NCBI RefSeq assembly: GCF_000746525.1
Contig: NZ_CP009048.1
Coordinates: 4,095,501-4,159,500, forward strand
Length of the DNA stretch: 64,000 nt
Direction of reading: 5' to 3'
DNA from: Pseudomonas alkylphenolica
GTDB lineage: Bacteria; Pseudomonadota; Gammaproteobacteria; Pseudomonadales; Pseudomonadaceae
Shown here piece after piece: positions 1 through 64,000 of the stretch. The notes beneath the pieces are model-generated. The model did no database searches, had not been told where the DNA came from, and saw nothing but the letters and a program-made list of their open reading frames with translations. Position 1 is the first letter of the stretch. Each line of letters begins with the position of its first letter. A program made the position numbers and the translations under genes.

Positions 1-27
1 CGCGGCGTGCGGGCCGCGCCACCAGAA

Positions 28-2241
28 TCAAATACGCCGGGCGGCGTAACGCTTGAGCATGCTCGGAACGTCGAGGATCAGCGCGATGCGCCCGTCACCG
101 GTAATGGTGGCGCCCGACATGCCCGGCGTGCCCTGGAGCATCTTGCCCAGCGGTTTGATGACCACTTCTTCCTGGCCGACCAACTGATCGACGACGAAGC
201 CGATCCGCTGGGTGCCGACCGAAAGGATCACCACGTGCCCTTCGCGTTGCTCTTCATGAGCGGCGGAACTGACCAGCCAGCGCTTGAGGTAGAACAGCGG
301 CAAGGCTTTGTCGCGAACGATGACCACCTCCTGGCCGTCGACCACGTTGGTGCGCGACAGATCCAGGTGGAAGATCTCGTTGACGTTGACCAGCGGGAAG
401 GCGAACGCCTGATTGCCCAGCATGACCATCAGGGTCGGCATGATCGCCAGGGTCAGCGGCACCTTGATGACGATCTTCGAACCCAGGCCCTTGGTCGAGT
501 AGATATTGATCGAGCCGTTGAGCTGGGAGATCTTGGTTTTCACCACGTCCATGCCCACGCCGCGTCCGGAGACATCGGAGATCTCGGTCTTGGTCGAGAA
601 ACCCGGGGCGAAGATCAGGTTGTAGCACTCGGTTTCGCTCAGGCGGTCGGCAGCATCCTTGTCCATCACCCCGCGCTTGACCGCAATCGCGCGCAGGACG
701 TTGGCGTCCATGCCCTTGCCGTCATCGGAGATCGACAGCAGGATGTGATCGCCTTCCTGCTCGGCCGACAGCACCACTTTGCCGCCGCGGGATTTACCCG
801 CCGCTTCGCGCTCTTCCGGGGTTTCGATGCCATGGTCGACGGCGTTGCGCACCAAGTGCACCAACGGGTCGGCCAAGGCTTCGACGAGGTTCTTGTCGAG
901 ATCGGTTTCTTCACCGACCAGCTCCAGGTTGATCTCTTTCTTCAACTGCCGGGCCAGGTCGCGAACCAGGCGCGGGAAACGCCCGAAGACCTTCTTGATC
1001 GGCTGCATGCGGGTTTTCATCACCGCGGTCTGCAGGTCGGCGGTCACCACGTCGAGGTTCGACACCGCCTTGGACATGGCTTCATCGCCGCTGTTCAGGC
1101 CCAGGCGTACCAGGCGGTTACGCACCAGCACCAGTTCGCCGACCATGTTCATGATCTCGTCCAGGCGCGCGGTATCGACCCGCACGGTGGTTTCCGTTTC
1201 GCTGGCGGCCTTGTCGCCCGCTGGCGCGGCTTGGCGCGCCGGGGCTGGCGCTGCGGCTTTGGCCGGTGCGGCGGCAGCGGGGGCGGCGGCAGGCTTGGCA
1301 ACAGCTGGAGCTGGCGCTGCAGCAGGCTTGGCGGCAACCGCAGCAGCTGGCGCAGCGGCCGTTGCAACGCTGTCCGCGGCGAACTTGCCCTTGCCGTGCA
1401 GCTCATCGAGCAAGGCTTCGAATTCATGCTCGGAAATATGATCGCCCGACGCCGCAGCGGCCGGCTCTGGAGCGGGCGCTACTGCACCCGGCAAGGCATC
1501 GGCGGCGAAGCTGCCTTTGCCATGCAGCTGGTCAAGCAACGCCTCGAACTCATCATCGGTGATTTCGTCGCTGGTGCTCTGGGTGGATTGCGCCACCGGC
1601 GCAGGTGCGCTGACACTGTCAGGAGCAAACTGGCCCTTGCCGTGCAACTGGTCGAGCAGCGACTCGAACTCGGCATCGGTGATTTCATCGCTGGCCGCAG
1701 CCGGTGCCTGCACCTGGGCTTCGGCCTCAGCCTTGACCGCATTGAGCGAGTCAAGCAGCTGTTCGAATTCGGTATCGGTAATGTCCGCTTCGGCGGGCGC
1801 TTCTGGCGCCTGTTCCAGCACCGGCTCAGGTGCGGCGACCGGCTCGTCAGCGGCGGGTTCAGCCAGGCGCGACAAGGCTGCCAGCAGCTCAGGCGTGGCC
1901 GGCGTGATATCGCTGCGCTCGCGCACCTGACCGAACATGCTGTTGACCGTGTCCAGGGCTTCCAGGACCACGTCCATCAGTTCGGCATCGACACGTCGCT
2001 CACCCTTGCGCAGGATGTCGAAGACGTTTTCGGCGATGTGGCAGCACTCCACCAGCTCGTTGAGCTGGAGGAAGCCGGCGCCCCCTTTTACAGTGTGAAA
2101 ACCGCGAAAGATCGCATTGAGCAGATCGGCATCATCCGGACGGCTTTCCAGCTCGACCAGTTGCTCGGACAGTTGCTCAAGAATCTCGCCGGCTTCTACC
2201 AGAAAATCCTGAAGGATTTCTTCATCGGCGCCGAAGCTCAT
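28..2241 (-). CDS. cheA: CheA chemotaxis sensor histidine kinase
   Basis: CheA autophosphorylates on receptor signals and passes phosphate to CheY and CheB. The 737 residues show an N-terminal Hpt (P1) domain with phosphoacceptor H49 in a FHTVKGG context, and a long Ala/Pro-rich linker (about 290-345). A dimerisation helix pair follows (about 350-410), then the ATPase with N box HLVRNAVDH (462-470), DDGKGMD (506-512) and GRGVGMDVV (559-567), and a C-terminal CheW-like P5 domain (about 600-737). Between P1 and the linker, where a P2 domain is expected, there are four copies of an ITDxEFExLLDxLHGKG-like motif (153-290). The ATG start gives a normal P1 beginning. It is 12 bases downstream of cheZ. 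The expected next gene, cheB, lies outside the window. Confidence 0.97.
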   Translation of the reverse strand: MSFGADEEILQDFLVEAGEILEQLSEQLVELESRPDDADLLNAIFRGFHTVKGGAGFLQLNELVECCHIAENVFDILRKGERRVDAELMDVVLEALDTVNSMFGQVRERSDITPATPELLAALSRLAEPAADEPVAAPEPVLEQAPEAPAEADITDTEFEQLLDSLNAVKAEAEAQVQAPAAASDEITDAEFESLLDQLHGKGQFAPDSVSAPAPVAQSTQSTSDEITDDEFEALLDQLHGKGSFAADALPGAVAPAPEPAAAASGDHISEHEFEALLDELHGKGKFAADSVATAAAPAAAVAAKPAAAPAPAVAKPAAAPAAAAPAKAAAPAPARQAAPAGDKAASETETTVRVDTARLDEIMNMVGELVLVRNRLVRLGLNSGDEAMSKAVSNLDVVTADLQTAVMKTRMQPIKKVFGRFPRLVRDLARQLKKEINLELVGEETDLDKNLVEALADPLVHLVRNAVDHGIETPEEREAAGKSRGGKVVLSAEQEGDHILLSISDDGKGMDANVLRAIAVKRGVMDKDAADRLSETECYNLIFAPGFSTKTEISDVSGRGVGMDVVKTKISQLNGSINIYSTKGLGSKIVIKVPLTLAIMPTLMVMLGNQAFAFPLVNVNEIFHLDLSRTNVVDGQEVVIVRDKALPLFYLKRWLVSSAAHEEQREGHVVILSVGTQRIGFVVDQLVGQEEVVIKPLGKMLQGTPGMSGATITGDGRIALILDVPSMLKRYAARRI

Positions 2242-2253
2242 TAAACGTGCTCC

Positions 2254-3042
2254 CTAAAAACCCAGACTGGACAGCAGATCGTCGACATCGTCCTGACCGG
2301 ACACAACGTCTTCACGTTTATCGGCATGAATCTGTGGACCTTCACCCCGAGTCGGATGTTTTTCTTGATCTTTTTCAGCGCGCAGCTGCTGGTGGTCATG
2401 TTCGATACCGGCAAAGCGGTCGACTTGACTGGCCATCAGCACGAGCTTGAGCAGATTGCTTTCTACTTCGGTGACCAGTGCCGTGACACGTTTGATCACC
2501 TGACCGGTCAGGTCCTGATAGTCCTGAGCCAGGAGAATGTCGTTGAGGTGGCCGGCGACCTTGCGGCTGCCTTCCTCACTACGCTCCAGGAAGCGGTCGA
2601 CGCGGTGCATCAGCTCGCGAAACTCCGGCGCAGCCACTTCGCGGCGCAAGAAGCGCTGCCAGTCGGCGCGCAGATCGCGGGCTTCGTCACTCAGCTCGTG
2701 GAGGACCGGAGTGCTCTCCTCGACCAGATCCATGGTCCGGTTCGCCGCGCCCTCGGTCAGCTTGACCACATAGGACAGGCGCTCGGTCGCATCGGTGATC
2801 TGCGAGACTTCCTCGGCCTGCGGCATTTGCGGATCGATCTGGAAACTGACGATCGCACTGTGCAGCTCACGCGTAAGCTTGCCGACTTCCTGGTACAGGC
2901 CACGGTCACGGGTCTGGTTCAGCTGATGGATCAGTTGCACCGCGTCGCCGAATTTGCCCCGCTCGAGACTGTCGACCAGTTCGTGGGCATGCTTCTTCAG
3001 TGTCGACTCGAAGCCGTCCAACGATGAATGTGTTTGCTCCAT
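2254..3042 (-). CDS. cheZ: CheZ CheY-P phosphatase
   Basis: CheZ speeds dephosphorylation of CheY-P and so ends the switching signal. The 262-residue protein is mostly helical. It carries the family signature QDYQDLTGQ at about 173-181, which holds the catalytic residues in the four-helix bundle, and it ends in a hydrophobic/acidic tail (DVDDLLSSLGF) that is the CheY-binding helix in characterised CheZ. It lies between cheY (19 bases upstream) and cheA (12 bases downstream), an order typical of Pseudomonas. Confidence 0.96.
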   Translation of the reverse strand: MEQTHSSLDGFESTLKKHAHELVDSLERGKFGDAVQLIHQLNQTRDRGLYQEVGKLTRELHSAIVSFQIDPQMPQAEEVSQITDATERLSYVVKLTEGAANRTMDLVEESTPVLHELSDEARDLRADWQRFLRREVAAPEFRELMHRVDRFLERSEEGSRKVAGHLNDILLAQDYQDLTGQVIKRVTALVTEVESNLLKLVLMASQVDRFAGIEHDHQQLRAEKDQEKHPTRGEGPQIHADKREDVVSGQDDVDDLLSSLGF

Positions 3043-3061
3043 AGCGCCCCCGTGGCGTGTC

Positions 3062-3436
3062 TTAGCTGTTGACGCGCTCGAAGATCTTCTCGATCTTTTC
3101 TTTCAGCACCTGGGCAGTGAACGGCTTGACCACATAGCCGTTGACGCCGGCCTGGGCCGCTTCGATGATCTGCTCGCGCTTGGCTTCAGCAGTCACCATC
3201 AGCACCGGCAGGTGCTTGAGGCGCTCGTCGGCACGCACTTTGCGCAGCAGGTCGATACCGGACATGCCCGGCATGTTCCAGTCGGTCACGAGAAAATCGA
3301 AATGACCGCTTTCGAGCATCGGCAGCGCCGTGTTGCCGTCATCGGCTTCCTGGGTATTGGTGAAGCCCAGGTCACGCAGCAGGTTCTTGATGATCCGCCG
3401 CATCGTCGAAAAGTCGTCGACGATGAGGATTTTCAT
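3062..3436 (-). CDS. cheY: CheY chemotaxis response regulator
   Basis: Single-domain receiver of 124 residues. It carries the acidic pair D7/D8, phosphoacceptor D52 (TDWNMPG), the TAEA switch threonine and the lysine of VVKPF. Phosphorylated CheY binds FliM to change motor rotation. The start given is the ATG that yields the usual [10 protein letters not shown] terminus. A TTG four codons upstream (3448) has a GGAGG about 5 bases ahead of it, whereas the ATG has that GGAGG 17 bases away. Initiation at TTG, adding MNKD, is therefore a real alternative. Confidence 0.93.
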
Positions 3437-3540
3437 GTCTTTGTTCAATTAGACCTCCAAGCAGTCTTTAACGCGCTCAGCGCTGAACGCGCATTCAATC
3501 AATTCGGGCACTACATTTCGCGACTGCATTGAACCTGCGT

Positions 3541-4281
3541 TCAACGCGCCCGCCATTCCCCCAGGCGACCACGCAAACGCGCCGCGCACTGGCTGTGCAA
3601 CTGGCTGACGCGCGACTCGCTGACACCCAGGACCTCACCGATTTCCTTGAGGTTCAGCTCTTCGTCGTAGTACAGCGCCAGGACCAGACGCTCGCGTTCA
3701 GGCAGGTTGGCAATGGCATCTGCCAGGGCTGCCTGAAAACGCTCGTCTTCCAGATCGCGCGAAGGCTCGAGCTGGGCACTGGCGCCGTCCTCGTGCAGGC
3801 CTTCATGTTCGCCGTCCTGTAACAGGTCGTCGAAACTGAACAGGCGGCTGCCCAGGGTGTCATTCAAAATCCCGTAGTAATCATCGAGACTCAATTGAAG
3901 TTCGGCAGCAACCTCGTGATCTTTAGCGTCACGGCCGGTTTTTGCTTCAATTGCACGAATCGCGTCACTGACCATGCGGGTATTACGGTGGACCGAGCGC
4001 GGTGCCCAGTCCCCTTTACGTACTTCGTCAAGCATTGCCCCACGGATACGGATACCGGCGTAGGTCTCGAAACTGGCACCCTTGCTCGCGTCATACTTGT
4101 TGCTGACTTCGAGCAGGCCGATCATGCCGGCCTGGATCAGATCCTCGACCTGGACACTGGCCGGCAAACGCGCCAGCAAGTGATAGGCAATACGCTTGAC
4201 CAACGGCGCGTAGCGCTCGATCAACTCGTACTGACCATCGCGAGACGCGTTGCTGTACATCCGGTATCCGCTTGCGTTCAT
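3541..4281 (-). CDS. fliA: FliA, RNA polymerase sigma-28 factor
   Basis: Sigma-28 for late flagellar and chemotaxis genes such as fliC. The 246-residue protein has sigma region 2 (about 15-85, with DLIQAGMIGLLEV), region 3, and a C-terminal region 4 helix-turn-helix (LKEIGEVLGVSESRVSQLH). The ATG at 4281 overlaps the fleN stop codon as ATGA, which indicates translational coupling. An upstream in-frame extension lacks similarity to the family and was not used. About 100 bases separate it from cheY. Confidence 0.97.
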   Translation of the reverse strand: MNASGYRMYSNASRDGQYELIERYAPLVKRIAYHLLARLPASVQVEDLIQAGMIGLLEVSNKYDASKGASFETYAGIRIRGAMLDEVRKGDWAPRSVHRNTRMVSDAIRAIEAKTGRDAKDHEVAAELQLSLDDYYGILNDTLGSRLFSFDDLLQDGEHEGLHEDGASAQLEPSRDLEDERFQAALADAIANLPERERLVLALYYDEELNLKEIGEVLGVSESRVSQLHSQCAARLRGRLGEWRAR

Positions 4282-5111
4282 AGCACAGGTCCCGCACTCG
4301 TCGGCTGCACCAGGCGCTCGACAAAAAACTCCAGGTGACCACGCGGGTTGGCAGGCAGCGGCCAGGTGTCGACCTTCTGGGCAATGGCCTTGAATGCCAG
4401 CGCGCACTTGGAACGCGGAAAGGCTTCATAGACCGCTCGCTGCTTTTGCACTGCCTTGCGCACACATTCGTCGTAAGGCACCGCGCCGACGTATTGTAGG
4501 GCGACGTCGAGGAAGCGATCAGTGACCTTGGTCAACTTGGCGAACAGGTTGCGCCCTTCCTGCGGGCTTTGCGCCATGTTGGCCAGGACCCGGAAGCGGT
4601 TCATGCCGTAATCGCGGTTGAGCAGCTTGATCAGCGCGTAGGCATCGGTGATCGAGGTCGGCTCGTCGCACACCACCAGCAGCACTTCCTGGGCTGCGCG
4701 GACAAAACTGACTACCGAGTCACCAATACCAGCAGCGGTATCGATCACCAGCACATCGAGGTTGTCGCCGATCTCGCTGAAGGCCTGAATCAGACCTGCA
4801 TGCTGGGCAGGCGCCAGGTGCACCATGCTCTGCGTGCCGGAAGCGGCGGGCACAATGCGCACGCCACCCGGCCCCTGCAGCAGCACGTCGCGCAGCTCGC
4901 AGCGGCCCTCGATCACGTCGGCCAGGGTGCGCTTGGGCGTCAGGCCGAGCAATACGTCGACATTGGCCAGGCCCAGGTCGGCATCCAGCAGCATGACCCG
5001 ACGGCCAAGCTCTGCCAGCGCCAATGACAGGTTCACCGACACATTGGTCTTGCCGACGCCACCTTTGCCGCCAGTCACGGCGATCACCTGTACGGGATGC
5101 ATGCTACCCAT
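4278..5111 (-). CDS. fleN: FleN, MinD/ParA-like flagellar number regulator
   Basis: ATPase that restrains FleQ and so limits polar flagellar number in Pseudomonas. The 277 residues start with a deviant Walker A motif GGKGGVGKT (14-22), followed by LLDADLGLANVD (Walker A') and VIDTAAGIGDSV (Walker B), typical of the MinD family. It sits between flhF and fliA and overlaps fliA by four bases, so number control (FleN) and placement (FlhF) are encoded together. Confidence 0.96.
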   Translation of the reverse strand: MGSMHPVQVIAVTGGKGGVGKTNVSVNLSLALAELGRRVMLLDADLGLANVDVLLGLTPKRTLADVIEGRCELRDVLLQGPGGVRIVPAASGTQSMVHLAPAQHAGLIQAFSEIGDNLDVLVIDTAAGIGDSVVSFVRAAQEVLLVVCDEPTSITDAYALIKLLNRDYGMNRFRVLANMAQSPQEGRNLFAKLTKVTDRFLDVALQYVGAVPYDECVRKAVQKQRAVYEAFPRSKCALAFKAIAQKVDTWPLPANPRGHLEFFVERLVQPTSAGPVL

Positions 5112-5230
5112 GTTTGTTCATTACCTTGTCTTGCTTAGACCGAGGCCACATGACCGGCTGCGCTTTCAACACCTGAAAAATGCCTGGCAGTCCATCAATG
5201 CAGATACTTTGCAACGTCTTCACAATCACC

Positions 5231-6541
5231 TCAGCCAACACGCTTGCCGGGGCTGTGGTAGAGATCAGCGAACATATCGGCCATTGCCTCTTCGCTGGGC
5301 TCGTCCTGCATCTGCACACTCACCGCGCGGCTGACCAGCTGGTGCCGACGCGGTAGGTGCAGATCGTCAGGAATGCGCGGCCCATCAGTAAGATAGGCCA
5401 CTGGCAATTCGTGACTGATGGCCAGGCTCAGGACTTCGCCGAGGCAGGCCGTTTCATCAAGCTTGGTCAGGATGCACCCTGCCAGCCCGCAGCGCTTGTA
5501 GCTGTGATAGGCGGCAGTGAGCACCTGCTTCTGGCTGGTCGTCGCCAGCACCAGATAATTTTTAGACGCAATACCACGTCCTGCCAGGGTTTCCAGCTGC
5601 ATGCGCAGGGCCGGATCACTGGCTTGCAGGCCAGCGGTATCGATCAGCACCACGCGCTTGCGCAACAACGGCTCCAGCGCCTGGGCCAGAGACTGGCCGG
5701 GATCGACGTGGGTCACCGAGACATTGAGGATGCGCCCCAGGGTCTTGAGCTGCTCCTGGGCGCCGATGCGAAAACTGTCCATGCTCACCAGCGCCAGATT
5801 CTGCGCGCCATACTTGAGCACATAACGCGCTGCCAGCTTGGCCAGGGTGGTGGTCTTGCCCATGCCCGCCGGCCCGACCATGGCGATCACCCCGCCCTCT
5901 TCGATCGGCTCGACTTCCGGCACATCGATACGCCGCGCCAGATGGGCGAGCAGCATGCGCCAGGCATGACGAGGCTCTTCGATGCCGGCGATCTGCGCCA
6001 GCAGCTCATGCGCCAGCGGGCCGGACAGACCGATACGCTGCAGACGGCGCCAGAGGTTGGCCTGCTGCGGCTGGTTACCCTGCAGCTGACTCCAGGCCAG
6101 CGAACCGAGCTGCACTTCGAGCAACTCGCGCAGGCCGCTGAGCTCGGAGCGCATGGCATCGAACAAGCGCGGGTCAACCGGCGCGGCAGCTGCAGCAACC
6201 GGTGCGGCCGGCGTTTCCACAGGCGTCTCGACTAGCGGCTCGGAGGCGGTCAGCGGCAAGCCTGCAAACAGCTGGCGGTTGCCGTCTTCGCTTTCGCTGC
6301 GGCTACTGAGCTCGGCCTGGGCGGTGACAATGCGCGACTGGGTCTTGCGCAGTTCATCTTCGAGCTCGACATTCGGAACCCGTGGCGCCAGGGCGGACAG
6401 CTTGTAGTCCAGCGCAGCCGTCAGCTCGACACCGCCAGCAATCCGTCGGTTGCCGATGATGGCGGCATCAGCCCCCAGCTCATCTCGAACCAGCTTCATG
6501 GCCTGACGCATATCGGCGGCGAAAAAACGCTTAACTTGCAT
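5231..6541 (-). CDS. flhF: FlhF, SRP-type GTPase for polar flagellum placement
   Basis: FlhF marks the cell pole for flagellum assembly. The 436 residues have a basic N-terminal B domain, a low-complexity Ala/Pro/Val stretch (about 105-125), and an NG GTPase domain with P-loop GPAGMGKTT (223-231), DTAG (301-304) and TKLDE (about 360). It starts at ATG 11 bases after flhA, so the two are likely cotranscribed. The 119-base gap before fleN shows no clear promoter. Confidence 0.96.
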   Translation of the reverse strand: MQVKRFFAADMRQAMKLVRDELGADAAIIGNRRIAGGVELTAALDYKLSALAPRVPNVELEDELRKTQSRIVTAQAELSSRSESEDGNRQLFAGLPLTASEPLVETPVETPAAPVAAAAAPVDPRLFDAMRSELSGLRELLEVQLGSLAWSQLQGNQPQQANLWRRLQRIGLSGPLAHELLAQIAGIEEPRHAWRMLLAHLARRIDVPEVEPIEEGGVIAMVGPAGMGKTTTLAKLAARYVLKYGAQNLALVSMDSFRIGAQEQLKTLGRILNVSVTHVDPGQSLAQALEPLLRKRVVLIDTAGLQASDPALRMQLETLAGRGIASKNYLVLATTSQKQVLTAAYHSYKRCGLAGCILTKLDETACLGEVLSLAISHELPVAYLTDGPRIPDDLHLPRRHQLVSRAVSVQMQDEPSEEAMADMFADLYHSPGKRVG

Positions 6542-6552
6542 AACCCACTACC

Positions 6553-8682
6553 TCAGCCGTTGGGGCCTACTGTGGCAACGATGGTAACTTGCTTGTTGTC
6601 AGGTATTTCCTGATACGCCAAAACATGCAAATTCGGTACAGCCAGGCGGCCGAAGCGCGACAGCATCGCCCGTACCGGTCCTGCGACCAGCAGGATCGCC
6701 GGTTGCCCTTGCATCTCTTGACGCTGGGCAGCCTCGATCAACGAACGCTGAAGCTTTTCGGCCATGCTCGGTTCAAGAAGAACACCGTCTTCCTGACCTT
6801 GCCCGGCCCTTTGCAGACTATTGAGCAAAATCTGTTCCAACCTTGGCTCAAGGGTGATCACAGGCAGCTCGGACTCAACGCCGACAATGCTTTGCACGAT
6901 AGCGCGACACAATCCGACGCGCACCACCGCCACCAGCGCGGCGGTATCTTGACTCTTGACCGCATTGTTGGCGATCGCCTCGGCAATGCTGCGGATATCA
7001 CGCACCGGCACCTGCTCGGCGAGCAACGCCTGCAGGACCTTGAGCAGCCCCGACAACGAAATGACACCCGGCACCAACTCTTCGGCAAGCTTGGGCGAGG
7101 CCTTGGCCAACACCTGCAGCAGTTGTTGGACTTCCTCGTGGCCAATCAGTTCGTGGCAGTGCTTGTGCAGAATCTGGTTCAGGTGGGTCGCAACCACGGT
7201 ACTGGCATCCACCACGGTGTAACCCAGCGATTGCGCCTGACTGCGCTGATTGACATCGATCCACACCGCTTCCAGCCCGAACGCCGGGTCGCGGGCGGCA
7301 ATACCGTTGAGGGTGCCAAAGACCTGTCCGGGGTTGATGGCCAGCTCGCGATCGGGATAGATCTCGGCCTCGGCCAGGATCACCCCCATCAGGGTCAGGC
7401 GATAGGCGCTGGGCGCCAGGTCGAGGTTGTCGCGGATATGCACCGTGGGCATGAGAAAACCCAGGTCCTGGGAGAGCTTCTTGCGCACTCCCTTGATCCG
7501 CGCCAGCAGTTGTCCACCCTGATTGCGGTCGACCAGGGGAATCAGCCGATAGCCGACCTCCAGGCCGATCATGTCGATCGGCGTGACATCGTCCCAGCCC
7601 AGCTCCTTGGTTTCCATAGCGCGCTGCGGCGAGGGCAACAGGTCCTGCTGGCGCTGAACTTCCTCCTGGGCTTTGACCTTGGCCAGGTTCTGCTTGCGCC
7701 ACAGCCAATAGGCACCGCCAGCGGCCACCAGGCCCAGGCTCAGGAAGGCGAAGTGCGGCATGCCCGGCACCAGGCCCATGACGATCATGATCCCCGCCGA
7801 TACCCCCAGCGCCTTGGGCGAAGTGAACATCTGCCGGTTGATCTGGTTACCCATGTCTTCGGAACCGGAGGCACGGGTCACCATGATGGCTGCAGCGGTG
7901 GACAACAGCAGTGATGGCAATTGCGCCACCAAACCGTCACCGATGGTCAGCAAGGCATAGACTCTACCGGCATCGCCGAAGGTCATGCCGTGCTGGAACA
8001 TACCGACCAGCATGCCGCCGATCAGGTTGATGAAGAGGATCAGCAGACCGGCGATGGCGTCACCGCGAACGAACTTGCTGGCACCGTCCATCGAACCGTA
8101 GAACTCGGCCTCCTGAGCCACTTCAGAGCGTCGCGCCTTGGCCTGGGCCTGATCGATCAGACCGGCGTTGAGGTCGGCGTCGATGGCCATCTGCTTGCCC
8201 GGCATTGCATCGAGGGTGAAACGTGCGCTCACCTCGGAAATACGCCCGGCACCCTTGGTCACCACCACGAAGTTGATGATCATCAGGATCGCGAACACCA
8301 CGATACCGACCACGTAGTTGCCGCCGATCACCACCTCACCGAAGGCCTGGATCACTTTACCGGCGGCAGCATGACCATCTTGACCATGAAGCATGACCAC
8401 CCGCGTAGAGGCCACGTTCAGCGCCAGGCGCAGCAAGGTTGCCACCAGCAGGATGGTTGGAAACGCAGCGAAATCGAGGGGGCGCAGGGCGTAGACGCAG
8501 ACCAGCAGGACCACGATCGACAGCGCGATGTTGAAGGTGAAGAACACGTCGAGCAAAAACGGCGGGATCGGCAACATCATCATTGCCAGCATCACCAGCA
8601 GCAACAGCGGCACACCCAGATTCCCCCGGCCTAACCCGGCCAGGTTGTTACGGGCATTGCTGATTAACTGAGAGCGATCCAC
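6553..8682 (-). CDS. flhA: FlhA flagellar export gate protein
   Basis: Major inner-membrane component of the flagellar type III export gate. It is 709 residues: about eight hydrophobic segments in the first 330, then a large soluble domain that docks chaperone-substrate complexes. The conserved loop GRISEVSARFTLDAMPGKQ is present. The start is GTG with GAGG seven bases ahead, and no competing ATG fits. A candidate sigma-54 promoter and a REP palindrome lie in the 197-base gap from flhB, so flhA appears to begin a new transcript. Confidence 0.97.
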   Translation of the reverse strand: MDRSQLISNARNNLAGLGRGNLGVPLLLLVMLAMMMLPIPPFLLDVFFTFNIALSIVVLLVCVYALRPLDFAAFPTILLVATLLRLALNVASTRVVMLHGQDGHAAAGKVIQAFGEVVIGGNYVVGIVVFAILMIINFVVVTKGAGRISEVSARFTLDAMPGKQMAIDADLNAGLIDQAQAKARRSEVAQEAEFYGSMDGASKFVRGDAIAGLLILFINLIGGMLVGMFQHGMTFGDAGRVYALLTIGDGLVAQLPSLLLSTAAAIMVTRASGSEDMGNQINRQMFTSPKALGVSAGIMIVMGLVPGMPHFAFLSLGLVAAGGAYWLWRKQNLAKVKAQEEVQRQQDLLPSPQRAMETKELGWDDVTPIDMIGLEVGYRLIPLVDRNQGGQLLARIKGVRKKLSQDLGFLMPTVHIRDNLDLAPSAYRLTLMGVILAEAEIYPDRELAINPGQVFGTLNGIAARDPAFGLEAVWIDVNQRSQAQSLGYTVVDASTVVATHLNQILHKHCHELIGHEEVQQLLQVLAKASPKLAEELVPGVISLSGLLKVLQALLAEQVPVRDIRSIAEAIANNAVKSQDTAALVAVVRVGLCRAIVQSIVGVESELPVITLEPRLEQILLNSLQRAGQGQEDGVLLEPSMAEKLQRSLIEAAQRQEMQGQPAILLVAGPVRAMLSRFGRLAVPNLHVLAYQEIPDNKQVTIVATVGPNG

Positions 8683-8745
8683 CGGTATTCCTCGTCTAGC
8701 TCAAGCAAAACTTTGACGCGTTTCTGACGCGCGCTGCGCTGCCTT

Positions 8746-8761
8746 TGCAAGAAGCTTTCCA
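8746..8761 (-). promoter_or_regulatory. Candidate sigma-54 promoter of flhA
   Basis: On the minus strand the sequence reads TGGAAA-GCTTC-TTGCA. The invariant GG and GC dinucleotides are at sigma-54 spacing, although the -24 box is AAA where CAC is usual. It lies about 65 bases upstream of the flhA GTG and after the REP palindrome. Confidence 0.6.
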
Positions 8762-8803
8762 ACTTTGAGGAATGCGGCGTTTTTGTGTGGAGGCGGGCTT
8801 ACT

Positions 8804-8873
8804 GTGGGAGCGGGCTTGCCCCGCGATTGCGATCTGTCAGCCATATCGCATCGCGGGGCAAGCCCGCTCCCAC
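8804..8873. repeat. REP-type inverted repeat pair
   Basis: Two oppositely oriented copies of GTGGGAGCGGGCTTGCCCCG flank about 25 bases. This is the Pseudomonas REP palindrome. It sits directly after the flhB stop and may limit read-through or protect the 3' end of the fliL-flhB mRNA. Confidence 0.85.
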
Positions 8874-8879
8874 CGAGCC

Positions 8880-10013
8880 TTAATCGTGCTGTAGGTCCGG
8901 CGGAATCGGCAGGTCCTTGAGCGGCTCCGGCGGCTTGCCCTTGCCTGCCCGGTATTGGCGGATCTGGAAGACATAGGCCAGCACCTGGGCCACGGCCAGG
9001 TACAGCCCGGCAGGAATCTCTTCCTCAAGCTCCGTTGAGTAATAAATCGAACGCGCCAACGCCGGGGACTCAAGCACCTGGATCTTGTGCTCATTGGCAA
9101 TTTCACGAATCTTCAAGGCAATGAAGTCGGCACCCTTGGCCAGCAGCAAAGGCGCAGCGCCCTTCTCCGGGTCGTACTTGAGCGCCACGGCATAGTGGGT
9201 CGGGTTGGTAATGATGACGTCCGCTTCGGGGATCGCCGCCATCATCCGCCGCTGCGACGCTTCGCGCTGGAGCTGGCGAATACGCTGTTTGACCTCCGGC
9301 TTGCCTTCGCTGTCCTTGTACTCGTCACGCACCTCTTGCTTGGTCATCAGCATCTTTTTGTGCGTCTGCCAGAGCTGGAGCGGCACGTCCGCCGCTGCGA
9401 TCAACAGCAAACCGGCAGCCATCCACAGCGCACTCCAGCCCACCACCTGAACGCAGTGGATAACCGCCTGATCCAAGGGCTCGTTGGCGATCGCCAGCAG
9501 ATCGTCACGGTCCGCCGACAACACCACCAGCGCAACGATCAGAATCATGAAGAACTTGGCCAGCGCCTTGAGCAACTCGGACAAAGCGTTGACCGAAAAC
9601 ATCCGCTTGATCCCGGCCAGCGGGTTCATTCGACTGAACTTGGGTTGCAACAGACTGCCCGAAAACAGAAAGCCGCCCAAGGCCACCGGGCCGATGATCG
9701 ATGCCACCAGCAAGACCAGCAACACCGGCTGGACGGTGACCAAGGCGGACTTACCGGCGGCCATGAGGAAAATCCCCATGAAGCGCTCATCAGTGATCAC
9801 TTCGCGAGACAAAATGAAGTTGCTGCGCATCAACTCCATCAAGGCCTCAGCCATACCACCACCAAACGCCAGCAATGCGCCGGCACCAGCCAGGGTCACC
9901 GCCACTGTATTGAGTTCTTTGGAGCGCGCGATCTCGCCCTTTTTCCGCGCGTCCTTCTTGCGTTTGTCGGTGGGGTCTTCTGTTTTGTCCTGACCGCTCT
10001 CGCTCTCTGCCAT
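8880..10013 (-). CDS. flhB: FlhB export-gate switch protein
   Basis: Inner-membrane export component that switches substrate specificity from rod/hook to filament. The 377 residues contain four transmembrane segments in the first 215 and a cytosolic domain with the autocleavage motif NPTH (in VIITNPTHYAVAL), where family members self-cleave between Asn and Pro. The C-terminal tail is longer than in enteric FlhB and ends DLPIPPDLQHD. It starts two bases after the fliR stop, so translation is probably coupled. Confidence 0.97.
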   Translation of the reverse strand: MAESESGQDKTEDPTDKRKKDARKKGEIARSKELNTVAVTLAGAGALLAFGGGMAEALMELMRSNFILSREVITDERFMGIFLMAAGKSALVTVQPVLLVLLVASIIGPVALGGFLFSGSLLQPKFSRMNPLAGIKRMFSVNALSELLKALAKFFMILIVALVVLSADRDDLLAIANEPLDQAVIHCVQVVGWSALWMAAGLLLIAAADVPLQLWQTHKKMLMTKQEVRDEYKDSEGKPEVKQRIRQLQREASQRRMMAAIPEADVIITNPTHYAVALKYDPEKGAAPLLLAKGADFIALKIREIANEHKIQVLESPALARSIYYSTELEEEIPAGLYLAVAQVLAYVFQIRQYRAGKGKPPEPLKDLPIPPDLQHD

Positions 10014-10015
10014 GC

Positions 10016-10792
10016 TCAGCGCGCCCTCGCCAGCTCACGCATCCATTGCAAGGCCTCGGAGGCCAGTGCGTGGTAATGCGGAAGAATGTCAGCCAGGGTA
10101 ATCCAGAAGATCCCGAGCCCCAGCACCAGAGTCAGCGGAAAACCGATGGAGAAGATGTTCAACTGCGGCGCCGCACGCGTCATCACACCAAAAGCGATGT
10201 TGACCACCAGCAACGCGGTGATGGCCGGCAGCACCAGCAACAGCGCAGCGCCCAGCACCCAGCTCAGGCGCCCGGCCAGATCCCAGAAATGATTGACCAG
10301 CAAACCACTGCCCACCGGCAAGGTGGTGAAACTCTCGGTGAGCACCTCGAACACCACCAGGTGACCGTTGATAGCCAGAAACAACAAGGTCACCAGCATG
10401 GTCAGGAACTGGCCGATCACCGCAACGTTGACGCCGTTGGCCGGGTCGACCATGGAGGCGAACGCCATACCCATCTGGATTGCGACAATCTGCCCGGCAA
10501 CCACGAAGACCTGGAAAAACAGTTGTAACGACATGCCGAACAGCGCACCGATGATGACCTGCTCGGCAATCAGCAGCAACGCACTGAGGTCAAGCGCATG
10601 GACCTCAGGCATCGGCGGTAAACCGGGCACGATCACCACGGTAATTGCCAGGGCAAAGTACAGGCGAACGCGCGCCGGCAGCAGGGTGGTACCGAACACC
10701 GGCATGGTCATCAGCACGGCGGTCACGCGAAACAGCGGCAGGATGAAACTGGCCACCCACGTGCTTATCTGCGCATCGGTCAGTTCGAGCAT
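10016..10792 (-). CDS. fliR: FliR export apparatus membrane protein
   Basis: Part of the FliP5Q4R1 export channel. It is 258 residues with about six hydrophobic helices, opening MLELTDAQISTWVASFILPLF and carrying the family stretch ALFGMSLQLFFQVFVVAGQIVA. It starts seven bases after fliQ and is followed two bases later by flhB, in the standard fliPQR-flhB order. Confidence 0.97.
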   Translation of the reverse strand: MLELTDAQISTWVASFILPLFRVTAVLMTMPVFGTTLLPARVRLYFALAITVVIVPGLPPMPEVHALDLSALLLIAEQVIIGALFGMSLQLFFQVFVVAGQIVAIQMGMAFASMVDPANGVNVAVIGQFLTMLVTLLFLAINGHLVVFEVLTESFTTLPVGSGLLVNHFWDLAGRLSWVLGAALLLVLPAITALLVVNIAFGVMTRAAPQLNIFSIGFPLTLVLGLGIFWITLADILPHYHALASEALQWMRELARAR

Positions 10793-10799
10793 GGACGCG

Positions 10800-11069
10800 T
10801 CAGCCGATCAGCTGCGGAATGCTGCCGTACAACGACAGGATGTATTCCATGAACTTCTGCACCAGCCACGGCCCGGCCACGATCAGCGTCACCAGCATCA
10901 CCAGCAGACGCGGCAGAAAGCTCAAGGTCTGTTCGTTGATCTGCGTGGCCGCCTGGAACATCGCCACGATCAAACCCACCAGCAGGCTCGGCACCACCAG
11001 CACGGCAACCATCAGAGTGGTCAGCCACAGCGCATCACGAAACAGATCGACGGCCACTTCAGGGGTCAT
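10800..11069 (-). CDS. fliQ: FliQ export apparatus membrane protein
   Basis: 89-residue protein with two transmembrane helices separated by a short polar loop (QINEQTLSFLPR), the usual FliQ size and pattern. It assembles with FliP and FliR into the export channel. It lies 21 bases after fliP and seven before fliR. Confidence 0.96.
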   Translation of the reverse strand: MTPEVAVDLFRDALWLTTLMVAVLVVPSLLVGLIVAMFQAATQINEQTLSFLPRLLVMLVTLIVAGPWLVQKFMEYILSLYGSIPQLIG

Positions 11070-11090
11070 GGTCTACTTCTCCTTGCGGCG

Positions 11091-11843
11091 TCAGACGCCG
11101 CCGAAACTGCCGGCCAGGGTACCCATGATCAGGGCCCAGCCATCGACCAGTACGAACAGCATGATCTTGAACGGCAACGAGATGATCAGCGGCGAGAGCA
11201 TCATCATACCCATGGCCATCAGCACACTGGCCACCACCAGGTCGATGATCAGGAACGGAATGAAGATCATGAAACCGATCTGAAAGGCGGTTTTCAGCTC
11301 CGAGGTGACGAACGCCGGCACCAGGATGGTCAGCGGCGCCTGATCGGGGCTGGCAATGTCGGTGCGCTTGGACAGGCGCATGAACAGGTCCAGGTCACTC
11401 TGGCGAGTCTGGGCGAGCATGAAGTCCTTGAGCGGCACCTGCGCCTTGGCAATCGCCTCCTGGGCCACCATCTGTTCGTTCAGGTAGGGCTGCAGGGCAT
11501 CCTTGTTCACCCGGTCGAACACCGGCGCCATGATGAACATGGTCAGGAACAGCGCCATACCGGTGAGGATCTGGTTCGACGGCGTCTGCTGCAGGCCCAG
11601 GGCCTGGCGCAGGATGGAGAAGACAATGATGATGCGGGTGAAGCTGGTCATCAGAATGACGAACGCCGGAATGAAACTCAGCGCCGTCATGATCAGCAGG
11701 ATCTGCAGGCTGACCGAGTACTCCTGCTGCCCGTCCGCACCATTGGACAGGGTGATGGCCGGGATCGACAACGGATCGGCGGCCAGGGCCAGTGGCGCTG
11801 CCAACAGCAACAGCAGCGTCAACATCATGCGCAATGCGCCCAT
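11091..11843 (-). CDS. fliP: FliP export channel protein
   Basis: Pentameric core of the flagellar export channel. The 250 residues start with a cleavable signal sequence ([13 protein letters not shown], about 1-22), then four transmembrane segments. The family stretches [22 protein letters not shown] and [18 protein letters not shown] are both present. Its ATG overlaps the fliO stop by one base. Confidence 0.97.
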
Positions 11844-12295
11844 TACGACCTACCCTTCTGATCCTTGCCCATCAGCTCCATCAGGCGCTGGGCGAATTCT
11901 GGTGTTGCCTGACGCGCACCGGCAGGCACCTCGACCGGTTCGGCCAAAACGTGCAACGCCTCGATGCTGCCAGGCGTATGACCGATCAGGATCTGCTCCT
12001 TGCCGACCTGTATCAGCAACAGGCGATCCCTGGGGCCCAAGGTACGACTACCGAGAATTTCGATGACCTGGCCCGAGCCAGGCGCGGCGTTCTGCACCCG
12101 GCGCAATAGCCAGGCGAGCAGAAAAATCAGCCCCAGCACCAACAGCAACCCCAGCACCAGCTGGGTCAGCTGCCCGGTAGCGCTGGTGCCGCTGCCCGGC
12201 GCCACCACAGCGGCAGCCGGCTGCACAGTGGCCAGCGCCACATCCATGTACAGGGCGCCAGCCAATGCCAGGCCGCGCGACAGGAAGCGGCTCAC
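11843..12295 (-). CDS. fliO: FliO export apparatus assembly protein
   Basis: Small membrane protein that helps FliP assemble. It has 150 residues: a short signal-like N-terminus (1-22), an Ala/Gly-rich periplasmic stretch, one transmembrane helix (about 47-66, [19 protein letters not shown]), and the cytosolic FliO domain with [17 protein letters not shown]. The start is GTG immediately next to the fliN stop. The first in-frame ATG would remove the signal-like segment, so the GTG is preferred, though not proven. Confidence 0.9.
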
Positions 12296-12766
12296 TCAGC
12301 GCAGCTTCTTGATACGTTCGCTCGGACTGATCACGTCAGTCAGGCGAATGCCGAACTTTTCGTTGACCACTACCACCTCACCATGGGCAATCAGCGTGCC
12401 GTTGACCAGCACGTCAAGCGGTTCACCAGCCAGACGATCCAGCTCGATCACCGAGCCCTGGTTGAGCTGCAGCAGGTTGCGGATGTTGATCTCGGTACTG
12501 CCGACTTCCATGGAGATGCTCACTGGAATGTCCAGGATCACGTCCAGGTTCGGGCCATCGAGGGTCACCTGCTCGTTACTGCGAGGAGAGCTGCCGAACT
12601 CTTCCATTGGCAGGCGATTGGAGGACGAACCGCCGCCACCAACGTCTGCCGCCAGCAAAGCATCAATATCGGCCTGGCCGGCGTCGCCGGTTTCTTCCAG
12701 GGCAGCCGCCCACTCATCGGCCAGAGCCTGCTCTTCCGGAGAGGTGATGTCGTTTTCGTTAACCAT
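12296..12766 (-). CDS. fliN: FliN flagellar C-ring switch protein
   Basis: C-ring protein that works with FliM and FliG in rotation and export. It has 156 residues: a variable acidic N-terminus (1-70, with a Gly/Ser-rich stretch) and a C-terminal SpoA domain (about 80-156, VSISMEVGSTEINIRNLL...). The ATG at 12766 has GAGG six bases upstream and gives the usual MVNENDITSPEEQALADEW terminus. A TTG six codons further upstream is less likely. Confidence 0.95.
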   Translation of the reverse strand: MVNENDITSPEEQALADEWAAALEETGDAGQADIDALLAADVGGGGSSSNRLPMEEFGSSPRSNEQVTLDGPNLDVILDIPVSISMEVGSTEINIRNLLQLNQGSVIELDRLAGEPLDVLVNGTLIAHGEVVVVNEKFGIRLTDVISPSERIKKLR

Positions 12767-12814
12767 TTTGTCCTCGACGGGCAATCAATTCGGAGTTGGA
12801 ACAACCGGCGCCGC

Positions 12815-13783
12815 TCAGCGGCGCTCGATCGGATCGATAATCTGCAGGGCCAGGGTGCCTTTGTGCGAACCCAGCTTGGCCTTGAACGACGGCACGCCGT
12901 TGGCCCGCAGGATCAGCTCATCAGGCAGCTCGACCGGAATCACATCACCGGGCTGCATGTGCAGGATGTCGCGCAGCTTCAACTGACGACGGGCGACCGT
13001 GGCGCTAAGCGGCACGCTGACATCCAGTACGTCTTCGCGCAGGGCTTTGATCCAGCGCTCGTCCTGGTCATCCAGGTCGGACTGGAAGCCGGCGTCGAGC
13101 ATTTCGCGTACCGGCTCGATCATCGAATACGGCATGGTCACGTGCAGGTCGCCGCCACCGCCATCGAGTTCGATGTGGAAGGTCGAGACCACCACTGCCT
13201 CGCTCGGCCCGACAATGTTGGCCATCGCCGGGTTGACCTCGGAGTTTATGTACTCGAAGTTGACCGGCATGATCGCCTGCCAGGCTTCCTTGAGATCGAC
13301 GAACGCCTGGTCAAGGACCATGCGCACCACGCGCAGCTCGGTCGGAGTGAACTCTCGCCCCTCGATCTTGGCGTGACGACCGTCACCACCAAAGAAGTTG
13401 TCCACCAGCTTGAACACCAGCTTGGCGTCGAGAATGAACAGCGAAGTACCGCGCAGCGGCTTGATCTTCACCAGGTTCAGGCTGGTCGGCACATACAGCG
13501 AATGCACGTACTCACCGAACTTCATCACCTGCACACCGCCAACCGCGACGTCGGCAGAGCGACGCAACAGGTTGAACATGCTGATACGGGTGTAACGGGC
13601 GAAACGTTCGTTGATCATTTCCAGGGTCGGCATGCGTCCGCGAACGATGCGATCCTGGCTGGTCAGGTCATAGCTTTTGACGCTGCCAGGTTCGGCGTGG
13701 CTCTCGGTTTGTACCAGACCATCGTCAACGCCATGCAGCAAGGCATCGATTTCATCCTGGGACAGCAGGTCCTGCACGGCCAT
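12815..13783 (-). CDS. fliM: FliM flagellar C-ring switch protein
   Basis: CheY-P-binding motor switch protein of 322 residues. The N-terminal peptide MAVQDLLSQDEIDALLHGV is the CheY-P docking segment. The middle domain has the GGMG-equivalent region, and a SpoA domain is at the C-terminus (about 245-320, LSATVARRQLKLRDILHMQPGD). It starts nine bases after fliL and is followed by fliN, the normal order. Confidence 0.97.
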   Translation of the reverse strand: MAVQDLLSQDEIDALLHGVDDGLVQTESHAEPGSVKSYDLTSQDRIVRGRMPTLEMINERFARYTRISMFNLLRRSADVAVGGVQVMKFGEYVHSLYVPTSLNLVKIKPLRGTSLFILDAKLVFKLVDNFFGGDGRHAKIEGREFTPTELRVVRMVLDQAFVDLKEAWQAIMPVNFEYINSEVNPAMANIVGPSEAVVVSTFHIELDGGGGDLHVTMPYSMIEPVREMLDAGFQSDLDDQDERWIKALREDVLDVSVPLSATVARRQLKLRDILHMQPGDVIPVELPDELILRANGVPSFKAKLGSHKGTLALQIIDPIERR

Positions 13784-13792
13784 CGGTGGCTC

Positions 13793-14290
13793 CTACTGCA
13801 ATACGAAATTGGTGAACAGCAACTGGTCGATGACCGGCTTGCCGACTTCCTTCTGGGCGACTTCCTGAATGCTGGCGGTCGCCTTCTGCCGCAACATCTC
13901 CTGGCCTACGGGGTTTGCCAGAGCGTCGAAACCCTGCCCGGAAAACAGCATCACCAGGTTGTTGCGAATCACCGGCATATGCACCTTCAAGGCGTCCAGC
14001 GCGGCCTGGTCGCGCCCCTGCAGAGTGATGCTCACCTGCATGTAGCGCTGACGACCGTTCTGGTTGAAGTTGACCACGAAGGCTGGCGCCAGGGGCTCGT
14101 AGATCGCCGCCGGCTTGAGGTTGCCGGCCTGCGCCGGATCTGCCGCCGGCTTGTCCTCGGACTTGTGCAGGACGAACCAGGTAGCGCCTACCGACAGACC
14201 GATGGCCAGCAGCAATGCCAGCACCAGCAGCAGGATCAGCTTGAGTTTGCCTTTAGCGGCGGGGTCTTTCTCTGCGTCGCTCTTCGCCAT
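13793..14290 (-). CDS. fliL: FliL basal-body-associated protein
   Basis: Single-span membrane protein that associates with the stator and supports torque. The 165 residues have a charged N-terminus, one transmembrane helix (about 17-38, LILLLVLALLLAIGLSVGATWFV) and a periplasmic FliL domain with LAPAFVVNFN. First gene of fliLMNOPQR-flhB, with a candidate sigma-54 promoter about 50 bases upstream. Confidence 0.96.
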   Translation of the reverse strand: MAKSDAEKDPAAKGKLKLILLLVLALLLAIGLSVGATWFVLHKSEDKPAADPAQAGNLKPAAIYEPLAPAFVVNFNQNGRQRYMQVSITLQGRDQAALDALKVHMPVIRNNLVMLFSGQGFDALANPVGQEMLRQKATASIQEVAQKEVGKPVIDQLLFTNFVLQ

Positions 14291-14339
14291 GCCAATATTC
14301 CGTCATTCATCGGAGAATTCAGTCACATGGCGTGGGTTG

Positions 14340-14355
14340 AGCAAGTGTTATGCCA
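14340..14355 (-). promoter_or_regulatory. Candidate sigma-54 promoter of fliL
   Basis: The minus strand reads TGGCAT-AACAC-TTGCT, a near-perfect -24/-12 pair at correct spacing, about 50 bases upstream of the fliL ATG. It would drive fliLMNOPQR-flhB. Confidence 0.78.
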
Positions 14356-14371
14356 GATCCGGCAAAAACTG

Positions 14372-14464
14372 CTGTAGGAGCGGATTCATCCGCGAAGGAC
14401 TGCAGAGCAGTCCCTGTGCATGGGGCCGCGATGCGACCCATCGCGGATGAATCCGCTCCTACAG
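14372..14464. repeat. Long inverted repeat between fliK and fliL
   Basis: CTGTAGGAGCGGATTCATCCGCG at the left is mirrored at the right by CGCGGATGAATCCGCTCCTACAG, with about 47 bases between. This is a REP-like palindrome of a different sequence class from the GGGCTTGCCCCG copies elsewhere in the window. It lies just after the fliK stop. Confidence 0.82.
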
Positions 14465-14475
14465 AGAGTGGTCGA

Positions 14476-15774
14476 TCAGGCGTAGTAGTCGACTGCGCTG
14501 GAGCCGATCACGCTCTGCTGCTCGACAGGGGCAGTGCTTGCAGCAACCTCACCTTCTTCGCCCAGCGCATTGCGCCGCGCCGCCACACCGCTCAAACGCG
14601 GCGAGTCAGGGCTGCCCTGCTGTTGCTGCTGGCCACGCGATTGGTCGGCGACATTCACATCCGGCTGTCCGAGCCCTTGCTGGGCGAACATTTCCCTGAG
14701 GCGGTGCACCTGGTTTTCCAGCGCTTCGCGAACGCCGGCATGGCCACTGGTGAAGGTGATCTGCGCCTGCTGCTCAGGCGCGAGGTTGACGCGGATGTCC
14801 AGGCGCCCCAGCTCTGCCGGCTCCAGCTGGATGTCGGCGGACTTCAGACTCTGGCTGGACAGGTACATCACCCGGTTGACCAAGCCCTCGGTCCAGCCCC
14901 CCTGATTCATGGCCAGCGGCTGATGCAAAGGAGCCGGAGCCACTGGCACGGCATTGGCAGTTTTTGGCGTGGCCGCCTGCGTCAAGGCGCTCAGACGCTC
15001 GGCAAAGTTATCCACCCGCGTGTCGCTGGAAGCACTTTTGAGGTCCTTGAGCCCATCATCCAGCAACCCGGAAAATGCCTTCTCCCCTGCCTCGCCCTGC
15101 TCGGCATCAGCGCCCGGCTTATCGAGCAATGCCGCCAGGGTATTGACGGCAGGCTGGGCTGCAGCTGCTTCAGGCTGAGCGGTCGCCGGTTTAGTGGCGG
15201 CATGCGCCGAGGTGGTCCCCTGCGCCTGCGCGCTCTGCTCAAGTGCCATGCGCAAGGCGGGCAGGTCGGCTAGCGGATCGGCCTCCGGATCGAACTCAGG
15301 TGCTGCAGGGAGGGTAGCTGCCGGTGCAGCCTGGGCTTGTAGCTGCGCCGCCTGGACCACCGGCGCCACCGCCTCGGCCTGGGCCTGAATCAGTTGGGCA
15401 CCGGGCTGCGCATCGGTCACTTGACCGGCCACCAGATTGGGATCGAGCAACGTCGGATCTGCGCTTTCGCCGTCAACGGCAAGCGTGCTGTCCTGATCCT
15501 CAGGCAAAGCCTTGCCGCTGTCGGCAAGCTTCGGCTGCTCAGCGGCAGCGCCTTTGCCAGCGGCAACGTCTTTCCCGGCCGGGACGTTCTTGTCGCGACT
15601 CAGGGCGTCGGCGGCCGTAGCAGGCTTTTCCCTGGACTGCTGCGCATACACGCTGGAAAAGCCTGAGGCCTTGTCGTTCGCCGTCTGCAGCGGTTTGTCC
15701 GACTGGCTGGCGGCAGCGCGCGAAGCCTTTGTCGCAGCACTGACCTGCAGCAATGGATTGGAAGCGACCGGCAT
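14476..15774 (-). CDS. fliK: FliK hook-length control protein
   Basis: Secreted molecular ruler that ends hook growth and triggers the export switch through FlhB. The 432 residues have a long low-complexity Ala/Gln/Asp-rich N-terminal part and a conserved C-terminal domain (about 295-385) with LKSADIQLEPAELGRLDIRV and the HAGVREALENQVHRLREMF helix, typical of Flg_hook. It stands alone between the hptB module and fliL and has its own candidate sigma-54 promoter. Confidence 0.93.
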   Translation of the reverse strand: MPVASNPLLQVSAATKASRAAASQSDKPLQTANDKASGFSSVYAQQSREKPATAADALSRDKNVPAGKDVAAGKGAAAEQPKLADSGKALPEDQDSTLAVDGESADPTLLDPNLVAGQVTDAQPGAQLIQAQAEAVAPVVQAAQLQAQAAPAATLPAAPEFDPEADPLADLPALRMALEQSAQAQGTTSAHAATKPATAQPEAAAAQPAVNTLAALLDKPGADAEQGEAGEKAFSGLLDDGLKDLKSASSDTRVDNFAERLSALTQAATPKTANAVPVAPAPLHQPLAMNQGGWTEGLVNRVMYLSSQSLKSADIQLEPAELGRLDIRVNLAPEQQAQITFTSGHAGVREALENQVHRLREMFAQQGLGQPDVNVADQSRGQQQQQGSPDSPRLSGVAARRNALGEEGEVAASTAPVEQQSVIGSSAVDYYA

Positions 15775-15823
15775 GTGGGATTCTCCGCGACAGAGGGTCT
15801 GGAAGGTTGATTAGCGTAGATTT

Positions 15824-15839
15824 AGCAAGAGTCGCGCCA
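15824..15839 (-). promoter_or_regulatory. Candidate sigma-54 promoter of fliK
   Basis: The minus strand reads TGGCGC-GACTC-TTGCT, at correct -24/-12 spacing, about 50 bases upstream of the fliK ATG, in the 82-base gap after hptB. Confidence 0.7.
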
Positions 15840-15856
15840 AGTTCAACGAAGCGGCC

Positions 15857-16204
15857 TCAACCAATCAATACACGCTGACGCTCTTCGCTGTACAAGGCAC
15901 GAACAGCCTCATACTCGCGGTCGATCTGATTGATCAGAACCTCGATATCATTCAGCGGTGGTTGCTTGACGCGCTCCTCCAGCTGCCGGCACAACTCGGC
16001 CAGGGCTTTAGCGCCCATGTTGCTGCTACTGCCTTTGAAGCTGTGCGCGGCATGGCCGAGCTCTTCAGCAGTGGTCGCCTCGTGCAACTGGCTGAGGCGC
16101 TTTTCGGAATCTTCAAGAAAGGTATCGAGCAACTTCAGATAGTCATCTTCCATGACCTCCTGCAGGCTACTTAACACCTCGTGATCGATATGGATATTGG
16201 ACAC
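15857..16204 (-). CDS. hptB: HptB-like histidine phosphotransfer protein
   Basis: Single Hpt domain of 115 residues with phosphoacceptor H54 in AHSFKGSSSNMGA. In P. aeruginosa HptB relays phosphate from hybrid kinases to the response regulator HsbR, which acts on the anti-sigma-factor antagonist HsbA and influences motility and biofilm. The start is GTG with AAGGAG seven bases upstream. It follows hsbR by 25 bases, and hsbA-hsbR-hptB looks like one unit. Confidence 0.88.
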   Translation of the reverse strand: MSNIHIDHEVLSSLQEVMEDDYLKLLDTFLEDSEKRLSQLHEATTAEELGHAAHSFKGSSSNMGAKALAELCRQLEERVKQPPLNDIEVLINQIDREYEAVRALYSEERQRVLIG

Positions 16205-16229
16205 TTGCTCACTCCTTGATCAAGTTGGA

Positions 16230-17930
16230 TTATGCCAGAGCCTCCCAGGCGAACTCCACGCATACGCGGCGCCCTTCGTCAGCCCACTCGGCACGTCGGC
16301 TCAGCCGGCGTATCAGGTTCAGTCCGCGGCCATACAAGCCCTGCTCCACCAGCGGACGAGCGAGCACTGTACCGACATTGAAGCCCTTGCCGCTATCTTC
16401 GACCTCAATGCATAGACGCCCGCCCAAGCCTTGTGGTTCAACGCGCAAGCCTATTCGAATATAGCCGCTGCTCAGCGCCTGCAAACGCTCATTGCGCTGG
16501 CGGTAGTATTCGCCGAAACCCTGGGCATCGCGCTTGAGCCCTGAATCAAGCCCCAAGACCCCATGCTCCAGGGCATTGGAATACAGTTCGCTCAGCACGC
16601 TGTGCAACGCCCCGCTTTGGGCCCGCAAGCCATGTATCTCCTGGAGCAGCTGCAACAGATACGGTAACGGATTGAAACGCTTGAGCGTCTCGGCGCGAAA
16701 CTCGAACTGCAGTGACCAGTCCAGCGGTGTGGATTGCCCGCTGTCAGAATAGATCACCGGTGGTGGCGCCAATGCATCCGGCTCGACGACCGTAATCTCC
16801 AGCAGGCTCACATCATCACGCGAGCAGCCGCGAAACGCCTCCAGCGCCTGATTTATCTCTTCAAACAAAAGATCCGGCTGGCGATTATCACCAAGCACCT
16901 GCAGCAGCCGCTCGACCCCGAACAGCCGGTCGTACTCGTCACTGGTATCGACCACGCCGTCGGACAGCAACAACAAGCGTTCGCCCGGAGCCAGGGGCAG
17001 GACCTGGGTTGAATCATCGAAGCGCTCCGGCGCCAGCACACCCAGCGGCAAGTGCCGGGACACCAACGGCAACGGCGCCCCGCCGTCAGCAGACAGCAGG
17101 TAACCATCGGGCATGCCGCCGTTCCACACCTCGACCATGCGCCGCTGGAAACTCAGGTTGAGCAGCAGCGCGCAGCAAAACATATCCACCGGCAGGATGC
17201 GTTTGAGCTTGGCATTCATCTCGCGCAGGGTTTCGGCCAGACCATAACCCTTGGCCGTCATGCCGTAGAAAACCTCAGCCAGCGGCATCGCACCGACGGC
17301 AGCGGGCAAACCATGCCCGGTGAAGTCGCCGAGCAGCACATGCATGTCACCGGACGGGGTAAACGCCGCCAGCAGCAGATCACCATTGAACAGTGCATAA
17401 GGTGACTGCAGATAGCGGATATTAGGGGCATTCAGGCAACCGGCGTGGGCGACTTTGTCGAACACCGCCTTGGCCACCCGCTGTTCATTGAGCAGATGAT
17501 GGTGATGCCGGGCGATCTGGTCACGCTGCTCAAGCACTGTGGCCTGCAGGCGGCGCAGGCGATCCATGGCCTTGATCTTGGCGGCCAGGATCACCGGGCT
17601 GTAAGGTTTTGCCAGAAAATCGTCACCGCCCGCCTCCAGGCAGCGCACCAGCGCTTCGTCTTCACTGAGCGAGGTCAGGAAGATGATTGGCACCAGCGCC
17701 TCACCGGCCAGCAGCTTGATCTGCCGCGCCGCCTCGAAACCGTCCATTACCGGCATCAGTGCATCGAGCAGCACCAGTTGCGGACGCTGTTCAGCGAACA
17801 ATGCCACCGCCTGCTCGCCGTTTTCAGCGGTGAGCACGGCGTGACCCTGCTTGCTGACGATTCGCGCCAGCAGCAGACGATCCGCCGCGCCATCTTCGGC
17901 GATCAGCACGGTCAAGGGTGATTCAGGCAT
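16230..17930 (-). CDS. hsbR: HsbR-like response regulator with PP2C phosphatase and kinase-like domains
   Basis: Three-domain regulator of 566 residues. A receiver domain (1-125) carries D56 in LLDALMP. A SpoIIE/PP2C-type phosphatase domain (about 170-370) has GDFTGHGLPAAVGAMP and LLLSDGVVDT. A C-terminal HATPase-like anti-sigma kinase domain (about 420-565) has ELYSNALEHGVLGLDSGLK and EVEDSGKGFN. In P. aeruginosa HsbR phosphorylates or dephosphorylates HsbA according to HptB input. The ATG at 17930 is used. A TTG four codons upstream overlaps the hsbA stop and is possible. Confidence 0.88.
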   Translation of the reverse strand: MPESPLTVLIAEDGAADRLLLARIVSKQGHAVLTAENGEQAVALFAEQRPQLVLLDALMPVMDGFEAARQIKLLAGEALVPIIFLTSLSEDEALVRCLEAGGDDFLAKPYSPVILAAKIKAMDRLRRLQATVLEQRDQIARHHHHLLNEQRVAKAVFDKVAHAGCLNAPNIRYLQSPYALFNGDLLLAAFTPSGDMHVLLGDFTGHGLPAAVGAMPLAEVFYGMTAKGYGLAETLREMNAKLKRILPVDMFCCALLLNLSFQRRMVEVWNGGMPDGYLLSADGGAPLPLVSRHLPLGVLAPERFDDSTQVLPLAPGERLLLLSDGVVDTSDEYDRLFGVERLLQVLGDNRQPDLLFEEINQALEAFRGCSRDDVSLLEITVVEPDALAPPPVIYSDSGQSTPLDWSLQFEFRAETLKRFNPLPYLLQLLQEIHGLRAQSGALHSVLSELYSNALEHGVLGLDSGLKRDAQGFGEYYRQRNERLQALSSGYIRIGLRVEPQGLGGRLCIEVEDSGKGFNVGTVLARPLVEQGLYGRGLNLIRRLSRRAEWADEGRRVCVEFAWEALA

Positions 17931-17938
17931 GGCCCGGA

Positions 17939-18238
17939 TCAACTGATGTCGAACAGTTTGTCGAAGTTGGAGATGGCGAGGATCTTGCGCACATCCGAGC
18001 TGGTGTTGACCACCCGGATGTCCGACTCTTCACCGCCGACGTGATCGCGCAGCATCAGCAGCATGCCGAGCGCCGAGCTGTCGAGGTAGGTGGCCTCCTT
18101 GAGATCGACCACCACCGACTCCGGGTGATTGCGCTCATAGGCCGCACGAAATTCCTGATGTTTGCCAAAGTCAAAGCGGCCCTTGACCTGGATCGTCAGC
18201 TTTTTCCCATCCTGGGAAATCTCAGCATTAACTGCCAT
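17939..18238 (-). CDS. hsbA: HsbA-like STAS anti-sigma factor antagonist
   Basis: 99-residue STAS domain protein. The phosphorylatable serine lies in the motif TYLDSSALGMLLML. In P. aeruginosa the phosphorylation state of HsbA decides whether it binds the anti-sigma factor FlgM or the diguanylate cyclase HsbD. The ATG at 18238 has GGAAGGAA about nine bases upstream, which favours it over in-frame ATGs further up. It lies eight bases before hsbR. Confidence 0.88.
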   Translation of the reverse strand: MAVNAEISQDGKKLTIQVKGRFDFGKHQEFRAAYERNHPESVVVDLKEATYLDSSALGMLLMLRDHVGGEESDIRVVNTSSDVRKILAISNFDKLFDIS

Positions 18239-18331
18239 GTTGGCGATTCCTTCCATTACGACGATTACAGACATCAGGAAGGTTTAGCAGTCCGACAGCC
18301 CGGCGGCAACCCTTCCCGGTCAAAGCCTGCG

Positions 18332-18784
18332 TCAATAGCGATCATGCCGCGGCAGGCGCTGGGACAATTCATCGAGCAGTTTTTGCTCGCGCTTGTCTTC
18401 GATCATCCGTGCTTCGTCGATATAACGCTGGACCAGCTTGCGCAGCCCTTCGACCCGGGCATAGGCCTGCTGCCAGGTGCCACGGGCGTTGTTGAGGTTG
18501 TTCTGGTGCCAGGCCAGACTCTGGCGCTGCTGGGTCATGGCGCTCTCCAGTTGCCCGAGAAAGCGCTGATAGTTGACCAGCCAGCTACCGGACACACCCT
18601 GCCCGCCGCGGTCGATCCATTGCAGCTGGTAGTCTTCACGAAAGCGGTCGAGCTCGGCGAGCTTGGCCTGCGCCAGATTCACCTGTTGCTGGAACTGCCC
18701 CAGGCGCTGAGCAGCCTGACGCTCGGCATTTTCGGCCATCTCCACCACAGGGGTCAGACGCGCGGCACGACTGGGCTGGGCCAT
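18332..18784 (-). CDS. fliJ: FliJ export chaperone / coiled-coil protein
   Basis: 150-residue, almost wholly helical protein with coiled-coil character (AERQAAQRLGQFQQQVNLAQAKLAEL...), the usual size for FliJ. It links the FliI ATPase ring to the FlhA gate. It begins six bases after fliI, last in fliEFGHIJ. Confidence 0.94.
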   Translation of the reverse strand: MAQPSRAARLTPVVEMAENAERQAAQRLGQFQQQVNLAQAKLAELDRFREDYQLQWIDRGGQGVSGSWLVNYQRFLGQLESAMTQQRQSLAWHQNNLNNARGTWQQAYARVEGLRKLVQRYIDEARMIEDKREQKLLDELSQRLPRHDRY

Positions 18785-18790
18785 GGCCTA

Positions 18791-20155
18791 TCAGCCTGCG
18801 TCGGATTTAGGCTGGGCGAACACGCTACCGAGGTGTTCACGACTCTGCTGCATACCCACATTGTCGTTCAGGCCCTGACGCAGGAAATGCACCAGTTTTG
18901 GTTGCAGCGCGATGGCCAGGTCAGTTTCGGCATCACCACCGGCCACGTAAGCGCCAACGCTGATCAGGTCACGGCTCTGCGACAGGCGCGACCACAGCTG
19001 CTTGAACTGTTGCGCCTCGCGCATCTGCTCAGGACTGACCACCTGAGGCATGACCCGACTGATCGAGGCCTCGATATCGATGGCCGGGTAATGCCCTTCT
19101 TCAGCCAGGCGCCGCGACAGCACGATATGCCCATCGAGCACACCGCGCGCCGAGTCGGCGATCGGGTCCTGCTGGTCGTCACCCTCAGACAGCACGGTAT
19201 AGAACGCAGTAATCGAACCCCCGCCTGCTTCGCCATTACCGGCTCGCTCCACCAGCTTGGGCAGCTTGGCAAACACCGAGGGCGGATAACCCTTGGTCGC
19301 TGGCGGTTCGCCGATGGCCAGGGCGATTTCCCGCTGGGCCTGGGCGAAACGGGTCAGCGAATCCATCAACAACAGGACGTTCTTGCCCTTGTCGCGAAAG
19401 TATTCGGCAATCCGCGTGCAATACATGGCGGCACGCAGGCGCATCAACGGCGCATCGTCAGCTGGCGATGCCACGACTACCGAGCGCTTGAGGCCCTCGG
19501 TGCCGAGAATATGCTCAATGAACTCCTTGACCTCACGGCCCCGCTCGCCGATCAGGCCGACCACGATGATGTCGGCCTCGGTGAAGCGGGTCATCATCCC
19601 CAGCAGCACACTCTTACCCACGCCGGTACCGGCGAACAGGCCCAGGCGCTGGCCACGACCTACGGTCAACAAGCCGTTGATGCTGCGGATACCGACATCC
19701 AGCGGCACACTGATCGGGTCGCGATTGAGCGGGTTGATGGTCGGGCCATCCATCGGCACCCAGTCTTCGGCCTTCATCCCGCCCTTGCCATCCAGCGCCC
19801 GGCCAGCACCGTCGAGGACCCTACCGAGCATGCTCATGCCCATCGGCAGGCGGCCGTTGTCAGCCAAGGGCACGACCCGTGCTCCAGGCGCGATCCCGGC
19901 GACACTGCCGACCGGCATAAGGAACACTTTGCTGCCGGCGAAGCCCATGACTTCCGCCTCGACCCGCACCGGGTGGTAGCTGTCGTCGTTGATCACCACG
20001 CAGCGGCTGCCAATCGCAGCACGCAGGCCTTCGGCCTCCAGGGTCAAGCCGACCATGCGCAGCAGGCGGCCCTCGACGACGGGCTGGGCAGGCAGCTTTA
20101 CGGTGTCGGCATAGGTGCCCAGGCGCTTGCCGAAACTGGTGCGTTCAAGGCGCAT
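18791..20155 (-). CDS. fliI: FliI flagellar export ATPase
   Basis: Hexameric ATPase that energises substrate unfolding for export. The 454 residues have a Walker A motif [14 protein letters not shown] (about 172-185), the F1-beta-like signature with ERGREVKEF, Walker [14 protein letters not shown], and an ATPase signature around [12 protein letters not shown]. It overlaps the end of fliH by 11 bases. Confidence 0.97.
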
Positions 20156-20906
20156 GGGTGTCGTCCAGATCGACCGTCAGATCAGGCGCTGCAGGATGCA
20201 GGCCCTGGTCATGCAACTGATCGAACAGTTGCGCCAAGGCCTTGTCGATACGGGTTTCCATGGTCGCATCGATGCGGCTATGGTCGGTTTCGATTCGGCA
20301 GCCACCCGGCAGCAGCGCCTCGTCTTCGAGCAGTTTCCAGCGCTCTTCGTGACGCTCGCGCAAGGCCTTGGCCTGCTCGAAGTCCTGCGGGTTGATATGA
20401 ATACGGATGTTGTCAGCGCCCATGGGCAGCAGCTTCAGAGCTTCGCGCAAAACCTGAGCGATCTGGCTGGAGTCACTGCGCAGCTGGCGGCCGATGACTT
20501 CACGGGCCATGTGCGCGACCAGGTTGACCAGGGCTTTCTCGATCTGGCTGTCCTGCTCGGCAATCGGCTCCAGCAGGTTGCCCATCAGCTGTTCGAGGCT
20601 GGCCAGTTTGGCCGCCAACGCGACTTCAGCTTCCTGACGGACCTTGAGCTGGGTGCTGTGGAAGCCTTCACGCTCACCGGTGGCAAAGCCTTCGTTGTAG
20701 GCTTCCTGACGAATGCTTTCGAGCTCTTCGAGGGTCAGTGGCTGGACTTCCTCCAGCGGCACTTCCTCGACTTCTTCCTGAACCACTTCAGGTTCGGGCT
20801 CCGGTTCAGGCTCGGGCTCGGGGTCAAAGCTGGGCAGCGCCCAGCGATTGAAGGCCTCGACTTCAGCGGCGCGAATCAGCTCACTCAGGTGCTCGTTGGT
20901 TGACAT
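20145..20906 (-). CDS. fliH: FliH export ATPase regulator
   Basis: Regulator that holds FliI at the C-ring. The 253 residues begin [22 protein letters not shown]. An acidic Pro-Glu repeat follows (about 28-45, alternating PE), then a helical region with GxxxG-like spacing and a C-terminal V-ATPase E-subunit-like domain (about 115-245). The start is the ATG at 20906. A further ATG four codons upstream is less usual. A REP palindrome separates it from fliG. Confidence 0.95.
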
Positions 20907-20925
20907 GATTGCACGCACTCAAAAA

Positions 20926-20984
20926 ATCGCGGGGCAAGCCCGCTCCCACAGGGAAGCTCTGTGGGAGCGGGCTTGCCCCGCGAT
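20926..20984. repeat. REP-type inverted repeat between fliG and fliH
   Basis: ATCGCGGGGCAAGCCCGCTCCCACAG is mirrored by CTGTGGGAGCGGGCTTGCCCCGCGAT, with only a short loop between, giving a very strong hairpin. It lies inside the fliEFGHIJ operon, between the fliG stop and the fliH start. Confidence 0.88.
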
Positions 20985-20989
20985 GGACT

Positions 20990-22009
20990 TTAGATCATCT
21001 CTTCGCCGCCCTTGCCACCGAGCACGATCTCTCCGGCTTCGGCCATACGGCGGGCGATGGTGAGGATTTCCTTTTGCGCCGTCTCGACATCGCTGACCCG
21101 TACCGGCCCTTTGGCCTCAAGGTCGTCGCGCAGCAGTTCCGAGGCACGCTTGGACATGTTCTTGAAGATCTTGTCCTTGACCTTCTCGTCGGCACCCTTG
21201 AGGGACACCACCAGCACGTCGGAGGAGACCTCGCGCAGCAGCGCCTGGATACCGCGGTCGTCGACATCGGCGAGGTTGTTGAAGACGAACATCAAGTCTT
21301 CGATCTGCTCGGAGAGATCGCCATCGATGTCGCGGATCGCGTCCATCAGCTGGCCTTCCACGGAGCTGTCGAGGAAGTTCATGATGTCAGCAGCACGCTT
21401 GATACCACCCAGGGTGGTACGCGCGGCGTTGGAGTTGCCGGAGAACTGTTTCTCGAGGATCTGGTTGAGTTCCTTGAGCGCCGCCGGCTGCACGGTGTTG
21501 AGCGAGGAAACGCGCAGGATGATATCCAGGCGCACCTTGTGGTCGAAGTTGCCCAGCACTTCACCGGCCTGGTCAGGATCCAGGTAAGCCACCACGATGG
21601 CCTGGATCTGCGGGTGTTCATAGCGGATGACGTCAGCCACGGCACGCGGCTCCATCCACTTGAGGCTGTCCAGGCCGCTGGTGTTGCCACCGAGCAGGAT
21701 GCGGTCGATCAGGCCGTTGGCCTTGTCTTCACCCAGGGCCTGGGTGAGCATCTTGCGGATGTAGCCGTCGGAGCCGACACCCAGGCTGGTCTGGTCGCCG
21801 ACGATCTCGACGAACTCGCTCATCACCTGTTCGACCTGCTCGCGATGGACGTTGCCCATCTGCGCCATGGCCACACCGACCCGCTGCACTTCCTTGGGCC
21901 CCATGTGGCGCAATACCTGGGCAGCGTCGGTTTCACCCAGGGACAAGAGCAGGATCGCAGCCTTGTCGACCCGGGTCAGTTTCGCGGTAAGGGCTCGGTT
22001 ATCACTCAT
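20990..22009 (-). CDS. fliG: FliG motor switch protein
   Basis: C-ring protein that contacts stators and carries the torque helix. The 339 residues have N-terminal (FliF-binding), middle (EHPQ motif in YEHPQIQAIVVAYL) and C-terminal domains. The charged torque region near DRGIQALLREVSSDVLVVSLKGADEKVKDKIFKNMSKRA is intact. It overlaps fliF by eight bases. Confidence 0.97.
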   Translation of the reverse strand: MSDNRALTAKLTRVDKAAILLLSLGETDAAQVLRHMGPKEVQRVGVAMAQMGNVHREQVEQVMSEFVEIVGDQTSLGVGSDGYIRKMLTQALGEDKANGLIDRILLGGNTSGLDSLKWMEPRAVADVIRYEHPQIQAIVVAYLDPDQAGEVLGNFDHKVRLDIILRVSSLNTVQPAALKELNQILEKQFSGNSNAARTTLGGIKRAADIMNFLDSSVEGQLMDAIRDIDGDLSEQIEDLMFVFNNLADVDDRGIQALLREVSSDVLVVSLKGADEKVKDKIFKNMSKRASELLRDDLEAKGPVRVSDVETAQKEILTIARRMAEAGEIVLGGKGGEEMI

Positions 22010-23780
22010 CGGCGTTGATCCACTCTTTCACGACCTGGGCCACACGACCCGGATCTTCGGCCACCAGGCTCTTGATTGCGTTGAGCTGCGCGTCGTAGCC
22101 CTCGCTCGGGCTCGGCAGCAGAATGCTTTGCGGACCACCCAGGCTCACGCGGTCGTTGGCCAGATCGCCATCCAGACCGAGCACGCCCAGTTCCATGTCG
22201 CCATCGGCACCGGCGTTTTGCTTGCCATTGCCGGTGATGTTGTTGAGGACCGGACGCAGCACACCGAACACCAGCACGAGGATGAACAGTACACCCATGA
22301 CCTGCTTGATGATGTCCCAGAACCACGGCTGCGAGTAGAACGGAATCTCGGCAATCACCTCGCCACGGTCAGCGGCGAACGGTACGTTGATCACGCTGAC
22401 GCTGTCGCCACGGCTGGCGTCGAAGCCCACCGCGTCCTGCACCAGGCGGGTGAAGCGCGCCAGATCTTCGGCACCCCAGGGGGCACGGGTGCTGTCACCG
22501 GTGGCCGGGTCGATCTTGACCTGATCATCGACCACCACCGCCACCGACAGGCGATTCAGGCGGCCCTGTTGCTGACGGGTATGGCTGATGGAGCGATCCA
22601 GTTCGAAGTTCTTCGTCGACTGCAGGCGTTTGTCCGCAGGATAAGGTGCAAGCATCGGCTGGCCGGTAGCCGGATCCATGATCTGCTGACCATTGGCATC
22701 GAGCAGCGGTTGACCAGGCTGGATGGCCGCCGCGGCGGTTTGTGCGCCACCGGTGGTTTGCGGTGCGGATGCCGGGCCAGGCGGCTGGTTGCTCAGCGCA
22801 CCCGGCACACCTTGTGGACCCATGCTGCTGGAACGTTGTTCATTGACCGACTGCTCGCTGCGCAGCGCCGGCTGATCCGGGTTGAACTGCTCGGAGGTGG
22901 ATTCGACGGCACTGAAATCGACATCGGCCGACACTTCGGCCTTGTAGCGATCATTGCCCAGCACTGGCTGCAGGATGTTATGCACACGCTGGGTAAGCAT
23001 GCCTTCCATGCGCCGACTGTAGTCGAACTGCTTGCCGGCCATGGTCAGTTCGGAGTTGTTGATCTGGTCGGAGAGCAGGTTGCCCTTCTGATCCACCACG
23101 GTGACCTGGGACTTGTCCAGCTCCGGCACACTGGTTGCCACCAGGTTGACAATCGCCATCACCTGGCCGGCTTCCAGGGCGCGGCCCGGATACAGTTCGA
23201 CCAGTACCGAGGCACTCGGCCGACGCTCGTCACGGACGAACACCGAGCTCTTCGGAATCGCCAGGTGCACGCGTGCGGCCTTGACGTTGTTGAGGCTGGA
23301 GACGGTTCGCGCCAGTTCACCTTCAAGACCACGGCGATAACGGGTGGCCTCCATGAACTGACTGGTGCCCAGCCCCTGTTCCTTGTCGAGAATCTCGAAG
23401 CCGACATTACCGTCGCTCGGCGCCACACCGGCGGCGGCCAGTTTCAGGCGGGCACGGGAGAGGTCGTCGGCCTTGACCAGCAAGGCGCCTGAATTGGGTT
23501 CGACGTTGTAGGGAATATCGGCAGCGGCCAGGGTTTCCATGACCTGCTTGGTGTCCATGCCCGCCAGGCTGCCGTACAGCGGACGGTAGTCGGGCTGCTG
23601 CGACCAGAGCACCACGGCAAAGCCGATGGCCACACTCGCGGCCAGACCGACCAGCAGGCCAACCTGCCGCAGCATGGGCATCTGCGAGATGTTTTCCAGG
23701 AACGACATGCCGAACAACGGCGGCTTGGGCGCTGATGCGCTGCCTTTGGCGGGCACGTTATCGACGACTGCTTCGGCCAT
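22002..23780 (-). CDS. fliF: FliF MS-ring protein
   Basis: Forms the membrane-embedded MS ring, the base of the motor. The 592 residues have two transmembrane helices (about 38-58 and 455-475), ring-building motifs between them (RRGLEGELARTVSSLNNVKAARVHLA), and a cytosolic C-terminal FliG-binding tail (SEGYDAQLNAIKSLVAEDPGRVAQVVKEWI). It follows fliE by 15 bases and overlaps fliG. Confidence 0.97.
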   Translation of the reverse strand: MAEAVVDNVPAKGSASAPKPPLFGMSFLENISQMPMLRQVGLLVGLAASVAIGFAVVLWSQQPDYRPLYGSLAGMDTKQVMETLAAADIPYNVEPNSGALLVKADDLSRARLKLAAAGVAPSDGNVGFEILDKEQGLGTSQFMEATRYRRGLEGELARTVSSLNNVKAARVHLAIPKSSVFVRDERRPSASVLVELYPGRALEAGQVMAIVNLVATSVPELDKSQVTVVDQKGNLLSDQINNSELTMAGKQFDYSRRMEGMLTQRVHNILQPVLGNDRYKAEVSADVDFSAVESTSEQFNPDQPALRSEQSVNEQRSSSMGPQGVPGALSNQPPGPASAPQTTGGAQTAAAAIQPGQPLLDANGQQIMDPATGQPMLAPYPADKRLQSTKNFELDRSISHTRQQQGRLNRLSVAVVVDDQVKIDPATGDSTRAPWGAEDLARFTRLVQDAVGFDASRGDSVSVINVPFAADRGEVIAEIPFYSQPWFWDIIKQVMGVLFILVLVFGVLRPVLNNITGNGKQNAGADGDMELGVLGLDGDLANDRVSLGGPQSILLPSPSEGYDAQLNAIKSLVAEDPGRVAQVVKEWINADE

Positions 23781-23795
23781 GACTCAATCTCGCCC

Positions 23796-24122
23796 TTATA
23801 CCGGCATCTGCATGATGTCTTGATAGGCCTGGACCAGCTTGTTACGCACCTGGGTCAAGGCTTGAAAGGATACCGAGGCTTTCTGCGAAGCAATCATCAC
23901 GTCGGTCAGGTCGACCCCGCTCTTGCCGATCTCGAAGGCGTTGGCCAGTTGCGTGGAAGCCTGCTGGGTGTCGCTGACCTTATTGATGGCCTGCCCCAGC
24001 ATGTCGGCAAAATTGCTTGAACCGAGCTCAGGCGCAGCTACCGCTTTCGGCATCGACATAGCGTCCATTTGCATGGCCCGCATGTCCAACATCAATCGAT
24101 TAAACTCAACACCTTGGCTCAT
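23796..24122 (-). CDS. fliE: FliE hook-basal body junction protein
   Basis: Small secreted protein linking the MS ring to the rod, and the first export substrate. The 108 residues start [18 protein letters not shown] and contain the conserved [19 protein letters not shown] and [19 protein letters not shown]. The ATG at 24122 is preceded by GGAGAGAG. The reading frame stays open upstream into the insertion sequence, but that part is transposon-derived and unlike FliE. First gene of fliEFGHIJ. The insertion sequence splits its promoter. Confidence 0.96.
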
Positions 24123-24183
24123 GAACTTCTCTCTCCGACGGCCCGCATTTTTTTGACACTCACGCAGCGGATACGCAGGACTT

Positions 24184-24196
24184 AGCAACAAAAGTG
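24184..24196 (-). promoter_or_regulatory. -12 half of the split sigma-54 promoter of fliE
   Basis: On the minus strand this stretch reads CACTTTTG-TTGCT. TTGCT is the -12 box, about 62 bases from the fliE ATG. The sequence just upstream is now the insertion-sequence end (...ATCCGCA), so the invariant GG of the -24 box is replaced by CA. Confidence 0.75.
24189..24196. repeat. Target-site duplication, left copy
   Basis: CAAAAGTG, identical to 26817-26824 on the other side of the element. An eight-base duplication is within the 4-8 range reported for IS21-family elements. Confidence 0.9.
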
Positions 24197-24198
24197 TG

Positions 24199-24314
24199 CG
24201 GATTCCACGGTCATCTGGCCACCCATTCCATGAGCATCTGACCACCGATTCCACGCTGATCCGGCCACCCATTCCACGCGCATCCGGCCACTGATTCCAC
24301 GGCCATCCGGCCAC
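24199..24314. repeat. Left-end array of IS transposase-binding-like repeats
   Basis: Five imperfect repeats of about 22-24 bases, each of the form ATTCCAyg-n-ATCyGgCCAC, begin at the left tip and run towards istA. Related inverted copies occur at the right end. Multiple terminal repeats of this type are known in IS21-family elements. Confidence 0.8.
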
Positions 24315-24385
24315 TCAACCGGGCAGGCAGCTACGCAGGATTTCTTCACTACCATCGACCTCTTTTTCGAAGCAGAGAGGTCGTC

Positions 24386-25915
24386 GTGGAGCGTTTATCC
24401 ATGCGTAAGATTCGCGAAGTACTACGTCTCAAGTTCGAGGTCGGACTATCAGCTCGCCAGATTGCGGTCAGCGTGCAGGTCGGTCGTGTCACCGTCGGCG
24501 ACTACCTCAATCGTTTTGCCGCCAGTGGTCTCAGTTGGCCCTGTTCGTTGTCCGATGCCGAGTTGGAGCAGCAACTGTTCCCGCCGGCCCCGGCGGTTGC
24601 CAGCGAGAAGCGGCCTTTACCCGATTGGGCATGGGTGCATGCCGAACTGCGCCGCCCCGGGGTGACCCTGGCGCTGCTCTGGCAGGAGTACCGCCTGAGC
24701 CAGCCGCAGGGCTTTCAGTACAGCTGGTTCTGTGAGCACTACCGGGCCTGGCAGGGCAAGCTGGACGTGGTGATGCGTCAGGAGCACCGCGTCGGCGAGA
24801 AGCTGTTCGTCGACTATGCCGGCCAGACGGTGCCGGTTATCGACCGCCACAGCGGCGAGATCCGCCAGGCGCAGGTGTTCGTCGCGGTGCTCGGCGCGTC
24901 CAGCTACACCTTCGCCGAAGCCACCTGGTCGCAGCAGCTGCCGGACTGGCTAGGCTCGCATACCCGTTGCTTCGCCTTCCTCGGCGGCGTGCCGGAGATC
25001 GTGGTGCCGGACAACCTGCGCAGCGCGGTGAGCAAGGCCCATCGTTACGAGCCGGACATCAACCCCAGCTACCGCGACCTTGCCGAGCACTACGGAGTGG
25101 CGGTGGTGCCGGCGCGGGCACGCAAACCGCGCGACAAGGCCAAGGCCGAAGTCGGCGTGCAGGTGGTCGAGCGTTGGATCCTCGCGGCCCTGCGCAACCG
25201 TCAGTTCTTCTCCTTGGACGAACTCAACAGCGCCATCTCCGTGTTGCTGGAGCGGCTCAACCAACGCCCGTTCAAGAAGCTGCCGGGCTCGCGCCAGACG
25301 GCCTTCGACAGCCTGGATCGTCCGGCGCTGCGCCCCCTGCCGGAGCAACCCTACGTCTACGCCGAGTGGAAGAAAGCGCGGGTGCACATCGACTACCACG
25401 TCGAGGTCGATGGGCATTACTACTCGGTGCCGTATCAACTGGTGAAGAAGCAGCTGGAGGTGCGCCTGACGGCGCGCACCGTCGAGTGTTTCCACGCCAA
25501 CCAGCGAGTGGCCAGCCACCTGCGCTCAATGCACAAGGGCCGGCACAGCACGCAGGCCGAGCACATGCCCAAGAGCCATCGCGAGCATGCCGAGTGGACG
25601 CCACAACGGCTGATCCGCTGGGCCGAGCAGACCGGGCCGAACACCGCCGGCGTGATCCGGCACATCCTCGAACGGCGCATCCATCCGCAGCAGGGCTACC
25701 GGGCCTGCCTGGGCATCCTGCGCCTGGGCAAAACCCACGGCGAAGTGCGCCTGGAGTTGGCCTGCCGTCGCGCCATCAGCCTCGGCACGTGCAGCTACAA
25801 GAGCCTCGAATCGATCCTGCGCCAGGGGCTGGAGAACCTGCCGCTGGCCCAGCAGCACCTGCCCCTGCTGCCGGACGACCACGCCAACCTGCGCGGCCCC
25901 GGCTACTACCACTGA
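24386..25915 (+). CDS. istA: IstA transposase of the IS21-family element
   Basis: DDE transposase of 509 residues. It has an N-terminal helix-turn-helix (about 8-45, MRKIREVLRLKFEVG...VGRVTVGDYLNRF) and a retroviral-integrase-type core with D143 (LFVDYAG), D209 (VVPDNLRSAV) and E255 (RDKAKAEVGV), a complete catalytic triad. The C-terminal region binds DNA. The start is GTG at 24386 after AGAGAGG. An in-frame ATG five codons later is an alternative. istB follows 17 bases downstream. Confidence 0.93.
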   Translation: MERLSMRKIREVLRLKFEVGLSARQIAVSVQVGRVTVGDYLNRFAASGLSWPCSLSDAELEQQLFPPAPAVASEKRPLPDWAWVHAELRRPGVTLALLWQEYRLSQPQGFQYSWFCEHYRAWQGKLDVVMRQEHRVGEKLFVDYAGQTVPVIDRHSGEIRQAQVFVAVLGASSYTFAEATWSQQLPDWLGSHTRCFAFLGGVPEIVVPDNLRSAVSKAHRYEPDINPSYRDLAEHYGVAVVPARARKPRDKAKAEVGVQVVERWILAALRNRQFFSLDELNSAISVLLERLNQRPFKKLPGSRQTAFDSLDRPALRPLPEQPYVYAEWKKARVHIDYHVEVDGHYYSVPYQLVKKQLEVRLTARTVECFHANQRVASHLRSMHKGRHSTQAEHMPKSHREHAEWTPQRLIRWAEQTGPNTAGVIRHILERRIHPQQGYRACLGILRLGKTHGEVRLELACRRAISLGTCSYKSLESILRQGLENLPLAQQHLPLLPDDHANLRGPGYYH

Positions 25916-25932
25916 ACACAAGGAATCCCACC

Positions 25933-26688
25933 ATGCTGCCCCATCCGACCCTGGACAAGCTGCAAACCCTGCGCCTGCACGGCATGCTCAAGGCGCTGAA
26001 CGAACAACTGAAAACCCCGGACATCGACAGCCTGAGCTTCGAGGAACGCCTCGGCCTGCTGGTCGACCGCGAGCTGACTGAACGCGACGACAAGCGCCTG
26101 AGCAGCCGCCTGCGCCAGGCCCGGCTCAAGCACAACGCCTGCCTCGAAGACATCGACTACCGCAGCCCGCGCGGGCTGGATAAGGCGCTGATCCTGCAAC
26201 TGAGCGGCGGCCAGTGGCTACGCGACGGCCTCAACCTGATCATCGGCGGCCCCACCGGTGTCGGTAAAACCTGGCTGGCCTGCGCCCTGGCCCACCAGGC
26301 CTGCCGAGAAGGCTACAGCGTGCGTTACCTGCGCTTGCCGCGTTTGCTGGAAGAACTGGGTCTGGCCCATGGCGACGGGCGCTTCGCCAAGCTGATGAGC
26401 AGCTACGCCAAGACCGACCTGCTGATCCTCGATGACTGGGGCTTGGCCCCGTTCACCGCCGAACAGCGGCGCGACATGCTGGAGCTACTGGACGACCGCT
26501 ACGGCCAGCGCTCGACCATCGTTACCAGCCAGATGCCGGTGGACAACTGGCACGAACTGATCGGCGATCCGACCCTGGCCGACGCTATCCTCGACCGCCT
26601 GGTGCACAACGCTTACCGGATCAATCTGAAGGGTGAATCAATGCGCAAACGGACGCAGAAATTGACGACGCCAGCCAACCCGGACTAA
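25933..26688 (+). CDS. istB: IstB ATP-binding transposition helper protein
   Basis: AAA+ ATPase of 251 residues, related to DnaC, that selects targets and activates IstA. Walker A is GGPTGVGKT (105-113), Walker B is LLILDDWG (163-170), and the end has the arginine-rich DRLVHNAYRINLKGESMRKR. The ATG at 25933 follows AAGGA, and the length is normal for the family. It is intact. Confidence 0.94.
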   Translation: MLPHPTLDKLQTLRLHGMLKALNEQLKTPDIDSLSFEERLGLLVDRELTERDDKRLSSRLRQARLKHNACLEDIDYRSPRGLDKALILQLSGGQWLRDGLNLIIGGPTGVGKTWLACALAHQACREGYSVRYLRLPRLLEELGLAHGDGRFAKLMSSYAKTDLLILDDWGLAPFTAEQRRDMLELLDDRYGQRSTIVTSQMPVDNWHELIGDPTLADAILDRLVHNAYRINLKGESMRKRTQKLTTPANPD

Positions 26689-26726
26689 CAATGCCACCCC
26701 TGCGTCGCTGCGCTCCGACTGCCCGG

Positions 26727-26816
26727 CCGGATGGCCGTGGAACAGGTGGCCAGATGGCCCTGGAATGCCTGGCCAGATGAGAGCGGACTGGGTGGCCGGA
26801 TGGCGTGGAATCCGCA
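26727..26816. repeat. Right-end array of IS transposase-binding-like repeats
   Basis: Three to four copies of GTGGCCrGATGgccsTGGAAT-like sequence run to the right tip. They are the inverted counterpart of the left-end array. Confidence 0.75.
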
Positions 26817-26824
26817 CAAAAGTG
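26817..26824. repeat. Target-site duplication, right copy
   Basis: CAAAAGTG, matching 24189-24196 exactly. Confidence 0.9.
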
Positions 26825-26827
26825 CCA
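26817..26827 (-). promoter_or_regulatory. -24 half of the split sigma-54 promoter of fliE
   Basis: The minus strand reads TGGCAC-TTTTG and then runs into the insertion-sequence tip TGCGG. Joined to TTGCT at 24184-24188 it would give TGGCAC-TTTTG-TTGCT, a textbook -24/-12 promoter. In the present sequence the GC after the spacer comes one base too early for a normal -12 box. Confidence 0.75.
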
Positions 26828-26870
26828 GCTATGCGTAAAAGCCGAACAAAAAAACGAATATTCCTACCCT

Positions 26871-28250
26871 TCAACTGGCGTACAGACTGGCCTCGACGTC
26901 CATCCCGGCATCACGCATCTGCGCCAGCTTGTAGCGCAGGGTCCGCGGACTGATGCCCAGGCGCTCAGCCGCTTCCTTGCGCCGTCCGCGCTCGGATCGC
27001 AGGGTATCGATGATCATCTGGAACTCGTGACGGCGCATGTCATCACCCAGACCACCCGGCGCCTCAACCGCCGGCTGCGCTGGCGTTACGCTCAGCGGGG
27101 CGGCGGTAAACATCGGCATGGCACCGGCCAGACAAAAGTCCACCGCTTCGATCACCCCGCCCTGCTGCAGGATCAACGCCCGTTGAATGGCGTTATCCAG
27201 CTCGCGCACGTTACCCGGCCAGGCATACCTCTGCAGGCAAGCTTTGGCCTCAGGCGACAGGCGCACCGGAGCATGCTTCATTTTATTGACGTGACGCGCC
27301 AGCAGGCGCTCGGCCAGCGGCAGAATATCGGCGCTACGCTCGCGCAGCGGTCGCCACGCCAGGGGGAATACCGACAGACGATAGAACAGGTCTTCACGGA
27401 AACGCCCAGCCGCCACCTCGCCCGCCAGATCACGGTTGGTGGTCGCTACGACACGGATATCCAGAGCAATCGGCTTGCGCCCGCCGACCCGCTCCACTTC
27501 CCGCTCCTGCAACACGCGCAGCAGCTTGGCTTGCAGCCCCAAAGGCATTTCCGAGATTTCATCGAGCAGCAGGGTGCCGCCGTCGGCCTGTTCGAACTTG
27601 CCCGCCTGGGCGGCGATGGCGCCGGTGAAAGAGCCCTTCTCGTGACCGAACAGGGTCGCTTCGAGCATGTTGTCTGGAATCGCCGCGCAGTTGATCGCCA
27701 CGAACGGCTGACTGGCCCGGGTTGATTGCTGATGAATGAACCGCGCCAGCACTTCCTTGCCGGTACCCGACTCGCCGGAGATCAACACCGTGGAATCGCT
27801 GCGCGCCACCCGCGTGGCCAGCTCCAGCAATTGCGCACTGGCCGGCTCACAAGCAACCGGGCCCTCATCAGCTACACCGGCGACCACGCCAAGGGCATGG
27901 CGCGCCACCAACTCAAGCAACGCCCGCGGCTCAAACGGCTTGACCAGATAGTCCACCGCGCCTTGACGCATGGCTTCGACCGCACGCTCGACAGCCGCAT
28001 GAGCCGTCATCAACAACACCGGCAATTGCGGCTGGTTCGCACGCAAGCGGGCCAGCAACTGATGCCCATCCATGCCCGGCATATTGACGTCGCTGACCAC
28101 CAGGCTGAACGCCTCTTCAGCCACAGCCTCCAGCGCCTCTTCGGCCGAGCCGACGGCACGATAAGCAAAACCACCCAGTTCCAGGGTATCGCCCAAGGCC
28201 TGACGCAGTGCCCGATCATCCTCGACCAGCAGCACCTTGATTGCCTTCAT
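26871..28250 (-). CDS. fleR: FleR sigma-54-dependent response regulator
   Basis: Two-component activator of class III flagellar genes (basal body, hook, fliE-type operons). The 459 residues have a receiver with D54 (VVSDVNMPG), and an AAA+ domain with Walker A GESGTGKE (about 165-172), the sigma-54 contact loop written GSFTGA, and a [13 protein letters not shown]alker B region. A Fis-type helix-turn-helix is at the end ([20 protein letters not shown]). The ATG overlaps the fleS stop as ATGA. Its stop lies 43 bases from the fliE -24 half-site. Confidence 0.95.
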
Positions 28251-29464
28251 TGCTCATTCTCCATTTTCAGCGCATCAATCAGCGGCAGCGTAACCAGCGC
28301 ACAGGTGCCACGACCCGGCCGCGAACGTAACTGCAAAGTACCCTGATGCGCCCGCGCCACTGCCTTTACCACTGCCAGGCCAAGGCCGGTACCGGTGGCC
28401 TTGGTGGTGAGGAACGGCTCGCCCAGACGCGCCAGCAAAGCACTGTCGATTCCTGCACCGGCATCGCTGACACACAGGCGCAGCAGCTGGCCACGGCGAT
28501 ACAGGTGCACCTTCAGGCGCACCGGCTCGCTGCTGGCCTGCAGGGCGTTTTCAATCAGGTTGAGCAAGGCGCCGACCAAGGTGTCGCGATTGCACAGCAA
28601 CTCACCCAGGTGACTGTCGCACTGCCAGCGCACCGCATGCCCCTGGACGTGGGCCTGGGCGGCCTGCTGCAAGGCCTGGAACAGCGCCTTTGGGGTCACC
28701 CGGTCCGTCAGCGGCAGTTCGCCGCGCGCGAACACCAGCATGTCGCGCACCTGATGCTCGAGCTCATGCAGACGCTCTTTGAGACTCCCGGCAAAGCGCT
28801 GCTGAGTCTCTAGCGGCAGGCTCTGCTCGGCCAGGTGACTGGCATACAGCAAGGCCGCCGACAACGGTGTGCGGATCTGATGCGCCAGCGAGGCGACCAT
28901 CCGCCCCAGCGACGACAAGCGCTCATGGCGGGCCAGCTCACCCTGCAGGTGACGGGTTTCGGTCAGGTCGTTGAGCAGCACCAGCTGGCCTGGCTCAGCA
29001 TCCAGCGAACGGGTGGCAATCGACAGGCGTCGCCCATCACGCAGCGACACTTCGTGGCCGTCATCTTCACGCGGGGCGAAACTGCGGGCGATCACCTGGC
29101 GCCACAACTCGCCCACCAGCGGCTCGCCAAGCAAATCACAGGCGGCAGGATTGGCTTCACGCACAAGGCCCTGGCCATCAATGACAATGACCCCGCCCGG
29201 CAACAGATCAAGCAGATTCTGCAGACGGTTGGCCAGGCGCTCCTTCTCAGCGAGCTCGGCCATGCGCTGGGCACTGACTACCGCCAGCTCACCTTTGAGC
29301 TCGGTAACCCGGGCTTCGAGCAGGTTATAGGATTGATTCAGCTGACTGGAGACCTGGTCGAACAAGGCGAAGGCCTGTTCCAGGCCAAGACGACTTTCCT
29401 GCTCGGCAGCGTTCTGCCCCTTCGATTTGGGGACACTGGAGATGGGGGCGGCCTGGGGCATCAT
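28247..29464 (-). CDS. fleS: FleS sensor histidine kinase
   Basis: Kinase partner of FleR. The 405 residues have no obvious transmembrane segment, so it is probably cytosolic. It has a coiled stretch (30-85), a PAS domain (about 85-165), a HisKA domain with H195 in SLAHQIRTPLSA, and a HATPase domain (about 295-400) with NLIENALQAS, DAGAGID and GTGLGLAVVK. It begins about 50 bases from a candidate sigma-54 promoter and overlaps fleR by four bases. Confidence 0.94.
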   Translation of the reverse strand: MMPQAAPISSVPKSKGQNAAEQESRLGLEQAFALFDQVSSQLNQSYNLLEARVTELKGELAVVSAQRMAELAEKERLANRLQNLLDLLPGGVIVIDGQGLVREANPAACDLLGEPLVGELWRQVIARSFAPREDDGHEVSLRDGRRLSIATRSLDAEPGQLVLLNDLTETRHLQGELARHERLSSLGRMVASLAHQIRTPLSAALLYASHLAEQSLPLETQQRFAGSLKERLHELEHQVRDMLVFARGELPLTDRVTPKALFQALQQAAQAHVQGHAVRWQCDSHLGELLCNRDTLVGALLNLIENALQASSEPVRLKVHLYRRGQLLRLCVSDAGAGIDSALLARLGEPFLTTKATGTGLGLAVVKAVARAHQGTLQLRSRPGRGTCALVTLPLIDALKMENEQ

Positions 29465-29513
29465 GCTCTCTCGCGTGGCTGACCGTCATAAAACGGTATG
29501 TTGCCTGCGTTAT

Positions 29514-29529
29514 AGCAATAGCCGTGCCG
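29514..29529 (-). promoter_or_regulatory. Candidate sigma-54 promoter of fleSR
   Basis: The minus strand reads CGGCAC-GGCTA-TTGCT, with correct spacing, about 50 bases upstream of the fleS ATG. FleQ-dependent sigma-54 expression of fleSR is established in P. aeruginosa. Confidence 0.75.
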
Positions 29530-29665
29530 GATAACCTGAGGCTTTGTGCCGCGAGCCGCCAGACAGAGCAGCAAAGGCCGATGAGACGGGCGCTACAGCC
29601 CTTTGAATGGTAGGGATATTGTGCACGGCGGAGCGTCCTTGCTCTCCACCCTGGCAAGACAGGCG

Positions 29666-31141
<1,476 letters not shown>

Positions 31142-31311
31142 GCAATAGCAACTTCCCTAGTCATCTCGGCGCCCTATTGTGGGCAAGCTCGACATCATTC
31201 CGACTGAACGGTCAGTGTTCGGACGTCTGAAATTTGAAAACAGCCACTAGTTAAGTCAAAAAACCGCACAGAGTCAAATTTATGGCGCCCTGTTTCTGGT
31301 TTTGCCCAGCT

Positions 31312-31608
31312 TCAGCTGAACAAATGGTATACCTTTGCCGCGTTTTTGGCTTGCCGGATCTGCGTCATCTCATCGACTATTGTTTGACGCTCGTCACTTG
31401 CAACCTCAATTAGTTGCCGGTACACCCTGAGCAACTCTTCAAGACTGCTACGCAATACATCTTCGTTGACCGATGCTTCGGCCAGCACATCATCGACACA
31501 CAACCGGCAGTTGACGTCGAGCTCGCTGATCGCCTCCCAGTCGCGACTGGCCAGGGCACCCAGCAATGCTTCGCGGGTTTGTTCGATACGTTCGAGCACG
31601 ACACTCAT
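31312..31608 (-). CDS. fliT: FliT-like flagellar chaperone
   Basis: 98-residue helical protein in the position of FliT (FleP in older Pseudomonas naming), six bases after fliS. In enterics FliT is the export chaperone of the cap protein FliD. The ATG at 31608 has GGAGG five bases upstream and is preferred over the adjacent GTG. It ends AKNAAKVYHLFS. Confidence 0.85.
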   Translation of the reverse strand: MSVVLERIEQTREALLGALASRDWEAISELDVNCRLCVDDVLAEASVNEDVLRSSLEELLRVYRQLIEVASDERQTIVDEMTQIRQAKNAAKVYHLFS

Positions 31609-31617
31609 CACAGCCTC

Positions 31618-32013
31618 CTAGAGTTCGGCAGGTTGATCGCCGATTCCATCCCAACCTTCCTTGAGGGTAATCAGCAAACGGGCTACCTCATTGAGGATTT
31701 CCGGGTCGTTCTGCACGTTGGCTTCGATCAGGCGCTTGCTCATGTAGGAATACAAGCTATCGAGCTCCGCCAGCGAGTCGCCATGATTTTCCAGATCCAG
31801 ACCTTCACGCAGACCGCCGACAATACCAATTGCCTTGCCGATCAGAATGCCGCGCTGGGCGATGTCATTACGCGCCATGGCGCCTTTGGCCTGGGCAATG
31901 CGGTCAAGACCACCCTGCATCAGCATTTGCACCAGTCGATGCGGGCTGGCCACCGAGGTCTGGGCCACGCCGTTGACTTTCTGGTATTGCCGAAGGGCCA
32001 ACATCGGATTCAT
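31618..32013 (-). CDS. fliS: FliS flagellin export chaperone
   Basis: Cytosolic chaperone that keeps flagellin unpolymerised. The 131 residues match the family: MNPMLALRQYQKVNGVAQTSVASPHRLVQMLMQG at the start and YSYMSKRLIEANVQND near the end. A candidate FliA promoter and the fliD terminator lie just upstream, so fliST may be transcribed on its own. Confidence 0.94.
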   Translation of the reverse strand: MNPMLALRQYQKVNGVAQTSVASPHRLVQMLMQGGLDRIAQAKGAMARNDIAQRGILIGKAIGIVGGLREGLDLENHGDSLAELDSLYSYMSKRLIEANVQNDPEILNEVARLLITLKEGWDGIGDQPAEL

Positions 32014-32053
32014 GTTCTACCTCGTCACAACTAAAAGGTTTCGTATACCGCTT

Positions 32054-32080
32054 ATATCGCCTGGGCGTCAAAAAACTTTA
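32054..32080 (-). promoter_or_regulatory. Candidate FliA (sigma-28) promoter of fliS
   Basis: The minus strand has TAAAGTTT, and after TAAA a 15-base gap leads to GGCGATAT. The consensus is TAAA-N15-GCCGATAA, so -35 is perfect and -10 matches six of eight. It is about 40 bases upstream of the fliS ATG. Confidence 0.55.
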
Positions 32081-32090
32081 GGGGAAAAGA

Positions 32091-32128
32091 AAAAGCCCGG
32101 CGCATCCAAAGGATGCTGCCGGGCTTTT
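32091..32128 (-). terminator. Rho-independent terminator after fliD
   Basis: AAAAGCCCGGCGCATCC is paired with GGATGCTGCCGGGCTTTT and ends in a T run on the minus strand. It begins 12 bases after the fliD stop. Confidence 0.85.
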
Positions 32129-32139
32129 GGCGATCAATA

Positions 32140-33525
32140 TCACTTCTTGGCTTGAGCGTTCATGGCCTCGAAAAGCGAAGTAATACCAGCGGCCTGAGAC
32201 TTGAGCTTGCCGACCGCGACGTCCATCGCGATGTACTTCTTGGTTAGCGAGTTGGTCAGACTTTCGATTCGAAAATCCAGCGCCTCCTGCTGTGAAGCCA
32301 GATAACGCTGCGAACGGTTGAGCGCATCGTTACGCTTGTCGAGCGAGCCACCCGACTGCAGGAACGGCTCAATGGCCTTGTTCATCCGCGCGATCACGCC
32401 ATCTTCCTGGGTGAACAGCTTCTGTACTTCACCACCGAGCTTCTTGTCGTTCAACGCTGCCTTGAACTTGGTATCGTTGAATTCGAGGGTACCATCCTTG
32501 GCGGTGTTGATACCCAGCTGACTCAGCGAGGTCAGGCCACCACCGGTTTGCGCAACTGCCAGCTCGGAGCGTATCGCGGCCAACAACGAACGCGAGGTTG
32601 GATCACCGGTCAGCGACCCCAGAACCGTATTGCCCTCTGCATCCTTGCTCACAGCAGTCAGACCGTTAACCGTCTGGACCAAAGCGTTGTAGGCATCGAC
32701 GAAGGACTGTACATCTTTCTTCAAACCGTCGCTGTTGAGGCCGACTGTCACCGTCGACTTCTCACCCTGAGCTTTCAGCTCCAGGGTCAAACCACTGACA
32801 GTTTTATCCAGCTTGTTGGATTTGCTGGTAATCGTCATGCCGTCGATCATGACCTCGGCATTGCCTGCCAGCTCACCGATACGACCAGCCGCATCACCCG
32901 CCATTACAACAGTGTTGTTGATGGCCAGCTCGGGAATACCGCCGACTGAAATATCCGACAGTTCCCCGGTAGTTGTCGAACCAAACACCAGACGCGACTT
33001 GCCACCATCATTGATGATGTTGGCGGAGATACCATCTTTGCTCAACGTGCTGTTGATGCTGTCGCGCACCGTCTGCAGGGTCGCATTGGCGCCTACTTCG
33101 ACCTTGTAGACCTTGCCGTTCTGAGTAATCTCAAGGGTGCCCGGGGAAATCGGCGCGTCGGAGCCTGCGAACGTCTTACTGGCTACTCGCGAAGAGGTGG
33201 CAAGCTTGAGAACTTCGACCTGGTAGGTGCCGGCCACCGCCGAGTTATCGGCTATCGCCGTTACAGCCTTGTCATTGCTGCTGGTTGCAGCAAAGGCGAG
33301 AAAGGCTGGCGCGTCTTTGTCATTGAGCTTCTTCAACGCCGCCTGATACGTCGACAGCGCACTCTTGAGCGAGGCAACGCCAGAGATCATCGCCGAGTTA
33401 TTGGCCGTCTGGCGCTTGATCTGACTCGACTTCGCCGCAGTATCAGAATCAACCAGTACTTTGACGATTGCACCAATGTCCATTCCTGAACCGGTGCCGA
33501 TGCTCGCTGTAATTGGGCTTGCCAT
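32140..33525 (-). CDS. fliD: FliD flagellar filament cap protein
   Basis: Pentameric cap that inserts flagellin at the filament tip. The 461 residues have the N-terminal FliD_N domain (about 10-105, GSGMDIGAIVKVLVDSD) and a C-terminal FliD_C domain (about 230-445) with GLTLELKAQGEKSTVTV and the final helices TNSLTKKYIAMDVAVGKLKSQ. It is followed by a strong terminator. Its promoter is not evident in the 69 bases before it, so it may depend on flaG read-through. Confidence 0.96.
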   Translation of the reverse strand: MASPITASIGTGSGMDIGAIVKVLVDSDTAAKSSQIKRQTANNSAMISGVASLKSALSTYQAALKKLNDKDAPAFLAFAATSSNDKAVTAIADNSAVAGTYQVEVLKLATSSRVASKTFAGSDAPISPGTLEITQNGKVYKVEVGANATLQTVRDSINSTLSKDGISANIINDGGKSRLVFGSTTTGELSDISVGGIPELAINNTVVMAGDAAGRIGELAGNAEVMIDGMTITSKSNKLDKTVSGLTLELKAQGEKSTVTVGLNSDGLKKDVQSFVDAYNALVQTVNGLTAVSKDAEGNTVLGSLTGDPTSRSLLAAIRSELAVAQTGGGLTSLSQLGINTAKDGTLEFNDTKFKAALNDKKLGGEVQKLFTQEDGVIARMNKAIEPFLQSGGSLDKRNDALNRSQRYLASQQEALDFRIESLTNSLTKKYIAMDVAVGKLKSQAAGITSLFEAMNAQAKK

Positions 33526-33594
33526 GAGTAACTCCCTCTCCGTTGCACTGCTCCCTAGCGAACAACTCTAGCGAACATTTGAATCTTTAAGGTA

Positions 33595-33951
33595 TCAGAC
33601 CTTGGCGTCGAACAGCAGACTGCTCACATCGCTCAAGCTGTGGGCGATGCGCAGCACTTCTTCCGATGGAATCTGGCGGACCAGTTCACCGGTTTCGCTG
33701 GCGATCACTTTAACGACAATTCTGCCGGACTCTTCATCCGTGGAAAATTCGAGATTGCGGCGGTTCGAGGCGAGAAACTTCTCGATATCCTTGACCGCGG
33801 TTTTCACTTGTTCAGTTTCAGACTTTTTGTCCCCGGCAGGTGCCTGGGCTTCATTAGCTGCCTGGACCACCTGGGTCGCCGCCTTGTCGGTGGCCTGTTC
33901 GGCCGGGCGTGCAGCCGGATAAGACAAGTTCAGCTTGACGCTCATATCCAT
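33595..33951 (-). CDS. flaG: FlaG family protein
   Basis: 118-residue FlaG-type protein with conserved C-terminal domain (about 50-115, RNLEFSTDEESGRIVVKVIASETGELVRQIPSEEVLRIA). FlaG proteins affect filament length in several polar-flagellate bacteria. The first ATG (33951) has AGAGG eight bases upstream. The second, two codons later, is the alternative. It lies between fliC and fliD. Confidence 0.92.
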   Translation of the reverse strand: MDMSVKLNLSYPAARPAEQATDKAATQVVQAANEAQAPAGDKKSETEQVKTAVKDIEKFLASNRRNLEFSTDEESGRIVVKVIASETGELVRQIPSEEVLRIAHSLSDVSSLLFDAKV

Positions 33952-33970
33952 GTCTACAACCTCTTAATGC

Positions 33971-34007
33971 AAAAAGCGGGGAAGCACCACACGTGCGCTC
34001 CCCCGCT
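33971..34007 (-). terminator. Rho-independent terminator after fliC
   Basis: On the minus strand AGCGGGGGAGCGCAC pairs imperfectly with GTGCTTCCCCGCT and is followed by TTTTT, 17 bases after the fliC stop. It separates the abundant flagellin transcript from flaG-fliD. Confidence 0.87.
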
Positions 34008-34024
34008 CACAGCCGTTAAGCAGA

Positions 34025-34888
34025 TTAGCCCAGCAGCTTCAGTACAGCCGATGGCAGCTGGTTAGCCTGGGACAGAATCGAAGTCGAGGCTTGTTGCAGA
34101 GTCTGCTGCTTGGTCAGCTGGGCAGTTTCAGCAGCGAAGTCGGTGTCCTGTACGCGGCCACGGGCCGCTTCGGCGTTTTCGTTGATGTTTTGCAGGTTGT
34201 TGATGGTGCTGGTCAGACGGTTTTGCGCGGCACCCAGGGCGGCACGGTTATCGTTGATCGCATCCAGAGCGCTGTCGATAGCGGTCATGGCGCTGCTGAA
34301 AGCAGCTTCGGCGGCAGCGCTGGTGGCACCCTTGATGTTCTTACCAGCCAGTGCAGTCAGAGCCGGGTTGGTACCACCGGTGGTCTTCATCGCACCGCTC
34401 AGGGAGATGGTGATCTGGTTTTGCGTACCGGTGTTGGAACCAACCTGGAAGGTCATGACGCCAGCGGTGCCGTCCAGCAGGTTTTTGCCGTTGAGCTGGG
34501 TGCTGTCGGCAATACGGTCGATTTCCAGCAGCATCGCCTGGAACTCTTTGTCCAGTGCGTCACGGTCAGTTGGGCTGTTCGAGTCGTTTCGCGACTGAAC
34601 GGCCAGTTCACGCATACGCTGCAGGATGTTGCTCTGCTCTTGCATCGCGCCTTCAGCGGTCTGGGCGATGGAAACACCGTCGTTGGCGTTTTTGATCGCC
34701 ATGGTCTGACCACGGATCTGCGAGGTCATACGGGTAGCGATCTGCAGGCCAGCGGCGTCGTCTTTAGCGCTGTTGATTTTCAGGCCGGAAGACAGGCGGG
34801 TCATCGAGGTGCTCAGTGCATCGGAAGCACGGTTCAGGTTTTTCTGAACGCCCAGAGAGGTGGTGTTGGTGTTAACGGTCAAAGCCAT
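34025..34888 (-). CDS. fliC: FliC flagellin
   Basis: Filament subunit of 287 residues. The N-terminal D0/D1 part (1-140) is canonical (TNTTSLGVQKNLNRASDALS, MTRLSSGLKINSAKDDAAGLQIA), as is the C-terminal part (about 200-287, ending QANQLPSAVLKLLG). The central variable region is only about 55 residues, rich in Thr, Ser, Gly and Ala, so this is a short flagellin. These Ser/Thr residues are the likely targets of the neighbouring glycosyltransferases. It has a FliA promoter upstream and a strong terminator downstream. Confidence 0.98.
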   Translation of the reverse strand: MALTVNTNTTSLGVQKNLNRASDALSTSMTRLSSGLKINSAKDDAAGLQIATRMTSQIRGQTMAIKNANDGVSIAQTAEGAMQEQSNILQRMRELAVQSRNDSNSPTDRDALDKEFQAMLLEIDRIADSTQLNGKNLLDGTAGVMTFQVGSNTGTQNQITISLSGAMKTTGGTNPALTALAGKNIKGATSAAAEAAFSSAMTAIDSALDAINDNRAALGAAQNRLTSTINNLQNINENAEAARGRVQDTDFAAETAQLTKQQTLQQASTSILSQANQLPSAVLKLLG

Positions 34889-34970
34889 GACGAATTCCTC
34901 GTTGGATTGGGTACTACGGCTTCCGGCCTTGGCAATTCGCCGAGGGTGGCACAGAGAACCTTCGTAGTAG

Positions 34971-34997
34971 TTATCGTCGTCAGGGCGGGTTGCTTTA
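34971..34997 (-). promoter_or_regulatory. FliA (sigma-28) promoter of fliC
   Basis: The minus strand reads TAAA, 15 bases, then GACGATAA, against the consensus TAAA-N15-GCCGATAA. Only one mismatch is present. It lies about 83 bases upstream of the fliC ATG. Confidence 0.85.
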
Positions 34998-35101
34998 GCG
35001 GATTTTCAAAAAAAATTACTGGCATCCTGCCACCCCAATGAAATCGGGGGCTTCTGACCTCACCCCCTTTACTGCAGGAGCCTTGCGCAGATGCGCCACA
35101 A

Positions 35102-35140
35102 ATAAAAACGCCGCCCGGGAAACGGCGGCGTTTTTTATTG
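35102..35140. terminator. Terminator after the KAS III-like gene
   Basis: AAAAACGCCGCC and GGCGGCGTTTTTT form a GC-rich stem with A and T runs on both sides, so it could work in either direction. On the minus strand it begins 11 bases after the KAS III-like gene stop and isolates it from the fliC promoter. Confidence 0.85.
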
Positions 35141-35150
35141 CATACGACGG

Positions 35151-36086
35151 TCAGTCGCGTCGTTCGATGATCGCAGAGCCCCATGACAGCCCCACACCAA
35201 AGCCACTCAAGGCGACGCGCTTGTGCTGCGAGCCAAGCACATGTTTTTCCAGCAGCAACGGGATGCTGGACGACACGGTGTTACCGGTCTCACTCATGTC
35301 CTTGACGAACTTATCCCTGTGCTCGCCTTCCTTGAAGCGCGCGGACACGGCATCGACAATCGCCGCGCTGCCCTGATGCAGGCAATACAGGTCGATATCC
35401 TCGGCTTGAAGCTGGCTGGCTTCGAGCAACTGCTGCAGATGAGCCGGGACCTTGACCAAGGCGAAGTTATACACCTGGCGCCCGTTCATGAAGAACTTGC
35501 CATCGGTGGTGCGCAGGTGCTCGGCGCCGCCGCCATCGCTACCGAACAGTGACTTGCCGAGCTGCCAGGCGGCGCCCTCCCCCATCCACGTCGCCGTTGC
35601 GGCATCGCCGAACAGCATGGTCGTGTTGCGATCTTCAGGGTCGACGATCTTCGAATACGGATCAGCAGTGATCAGCAGGCCGTTCTTCAGACCTGCAGCT
35701 TCCATAAAACCTTTCATGGCATAAATGCCATAGACATAGCCGGAGCAACCCAGCGAGATATCAAAGGCGGCAACCGTGGTCGGCAGGCCCAGCTTGTGCT
35801 GGACGATCGCGGCGGTATGCGGCAGGCCTTCGGCATCACCGTTCTGGGTGACGACGATCACCACATCGATAGCCGCCGGATCAAGCGCCGGGTTGGCAGC
35901 GAACAACATCCGGGCGGCCTCGACGCCCAGGTCGGAGGTTTCCTGGTCAGCTTCCTTGCGCGGCAGGAAGGTGGAACCGATCTTGCCGAAGATGAAATCC
36001 TGGTCCTTGCCGAACTTCGCACCCTGGGCGTAGTTGTCGACACCCTCTACAGGTACGTAACTGGCGATGCTTTTGATGCCAATCAT
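35151..36086 (-). CDS. Beta-ketoacyl-ACP synthase III-like protein of the flagellar glycosylation region
   Basis: FabH-type thiolase-fold enzyme of 311 residues. The catalytic triad is complete: C114 (DISLGCSGYVYG), H237 (CLHQGS) and N269 (ETGNTVSSS). In P. syringae a KAS III homologue (orf3) lies next to fgt1, fgt2 and fliC, and acylated viosamine ends the flagellin glycan. By analogy this protein may make an acyl group for a sugar on flagellin, which is inference. The ATG at 36086 (MIGIKSIASYVP) is chosen because the upstream in-frame extension is unlike the family. A strong terminator follows. Confidence 0.88.
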   Translation of the reverse strand: MIGIKSIASYVPVEGVDNYAQGAKFGKDQDFIFGKIGSTFLPRKEADQETSDLGVEAARMLFAANPALDPAAIDVVIVVTQNGDAEGLPHTAAIVQHKLGLPTTVAAFDISLGCSGYVYGIYAMKGFMEAAGLKNGLLITADPYSKIVDPEDRNTTMLFGDAATATWMGEGAAWQLGKSLFGSDGGGAEHLRTTDGKFFMNGRQVYNFALVKVPAHLQQLLEASQLQAEDIDLYCLHQGSAAIVDAVSARFKEGEHRDKFVKDMSETGNTVSSSIPLLLEKHVLGSQHKRVALSGFGVGLSWGSAIIERRD

Positions 36087-36502
36087 TGTGGCTTCCCAAT
36101 GGAAAAGGCGAAAATTCACGGGCTTTGCGACCAAGGCCTATGCCTTGCACGGCGCGTCGACGTGGCTGCCCGCTGACTCAACAGATTAGAGATGCACGTT
36201 TCGACTGCCAAGTCACGCAATCTTGCACCGCATGTCTGCGGACCCAAAAATCACCCCGGCCAACCGGCCAGAGGCCATCATTCAATGTACCGGCCGACGC
36301 ACCACTGGGCTTGGGCGCATATCTTGCGTATTCAAGGTTGATCAGGGGATTACCCCTGAAACGATACAGGACACCTCAATGAAGGTCTGCTACACCTATC
36401 GAGGATACCTGTACCACCTGCCGGGTTCGATCAATCAAGTCATGGAGAAACGACCGATTGTCGCTGAGCCGCAGAGCTTGCGCGGTGAAAATGCACTGGC
36501 GA
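36087..36502. other. 416-base gap without a convincing gene
   Basis: No reading frame with family-like sequence was seen. It holds a small hairpin at 36342-36359 (TCAGGGG-ATTA-CCCCTGA) and presumably the promoter of the KAS III-like gene, though no clear -35/-10 or -24/-12 pair was found. Confidence 0.5.
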
Positions 36503-39500
36503 TCAATCAGCCAGCCAGGCGCGGCGCCAGCCCTCCAGCCTTTGCCCTTCCAGCAACCATTCACTACGCACGATTGCCTGCAGGGAATCGCCCAGGGCCG
36601 CAGAAGCACCAAGGTCCTCCAGGTGCAGGCGGATCGCCCGGACCCAGTCGGCGGCCTGATTGTTCACCCGCGACAACGGCAAGGCATCGCCGCCGGCAAA
36701 GCCTGCAACCCGACTACAGATGACCGCCTGACCGCAAGCCGCGTGCTGAAGCACGCGCATATCGCCGGAGCACGCATTGACCAGGGTTTCAGCCATGGGT
36801 ACCAGGGCAATGTCCAGATTCAGGGCCGCCAAATCGACACCCAGGCAATGCGGCTCCACAGCTGCGTGATGCTCTCTCAGGTACGGCCGCAAGGCGGCAG
36901 GGCAATCGCCCAGAACCACCCAGTCGACTTCACCCGCCAGCATCGGCACAACCTCGGCGAGCAAGTACGCATCATGGCAGCCCAACCATCCCACACGCGG
37001 TTTCTCCCCCGCGCGCCGAGCCCCCTGCAAACGCCCCCACGAGGGGGGCAGGACGTTCTCGAGCAGCCGTACATCATCGTGCTGGTCCCGCACCAGCTCA
37101 GCCAGCGCTGCCGTGGCAACCAACACCCTGTCAGCCTGCATCACCCCGGACCGGATACGCTGCTCCAGATCCTCGGCAGAACGCACCTGACCATCGCCGA
37201 TGCCCTGCAGATAACGATCCAGATCATAGACCTTGAATGCCTGCGAAAAAGCACGCAGGCGACGCAACGCCAACAACCCCGAATCATCCAGTGGACGCTG
37301 CAGCACGATGCTTGAAGGGTTGTAGCGCTCTATCTCCATCGGCGACAGCACCCCGGCGATCACCGCACCTTCGATACGCCCTGCGTCGCGCAAGGCCTCC
37401 ATAGGCCCCAGCAGGCGCGAACTTACCGCGCCGTCCTGATCGGCCGCGCAGGCAAGCACGGTCGGTACCATCCCCCGCAATGGCCGCCAGCTCATATCGC
37501 CTCCCTGGACGGCAAACTCCTCGCCCGCACTCAGCGAGAAGTTGACGTTGTACGCGGGGTCACGTGCCAGCTGCGGCAACCAGCGCGCATACAGTGCATC
37601 CTCCTGATCGGCGCTGGCCGGCTCGTCCTCCGAAGCGTCCAGCAAAAGCCGGGCGTGGGGCGTCCAGACATTCAGGTAACCGGCCTGAAGCAGCCTGAGG
37701 CACAGGTCCACAGCCACCCAGCGAGAAAACAGGGGATCAATGTCGAAGCCACCGGATTCAATGAATAGCGAGCGGCGCACCATGAGGCATTCGCCACCGA
37801 CAGCCGAACAATCCTGTTCCAGCCCAAGACGCCCCATGTAACCGGAGTCCTGCGCGGAGCGGCCTTCGAAGGCGCGCCCAACCCCGCCACCCAGCCCCAA
37901 TACCAGGGCCGCCTGGCGAACAGCACTGTCGCGGGTCACCAGCTTGCAACCAACGGCACCCACTTCCGGGCGCTGCGCATGGTTGAGCAACGCCTGCAGC
38001 CATTCGCCATCGAGCACGGCGCTGCCGGCATCCAGCCACAGCAGGTATTCACCCCGGGCCTCCTCCACTGCCGCGTTGCACATGGCCGCACGCGTGTAAC
38101 CGGGCTCGAAGCGCAGGATGTTGAAGCGCCCTTCCCCCATCCGCCCGACCATCGCAAGCCAATTCAGCAACACGGGATCATTACTGCCCGGCTCAATCAG
38201 CAACACCTCATAGTCGGCAAAGGTTGTCTGCGCCATCAAGCTCTCCAGGCAGCGCTGGAAGTGCAGCAGCTGTCCTTCGAGGAAGATGACGATGCTGACC
38301 GAAGCCTGCTGCTGGTGTGCATAGTCGATACGGTAACGACCCGGCGCTGCCGCCAACGGCAGCGCTTTAGCAGCGGTATATCCACGGCCTTGCAAATGCG
38401 CTTCGATGACCGCGCACTCGTCGGCACATGCCTGCAACTGCAGGGCATTGCCGATCAACAACGGCTCGCTAACGTGACCGACGCACCCCAGCCCCCGCTC
38501 GCTGATCAAGCGCAGTTGGAAATCAAGTTCGAACGCCCGGCCACCCGCCTGATTGAAGCCACCAAGCTGGCGCCAGGCATCGCATCGGTACAACCAATGC
38601 CGCGACAGGTAGCCTGGGAAGGCCAGCAACATGTCCAGATTAAGGTCGGGGCGCAATGCGGTATCGACCACTCCCTGCGCTTGGCACAGGGCTTCATCCG
38701 CATAGACAGCCAGGCAGTCCATGGGAACCCGGGTCAACTCCAGTGCCGTCAGCAACAAGCCGCTGGCGGTGAATTCGCTGCCGGCGTTCACCAACATGAA
38801 CCAGTCGCCGGTGTGCCCACGCAGACAGGCATCGATCGCAAGGACCGGCCCTGCTGGATCGCACTGCACCCATTGGACGGCGCGCAGTCCTGGATTCTCC
38901 TGACCCAACACGCAAACCTGCACACCCGGGTACAGGCCACGATCCAGGCTGTCCAGGGTGAGCGCCAGCGCCACGGAGTCACCGTGGTCGACCACCAGCA
39001 CAACAAAGCGCGCATCAGTTGCATCCGCCAGCCGGTCTTCGATCAACCGCATCTGCTGCGGCTGTGGATAACGTTGCCGCAGCCAGTCCCGCACGCCCAG
39101 CTGATTGCCCACAGCCTCACGACGGGCGGATGCCTGGGTCTTGGTGATGAAAACTTCCAGCTGGCTCCAGAACGGCGCCGTCCGCTCGACATAGCGTTGC
39201 AACGCGCCATCCAGGCCGGCCCGCGCATGGATCAGCGCATCCTCACGATCCAGCATGGCAAAACCAGCACTGCCGACGAAGCTGGCATCGAGAAACGCCT
39301 GATCGATGCCGTGCCCGGGGATGAAGATGACCGGGCATCCGCAGAGCACTGCAATTACGCAAGTCATCGACCACTCATGGGTGTACATCACCTCTGCCCG
39401 TCGGAGCAGTTGCGCCAGCTCTGGCAGTGTCAGGGCTTTGGCCATGCTCAGCAGACGAACATCCGCCGGCAGTATCGAGTAGTCAATGGTGTCGAGAGGA

Positions 39501-40045
39501 AAGCGATTCTGGTAGAGGTAACGGCCTTCACGCTGACTGTCCGGCTGCCCGGCACAGAACAGGTCAACGTCGATTGTCGGCAGGCACAGCAAATCACCGT
39601 CCGGGTGGCCATGATCTTCGGCAATCAATTTGCCCGAGTAGAACAGCAGATCGCTGGGCGCAGCCTCCATGCCCCGGCCAGAGATGAACCCCTCGAAGTT
39701 CAGCAGGAAACGCGCCACGACCGAACAGTTGAACGGATTGCCCGCGGCAACTTCTGGATAGACCGCAATCGGCACCCGACCTGCAAGTTCGTGACGCTGC
39801 CTGGCCTCGTCGTCAAGCAACGGCGTCTTCAGCTCCGGGTTCACCACCTTGCCGCCGCAGATGTAGGCCTCTCGTCCATTCAGGTTGAGCAGATGGCAGA
39901 GGTAATGGAGCGAGGCGATCCCCGATGAGGTCTCCCGGTAATCCGGCGCCATGATGTAGTACGGGTGCTCCGGCCGGGCATACATCAATCGGAGACGCTT
40001 CATGGCCTGCTCCAGGCCCGCGCCAACCTGCACGGAATTCGACAT
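36503..40045 (-). CDS. Giant multidomain glycosyltransferase, paralogue of the flagellin glycosyltransferase
   Basis: 1180 residues. There is a GT-B-like N-terminus (about 25-300, YIMAPDYRETSSGIASLHYLCHLL) and a diverged GT2-like segment (about 340-545). A GT2 domain follows (about 570-800) with SVSIVIFLEGQLLHFQRCLESL, LWLDAGSAVLD and AQRPEVGAVG. A C-terminal GT-B-like domain (about 860-1180) resembles the end of the 1188-residue neighbour. In that last domain the pattern NxxxKSxxxxLEYGACG is changed to CSGDMRVLQHAACG, with Gln at 1100 where the paralogue has Glu. The C-terminal domain may therefore be inactive or use another donor. Likely cytosolic; acceptor unknown. ATG with GGAG upstream. 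Confidence 0.8.
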   Translation of the reverse strand: MSNSVQVGAGLEQAMKRLRLMYARPEHPYYIMAPDYRETSSGIASLHYLCHLLNLNGREAYICGGKVVNPELKTPLLDDEARQRHELAGRVPIAVYPEVAAGNPFNCSVVARFLLNFEGFISGRGMEAAPSDLLFYSGKLIAEDHGHPDGDLLCLPTIDVDLFCAGQPDSQREGRYLYQNRFPLDTIDYSILPADVRLLSMAKALTLPELAQLLRRAEVMYTHEWSMTCVIAVLCGCPVIFIPGHGIDQAFLDASFVGSAGFAMLDREDALIHARAGLDGALQRYVERTAPFWSQLEVFITKTQASARREAVGNQLGVRDWLRQRYPQPQQMRLIEDRLADATDARFVVLVVDHGDSVALALTLDSLDRGLYPGVQVCVLGQENPGLRAVQWVQCDPAGPVLAIDACLRGHTGDWFMLVNAGSEFTASGLLLTALELTRVPMDCLAVYADEALCQAQGVVDTALRPDLNLDMLLAFPGYLSRHWLYRCDAWRQLGGFNQAGGRAFELDFQLRLISERGLGCVGHVSEPLLIGNALQLQACADECAVIEAHLQGRGYTAAKALPLAAAPGRYRIDYAHQQQASVSIVIFLEGQLLHFQRCLESLMAQTTFADYEVLLIEPGSNDPVLLNWLAMVGRMGEGRFNILRFEPGYTRAAMCNAAVEEARGEYLLWLDAGSAVLDGEWLQALLNHAQRPEVGAVGCKLVTRDSAVRQAALVLGLGGGVGRAFEGRSAQDSGYMGRLGLEQDCSAVGGECLMVRRSLFIESGGFDIDPLFSRWVAVDLCLRLLQAGYLNVWTPHARLLLDASEDEPASADQEDALYARWLPQLARDPAYNVNFSLSAGEEFAVQGGDMSWRPLRGMVPTVLACAADQDGAVSSRLLGPMEALRDAGRIEGAVIAGVLSPMEIERYNPSSIVLQRPLDDSGLLALRRLRAFSQAFKVYDLDRYLQGIGDGQVRSAEDLEQRIRSGVMQADRVLVATAALAELVRDQHDDVRLLENVLPPSWGRLQGARRAGEKPRVGWLGCHDAYLLAEVVPMLAGEVDWVVLGDCPAALRPYLREHHAAVEPHCLGVDLAALNLDIALVPMAETLVNACSGDMRVLQHAACGQAVICSRVAGFAGGDALPLSRVNNQAADWVRAIRLHLEDLGASAALGDSLQAIVRSEWLLEGQRLEGWRRAWLAD

Positions 40046-40093
40046 GGGGTGAAACTCCAGAAATCAGCTGAACAATCGCCGCGCCTAAGGCAG

Positions 40094-41248
40094 TCACGCC
40101 TCCCGAGCACCTGCGAAGAATTGGAAGATGGCTGCGCACACCTGAGCGACCTGGCGGCTACTCATGTCGGAAAAAAGCGGCAGGCGCACCAGGCATGCAG
40201 AAACCTCCTGCGTGACGGGCAAGTCACCGACACTGCGCGAGTAGCGCAATCCGGCAGGGGAGTCATGCAGGGGGACGTAATGGAACACGGCATAAATGCC
40301 CCGTTCGCGGAGAAACTCAATCAGTTCACCGCGCTCTTTGTTACTGCGCATCAGCAGATAGAAGATATGCGCATTGGCCGGCTTGCCGCCCTGGGCACGG
40401 GGCAAGGTGAAATAGCCGTCCGCTTCAAGGGACGCAAGCTGATGGTAATAGGACTCGTACAATGAGCGGCGATGAGTATTGATACTTTCCCCCTGCTCCA
40501 GCTGGGCATACAGGAAAGCAGCCGTCAGCTCGCTGGGCAGGAACGAGGAACCCACGTCGACCCAGGTGTACTTGCTCACTTCTCCGCGGGAAAAAGCTTT
40601 GCGGTTGGTGCCTTTCTGCCAGATGATTTCAGCCCGCTCGATTAACCTGGGGTCGTTGATGAGCAGAGCCCCACCCTCACCGCTGATCACGTTTTTCGTT
40701 TCGTGAAAACTCAGGCAACCCAGATGGCCCAAAGTCCCCAGTGCACGGGTTTTCTCCCGGGCAAGGATCGCCTGGGCGGCGTCCTCGATGAGGATCAGCC
40801 CGTGCTTGTCGCACAGGCGTAGCAGGGCATCCATGTCACAAGGCTGGCCCGCGTAATGCACCGCGACGATCGCCTTGGTCTTCTCGGTGATTGCCGCCTC
40901 CACCAGGCGCTCGTCCAGGTTCAGCGTATCCTTGCGTACATCCACAAAGACCGGGACTGCGCCGCGCAGGACAAAGGCGTTTGCCGTGGATACGAAGGTG
41001 AAAGACGGCATGATGACTTCATCGCCCGGCCCGATATCCGCCAGGATCGCCGCCATCTCCAGGGCCGCCGTGCACGAATGCGTCAACAGTGCCTTGGGGC
41101 ATCCCAGGTTGACCTCCAGCCATTCCTGGCATAAGCGCGTGAATTGCCCATCGCCAGCGATACCGCCATTCATCACCGCCTGCGCGATATAGAACAGCTC
41201 TTTGCCAACGACAAAAGGCTTATTGAAAGGAATGATCTGCTTGCTCAC
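40094..41248 (-). CDS. WecE-type dTDP-4-amino-4,6-dideoxy-sugar aminotransferase
   Basis: PLP enzyme of the DegT/DnrJ/EryC1/StrS family, 384 residues. K185 in SFHETKN is the Schiff-base lysine, and EDAAQA binds PLP. The stretches IPFNKP, PSFTFVSTANAFVLRGA and KYTWVDVGSSFLPSELTAAFLYAQLE closely follow WecE/RffA, which makes dTDP-4-amino-4,6-dideoxygalactose from the 4-keto sugar. A related VioA makes dTDP-viosamine for flagellin in P. syringae, so the exact epimer is uncertain. The start is GTG with GGAG eight bases upstream. No sugar-nucleotide synthesis genes (rmlA/rmlB) are nearby. Confidence 0.88.
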   Translation of the reverse strand: MSKQIIPFNKPFVVGKELFYIAQAVMNGGIAGDGQFTRLCQEWLEVNLGCPKALLTHSCTAALEMAAILADIGPGDEVIMPSFTFVSTANAFVLRGAVPVFVDVRKDTLNLDERLVEAAITEKTKAIVAVHYAGQPCDMDALLRLCDKHGLILIEDAAQAILAREKTRALGTLGHLGCLSFHETKNVISGEGGALLINDPRLIERAEIIWQKGTNRKAFSRGEVSKYTWVDVGSSFLPSELTAAFLYAQLEQGESINTHRRSLYESYYHQLASLEADGYFTLPRAQGGKPANAHIFYLLMRSNKERGELIEFLRERGIYAVFHYVPLHDSPAGLRYSRSVGDLPVTQEVSACLVRLPLFSDMSSRQVAQVCAAIFQFFAGAREA

Positions 41249-41272
41249 ATTCGTGACTCCGGCGTTCTGGCT

Positions 41273-42652
41273 TCAGGCAAAGTCCGAGAGGGAAAGGTAA
41301 CCACCCAACAGCGCGTCCAGGAAATCCACCTGAACGGCCTGCTCGAGCCCATGCTTGTCGAAGAAGGCACGTGCACGCTGGTAGTAGTAATGCTCCACCG
41401 CCTGGTCAGCATCGGTATGACCGGCATCAAAGCCATGCTGCGACAACGCCGAGCATTTGACCGCTGCATACTTGCGACAGCATGCCTCCACCGACTGATC
41501 TAGCCATGCACTGCGCTGCGGTCGGGTGAAGTGGAAATAGTCTTTGGCCTGCGCCGAAACAGACTTGTCCAGCAGCAATGCAGCCAGGTTGTCAGCCAAC
41601 CATGGCGCAAAATGGTAGCCATCCCTGCGGGTGCCGGAGGCAATGAAGGTGTTGTCGTTAAGCTGGCCGATGACCGGGTAGCCATCAAGGCTCAGCGGGC
41701 GGTAGCCGAAGTTGTAGCGGATGAACCCACTGGTGCGGTGCAGGTGGTTGACCTGATTGATCGCACCGTTGATCAGCGCCGCCACCGACTCTGCCCGCGG
41801 GAAGTGTTCGTCGGCGGTGGTCACCAGGTTGGTGGCCCCGACGACGAACTGGTCGTCCTGATAGGGCGCATGGTAGATGCCACAGGCGCCGCCACGGTTG
41901 GGAGTACGCAGTACGTAGCGCCCCTTGATGCCGGGGTTCTTCAACACCACGGTCGCGCCGACACCATTGACCACCCGAATGCAGCCTTCCTCGTCCCACA
42001 ATCGCGTCGCCATACTGCCATTGGCCAGCACGACACGCTCCCCGCTCAGCACGCGCCCGTCTTCCAGGGTCACGCCACGGGTACGACCATTGACCTTGTC
42101 CAGCGATTTCACCACGCCGTCGACAAAACGCACACCGCGTCTTTCCAGCGTTGCCTGCAGCGCATGGATCACACCATCCGGATTGAGCACGCCTTCGCGC
42201 GGCAGGAACAGCGCCTGACGCGTGCGATAGTTCGCCCCTGGCACATAGGCGGGTTCAAGGTGCGGGTCGACACGTTCGTACGGCTCGGCGAATTCGTCAA
42301 GGTATCCGGCGATCGCATCGAACGCGGCATCCTCGAAGCTGTTGGAGGCGTTGTTATTCACCAGCACGGTACCCAGGCGATAGTACTCGGCGGGAATCTC
42401 GAACTCTTCGACAAAGCTCCCCCACAGACGGGCTGATGCCTGGCTCAACTCGAACTTCAGACGGTCACGCGGTTGATCGAGTGCGCCCGGCTCGAGCTCG
42501 GCGAAGGAGTTGAGCATGGCCGCAGCGGCCATGGAAGCGCTATAAGGACGTGTAGCCGGTCCAACCACCTGGATGCGCTCACCTGGAACACTACGCGACA
42601 GGCCTGCGGCGATAGCCAGGGCAACCATTCCATTGCCAACAATCAGAAACAT
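41273..42652 (-). CDS. FAD-dependent oxidoreductase (DAO-like), role unknown
   Basis: 459 residues. The N-terminal FAD-binding motif is LIVGNGMVALAIAAGL (3-18), and further FAD-contact stretches include ERVVLANGSMATRLW and PVIGQLNDNTFIASGTRRDGYHFAPWLADNLAALLL near the C-terminus, as in D-amino-acid oxidase-like flavoproteins. The substrate cannot be told from the sequence. Its place between a methyltransferase and a sugar aminotransferase suggests oxidation of a sugar or an acyl/amino substituent, which is inference. The ATG at 42652 has AAGGAG six bases upstream. An upstream extension is out of character. Confidence 0.8.
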   Translation of the reverse strand: MFLIVGNGMVALAIAAGLSRSVPGERIQVVGPATRPYSASMAAAAMLNSFAELEPGALDQPRDRLKFELSQASARLWGSFVEEFEIPAEYYRLGTVLVNNNASNSFEDAAFDAIAGYLDEFAEPYERVDPHLEPAYVPGANYRTRQALFLPREGVLNPDGVIHALQATLERRGVRFVDGVVKSLDKVNGRTRGVTLEDGRVLSGERVVLANGSMATRLWDEEGCIRVVNGVGATVVLKNPGIKGRYVLRTPNRGGACGIYHAPYQDDQFVVGATNLVTTADEHFPRAESVAALINGAINQVNHLHRTSGFIRYNFGYRPLSLDGYPVIGQLNDNTFIASGTRRDGYHFAPWLADNLAALLLDKSVSAQAKDYFHFTRPQRSAWLDQSVEACCRKYAAVKCSALSQHGFDAGHTDADQAVEHYYYQRARAFFDKHGLEQAVQVDFLDALLGGYLSLSDFA

Positions 42653-42662
42653 GGGGCGCTCC

Positions 42663-43430
42663 TTACAGCAGTTTGACGATGCACAGTGACGGGTAGGTTT
42701 CCGAGCGTTTGATCTCGTGACGCACCTTCCCCAGAATCTCGGCGACATAGGCATAGCCCTCGCCCGGCAGGAAGTCGCGCTGCAACTGGAAGAACACCAG
42801 CAATGCGCCAGGCACGCAGCGTGGCAAAATCTGCTCCAGGGCAAATCGGGTCGGCCCCTCCAGATTCATGTCGAAGAAAGCGAGGGCCACCAGCAGGTTG
42901 CGTTGCTGCTCGATGAACTGCGGCAAGGTGTCCTTGATATCCCCTTCCACCACCTGATGCCCGCCTGATACTTGAGGCAAAGCATTGATGCCTTCATGGA
43001 GGGTCAGCAGGTGACGCAGGTAATCCGCATAGCCATTGCCAGTGTCATAGCAACCGTCCTGGAAATGCGCGTTGGCAACCTGCCCGTCGCCGGTATGGGA
43101 TTTGTAGCCGGCAAAGGTATCGAACGCCGCGATCCGGCGCTGTTTGTTGAACGGTTCAAAGATCGCGCGAAGATTTTCACAGAGCACGGCGTTCTGCCCA
43201 CGCCACGTACCGAAGTCCAGTACCGAACCAGGCAACCGGACAATCTCACGATAAAGATCGGAAACCGCCAGCATCCGCGCTAACGATGCGGAGCGGATGA
43301 ACAAGCCGAGATTGCGCTCTTTTTCGGCATCATCCAGAGGCGCGTTGTGGAAAGCCTGCCAGAGCTGCTCACGGGCTTCGAGCTGGCTATCGCTGGACTG
43401 TGTGACGGAGGTGGAACCGCTTTTGAGCAT
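42663..43430 (-). CDS. Putative class I SAM-dependent methyltransferase (TylF/MycF-like)
   Basis: 255 residues. The SAM-binding motif I is VLDFGTWRGQNAVLCENL, followed by AAFDTFAGYKSHTGDG and a later VALAFFDMNLEGPTRFALEQILPRCVPGALLVF. This pattern resembles the TylF/MycF group of sugar O-methyltransferases. The start is taken as ATG at 43430, and a TTG four codons upstream is possible. It ends 10 bases before the FAD gene, whose ribosome-binding site it overlaps closely, so cotranscription is likely. Confidence 0.72.
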   Translation of the reverse strand: MLKSGSTSVTQSSDSQLEAREQLWQAFHNAPLDDAEKERNLGLFIRSASLARMLAVSDLYREIVRLPGSVLDFGTWRGQNAVLCENLRAIFEPFNKQRRIAAFDTFAGYKSHTGDGQVANAHFQDGCYDTGNGYADYLRHLLTLHEGINALPQVSGGHQVVEGDIKDTLPQFIEQQRNLLVALAFFDMNLEGPTRFALEQILPRCVPGALLVFFQLQRDFLPGEGYAYVAEILGKVRHEIKRSETYPSLCIVKLL

Positions 43431-43466
43431 AGTATTCGCCAAGAGACAAAGTGGTCGGACAGGTCG

Positions 43467-44102
43467 TCAAGAAGCCTTGCGCACAAGCAAGGTGAACTCG
43501 TACAAACCATAATCATGCAAGAGTGCCACCTCTCTGGAGTAGTTTCTTTTGCACAGATCAAAGTAGAAGCAGGGATCACCGTAATAGAGGTAATCACGCA
43601 TGAAAGGAGGGTCTGAATAAGAGGTCAGACAGTTGAAGGCGAAGCCCTTGCGACTGCAGGCATCCATGGTGCGCAGCACGTCGGCGATATATGCCTCCCA
43701 GGTTGCACGCGGGGTATCCTGGCAGACATTGAAAATGCCACTGGCCACCGCGTAATCCGCCTGCCATGGGGCACTTTCGGCCACCTCGAAGCGCACCGCG
43801 TCGTTGGCCGGATGCTGTTGGCGGGCTGCCGCGATCATCTGCTCCGACAGGTCGTACCCATGGTAATCGACCGCCAGACCATGCTCACGCAACCACGTCA
43901 GCAGCGCACCGTAGCCACATCCGACATCGATCAGGCTGAACCCTTCCTGCTGTTCTTTGGCTGGCACCAGTTTTAGCAACTGGGCAAACCGCAGTTGCTG
44001 CGATGCGCTGCCGTTCCAGTCGACCCCTTCGGGGGTGGCACCATGTGCACGGATTCGCGATGAGTAGTAATCCGCCACATCTTGCATGATGTCCGTGCTC
44101 AT
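43467..44102 (-). CDS. Class I SAM-dependent methyltransferase
   Basis: 211 residues with motif I LIDVGCGYGALLTWL (about 60-74) and acidic loop HGYDLSEQMIAAARQQ. The ending is enriched in aromatic residues (DYLYYGDPCFYFDLCKRNYSREVALLHDYGLYEFTLLVRK). Its target is probably a sugar of the flagellin glycan, judged only from context. Its ATG overlaps the WbqC-like stop as ATGA, so the two are translationally coupled. Confidence 0.82.
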   Translation of the reverse strand: MSTDIMQDVADYYSSRIRAHGATPEGVDWNGSASQQLRFAQLLKLVPAKEQQEGFSLIDVGCGYGALLTWLREHGLAVDYHGYDLSEQMIAAARQQHPANDAVRFEVAESAPWQADYAVASGIFNVCQDTPRATWEAYIADVLRTMDACSRKGFAFNCLTSYSDPPFMRDYLYYGDPCFYFDLCKRNYSREVALLHDYGLYEFTLLVRKAS

Positions 44103-44797
44103 GAACGTCGCTCCAGAAAAGTTGACGCATCGCTGCCTGTGTTGAACAACAAGTCGATGACACTGACGGCATGTTGAAACTCGCCGAACAACTGTGGGTA
44201 CTCGGGATAGCCGGCATAACTCATGTACGACACTTCGAGCCCGGCAGTGGCAAAGGCCGCTTCGTCCAGGTAGCAGCTGGCCGCAGGCCCCGAAAGATAC
44301 TCGGTGGCATCCAGGGCCTGACATAGCTGGATCAGCCGTTCATTCTTACCCTCGCTGCGCCCCAGGTCCTCGGAGCGATACAGCGGCGTGTGAATATCGA
44401 GCAACGCGCACAGGCCGCTGATGAACAGCTCATTGATGCGAGAAAGACTCTCGATGCTGGCAGCCTGCTCGTAGAGGGCGCGAATCGGTGCCTCCATCTG
44501 GGTAAAGCAAGCCGCTCGCCGGTAGCTCATCTCGATGGTCTTCCAGTGTTTGGCTGCCCAGTCCGATTCACTGACCTGCACTTCATTGATCAACTGCTCG
44601 TATCGCCCACGGTTCTTCACCGGGACACTCAACCAATGCTCGCCCTGGGCTGTCTTGATCTTGTTGCGATTGCGCCAGTCCCGCCGGGTGTACTGGACAT
44701 CGTCATACAAGATGAACGCATCGACGCTGCGAATCAGATCGAAGTATCCCTTCCAGGGGATGTAGTTCGACTGCACCACAGCTACTTTCTTTTGCAT
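44099..44797 (-). CDS. WbqC-like family protein
   Basis: 232 residues that fit the WbqC-like family seen in polysaccharide and glycan clusters: VAVVQSNYIPWKGYFDLIRSVD at the start, DDVQYTRRDWRNRNKIK, and a C-terminal YPEYPQLFGEFQHAVSVIDLLFNTG. Biochemical function in the family is not settled. The ATG at 44797 removes a non-conserved extension. A TTGACA lies about 45 bases upstream without a good -10. It is the first gene after a terminator, so it may begin its own transcript with the four genes that follow. Confidence 0.82.
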   Translation of the reverse strand: MQKKVAVVQSNYIPWKGYFDLIRSVDAFILYDDVQYTRRDWRNRNKIKTAQGEHWLSVPVKNRGRYEQLINEVQVSESDWAAKHWKTIEMSYRRAACFTQMEAPIRALYEQAASIESLSRINELFISGLCALLDIHTPLYRSEDLGRSEGKNERLIQLCQALDATEYLSGPAASCYLDEAAFATAGLEVSYMSYAGYPEYPQLFGEFQHAVSVIDLLFNTGSDASTFLERRS

Positions 44798-44864
44798 CCT
44801 GAACCTCACGTGCGCAACGCAAAACCGAGTCACTGGCCTGTCAATAAATCGCCACCAGACATGA

Positions 44865-44891
44865 AAAAGCCGGGTACTGGACCCGGCTTTT
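44865..44891 (-). terminator. Rho-independent terminator after the 921-residue glycosyltransferase
   Basis: AAAAGCCGGGT - ACTGG - ACCCGGCTTTT: a perfect 11-base stem that ends in T residues on the minus strand, 16 bases after the gene stop. Confidence 0.88.
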
Positions 44892-44907
44892 GCAATTCCC
44901 GCGCCAG

Positions 44908-47673
44908 CTATCCCAACTGCGCGAGCCATTGCAGCTGTGAACGCGAGGCATCCACGTCATTGCCGCCACCGAACTGCACTCGAGCGTTGAACGCCGTCGG
45001 CCACCGGGTTGCCAACGCCTGGCTGAGGCTGGCGTCCGGGGTTGCCACGGCACTGACGAGCAATTGCGAACGAGGTGTCCAGACCACCATCAGCCCCGTT
45101 TCGGCCACCGCCAGGCACAGGTCGATATCTGCGCCAGCGGCTGCCTGCAGCCCGCCAAAATGCTCGAACAGCTCCTTGCGCACCATCAGGCAATCGCCGG
45201 ACACCGCCGGGCAGCTGCGCACCGACAGCGACCAGCTGTGCCTGGCACCCACCTCAAGCGGCAGCCCTTGCCATGGCGCATACACCTGTGGATCGGCGAG
45301 CAACTCATAGCCCGCATGGGCCAGTGTGCCGTCAGTCGCGTGCAGGCATGCGCCGACGACACCGACCTCCGGACGCTGCGCCTCATTGAGCAAGGCCTCG
45401 ATCCACGCCGGAGTGATCACCTGGCAGCGCTCTGACAGCAGCACCAGATAGTCACCACGGGCCTGACTGGCCGCCAGATTCAGCAACTCGCCACGCGATG
45501 CACCTGGCTCAGCGCCCAGCCAGCGGATGCGCCCGGCAAAGGCCTGGGATGCGCTGACCTCGGCTTCAAGCACATCACTGGCACACGCCACCAGCACTTC
45601 GTAGCGTGGATAGCGGGTACGCTGCAGCACTGCGGTCAGGCTAGCCTGGAGCTGCGCCGAGTCCCCTTCAAACGCCAACAGAATGCTGACCAGCGGCGTG
45701 GCCGAATGACGGAAATCGATAACCAGGCCGGACGCTCCCTGATTGCTGATCTGGCTGCGATAACCCAGTTGCGTCAGGTGCCGGTTGAGAATCGCCTGCG
45801 CCTCTGTGACCAACGCTGGCGAGGCCTGCTGGCCGATGACCAGATAATCGTCCATATGGGCCAGGCTGCCCTGCCCCTGCTCCTCCACCAGACGCAGCAA
45901 CAGGTCAAGCTCAAGAGCCTGGCGATGAGTCTCGCTGTAACCACCCAGATCGAGCACGGCCTGGCGACGCACCAGCCAATGCCGGGACATCAAGCCCGGC
46001 TGGCTGCGCAGCAGGTCCAGATTGCCCCCTGGACGCACCACGCTGAGCAGGCGCCCCTCGGTATCACGCTGGACTTCGTTGGCAGCGATGGCCTGACATG
46101 CAGGTGCCTCGCCAAGCTCCACCGACAAGCGCTGCAATCCACCGGCAAGCAACACGTCACCGGCCTGCAGCAGCAGCAACCATTCGCTTGGCAGTTGGCG
46201 TACGACCTGGTTCAGGTGAGTCACCCAGTTGCTTTCAGTCACCCGAATGAAGTGCAGGGTGTCGCGCGCCGTGGTGATCGTCGGCGGATTGCCGCCTTTG
46301 AGCACCACCAGCTTGAAGTTGCGCACGCCACTGGCCAACAGGCTGTCAAACGTGGCTTGCAGTGCCTGATCGTCATCCTCAAGGTCCACAACCACAAAGG
46401 CGATTTGCGGGGCCGGGTGCTTGGCCAGATGCGCCATTACGCGCTGGCGTCCCGCCTGATCCGGCGTGGCCGCAGCGATGGCATCGAGCACCTGGCCGGA
46501 AGGAGTGGCACGCAGCCTTGCCTGCATGTCGATACCCGGCACCTGCTCAAGGCGCTGGAGCCAGTTCTCCAGTTCACGGGCGTGATCGATATCGTCATCG
46601 TCGTTCAACATCGGCATCAGTTGCTGGCAGACGTCCAGGTTGAACAGACCCAATGCCAGCGCTTGCCAATAGCGTTGTTTCAAGCTCTCTGCGACATCAT
46701 TGGGATGTTCCTGCATCAGATCGCGCTGGCGTACCCAGATTCCTTCCAGGGCCTGCTGGTGTTTCTGGCCAGTCGGCCAGGCATGGCAGAGAAACTCCAA
46801 TGCTGTCAGCTGATTGAACAAGGCACTGTTGTAATACGGCAGCTCAACATACTGGCGCGGCTCGAAAGCACGCTCAGGATCATCGACAACACTGTTCCAC
46901 GGGGACGTGAAAAGCAGCGGTTCCTCGCCTTGGTCATAGGTACCGCGGACGAATCGATTGAGCAGCACGGCCCCCGCTTCGTCGGCGCACAGCCCCTGAT
47001 GAGCAGCGTCCCATTGGCGCAGCGTGCGCACCACCTGATTCAGGTGCTCTTCGCGAATCACCGGCGTCAGTGTGCAAGGCACGTACTCACAGATCACATC
47101 GGTCTGTTCAAGGTGAGCGATCTCTCCCTGAGCCAGCAAGGCGCAGGACAAGGCCACGCGCAAGCCGGCAAAGTCCAGCTCCCCCGGCACGATAGCCAAC
47201 GCCTGCTGCAAGGCCTCGACACGCAACACCGCGCGCCAGGCCTGCTGACCCGCCAGAGCATACTGCTTCAGACGGGCAGCCGCGCCCTCTTCAGCCAGTG
47301 GCGCAAACGGCGAGCCAATCTTGTGATAAGCCACTTGCGCGTTACCCGGGGCATAGGCCAGGGCATAGCCTTGTACCGCCACTGCCTGGGACTGCTGATG
47401 CAGGCACGCCGCAGCGCTGTCCAATGACGCCGCCAGGACGAAATCGGCGTCCAGGGCCAGGGTCACGAAAGGTGTGGTGACTTGCGCCAGCGCCTGCGCC
47501 AGACGCTTGCGGCACAGCTCGGCCGGCGTGGCCGCAAGCAGCGACTCCAGTGGCAGGCAAGGGACGCCGGCCTGGCCATAGTAATGCAGCGCACGGACAC
47601 GGTGATCCGCCTGCTCATGTCCCAGCAGGACAACGGTCACATCACTGCGCGACCCAGTTGCGATTTCGATCAT
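44908..47673 (-). CDS. Flagellin glycosyltransferase, Fgt2-like
   Basis: 921 residues. The N-terminal part (1-390) is of uncertain fold. A GT2-like segment (about 415-610) has FVVVDLEDDDQALQATFDSLLASG, and a second GT2 domain (about 650-870) has TPLVSILLAFEGDSAQLQASLTAVL and EAQRPEVGVVGACLHATDG. The second domain has SER at 747-749 where the relatives have DxG or DxD. In size and position it corresponds to fgt2 of the P. syringae glycosylation island, between fgt1 and fliC. The ATG at 47673 has AGGTG four bases upstream. Acceptor is presumably flagellin or the first sugar on it. Confidence 0.82.
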   Translation of the reverse strand: MIEIATGSRSDVTVVLLGHEQADHRVRALHYYGQAGVPCLPLESLLAATPAELCRKRLAQALAQVTTPFVTLALDADFVLAASLDSAAACLHQQSQAVAVQGYALAYAPGNAQVAYHKIGSPFAPLAEEGAAARLKQYALAGQQAWRAVLRVEALQQALAIVPGELDFAGLRVALSCALLAQGEIAHLEQTDVICEYVPCTLTPVIREEHLNQVVRTLRQWDAAHQGLCADEAGAVLLNRFVRGTYDQGEEPLLFTSPWNSVVDDPERAFEPRQYVELPYYNSALFNQLTALEFLCHAWPTGQKHQQALEGIWVRQRDLMQEHPNDVAESLKQRYWQALALGLFNLDVCQQLMPMLNDDDDIDHARELENWLQRLEQVPGIDMQARLRATPSGQVLDAIAAATPDQAGRQRVMAHLAKHPAPQIAFVVVDLEDDDQALQATFDSLLASGVRNFKLVVLKGGNPPTITTARDTLHFIRVTESNWVTHLNQVVRQLPSEWLLLLQAGDVLLAGGLQRLSVELGEAPACQAIAANEVQRDTEGRLLSVVRPGGNLDLLRSQPGLMSRHWLVRRQAVLDLGGYSETHRQALELDLLLRLVEEQGQGSLAHMDDYLVIGQQASPALVTEAQAILNRHLTQLGYRSQISNQGASGLVIDFRHSATPLVSILLAFEGDSAQLQASLTAVLQRTRYPRYEVLVACASDVLEAEVSASQAFAGRIRWLGAEPGASRGELLNLAASQARGDYLVLLSERCQVITPAWIEALLNEAQRPEVGVVGACLHATDGTLAHAGYELLADPQVYAPWQGLPLEVGARHSWSLSVRSCPAVSGDCLMVRKELFEHFGGLQAAAGADIDLCLAVAETGLMVVWTPRSQLLVSAVATPDASLSQALATRWPTAFNARVQFGGGNDVDASRSQLQWLAQLG

Positions 47674-47727
47674 AGTGCACCTGTTCAAGTTATCGTTTCA
47701 GCATCCGGCCGCGCCGGGCGCCAAGGT

Positions 47728-50700
47728 TCAGTCAGCCAGCCAGGCGTTCGCCCAATGCTGCAGATGGTGTTCATTGAGCACAAAGTCGCGCAACACGGCC
47801 TCGCGCAGGGCATCACCCTGGCGGTAACTCGCCAGCGGGTCGCCAAGATGCATGCGAATTGCCTCCAGCCACTGCTCGGTGGTGTTCTCGCGTACTCGCG
47901 TGCAGGGCAGATAGCCGGCATAGGCCTTGGTGTCGGTACAGATCACCGGGAAGCCGCAGGCGCCGTACTCCAACAACCTCAGGTTGCTCTTGCAGTCGTT
48001 GAACAGGTTCTGTTCGAGCGGTGCCAGGGCCAGGTCGAGGTTGAGGCTGGCCAGTTTGCGAGGATACTGAGCAAAAGAAATGCCCGGATGGAACTCCTTC
48101 ACATAGGGGCGCAACACGTCCGGGCACATACCAAAGAACACCCAGTCGACCTCATCCGCCAGCGTCTTGACCACATCCAGCAACAGTTCCAGGTCACCCC
48201 GGTGGCTAGTACCACCGGCCCAGCCCACCCGTGGCCGCGCGCTGCTCTGGCGCTGGCTGAAAAGGCCGGTCCACAGCTCGGCGGCGAGCATATTGGGCAC
48301 CACACGGATATCGCTGTGCATGCTCGACAAGGCATCGGCCAACGGCTCGGTGGAAACCACTACGCGGTCACACAAAGCAATGGCCTGACCGACCAGTTCG
48401 CGCATATTGCTCGGCATATTGCGCGCATGGTCGTTCTTCTTCGGCGGCTCGATGACGTAGTCGTCGAGCTCATAAATCCGTCGCGCGTTGGAAAAGCGCT
48501 TGTACTGGGCAATGTCCTCGACGCTCCCCCAGCCGTAACGACACTGCAGGATCACCACATCGGGCTTTTCCCGTTCCAGCTCGATCAGGCCTGGAGAGGT
48601 GTAATCGAGCCGACCTTGAATCCAGCCACCCAGTTCCAGCTCGGTGAAGGGCTGGATAACCCGGTAATGCCCTACTGCCGTGGTGTTGCCCGGCAACCCC
48701 AGCACCGATGGCATGGCCCGTGCGATAAATGGATCCCAACCGCTGCGCAGACCCGGTTCAAAATTGAAATTCGCCAGCTTCAGGCTGAGATTGCGATTGT
48801 AGGCAGGGTCCAGGGCGACTCGGGCCAGCCAGCGTTGAAGAAACGCCGCCTGGTCCGCTTCGCCGTTCACCGTCAACCCATTGTCGGCAATGGGCTGCCT
48901 GGCAACTCTCGAGAACGGTGTCCAGACCACCAGGTAGCCCAGCTCGTGCGCCCGCAGACACAGATCGGCATCGAACAAGGCACTCTGCAAGGTGGCGGTA
49001 TCCAGCCCCTGCAGCTCTTTGAACAGCTCACTGCGGACCAATAGGCAGTCGAGGCTCAGCGCGCTCCAGTTCTGCACCAGGCTCAGTCGGCTCATGTAAC
49101 CGCCTGTACTCGCCGCGCAGCCGAGGAATGAACTACAAGCAGCGCCTCCCAGGCCCAACGCCAAACCAGCCGAAACCACCTCACCCTTGCTGTCGAGCAA
49201 CTTCGGGCCAACCAGACCGACTTCCGGGCGCTGGGCCTGATGCATCAACTCGTGAAGCCACTGGCTGTCGAACAGCAGACAACCGCAATCGAGCAATAGC
49301 AGGTAATCGCCACGGGCCTCGAGGCTGGCCTGGTTCAGGCTCGCGGCCTGGCCCTGGGCTGCAACCGCAATAACGCGCAGTTGCTCACTGCCCAGCCCGG
49401 CCATCGCAGCCAACCACTCACGAATCTCGGCGGGCGCGTCATCATCAACGACCAACAGCACTTCAAAGTTGCCATACGCAGTATGCTCAAGCAGCGATTC
49501 GACACAACGGATCAACGCCGACAGGTCTGCCCCGGCATAGATCAGTATCGACACACTCGCCGCCCACTCATGCTGGTAGGTCACCCGGCTCATCATGCTG
49601 CCGTCGATGCCGGTCACTTGCGCGCTTACCCCCAAGCGTTGCAAGTGCGCCTGCACCACACGTGATGCCTGGGCATGACCGCTCGGCTCGCTCAACCAAT
49701 CGGCAAAACTGCATTGACTCTGCACCAGCACTTCGGCGATGTGCTCCACCACTTGTAGGCCATGGGCCTCGACCATGCGCCAGAGCAGGTCATGTGCAGC
49801 CAGGCTGTCGAAGCCATCATCGAAGCCGCCCAGCGCACGCACCGCATTGCCTTTGAAGGCCAACATGCGGCCGACATAGGGCAGGCTACGCATCAGGTCG
49901 AGGTTGAAGTCCGGTTTGAAAATCGGCTGCGAAGGCGCAAGGTTGTCATTGGCGCCTTCATCGGTGTACAGGCACAGGCTGTCAGTACGCAGCGCCATAC
50001 GCTCGGCCATGATCACCAGGGCGTGCGCATGCAGACGGTCGCCAGCACGCAGAAGAAAGAACCAGTCAGCCTGGTGGTCATTGTCCAGCCACTGGTTGAG
50101 CTGGACAAAACCGGTACCCGAGCGGACCAGGTACTGCACCTCTGTATTGACCTCCCCCAGGAGCGATGCCGGGCCGAGGACAACAATGCGCTGGGCGGCA
50201 TAGGACTGTATTGCCAGGCTGTCGAGGGTTACGCGCAACGCGGCTTCATCGTCGTCGCAGATAATCACCGGAACAATCCGTGGCTGGCTTGCCCACTGCT
50301 CGATACGTTTGGGCAGCAGACGCAGTTGTCCCGCCGACAGCGTACGGCACTCTAGCCATTCAGCGTAGAGCTCGGAAAAACTGAGACTATTGCTGCCAAC
50401 CTGCTGATTGAAATTGGCCATCTGCGCAGAAAAACTGAGCCGCAGATCAAGCTCCTTCCAGACCTGTTGCGCACTGCCGTTGTAGGTCGACAACGGTAGA
50501 TAACGCACCCAACCGTTGGCCGGAGCGGCCTCACCGGTACGCGCCTCCAGCATCTGCAGCAGCCACTCGGTCTCGACTTTGAACGCTTCGGTCATGGCGC
50601 TCTGGTGACTCAGCCGGCCGGGGTAAACACGCTCCAGGCTCAGTACCTGATTGAGGCTGCACAACTGACCACGGCGCAGCAGACAGGCGTACAAGGCCAT

Positions 50701-51294
50701 GTCCAGGCGCGCGACAAAACCCTGCCCTTCCTGAACCAGGGTTGCCAGGTAGTCCGCCACTTGCGCCCGCCGAAACAGGGCGTGGCTGATCCCGCCAAAC
50801 AGGTTGACCGCATTGTCGGCAATGCTCTCCAGCAGATCGGTGCCATTGAACACAGCACTCTGCGTCGACAAGATGAAGTTGAGCGCACGCGAAGGCAGCA
50901 AAACGTCGTCGGCGGCACATAGCAAGCGCAGGCTGGTGACCATGCTGACCTGCGCCCAGTCGCTCATGACCCTGGCTTGCTGGCTGATGCAACTGCTGAA
51001 CAGGATATCGTCGTCGCAGAGGAACTTGATCAGTTCCCCGGACGCGTTCATCAGACAGGCCTGGAGGTTACGGGCAAAGCCCAGACGTTCGGGGTTGCGC
51101 ACATAGTGCACGGGCACCGCTGAGTCCTTGCGCAACTCCTCGCAGATCGCCTCGATCTCTGCACCCGGGCTGTCGTCGCAAACAACGATCTCCAGATTCG
51201 GGTAGTCCTGGGCAATCGCGCTGGCTAACGTGCTGCGGAAAAATTCGGCATTGAAAGCTGGGATGGCGATGCTGACAAGGGGCTGTTCGTTCAC
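47728..51294 (-). CDS. Giant flagellin glycosyltransferase, Fgt1-like
   Basis: 1188 residues. An N-terminal GT2 domain (about 1-230) has PLVSIAIPAFNAEFF and ELIKFLCDDDILF. A second and third GT2-like segment cover about 340-540 and 600-830 (ASVSILIYAGADLSALIRCVESLL; LLLLDCGCLLFD; AQRPEVGLVGPKL). A C-terminal GT-B-like domain (about 880-1188) has RPRVGWAGGTSHRGDLELL and SNLRLLEYGACGFPVICTD. It matches fgt1/orf1 of the P. syringae flagellin glycosylation island, which attaches the first sugar to flagellin. No ATG fits. GTG at 51294 gives (M)NEQPLVSIAIPAFN with AAGG nearby, and GTG at 51351 is the longer alternative. Confidence 0.84.
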   Translation of the reverse strand: MNEQPLVSIAIPAFNAEFFRSTLASAIAQDYPNLEIVVCDDSPGAEIEAICEELRKDSAVPVHYVRNPERLGFARNLQACLMNASGELIKFLCDDDILFSSCISQQARVMSDWAQVSMVTSLRLLCAADDVLLPSRALNFILSTQSAVFNGTDLLESIADNAVNLFGGISHALFRRAQVADYLATLVQEGQGFVARLDMALYACLLRRGQLCSLNQVLSLERVYPGRLSHQSAMTEAFKVETEWLLQMLEARTGEAAPANGWVRYLPLSTYNGSAQQVWKELDLRLSFSAQMANFNQQVGSNSLSFSELYAEWLECRTLSAGQLRLLPKRIEQWASQPRIVPVIICDDDEAALRVTLDSLAIQSYAAQRIVVLGPASLLGEVNTEVQYLVRSGTGFVQLNQWLDNDHQADWFFLLRAGDRLHAHALVIMAERMALRTDSLCLYTDEGANDNLAPSQPIFKPDFNLDLMRSLPYVGRMLAFKGNAVRALGGFDDGFDSLAAHDLLWRMVEAHGLQVVEHIAEVLVQSQCSFADWLSEPSGHAQASRVVQAHLQRLGVSAQVTGIDGSMMSRVTYQHEWAASVSILIYAGADLSALIRCVESLLEHTAYGNFEVLLVVDDDAPAEIREWLAAMAGLGSEQLRVIAVAAQGQAASLNQASLEARGDYLLLLDCGCLLFDSQWLHELMHQAQRPEVGLVGPKLLDSKGEVVSAGLALGLGGAACSSFLGCAASTGGYMSRLSLVQNWSALSLDCLLVRSELFKELQGLDTATLQSALFDADLCLRAHELGYLVVWTPFSRVARQPIADNGLTVNGEADQAAFLQRWLARVALDPAYNRNLSLKLANFNFEPGLRSGWDPFIARAMPSVLGLPGNTTAVGHYRVIQPFTELELGGWIQGRLDYTSPGLIELEREKPDVVILQCRYGWGSVEDIAQYKRFSNARRIYELDDYVIEPPKKNDHARNMPSNMRELVGQAIALCDRVVVSTEPLADALSSMHSDIRVVPNMLAAELWTGLFSQRQSSARPRVGWAGGTSHRGDLELLLDVVKTLADEVDWVFFGMCPDVLRPYVKEFHPGISFAQYPRKLASLNLDLALAPLEQNLFNDCKSNLRLLEYGACGFPVICTDTKAYAGYLPCTRVRENTTEQWLEAIRMHLGDPLASYRQGDALREAVLRDFVLNEHHLQHWANAWLAD

Positions 51295-51375
51295 CGAGGG
51301 AAACCTTGAAGAAGATCTATGCGCCCACCCTACTGGGTAAAGCAGGCGCACGAACCATTAACGCGAAGGAAGGGT

Positions 51376-52953
51376 TCAGAGCCGGTTGAACAGGCTCAGC
51401 GAAGAGATCTTGGAGAACGCCAGCTGCGAGGCTTGCAACATCGTCTGCTGCAGGTTCAAACGCATCAGCACCTCGGCAGGATCTGCATCGCGGATTGAGC
51501 CCTGGGTCTGGGTATTGGCCATTTTCAGACTTTCGTTTGTGTCTGCCTGCACATCCAGCGCTGCGCCTCGGGCACCGATCGAGCTGATGGCTTCGGAAAC
51601 CTTGTTGGCACCACTTTCCAGGTTACCGATCGCCGAGTCCAACGCTGCCTGGTACTTCTGCTTCGAGGCAAGATCGTTATCCACCGGCATCTCCAGCGCC
51701 TTGCGGAACTGCGAGATGGTATCGAGGATGTTTTGAGTCTGGTGGGTGTCGACCTTGACCGAAAACTGATCGCCGCTCTTTGGCTCATTTGGCGCAGCGG
51801 TGAAGTCAAATTCGACACCGGCAATGGTGGCTTTGCTACCCGTCAAGCTGCCGGTGGCAACGGGGCGGGCATCCGGCCCCATAGGCTGGGCATAGACTTC
51901 ATAGGCGGTATCGCTGGTGAACTTGATGATCGCGCCACTACCCGGAAAGGCATCGTGGTAAGCAGCAGGATCGACGATGTTGGCGCCGGTCATTTGCGAT
52001 GACGACGGGTTGCCCGGGCTGCGCGAGCCACTGATCGAGTCAGGCTTGGAAGCCAGGTTGAAGGTATGGCCAGCGATGGCTGCGTCCGGGTCGGCGCTGT
52101 CGCCGGGCTGGAGGTTGATGTCCAGGCGCATGTCGACACCACGGAAACCGATACTGCCAGCCGGGGCATTCGGATCGAGGGTACCGCCCCCCGTTGCCTC
52201 CAGCGTGACATCGTTGTTATTGGCATCGGTGATCTTGAATTGGGTGCTGCTGGTGAACGTGATGGTATAGGGTTCGCCGCTGCGGAAACGGTCGTTGTAC
52301 ACCGTACTGCCGGTGAGCTGGCCATCGGAAAGGCGCACACGACCATCGTCCGGGGTTGGCGCGGTGAGCGAGGTCTGGCTGCGGCTGGTATTGAGTGCTT
52401 GCTCGAAGACGCTGTAACCGCTGTCGTTGGTGGCCATGCTGAGCATGTCGCCGACCTGCAGGCTCAGGGTGCTTTGATCGCCTTGGTAGCTGTAAGTACC
52501 GTCAGCGTTGCGCACGTAGGGCGGGGTGTCGCCACGCGAGCCGGAGAAAATGTACTTGCCGTTCTCGTCACGGCTGTTCATCAGGCTGTAGAGCTGCTCT
52601 TCGAGCTGACTCAACTCTTGGGCGTTGGCCTTGCGATCGGCATCGGTGAAACCACCGCTACCGGAACTGATCGCCAGCTCCTTGACCCGCGCCAACACGT
52701 TGGTGATGGAGGTCAGGGTCGACTCGGAGGTCGCCAGGCTGTTGCGCACACTGGTGATGTTGCCATTGTACTGATCGAGCAGATTGCTCTGCTGCTGCAG
52801 TTGCAGCAAGCGCGCTGCCCCTACCGGATCATCGGCAGCCGTGCGCACACGAATGTTGTCACTGGCCTGCTGACCGGTCTTGACCAGATTGGAGAAGTTG
52901 TTCGAGTAGTTCGAAGCACTGGTCTGGTAGAACTGGGAAGTAGAAATACGCAC
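51376..52953 (-). CDS. flgL: FlgL hook-filament junction protein
   Basis: HAP3, the junction protein nearest the filament. The 525 residues have flagellin-like ends: RISTSQFYQTSASNYSNNFSNLVKTGQQASDNIRVRTAADDPVGAARLLQ at the N-terminus and LNLQQTMLQASQLAFSKISSLSLFNRL at the C-terminus. A long central region makes it larger than enteric FlgL. The start is GTG with AAGGAG nine bases upstream. It follows flgK by 13 bases. Confidence 0.95.
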   Translation of the reverse strand: MRISTSQFYQTSASNYSNNFSNLVKTGQQASDNIRVRTAADDPVGAARLLQLQQQSNLLDQYNGNITSVRNSLATSESTLTSITNVLARVKELAISSGSGGFTDADRKANAQELSQLEEQLYSLMNSRDENGKYIFSGSRGDTPPYVRNADGTYSYQGDQSTLSLQVGDMLSMATNDSGYSVFEQALNTSRSQTSLTAPTPDDGRVRLSDGQLTGSTVYNDRFRSGEPYTITFTSSTQFKITDANNNDVTLEATGGGTLDPNAPAGSIGFRGVDMRLDINLQPGDSADPDAAIAGHTFNLASKPDSISGSRSPGNPSSSQMTGANIVDPAAYHDAFPGSGAIIKFTSDTAYEVYAQPMGPDARPVATGSLTGSKATIAGVEFDFTAAPNEPKSGDQFSVKVDTHQTQNILDTISQFRKALEMPVDNDLASKQKYQAALDSAIGNLESGANKVSEAISSIGARGAALDVQADTNESLKMANTQTQGSIRDADPAEVLMRLNLQQTMLQASQLAFSKISSLSLFNRL

Positions 52954-52966
52954 GGTCTACCACTCC

Positions 52967-55003
52967 TTAAAGGGCGTTGATCAGCGTGGAGAAGATTTCC
53001 TGCGCCGCTTTGATGATCTGCGACGAGGCCGTGTAGTACTGCTGGTACTTGATCAGGTTGCCGGCTTCTTCATCGAGCTGGACGCCCGACAGCGAATCGC
53101 GCGAAGCCTTGGCCGAGGTGTGCAGGGCCGTGGTCGAATCCACGTCCATCTGTGCCTGGGCAGTCTTGCCGCCGACGTTCTCCACCAGTTTGCCGTAGGC
53201 GTCGGTGAGACTGATGCCCTTGCCGTTGGCACCGACTTCAACCGTACCCTTGGTTTGCAGGTCGATCACCGCCTGGCCGTTACGGTTGTTGTCCGAGCCA
53301 GGACCGGTCAGCGATACGGTGTAGTTGTCACCTTCCTTGGGCGCTCCGGACACTTCCATCTCGAAGGTGAAGGTCTTCTGGACACCGTTGGCATCGTTGA
53401 TCGGCGCTCCGGTGGAGTCGACCATCGGCACCGAGAACTGCAGCTTGTTGGCCTGGCCTGGAATGATGGTGCCGGAGCCCAGCGGGTCACCCTTGGCGTC
53501 GAGCAGCTTGTAGGTCTGCGGCGTGGTTTTGTCATCACCGAACACCAGCTTGACCGGCGTCGAATACTTCAGGCCGTTCTGCAGATCCAGGCGCTGGGCA
53601 GGATCGTAGATGTCCAGCGACGAGGTCAGATTGGGCTGACCGATGATGCCGGTACCCTTGTTGCCCGAGCCGCTGGTAGCGGTCAATGGCGAGGCCAGCG
53701 CCAGGCGCTTGGGATCGGTGAGGACGGTGTCGAGGTTGCTCGCGGCATTGCGGGTCGGGGTGATCTTGAAGCTGTCACCGGCGCTCATGCCGCCGCTATT
53801 GAGCTTGAGGGTGAAACCATCAATCACCGGCGCCGGGTCGTCGGTAATGTCGAAGGTGCCCATGTCGGTACCTTCCGGCAGCTTCTTGACGCTGTAGCCG
53901 GTAGCGCTGGTGAAGGTCACCTGGTAGTCGCTGGTGCTCAGCTTGCCGGTGTCCTTGATGACCACATCGAGCATGCCGTTGCCGGTGTTGCCGGCTTTGG
54001 CAATGCTGCGCTGGCTGATCAGTTCAGGGCTGTTGATGTTGTTGAACAGCGCGGCACCGAACTCGCCGTTCTTGTCGATACCCTGGGCCAGCTGACGGTT
54101 GATCTGGTCAGCCATGACCAGCGCCACGCGCCCCAGTTCATTGAGCGACGGGTCGAGCACTTCACTGCGATAACGCAGCAGGCCACCGATCTCGCCGCCG
54201 TTGAGGCTGGAAGTGACGTCCATCACCGTGGTGCCACGGTTGAGCTGGATGCTGACCCGGGTCGGGTCGTTCTTGCTCGGCACGGTCTGCAGGGTGTTGA
54301 TGGTTTTGCCCATCACCAGCGGCTGGCCGTTCTCCAGATAGATATCCAGGTTGCCTTCACGTTCGACCACCTGGGTACCGACCAGCTCGGACAACTGACG
54401 CACCGCTTCGTTGCGCTGGTCGAGCAGGTCGTTCGGGGTGCCCTGCATCTGCGAGATCTGGTCGTTGTACTGGGCAATGGTTGCCGACAGTTTGTTGACC
54501 TGCTCGGCCATCGACGACAGGTTGCCGTTGATGTTGCTGTTCTGCTCGTTGAGCTGGTTGGCGATGGTGTTGAAGCGCTTGCTCAGCGATTGCGCACTGG
54601 TCAGCAGCAACTGGCGCGAAGCATCTTCGTTGGGCTTGGCCGCCGCGCTCTGCATGGCGGTGAAGAAGCTCTTCAAGGCGCCGGTAATGCCAGTGTCGGC
54701 ATCGGACAGCATGCTGTCGAGCGGCGCGACCTGATTGAGGTAAGCCGCCGCATCGCTGTTCAGCGAGGTGGTGGTACGCAACTGGTTTTCCAGGTAGGCG
54801 TTGTACACCCGGCGCACATCGGACAGGGTCGTACCGGTGCCGATGAACACATTGCCATTCTGCTGCGAACCGTTGGCCCGCTGCACGTTCTGCTGGCGCG
54901 AATAACCAGCGACATCGGCATTGGTAATGTTGTTACCCGTGGTGTGCAGGCCTGCCTGACTAGCGCCGAGCCCCGACATTCCGATGTTGATCAAACTCGC
55001 CAT
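52967..55003 (-). CDS. flgK: FlgK hook-filament junction protein
   Basis: HAP1, linking hook to FlgL. The 678 residues have the N-terminal rod/hook motif (ASLINIGMSGLGASQAGLHTTGNNITNADVAGYSRQ), a coiled region with QLNEQNSNINGNLSSMAEQVNKL, and the C-terminal LDEEAGNLIKYQQYYTASSQIIKAAQEIFSTLINAL. It is longer than enteric FlgK through central insertions. It begins 10 bases after flgJ. Confidence 0.97.
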   Translation of the reverse strand: MASLINIGMSGLGASQAGLHTTGNNITNADVAGYSRQQNVQRANGSQQNGNVFIGTGTTLSDVRRVYNAYLENQLRTTTSLNSDAAAYLNQVAPLDSMLSDADTGITGALKSFFTAMQSAAAKPNEDASRQLLLTSAQSLSKRFNTIANQLNEQNSNINGNLSSMAEQVNKLSATIAQYNDQISQMQGTPNDLLDQRNEAVRQLSELVGTQVVEREGNLDIYLENGQPLVMGKTINTLQTVPSKNDPTRVSIQLNRGTTVMDVTSSLNGGEIGGLLRYRSEVLDPSLNELGRVALVMADQINRQLAQGIDKNGEFGAALFNNINSPELISQRSIAKAGNTGNGMLDVVIKDTGKLSTSDYQVTFTSATGYSVKKLPEGTDMGTFDITDDPAPVIDGFTLKLNSGGMSAGDSFKITPTRNAASNLDTVLTDPKRLALASPLTATSGSGNKGTGIIGQPNLTSSLDIYDPAQRLDLQNGLKYSTPVKLVFGDDKTTPQTYKLLDAKGDPLGSGTIIPGQANKLQFSVPMVDSTGAPINDANGVQKTFTFEMEVSGAPKEGDNYTVSLTGPGSDNNRNGQAVIDLQTKGTVEVGANGKGISLTDAYGKLVENVGGKTAQAQMDVDSTTALHTSAKASRDSLSGVQLDEEAGNLIKYQQYYTASSQIIKAAQEIFSTLINAL

Positions 55004-55013
55004 GGTTCAAACC

Positions 55014-56219
55014 TTATAGTTGCGTAGTGGTGCCAATCGCTGCGTAGCTTTCGTAGGATTTCATTTGCCTGGCGATCTGCGAGATCTTGCTCGCGTAATC
55101 CGGGTCGGTTGCATAACCGGCCCGCTGCAGCTCGCGTACAAACTGTTCCGGTTTATCGGCAGCCTTGACCGCTTCTTTATAGCGAGCGTTGTTCTGCAAC
55201 AGGCTCACCAGGTCATGGAAACTGTCCTGATAGGAATCGTAGGAACGGAACGCCGCCGTCTCCTTGACGAACTGACCATCGCGAAACTCGCTGGTGATCG
55301 CCCGTGCCTGATCACCCTGCCAGTTGCCGGTGGCCTTGATGCCAAACAGGTTATGACTGCTGCGACCATCAGCCTGGCGCATGACCGACTTGCCCCAACC
55401 GGTTTCCAGCGCGGCCTGCGCCACCAGGTAACGCGGATCGACACCGATGCGCTTGGCGGCCTGCTCGGCCATCGGCAGCATGGTGGCGACAAAGTCATCC
55501 GAAGAACTGAAAGCGCGCTTGGCCGGCGCCAACGGCGGCTGGGCCATGGCGCGACCGTAAATGCGCAGGTTGCCTGGCGCGGCAAAGGCTTGCGCCGGTT
55601 GCCAGTCACCCTTGACCACGGCGTCGCCAGCCAGGGTCGAACGCCCGGGAATCGGCGCCGTGTTGGTGGTGGCCGGTACAGCGCCGGCCGCTGGCACCAG
55701 GCCCGCCAGCAAGCGATCGGTGAGCTTGCCCGGCAACGCCAGACGACGGGAGTTGAGCGCCGCCACATCGTTGCGGGTGACCGCAGTTTCCTGTGGCCGC
55801 TCAGGCACGCCGACTGCTGTCGCGCCCAGTGGCCGCGCCTGGATATCGAAGCGCGGGAACGGACTGCTGTTGCTCGCCGCCGACGCAGCTTTCTGCTTGG
55901 ACAGCTGACGCATCAGCACCTCCTGCAGACCGATACCGCCGCCTTCGCGGGACATACTCACCGCCAGCTGCTGGTCGTACATCTGCTGGTACTGCTTGGT
56001 GGTTTCGGTGTTGAGCGGATTGTCCTTGGCCAGCACATCGCTGGCCGAACGCATCGACTTGAGCATCTCGTTGAGAAACAGCGATTCGAATTCCTGGGCC
56101 ACTTTGCGCAGGTTGGCGTCGCTGTCGCGGTCGCCGACCTTCAACGAACTGAGTCGATTGAGGTCGGTGTAGGCACCGCTGTCAGCCGTGTTGGCTATCG
56201 GGTTTTTCGGCATATCCAT
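55014..56219 (-). CDS. flgJ: FlgJ rod cap and peptidoglycan hydrolase
   Basis: Two-domain protein of 401 residues. The N-terminal rod-capping domain (about 30-110) has VAQEFESLFLNEMLKSMRSASD. The linker is Ala/Pro-rich. The C-terminal glucosaminidase domain (about 240-395) has the catalytic-site motif AQAALETGWGKSV and HNLFGIKATGNW, and opens the murein for the rod. The ATG at 56219 has GAGG seven bases upstream, and a second ATG two codons later is an alternative. Confidence 0.96.
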   Translation of the reverse strand: MDMPKNPIANTADSGAYTDLNRLSSLKVGDRDSDANLRKVAQEFESLFLNEMLKSMRSASDVLAKDNPLNTETTKQYQQMYDQQLAVSMSREGGGIGLQEVLMRQLSKQKAASAASNSSPFPRFDIQARPLGATAVGVPERPQETAVTRNDVAALNSRRLALPGKLTDRLLAGLVPAAGAVPATTNTAPIPGRSTLAGDAVVKGDWQPAQAFAAPGNLRIYGRAMAQPPLAPAKRAFSSSDDFVATMLPMAEQAAKRIGVDPRYLVAQAALETGWGKSVMRQADGRSSHNLFGIKATGNWQGDQARAITSEFRDGQFVKETAAFRSYDSYQDSFHDLVSLLQNNARYKEAVKAADKPEQFVRELQRAGYATDPDYASKISQIARQMKSYESYAAIGTTTQL

Positions 56220-56228
56220 GGCCAGTCC

Positions 56229-57344
56229 TCAGATCACGATCAAGTCGGCTTGAAGCGCACCGGCCTGCTTCAGGGCTTCGAGGATTGCCATCAGGTCACT
56301 CGGGGCTGCCCCCACCTGGTTCACCGCACGGACGATTTCATCCAGCGTGGTGCCCGGGCCGAACTTGAACATCGGCTTGGCTTCCTGCTCGGCATTGACC
56401 CGCGAGCGCGGCACCACAGCGGTCTGGCCATTGGAGAACGGCCCCGGCTGGCTGACGATCGGGTCTTCGGTGATGGTCACGGTCAGGCTGCCGTGGGTGA
56501 CCGCCGCAGGCGACACTTTGACGTTCTGGCCGATAACGATGGTGCCAGTACGCGAGTTGATGATGACCTTGGCCACCGCCTGGCCCGGATCGATTTCCAG
56601 GTTCTCGAGGATCGACAGGTAATCGACACGCTGGCTCGGATCGAGCGGCGCGGTAACGCGCACCGAACCACCGTCCAGGGCCTGGGCCACACCCGGGCCG
56701 AGCAGTTCGTTGACCTTGTCGACGATGCGCTTGGCGGTGGTGAAGTCCGGACGATTGAGGTTCAGGGTCAGGCTGTTGCCCTGGTTGAATCCGCTGGGCA
56801 CGGCACGCTCTACCGAAGCACCGCCGGGAATGCGCCCCGCCGACGGTACGTTGACGGTGATCTTCGAGCCGTCACGGCCTTCGGCGTCAAAGCCGCCGAC
56901 CACCAGGTTACCCTGCGCGATCGCATAGACATTACCGTCGATACCCTTGAGCGGCGTCATCAGCAAGCTGCCGCCGCGCAGGCTCTTGGAGTTACCGATC
57001 GAAGACACGGTGATGTCCACTACCTGCCCCGGCTTGGCGAACGCCGGCAGGTCGGCATGCACCGAGACCGCCGCGACGTTTTTCAGCTGCACGTTACCCG
57101 AACCTGCCGGCACCTTGATGCCGAACTGCGACAGCATGTTGTTGAAGGTCTGCAGGGTGAACGGCGTCTGGGTGGTCTGGTCACCCGTGCCATTGAGCCC
57201 CACCACCAGGCCGTAGCCGATCAGCTGGTTGCTACGCACGCCGGAAATGCTGGCGATGTCTTTCAGGCGTTCGGCCTGTGCGGCGAACGCGATGGACATC
57301 AGAAGCGCGGCGGTAATCAGCTGCTTGAAGTTGAACATGGTCAT
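56229..57344 (-). CDS. flgI: FlgI P-ring protein
   Basis: Periplasmic P-ring subunit around the rod. The 371 residues have a signal peptide (1-24, [11 protein letters not shown]) followed by [31 protein letters not shown], the family hallmark, and end with [27 protein letters not shown]. It begins six bases after the flgH stop. Confidence 0.97.
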
Positions 57345-57350
57345 CCGAAC

Positions 57351-58046
57351 CTAGAAAGGCCAAAGCGGGCTGAGGAAGAAACGGTCGAGCCAGCCCGGCT
57401 GGCTGGCGTCGGCAAACGAACCGGTTCCCGAGTAGGTGATGCGCGCATCGGCAACCCGGGTCGAAGGCACGGTGTTGTCGGTGGCAATGTCGTCGGCGCG
57501 GATCATGCCGGCGATGCGCACCAGCTCGTCGCCGGTGTTGAGGGTCAGCCACTTCTCGCCACGCACGGCAATGATGCCGTTGGGCAGCACATCGGCAACG
57601 GTCACAGTGATCGAGCCGGTCAGGCTGTTGCCCTGCCCTGCTTTACTGTCGCCTTTGGTTGCACGATCACCGCTGTACCCGGCGCTCAGGCTCAGATCGC
57701 CATCGCTGAACGGGTTGTTGGTGGTCATCGAAGAGCCGAACAACGAAGTCAGGCCGATATCGGCCTTGCTGTTCTTGGCGATCTGCGAGTTGGCGTTCTT
57801 GCTCGCCTGGGTCCGCTCGTTGAGGGTGATGGTGATGATGTCACCGACCCGGAACGCCTTGCGGTCGCTGTACAGGTTCTGATCGAAACCGGCCTGGTAG
57901 ATCGAGCCGTTGTTGGCCGCTGCCGGCAGTGGCGTACGCGGCAATACCGGCGCGTAGTACGGATCATTGGGCTTGGGCGGCGGCGCAACGCAGCCGGCCA
58001 GCACGCTGATCCCACTCAGGGCAAGTACGCAAAACAAACGACTCAT
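57351..58046 (-). CDS. flgH: FlgH L-ring lipoprotein
   Basis: Outer-membrane L-ring subunit. The 231 residues start with a lipoprotein signal ending in the lipobox LAGC (C19), then [20 protein letters not shown], and contain the family stretches [18 protein letters not shown] and [34 protein letters not shown]. It sits between flgG and flgI. Confidence 0.97.
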
Positions 58047-58100
58047 GACTCTGACCTCACGGTGTAACAGGCGCCGTTAAAGCGACCTCGAAGACTTCAC

Positions 58101-58886
58101 TTACAGGTTCTGGGTAACGAACGAGAGCATCTGGTCGGCGGTGGAAATGACCTTGGAGTTCATCTCGTAGGCACGCTGGGTGGTGATCATGTTGACCAGT
58201 TCTTCCACGGTGCTGACGTTGGAGTTTTCCAGGGTCTGCTGCTGGACCACACCGAAACCGTTCAGGCCTGGAGTGCCAACTTGCGGCGCGCCGCTGGCGG
58301 CGGTTTCCAGGAACAGGTTGCCACCGGTTGCCTGTAGGCCGGCCGGGTTGATGAAGTCGGCGGTCTGGATGTTGCCGATCACCTGCGCCGCCGGGTTGCC
58401 TGCGGTGGTGATCGAAACGGTGCCGTCACGGCCGACGGTGAAGGTCTGCGCCTCAGGCGGCACGACAATCGCCGGCTCTAGGGCGAAACCGCTGGCGGTG
58501 ACGATCTGGCCGTCGGAGTTCAGGTGGAAGGTACCGTCACGGGTGTAGGAGACGGTGCCATCGGGCTGCAGGATCTGGAAGAAACCGCGACCATCAACCG
58601 CCATGTCCAGCGGGTTCTCGGTGGTCTGCAGGCTACCGGCGGTGAAGCTCTTCTGGGTGCCGACAATGCGCACACCGGTACCCAGCTGCAGGCCCGAAGG
58701 CAGCTCGCTGTCCTGGGTCGACTGGGCGCCGGCCTGGCGACGGGTCTGGTACAGCAGGTCCTGGAACTCGGCACGATCGCGCTTGAAGCCGGTGGTCGAG
58801 ACGTTGGCCAGGTTGTTGGAAATGGTGGTCAGGTTCATGTCCTGGGCGGACAGACCGGTTTTACTGACCCAAAGAGCCGGAAGCAT
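58101..58886 (-). CDS. flgG: FlgG distal rod protein
   Basis: Distal rod subunit of 261 residues with the common rod/hook N-terminus (LWVSKTGLSAQDMNLTTISNNLANVSTTGFKRDRAEFQDLLYQT) and C-terminus (LENSNVSTVEELVNMITTQRAYEMNSKVISTADQML). It follows flgF by 45 bases, which show no clear promoter. Confidence 0.97.
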   Translation of the reverse strand: MLPALWVSKTGLSAQDMNLTTISNNLANVSTTGFKRDRAEFQDLLYQTRRQAGAQSTQDSELPSGLQLGTGVRIVGTQKSFTAGSLQTTENPLDMAVDGRGFFQILQPDGTVSYTRDGTFHLNSDGQIVTASGFALEPAIVVPPEAQTFTVGRDGTVSITTAGNPAAQVIGNIQTADFINPAGLQATGGNLFLETAASGAPQVGTPGLNGFGVVQQQTLENSNVSTVEELVNMITTQRAYEMNSKVISTADQMLSFVTQNL

Positions 58887-58931
58887 GCTGTTCTCCTCGC
58901 GCGCCTGTTTTACGGCGCTACGTCTGTGTAA

Positions 58932-59672
58932 TTAGCCGATTTGCAAAACCCGAGCCATGGCTTCGTCGCCTTCCTTGGCCGTGGTCATCATCTTGATGTG
59001 CAGTTCGAATTGACGCGACAACGCCAGCACCGAGGTCATTTCCTCGACGGCGTTGACGTTGCTGCTTTCAAGGAAACCCGACACCAGCTTGACGTTGGCA
59101 TCGGCCACTGCTGGCTGGCCATTGCTGGTATGGATCAAACCGTCCAGGCCTTTGGTCATGGTCTTGAGGTCAGGGTTGACCATCTTGATCCGGTCGACTT
59201 CAGCCATTACCCGCGGCCCCTCACCCATGGCGCGGATGGTGATGGTGCCGTCTTCACCGACTTCGACCTTCTGCTCTGGCGGCACGGCAATCGGCCCGCC
59301 GTTACCCATGATCGGCATGCCGTTGCCAGCACGCAGCACGCCCAGGGCATCGATGTTCATGCTCGCGGTACGCACATAGGCTTCGCTGCCATCCGGCGCC
59401 TGCACGGCGATAAAGCCGTCACCACCAACAGCCACGTCCAGGTCACGCCCGGTTTCCAGCATCGAGCCTGGCGAGAAATCCGTCGCCGGGCGCTCGGTCA
59501 TGGCATAGGCGCGCGCCGGAAAGCTGTCACCAAACACCGGCATCGAGCGCGCCTGTTCCAGGTCACGCTGAAAGCCGGTAGTGGAAATGTTCGCCAGGTT
59601 GTTGGCATGCGCCTTCTGCGCCAGCGCGTTCTGGCTGGCACCGGTCATGGCCACGTACAGCATCTTGTCCAC
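58932..59672 (-). CDS. flgF: FlgF proximal rod protein
   Basis: Proximal rod subunit of 246 residues. It has the rod motif ASQNALAQKAHANNLANISTTGFQRDLEQARSM at the start and ESSNVNAVEEMTSVLALSRQFELHIKMM at the end. It is first in flgFGHIJKL and has its own candidate sigma-54 promoter about 60 bases upstream. Confidence 0.97.
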   Translation of the reverse strand: MDKMLYVAMTGASQNALAQKAHANNLANISTTGFQRDLEQARSMPVFGDSFPARAYAMTERPATDFSPGSMLETGRDLDVAVGGDGFIAVQAPDGSEAYVRTASMNIDALGVLRAGNGMPIMGNGGPIAVPPEQKVEVGEDGTITIRAMGEGPRVMAEVDRIKMVNPDLKTMTKGLDGLIHTSNGQPAVADANVKLVSGFLESSNVNAVEEMTSVLALSRQFELHIKMMTTAKEGDEAMARVLQIG

Positions 59673-59731
59673 AGTATTTCTCCCCTGCGCTGGCGAACAC
59701 TTGCCGCTCGCCGCTGCTTTGCAGTGCTTGA

Positions 59732-59747
59732 AGCAAGTTTCAAACCA
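59732..59747 (-). promoter_or_regulatory. Candidate sigma-54 promoter of flgF
   Basis: The minus strand reads TGGTTT-GAAAC-TTGCT, with the GG and GC dinucleotides at correct spacing. The -24 box lacks the usual CAC. It lies about 60 bases upstream of the flgF ATG. Confidence 0.6.
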
Positions 59748-59841
59748 ACTTTGCAGAAGTGGCCAAAAGCCCCGCCAGACAAGGACTTGATCGCCGTACA
59801 GGCATGCGGCTGGGAGAAGCGCCGTCGAAATTACGGCGCCA

Positions 59842-59861
59842 GCTTGCCGCTAGCGGCAAGC
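59842..59861. repeat. Perfect 20-base palindrome
   Basis: GCTTGCCGCTAGCGGCAAGC, perfectly self-complementary, starts one base after the stop of the small secreted protein gene. No T run follows, so it is more likely an mRNA end-protecting hairpin or a weak terminator than a classic one. Confidence 0.7.
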
Positions 59862-59862
59862 C

Positions 59863-60051
59863 TCAGTAGTCGCGGCACGCCGCGTTGTTGAAGGGACCGG
59901 CGAAGCGCTTCCAGCCATCGCCCGGAGAAAACTGGGCACAGACCAGGCGCCCATCCGCCTGGCTTTCCCAACGGTACCAAGGTGCGGCATCAGCCCTGAC
60001 CTGAGTCATCAGCAACACCGCGAACACCGCTAACGCCAATCGTTGCAACAT
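59863..60051 (-). CDS. Small predicted secreted protein between flgE and flgF
   Basis: 62 residues: a signal peptide (about 1-23, LQRLALAVFAVLLMTQVRADA) and a mature part of about 40 residues with APWYRWESQADGRLVCAQFSPGDGWKRF and two cysteines (C39 and C59) that could form a disulfide. The ATG at 60051 has AGAGG eight bases upstream, a strong ribosome-binding site. It is flanked by a hairpin on each side. I do not recognise the family. The setting suggests a periplasmic or outer-surface accessory of the flagellum, or an unrelated passenger gene. Confidence 0.72.
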   Translation of the reverse strand: MLQRLALAVFAVLLMTQVRADAAPWYRWESQADGRLVCAQFSPGDGWKRFAGPFNNAACRDY

Positions 60052-60073
60052 GATCGATACCTCTGAAACGACA

Positions 60074-60095
60074 GACCCCTTCCGAGAAAGGGGTC
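60074..60095 (-). terminator. Terminator-like hairpin after flgE
   Basis: GACCCCTT-TCTCGG-AAGGGGTC on the minus strand, then TGTCGTTT. The T run is broken, so termination is probably partial. It lies between flgE and the small secreted protein gene. Confidence 0.6.
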
Positions 60096-60123
60096 CGTCC
60101 ACACCTAGCGCTTCACAGCAGCA

Positions 60124-61449
60124 TCAGGTCATCTGAATGATGGTCTGCATGATGGTGCTCTGGGTAGAGATGGTCTTGGCGTTCGCCTGGTAGTTGCTCT
60201 GCGCCTTGATCAGCTCGACCAGCTCAGTGGTCAGGTTGACGTTGGAGGCCTCCAGCGAGTTGGAGGCGATAGCGCCCAGAGTACCGGTCTTCGGCGCATC
60301 GATCCCCGGGATCCCCGAGGAGTAAGTCTCGGTCCAGCGCGTACCGCCCATAGGCTGCAGGCCCTGCTCGTTGGCGAAGGAAGCGATGGCAACCTGACCG
60401 ATAGCGCGCGACTGCTGGTTGCTGAAGCTGGCGAACATCACACCACTGGAGTCGATGCTCAGGCTCGACAGAATACCGGTAGCGTAACCGTCCTGGCTCT
60501 GCGACAGACGCGTGGTCGGGGTGTTGTAGGAGGTGGTATCGGTCATGTCGATGGCGATACCGCCGGCACTGGCCTCGGAACCGTTGGAACCCCACACCGG
60601 CGGCTTGGCAGTCGGATCGGTAACGGTGGCAGGAATCCAGCCGGTCAGCTTGAACACCTTGTTCACCACTTCGTAGCCAGAACCTGCAGCACCCGCGGTC
60701 ATGGTATCGACACTACCGTCAGGATTGAAGGTGATGGTGCCTTCCAGTGGCTGCGGCGGCTCCTGGGTAGGATCGAGCGGGTTACGACCATCAATCAGGG
60801 TGTAGGACTTCCACTCATTGGTGTCGGTCTTGACGTAGTACTGATCCATGACGTGCTCGTTACCCTGGCTGTCATAGATCTTGGTGGCGAAGGTCTTGTT
60901 CCAGGTGGTGTCGTCGGTTGGATCGAACGTGGTGGTGCTCGGGATGACCTTGTCCGACGAGTTCAGGTTGATGCCCTGATCGATCGAGGTAGTGGACTTT
61001 GGCGCCAGTGCCGAGGTGTCGATCTTCAGGTCGGTCAGCACGCCGTTGATGATCTTGCCGTTCTCGTCCACACCGTAGCCACGCAGGCGCAGACCATCAG
61101 CGGTGGTCACGTAGTTGTCTTTGTTGGTCTGGAAGGCACCGGCACGGGTGTAGCTGAGCGAGCCGTTGTCGCTCAGGACGAAAAAGCCCTGACCCTGGAT
61201 ACCCATGTCCAGCACGTTGCCGGTGTTGGTGATATCGCCATTGGTGAACTGCTGCGAGACCGAGGCCAGACGCACGCCGTTACCGACGCTCTGGCTGCCG
61301 ACGCCGAGCTTGTTGGCCGAGTAGACGTCGGCGAATTCTGCACGCGAGGATTTGAAGCCGGTGGTAGCAACGTTGGCAATGTTGTTGCCGGTCACGTCCA
61401 GTTGTTTGTTGGCTGCATAGAGACCGCTAAGGCCGATATTGAATGACAT
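60124..61449 (-). CDS. flgE: FlgE hook protein
   Basis: Hook subunit of 441 residues. It has the N-terminal motif SFNIGLSGLYAANKQLDVTGNNIANVATTGFKSSRAEFADVY, a FlgE central domain (about 170-330) and the C-terminal SLEASNVNLTTELVELIKAQSNYQANAKTISTQSTIMQT. It follows flgD by 30 bases. A terminator-like hairpin follows. Confidence 0.97.
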   Translation of the reverse strand: MSFNIGLSGLYAANKQLDVTGNNIANVATTGFKSSRAEFADVYSANKLGVGSQSVGNGVRLASVSQQFTNGDITNTGNVLDMGIQGQGFFVLSDNGSLSYTRAGAFQTNKDNYVTTADGLRLRGYGVDENGKIINGVLTDLKIDTSALAPKSTTSIDQGINLNSSDKVIPSTTTFDPTDDTTWNKTFATKIYDSQGNEHVMDQYYVKTDTNEWKSYTLIDGRNPLDPTQEPPQPLEGTITFNPDGSVDTMTAGAAGSGYEVVNKVFKLTGWIPATVTDPTAKPPVWGSNGSEASAGGIAIDMTDTTSYNTPTTRLSQSQDGYATGILSSLSIDSSGVMFASFSNQQSRAIGQVAIASFANEQGLQPMGGTRWTETYSSGIPGIDAPKTGTLGAIASNSLEASNVNLTTELVELIKAQSNYQANAKTISTQSTIMQTIIQMT

Positions 61450-61479
61450 CTTTCACTCCTTGTGCCGCGTTAGCCGGCT

Positions 61480-62208
61480 CTATATACCGATGGTTTGGAC
61501 TTTGGACAGCGCAATGCTGCCCAGGCCGGCAAGATTGAGCATCATCTCGCCGCCGGTCTGACTGATGGTGACGCTGCTGACCGTGGCCGGCAGCATGGTG
61601 TACATGTCATGCTGCTTGCCATCGATGGTGGTCTTGGCGGCAAAGGTGTAGGTGCCAGGATCGACCTTCTCCCCCGCGTCATTGGTGCCATCCCAGACGA
61701 AGGCGGCATTGCCGGCCTTCTGCTCGCCCAGATCGATGGTCTTGACCACCTTGCCATCCTTGTCGGTGATGGTGACGGTGGCATTGCTCAGCGACTGCGG
61801 CACTACCACCGAGCCATTGAAGCTCTTGGTGGTGTCGACCACGGCCTTGTCGGTCTGGGCGATCACCGAGCGACCGACCAGCGACGACGCCTGCAGCGCC
61901 TGGGACGATTTGTAGCTGCCAGAGATCGCAGTCACCGACTCATTGAGGGTAGTGATGCCTTCCAGGCTACTGAACTGCGCCAGCTGGGCGACGAACTCGC
62001 TGTTGTCCTGAGGGTCGAGCGGGTTCTGGTTACGCATCTGGGTAACCAGCAACTGCAGGAACGCATCCTTGCCCAGGGTCTGGTTGCCGGTCTTGCTGTT
62101 GGTTGCCGAAGCAACGCCACTGGAGTTGGTCTCGGAGGTCTTCTTGACCGACGCCTTGAGCACGTCGTTCAGGTTTACACCGGCGGTGGTGTCGTTAACG
62201 CTTGCCAT
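61480..62208 (-). CDS. flgD: FlgD hook cap / assembly scaffold
   Basis: Hook-capping protein of 242 residues. The N-terminal conserved block has LGKDAFLQLLVTQMRNQNPLDPQDNSEFVAQLAQFSSLEG (about 45-85), and the C-terminal half has the FlgD Ig-like and Tudor-like domains (FVWDGTNDAGEKVDPGTYTF). It lies between flgC and flgE, as expected. Confidence 0.97.
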   Translation of the reverse strand: MASVNDTTAGVNLNDVLKASVKKTSETNSSGVASATNSKTGNQTLGKDAFLQLLVTQMRNQNPLDPQDNSEFVAQLAQFSSLEGITTLNESVTAISGSYKSSQALQASSLVGRSVIAQTDKAVVDTTKSFNGSVVVPQSLSNATVTITDKDGKVVKTIDLGEQKAGNAAFVWDGTNDAGEKVDPGTYTFAAKTTIDGKQHDMYTMLPATVSSVTISQTGGEMMLNLAGLGSIALSKVQTIGI

Positions 62209-62223
62209 TGGCTTCGTCCTTTA

Positions 62224-62667
62224 TCACTGACCCAGGGTCAGGACCTTCTGCATCATGGTCTTGGCCGTGTTCATCAGCTCGGCGTTGGTCTGGAACGAGC
62301 GGCTGGCAGAGATCATGTCCGCCATCTCCTCGACCACGTTGACGTTCGGGTAGTAGACATAACCGTCTTTGTTCGCCGCCGGATGGTTCGGCTCGTAGCG
62401 CGCCTCAAGGTTGCTTTGATCCTCCACCACACCGAGCACCTGAACACCTTGACCGGCCTCGCCCTGATCCTGGAACAGCGACTGGCTGACACCGCCCTGG
62501 GCTTGCTGGAAGGTGGTGGCAAACACCGGGTGACGGGCGCGATAGGTCTGATCGATGCTCGACGACACCGTCTCGGCGTTGGCAATGTTCGAAGCGACGG
62601 TGTTCAGACGCGTGGTCTGCGCACTCATGCCGCTACCGGCAATGTTGAAAACACTGGCGAGGGACAT
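62224..62667 (-). CDS. flgC: FlgC proximal rod protein
   Basis: Proximal rod subunit of 147 residues. SLASVFNIAGSGMSAQTTRLNTVASNIANAETV at the N-terminus and VNVVEEMADMISASRSFQTNAELMNTAKTMMQKVLTLGQ at the C-terminus are canonical. It begins three bases after flgB. Confidence 0.97.
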   Translation of the reverse strand: MSLASVFNIAGSGMSAQTTRLNTVASNIANAETVSSSIDQTYRARHPVFATTFQQAQGGVSQSLFQDQGEAGQGVQVLGVVEDQSNLEARYEPNHPAANKDGYVYYPNVNVVEEMADMISASRSFQTNAELMNTAKTMMQKVLTLGQ

Positions 62668-62670
62668 GAC

Positions 62671-63078
62671 TTACTCTCCGCGCAGGGCCGATACCAGCCC
62701 TTTGAATTTACTGTTGAGCAGCGTGAAGCTGGCCTGAAAACCTACGGCGTTTTCCGCGTAGCTCGACTGCTCGAGCTGGGCATCGACGGTGTTCTGGTCG
62801 ATCGACGGCTGCATCGGCGTGCGGTACTGCAGGGTTTCATCACCCACGCTCAGGCCTTCAGCCTCGATGTGCCGGGTATTGGTACGATCCAGCGCAAAAT
62901 GACCCTTGCTGGTCTTCTCGGCCTGGGCCGCCAGGACTGAGGCGAAGTCCATGTCACGCGCTTTGTAGCTCGGCGTGTCGGCGTTGGCGATGTTGTTGGC
63001 CAGCACCTCGGCGCGCTGGGCGCGAAAGCCCAATGCCTTTTCGTGGATGCCGAGCGCTTTGTCGAAGCTGATGCTCAT
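62671..63078 (-). CDS. flgB: FlgB proximal rod protein
   Basis: Proximal rod subunit of 135 residues. It begins ISFDKALGIHEKALGFRAQRAEVLANNIANADTPSYKARDMDF and ends ENAVGFQASFTLLNSKFKGLVSALRGE. First gene of flgBCDE, with a candidate sigma-54 promoter about 40 bases upstream. Confidence 0.97.
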   Translation of the reverse strand: MSISFDKALGIHEKALGFRAQRAEVLANNIANADTPSYKARDMDFASVLAAQAEKTSKGHFALDRTNTRHIEAEGLSVGDETLQYRTPMQPSIDQNTVDAQLEQSSYAENAVGFQASFTLLNSKFKGLVSALRGE

Positions 63079-63118
63079 GTCAGGGAAACCTTCGAAGGTT
63101 TTTCGTTGACTGAGCTAG

Positions 63119-63134
63119 AGCAAGAGCCATGCCA
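63119..63134 (-). promoter_or_regulatory. Candidate sigma-54 promoter of flgB
   Basis: The minus strand reads TGGCAT-GGCTC-TTGCT, a close match to -24/-12, about 40 bases upstream of the flgB ATG. Its upstream end overlaps the T-rich tail of the cheR terminator. Confidence 0.75.
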
Positions 63135-63165
63135 AAAAACAAAACCCCGTAAATACGGGGCTTTG
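63131..63165 (-). terminator. Rho-independent terminator after cheR
   Basis: AAAGCCCCGTA-TT-TACGGGGTTTTG on the minus strand, with TTTTTT after it. Together with the REP palindrome it separates cheR from flgB. Confidence 0.83.
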
Positions 63166-63245
63166 AGTGATTTGCCGCTGGCGGCAATGCCAGAAAAGCG
63201 GCAAAGGATTTCCGCTCGGCGCCAGCAAAGCGGCAATTTCTCCCG

Positions 63246-63316
63246 GTAGGAGCGGGCTTGCCCCGCGATTCTGACCTATCAGATAAATCGCTATCGCGGG
63301 GCAAGCCCGCTCCCAC
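63246..63316. repeat. REP-type inverted repeat after cheR
   Basis: GTAGGAGCGGGCTTGCCCCGCGAT is mirrored by ATCGCGGGGCAAGCCCGCTCCCAC with about 22 bases between. It is the same family as the copies at 8.8 and 20.9 kb. Confidence 0.85.
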
Positions 63317-63352
63317 CGGAGAGGCTGCTTTCACAGCCCCACAGGGGGGTTG

Positions 63353-64000
63353 TTACTTGGCCTGGTAGATGATCCCCGGGCTGCACTGAACCATCTGGTA
63401 ATGATCCGGCAAGCCATTGAGCGCTTCGGACGCCCCGAGGAACAGATAACCACCCGGCTTCAGCGTGCTGTGGATACGCAACAGGATGTCTTTCTTGACC
63501 TGGGCCGAGAAGTAGATCAGCACGTTGCGGCAGAACACGATGTCGAACTTGCCCAGGCTTGCGTAACTGTCGAGCAAGTTGAACGAGCGAAATTCCACGC
63601 GACTGCGAATCGGCGCCTTGATCGCCCAGCGCCCGGGCGCCTTGACATCGAAGTAGCGCTGCAGGCGTTCCTGGGACAATCCACGGGCAATCGCCAGGCT
63701 GTCGTACTCACCGGTCTTGCAGTTATTGAGCATGGCGCCGGACAGGTCAGTGGCAACAATCTGCGCACCCATCTTCAGTTGGCCGATGTTGCTGCGCTCG
63801 AACTCATCGATTGCCATCGAGATCGAGTACGGCTCCTGCCCCGAGGAACAGGCGGCCGACCAGATACGCAGGCGCTGCCCGGGATTGGCCTTGATCTGCT
63901 CAGGCAATACCTTGTTCTTCAGCACTTCGAAGGGATAGGTGTCACGAAACCACAGGGTTTCGTTGGTGGTCATGGCATCCACCACCTGCTCGCGCAAACC
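63353..64000 (-). CDS. cheR: CheR chemoreceptor methyltransferase (5' end outside window)
   Basis: C-terminal 216 codons of CheR, which methylates glutamates on chemoreceptors using SAM for adaptation. Visible are TTNETLWFRDTYPFEVL, the SAM-binding stretch IWSAACSSGQEPYSISM, FDIVFCRNVLIYF and GGYLFLGASEALNGL. Family members are about 275 residues, so about 60 N-terminal residues lie beyond position 64000. The stop is followed by a REP and a terminator. Confidence 0.95.
   Translation of the reverse strand, partial: GLREQVVDAMTTNETLWFRDTYPFEVLKNKVLPEQIKANPGQRLRIWSAACSSGQEPYSISMAIDEFERSNIGQLKMGAQIVATDLSGAMLNNCKTGEYDSLAIARGLSQERLQRYFDVKAPGRWAIKAPIRSRVEFRSFNLLDSYASLGKFDIVFCRNVLIYFSAQVKKDILLRIHSTLKPGGYLFLGASEALNGLPDHYQMVQCSPGIIYQAK

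Follow-up and report, generated by a model that had tools for sequence, protein, structure and literature searches.

An IS21-Family Element Lies Between the −24 and −12 Boxes of the Predicted fliEFGHIJ Sigma-54 Promoter of a Pseudomonas Genome

The Closest Described Systems

Insertion sequences of the IS21 family carry istA followed by istB, end in terminal inverted repeats of the form TG...CA with further repeats inside the ends, and duplicate several base pairs of their target. Sigma-54 promoters follow the −24/−12 consensus TGGCAC-N5-TTGCW, in which GG and GC stand 10 bp apart and are both essential.

The closest described element is ISPpu7/ISS12 of Pseudomonas putida S12, for which the portion of PMC5658596 drawn on throughout this text reports a burst in a laboratory stock and precise excision. 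An srpA insertion was excised at about 10^-7; all 19 tested colonies were without the element, and 8 were sequenced as restored. The putative promoter on the istA side of ISS12 was inactive, and the one on the istB side was weak, about six times below a reference promoter (PMC5658596).

As for the affected operon, FleQ works together with RpoN at flagellar operons, with fliE as one of its binding sites in both P. fluorescens F113 and P. putida KT2440, according to the part of PMC6120874 used here. FleQ acting near the promoter at fliE has been reported (PMC6120874; Jyot et al. 2002, by its title), and GTCAaAAAAtTGAC was proposed as a FleQ consensus, which its authors were unable to confirm as a general FleQ site (PMC6120874).

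Loss of flagellar motility through a structural genome change has been described for Xanthomonas fuscans 4834-R, one of the naturally non-motile strains whose flagellar clusters carry lesions; from the part of the report cited, the change there is a deletion in the cluster (PMC3826837). At the locus analyzed here motility is predicted to be lost too, but the operon retains its coding sequences and only the promoter core is divided. A search by title and abstract start, with most subscription journals outside it, found no published case of a sigma-54 flagellar promoter interrupted by an insertion sequence. Flagellar promoters lost to transposons are nothing out of the ordinary, but a cut placed exactly between −24 and −12 is uncommonly informative, being a clean natural parting of the two boxes with the operon and a putative activator site left in place.

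The Inserted Element

The window is the whole stretch of DNA that was analyzed, 64,000 nucleotides long, and positions are counted from its first base. The element and its flanks are as follows.

24197 to 26816, plus strand: IS21-family insertion sequence, ISPpu7/ISS12-like, 2620 bp, one of 13 full-length copies in the genome that are 100% identical over this length
24189 to 24196: left copy of the target-site duplication, CAAAAGTG
26817 to 26824: right copy of the target-site duplication, CAAAAGTG
24386 to 25915, plus strand: istA, IS21 transposase, 509 aa (NF033546, 316.7 bits against a cut-off of 160)
25933 to 26688, plus strand: istB, helper ATPase, 251 aa (NF038214, 284.1 bits against a cut-off of 200)

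The order istA then istB is that of the IS21 family, with both proteins over the curated cut-off. The termini read TGCGGATTCCAC.../...GTGGAATCCGCA, with TGCGGATTCCAC at one end and its complement at the other, so that TGCGGATTCCACG stands at both tips when read inward. Five ATTCCA units at a spacing of exactly 23 bp occupy the left end (24202-24299) and are likely transposase binding repeats. The duplication CAAAAGTG is 8 bp long and perfect on both flanks; duplications of 6-9 bp accompany 12 of the 13 copies in this genome, and one copy (L018) has none. The sequence-only reading had proposed an IS21-family element with an 8-bp duplication, and its placement proved exact to the base.

With the ISPpu7/ISS12 copy on plasmid pTTS12 of P. 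putida S12 (NZ_CP009975), the element shares 93.7% DNA identity over 2559 bp, and IstA and IstB are 94.8% and 99.2% identical. It is 2620 bp long as against the 2596 bp reported for ISS12, and shares with ISS12 the multicopy burst and the direct repeats, which there are mostly 6-8 bp and without a target consensus (PMC5658596). It also resembles the S12 case in that an insertion in srpA switched a phenotype off (PMC5658596), whereas the target is the core of a sigma-54 flagellar promoter here and srpA or srpS there. The last 61 bp (26756-26816) do not align with the pTTS12 copy; the same 61 bp are unaligned in several relatives that are 89-96% identical and whose match ends at 2559, which suggests that the right ends are mosaic or have been exchanged.

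The element matches 96 records of the plasmid collection, seven of them at 99% identity or more; these seven are plasmids of 169-468 kb from P. aeruginosa and P. putida, where the annotation names IS1491- or ISPpu7-family elements. A plasmid search with the fliE end of the insertion gave no record among 32 that covers 80% of the query, and the five rows listed match the IS end only. Judged by their sequences, the 13 identical copies in the genome are a recent burst. Other copies were seen at an OLD-like ATPase/TOPRIM gene (L164, 5123-6913), beside an HNH-endonuclease frame (L171, 2152-2499), and near the end of a frame for an Lrp/AsnC-type regulator (L174, 5121-5600).

The fliE Promoter With and Without the Element

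The insertion lies between fleR and the fliE operon, both of which are on the minus strand.

26871 to 28250, minus strand: fleR, 459 aa, the gene preceding the split promoter; name assigned from its position and from NtrC-type family matches, none shown over its cut-off
26822 to 26827, minus strand: TGGCAC, the −24 box of the fliE sigma-54 promoter, now orphaned
24184 to 24188, minus strand: TTGCT, the −12 box of the fliE sigma-54 promoter, now orphaned
24144 to 24157, minus strand: FleQ-box-like GTCAAAAAAATGCG in the fliE leader, still joined to fliE; by manual count it agrees with the proposed consensus GTCAaAAAAtTGAC at 11 of 14 letters
23796 to 24122, minus strand: fliE, 108 aa, with which the operon begins, now separated from its promoter (TIGR00205)
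22002 to 23780, minus strand: fliF, 592 aa, MS ring, open frame
20990 to 22009, minus strand: fliG, 339 aa, open frame
20145 to 20918, minus strand: fliH, 257 aa, open frame
18791 to 20155, minus strand: fliI, 454 aa, export ATPase, open frame
18332 to 18784, minus strand: fliJ, 150 aa, open frame

The emptied site was produced by a script that deletes the element and one copy of the duplication. Its minus strand reads TGGCACTTTTGTTGCT, which begins 77 bases ahead of the fliE ATG; GG and GC are 10 bases apart, and the fleR-fliE gap becomes 120 bp. This sequence agrees with the sigma-54 consensus, and the occupied locus departs from it on both sides. On the fliE side the −12 box retains its GC, and the IS tip supplies GCACAC in place of TGGCAC, so that the GG of the −24 box becomes CA; on the far side, GC follows TGGCAC at 9 instead of 10 bases from GG, and any transcript starting there would run into the element. 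The sequence-only reading had rebuilt TGGCAC-TTTTG-TTGCT on the minus strand, which both the scripted removal and the relatives described below bear out; it had also placed the two boxes correctly, 2.6 kb apart, and recognized the loss of GG at the IS tip.

The same locus was compared in 109 others, which comprise 103 distinct 300-bp upstream sequences. Eighty of these loci are the best 80 of at least 570 confirmed loci from named GTDB genomes, and the other 29 come from the 30 best FliE matches, own genome included (FliE was found in 51 genomes besides this one). TGGCA-N6-TTGC occurs 69 to 93 bases before fliE in all 109 loci of this selection (the best 80 of at least 570, plus 29), and likewise in 103 of the 103 distinct upstream sequences. 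The only locus in the comparison without the motif is the occupied one of this genome (L022), and four compared loci (L053, L054, L056 and L067) contain a 16-mer identical to the emptied TGGCACTTTTGTTGCT. An element-free relative lacking the rebuilt promoter had been named beforehand as what would speak against the split; there is none among the 109. Of the 12 closest relatives listed, 10 have a fleR-fliE gap of 119 or 120 bp; the gap could be measured at 107 of the 109 loci, with a range of 97 to 366 bp; among the matches listed, FliF is 96-99% identical to that of loci in the P. alkylphenolica/P. donghuensis neighborhood. The emptied site and its spacing thus match those of the compared relatives, like the FleQ/RpoN fliE promoter of Pseudomonas, and unlike that promoter in other Pseudomonas the one here is split by 2.6 kb.

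A weight matrix built from the 103 distinct fliE promoter sites scored the emptied site at 35.4 and the two hybrids at 1.9 and 3.5; relatives left out in turn scored between 7.2 and 37.3, with a median of 36.8. This contrast shows that the emptied site fits the fliE promoter family well. Use of the matrix as proof that the hybrids are dead was dropped, since it recognizes the fliE site specifically, and five presumed sigma-54 sites of other flagellar operons come out about as low or lower (fleS 3.9, the fliK-position gene −1.4, fliL −1.8, flgB −4.6, flgG −16.2). The case for loss of function is made instead by the missing GG, given that GG and GC are essential in promoters of this class.

The window holds eight matches with at most one mismatch to the sigma-54 consensus when GG and GC are required, and five of them lie 56-71 bases before flagellar start codons (fliK is named by position only, with no family match, and fleS by position and histidine-kinase matches).

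14355: sigma-54-like site ahead of fliL
15839: sigma-54-like site ahead of the fliK-position gene
29529: sigma-54-like site ahead of fleS
58957: sigma-54-like site ahead of flgG
63134: sigma-54-like site ahead of flgB

Besides these, TGGAAAGCTTCTTGCA at 8761 on the minus strand, 79 bases before the flhA start, retains GG and GC and may be a flhA sigma-54 promoter.

The Operon and the Predicted Phenotype

All six genes from fliE to fliJ are recognized over curated cut-offs, and rpoN forms a single open frame (500 aa). The FleQ-box-like GTCAAAAAAATGCG lies downstream of the expected fliE transcript start, and its GTCAAAAA core is present in the leader of 107 of the 109 relatives (the best 80 of at least 570, plus 29); its retention fits the reports of FleQ acting near the fliE promoter.

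Taken together, these data make it highly probable that an ISPpu7/ISS12-type insertion has split the core of the fliEFGHIJ sigma-54 promoter, with loss of transcription from the operon's own promoter and a non-motile strain as the predicted outcome. As the sequence shows, a recently active element has inserted within the 16-bp core, parting the −24 box from the −12 box and leaving an 8-bp duplication. The −24 element now lies 2.6 kb upstream, with CA beside the −12 box where all the compared relatives have GG. Sigma-54 holoenzyme should not bind productively at such a site, despite the intact leader with its FleQ-box-like site, and fliEFGHIJ should not be transcribed from its own promoter. From established flagellar biology, a cell without FliE, the MS ring, FliG, FliH, FliI and FliJ would build no flagellum and would be non-motile. 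The strain is therefore probably unable to swim, although the genes of the operon look intact. The earlier interpretation, that a strain with its fliEFGHIJ promoter split in this way should be non-motile or use a substitute promoter, is supported up to the steps that belong to experiment, and the best reading of the locus is that a recent loss of the FleQ/sigma-54 promoter predicts a non-motile strain unless read-through from fleSR suffices. The literature searched, with the species description (doi 10.1099/ijsem.0.000529) outside it, gave no statement on the motility of the likely source strain.

This reading would offer a one-step, checkable explanation for the predicted phenotype of the sequenced strain. 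Swimmers arising spontaneously could serve as a direct test of the promoter, since precise excision is known for a close relative of the element.

Age of the Insertion

The insertion looks recent, since all six operon frames are open and the 13 full-length copies are identical. It may even be polymorphic in culture, having arisen in the sequenced stock as happened in P. putida S12/A, in which case the species or the wild isolate would be motile; we give this an even chance. In S12/A, 23 of 33 ISS12-type insertions were absent from its earlier sequences (PMC5658596), and PMC5851621, in the part used here, gives the relative P. donghuensis SVBP6 as motile. Given the history of ISS12 in P. putida S12 and the identical, undecayed state of copies and operon frames here, a recent and perhaps culture-born insertion at fliE is plausible. 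Such an origin is compatible with the promoter-split mechanism and limits only its generality, as the sequenced strain may not represent its species.

Ways Around the Split Promoter

The split would matter less if the operon were expressed enough to leave the strain motile or weakly motile, either by fleSR transcripts running on through the element or from a weak promoter within it. This is unlikely, and read-through is the main remaining bypass route. In its favor, fleR, fliE and the old promoter are all on the minus strand, only 120 bp would part the two genes at the emptied locus, and no intrinsic-terminator-like site was found on the minus strand of 23700-27000. Against it, the polymerase would have to cross 2.6 kb of untranslated antisense IS RNA, where Rho would be expected to stop it. 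The fold of the transcript from the IS tip into the leader is unremarkable (z −1.04).

For an internal promoter, the precedent is the weak one measured on the istB side of ISS12 (PMC5658596), but the istB end faces fleR here, and a promoter directed outward there would point away from fliE. On the fliE strand the element holds a few weak sigma-54-like sites: one in istB (25976), near the istB start and 1.85 kb from fliE, retains GG and GC with two mismatches to the consensus, and five further sites retain them with three mismatches. These probably do not act as fliE promoters. A scan of 23700-27000 returned no sigma-70-like site (mean of shuffles 0.3); a looser one of the minus strand at 24122-24500 gave at best 8 of 12 letters, equalled by 267 of 300 mononucleotide shuffles, and the best sigma-28-like site facing fliE had 7 of 12 letters in a scan without shuffle control. 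Simple consensus scans thus point to no convincing substitute promoter facing fliE. A second flagellar system was also sought, and the single-contig genome of 5,764,622 bases gave one FliE match and one FliF match.

Other Insertions of the Element

Two of the 12 other copies were noticed afterwards to break c-di-GMP genes. One (G000:C1:4566505-4569124; L165, 2001-5849) splits the EAL domain of a REC-EAL gene, with profile positions 7-95 on one side of the element and 97-236 on the other. The gene adjoins a hybrid histidine kinase and a LuxR-type response regulator, an arrangement that we take to be RocSAR-like, the REC-EAL protein presumably being a RocR-like c-di-GMP phosphodiesterase. The other (G000:C1:1751152-1753771; L172, 869-5426), which is the copy lacking a target duplication, leaves a CHASE-PAS-GGDEF gene truncated; compared with an 800-aa homologue with the full domain (G007, L177), this gene lacks the second PAS and the first portion of GGDEF, suggesting an IS-linked deletion.

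With the fliE promoter, these hits could mean that selection for a sessile life acted as a filter on the burst, and precise excision, known for a close relative of the element, could turn fliE into a rare reversible motility switch; we regard this as quite improbable.

That the element targets sigma-54 promoters or TGGCAC-like sequences can hardly be credited: TGGCAY lies within 20 bp of the insertion at 3 of 21 collected sites (L009, L012 and L018; the set includes the 8 of 29 genus loci with both ends recognizable), but this count was made only after the fliE site had been seen, L018 has no duplication and its joined sequence is no true empty site, the sites do not otherwise resemble one another, at least three of the other copies are located within genes, and the portion of PMC5658596 drawn on reports no consensus for 33 ISS12-type sites of P. 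putida S12. A target preference for promoters was accordingly set aside, as supported neither by the 21 sites nor by that portion of the report.

Genome-wide, 37 GGDEF and 23 EAL matches were counted, some being pieces of one gene. A further GGDEF domain extends over two frames at G000:C1:4174889-4175346 (profile positions 2-81 and 79-161), perhaps a frameshifted diguanylate cyclase.
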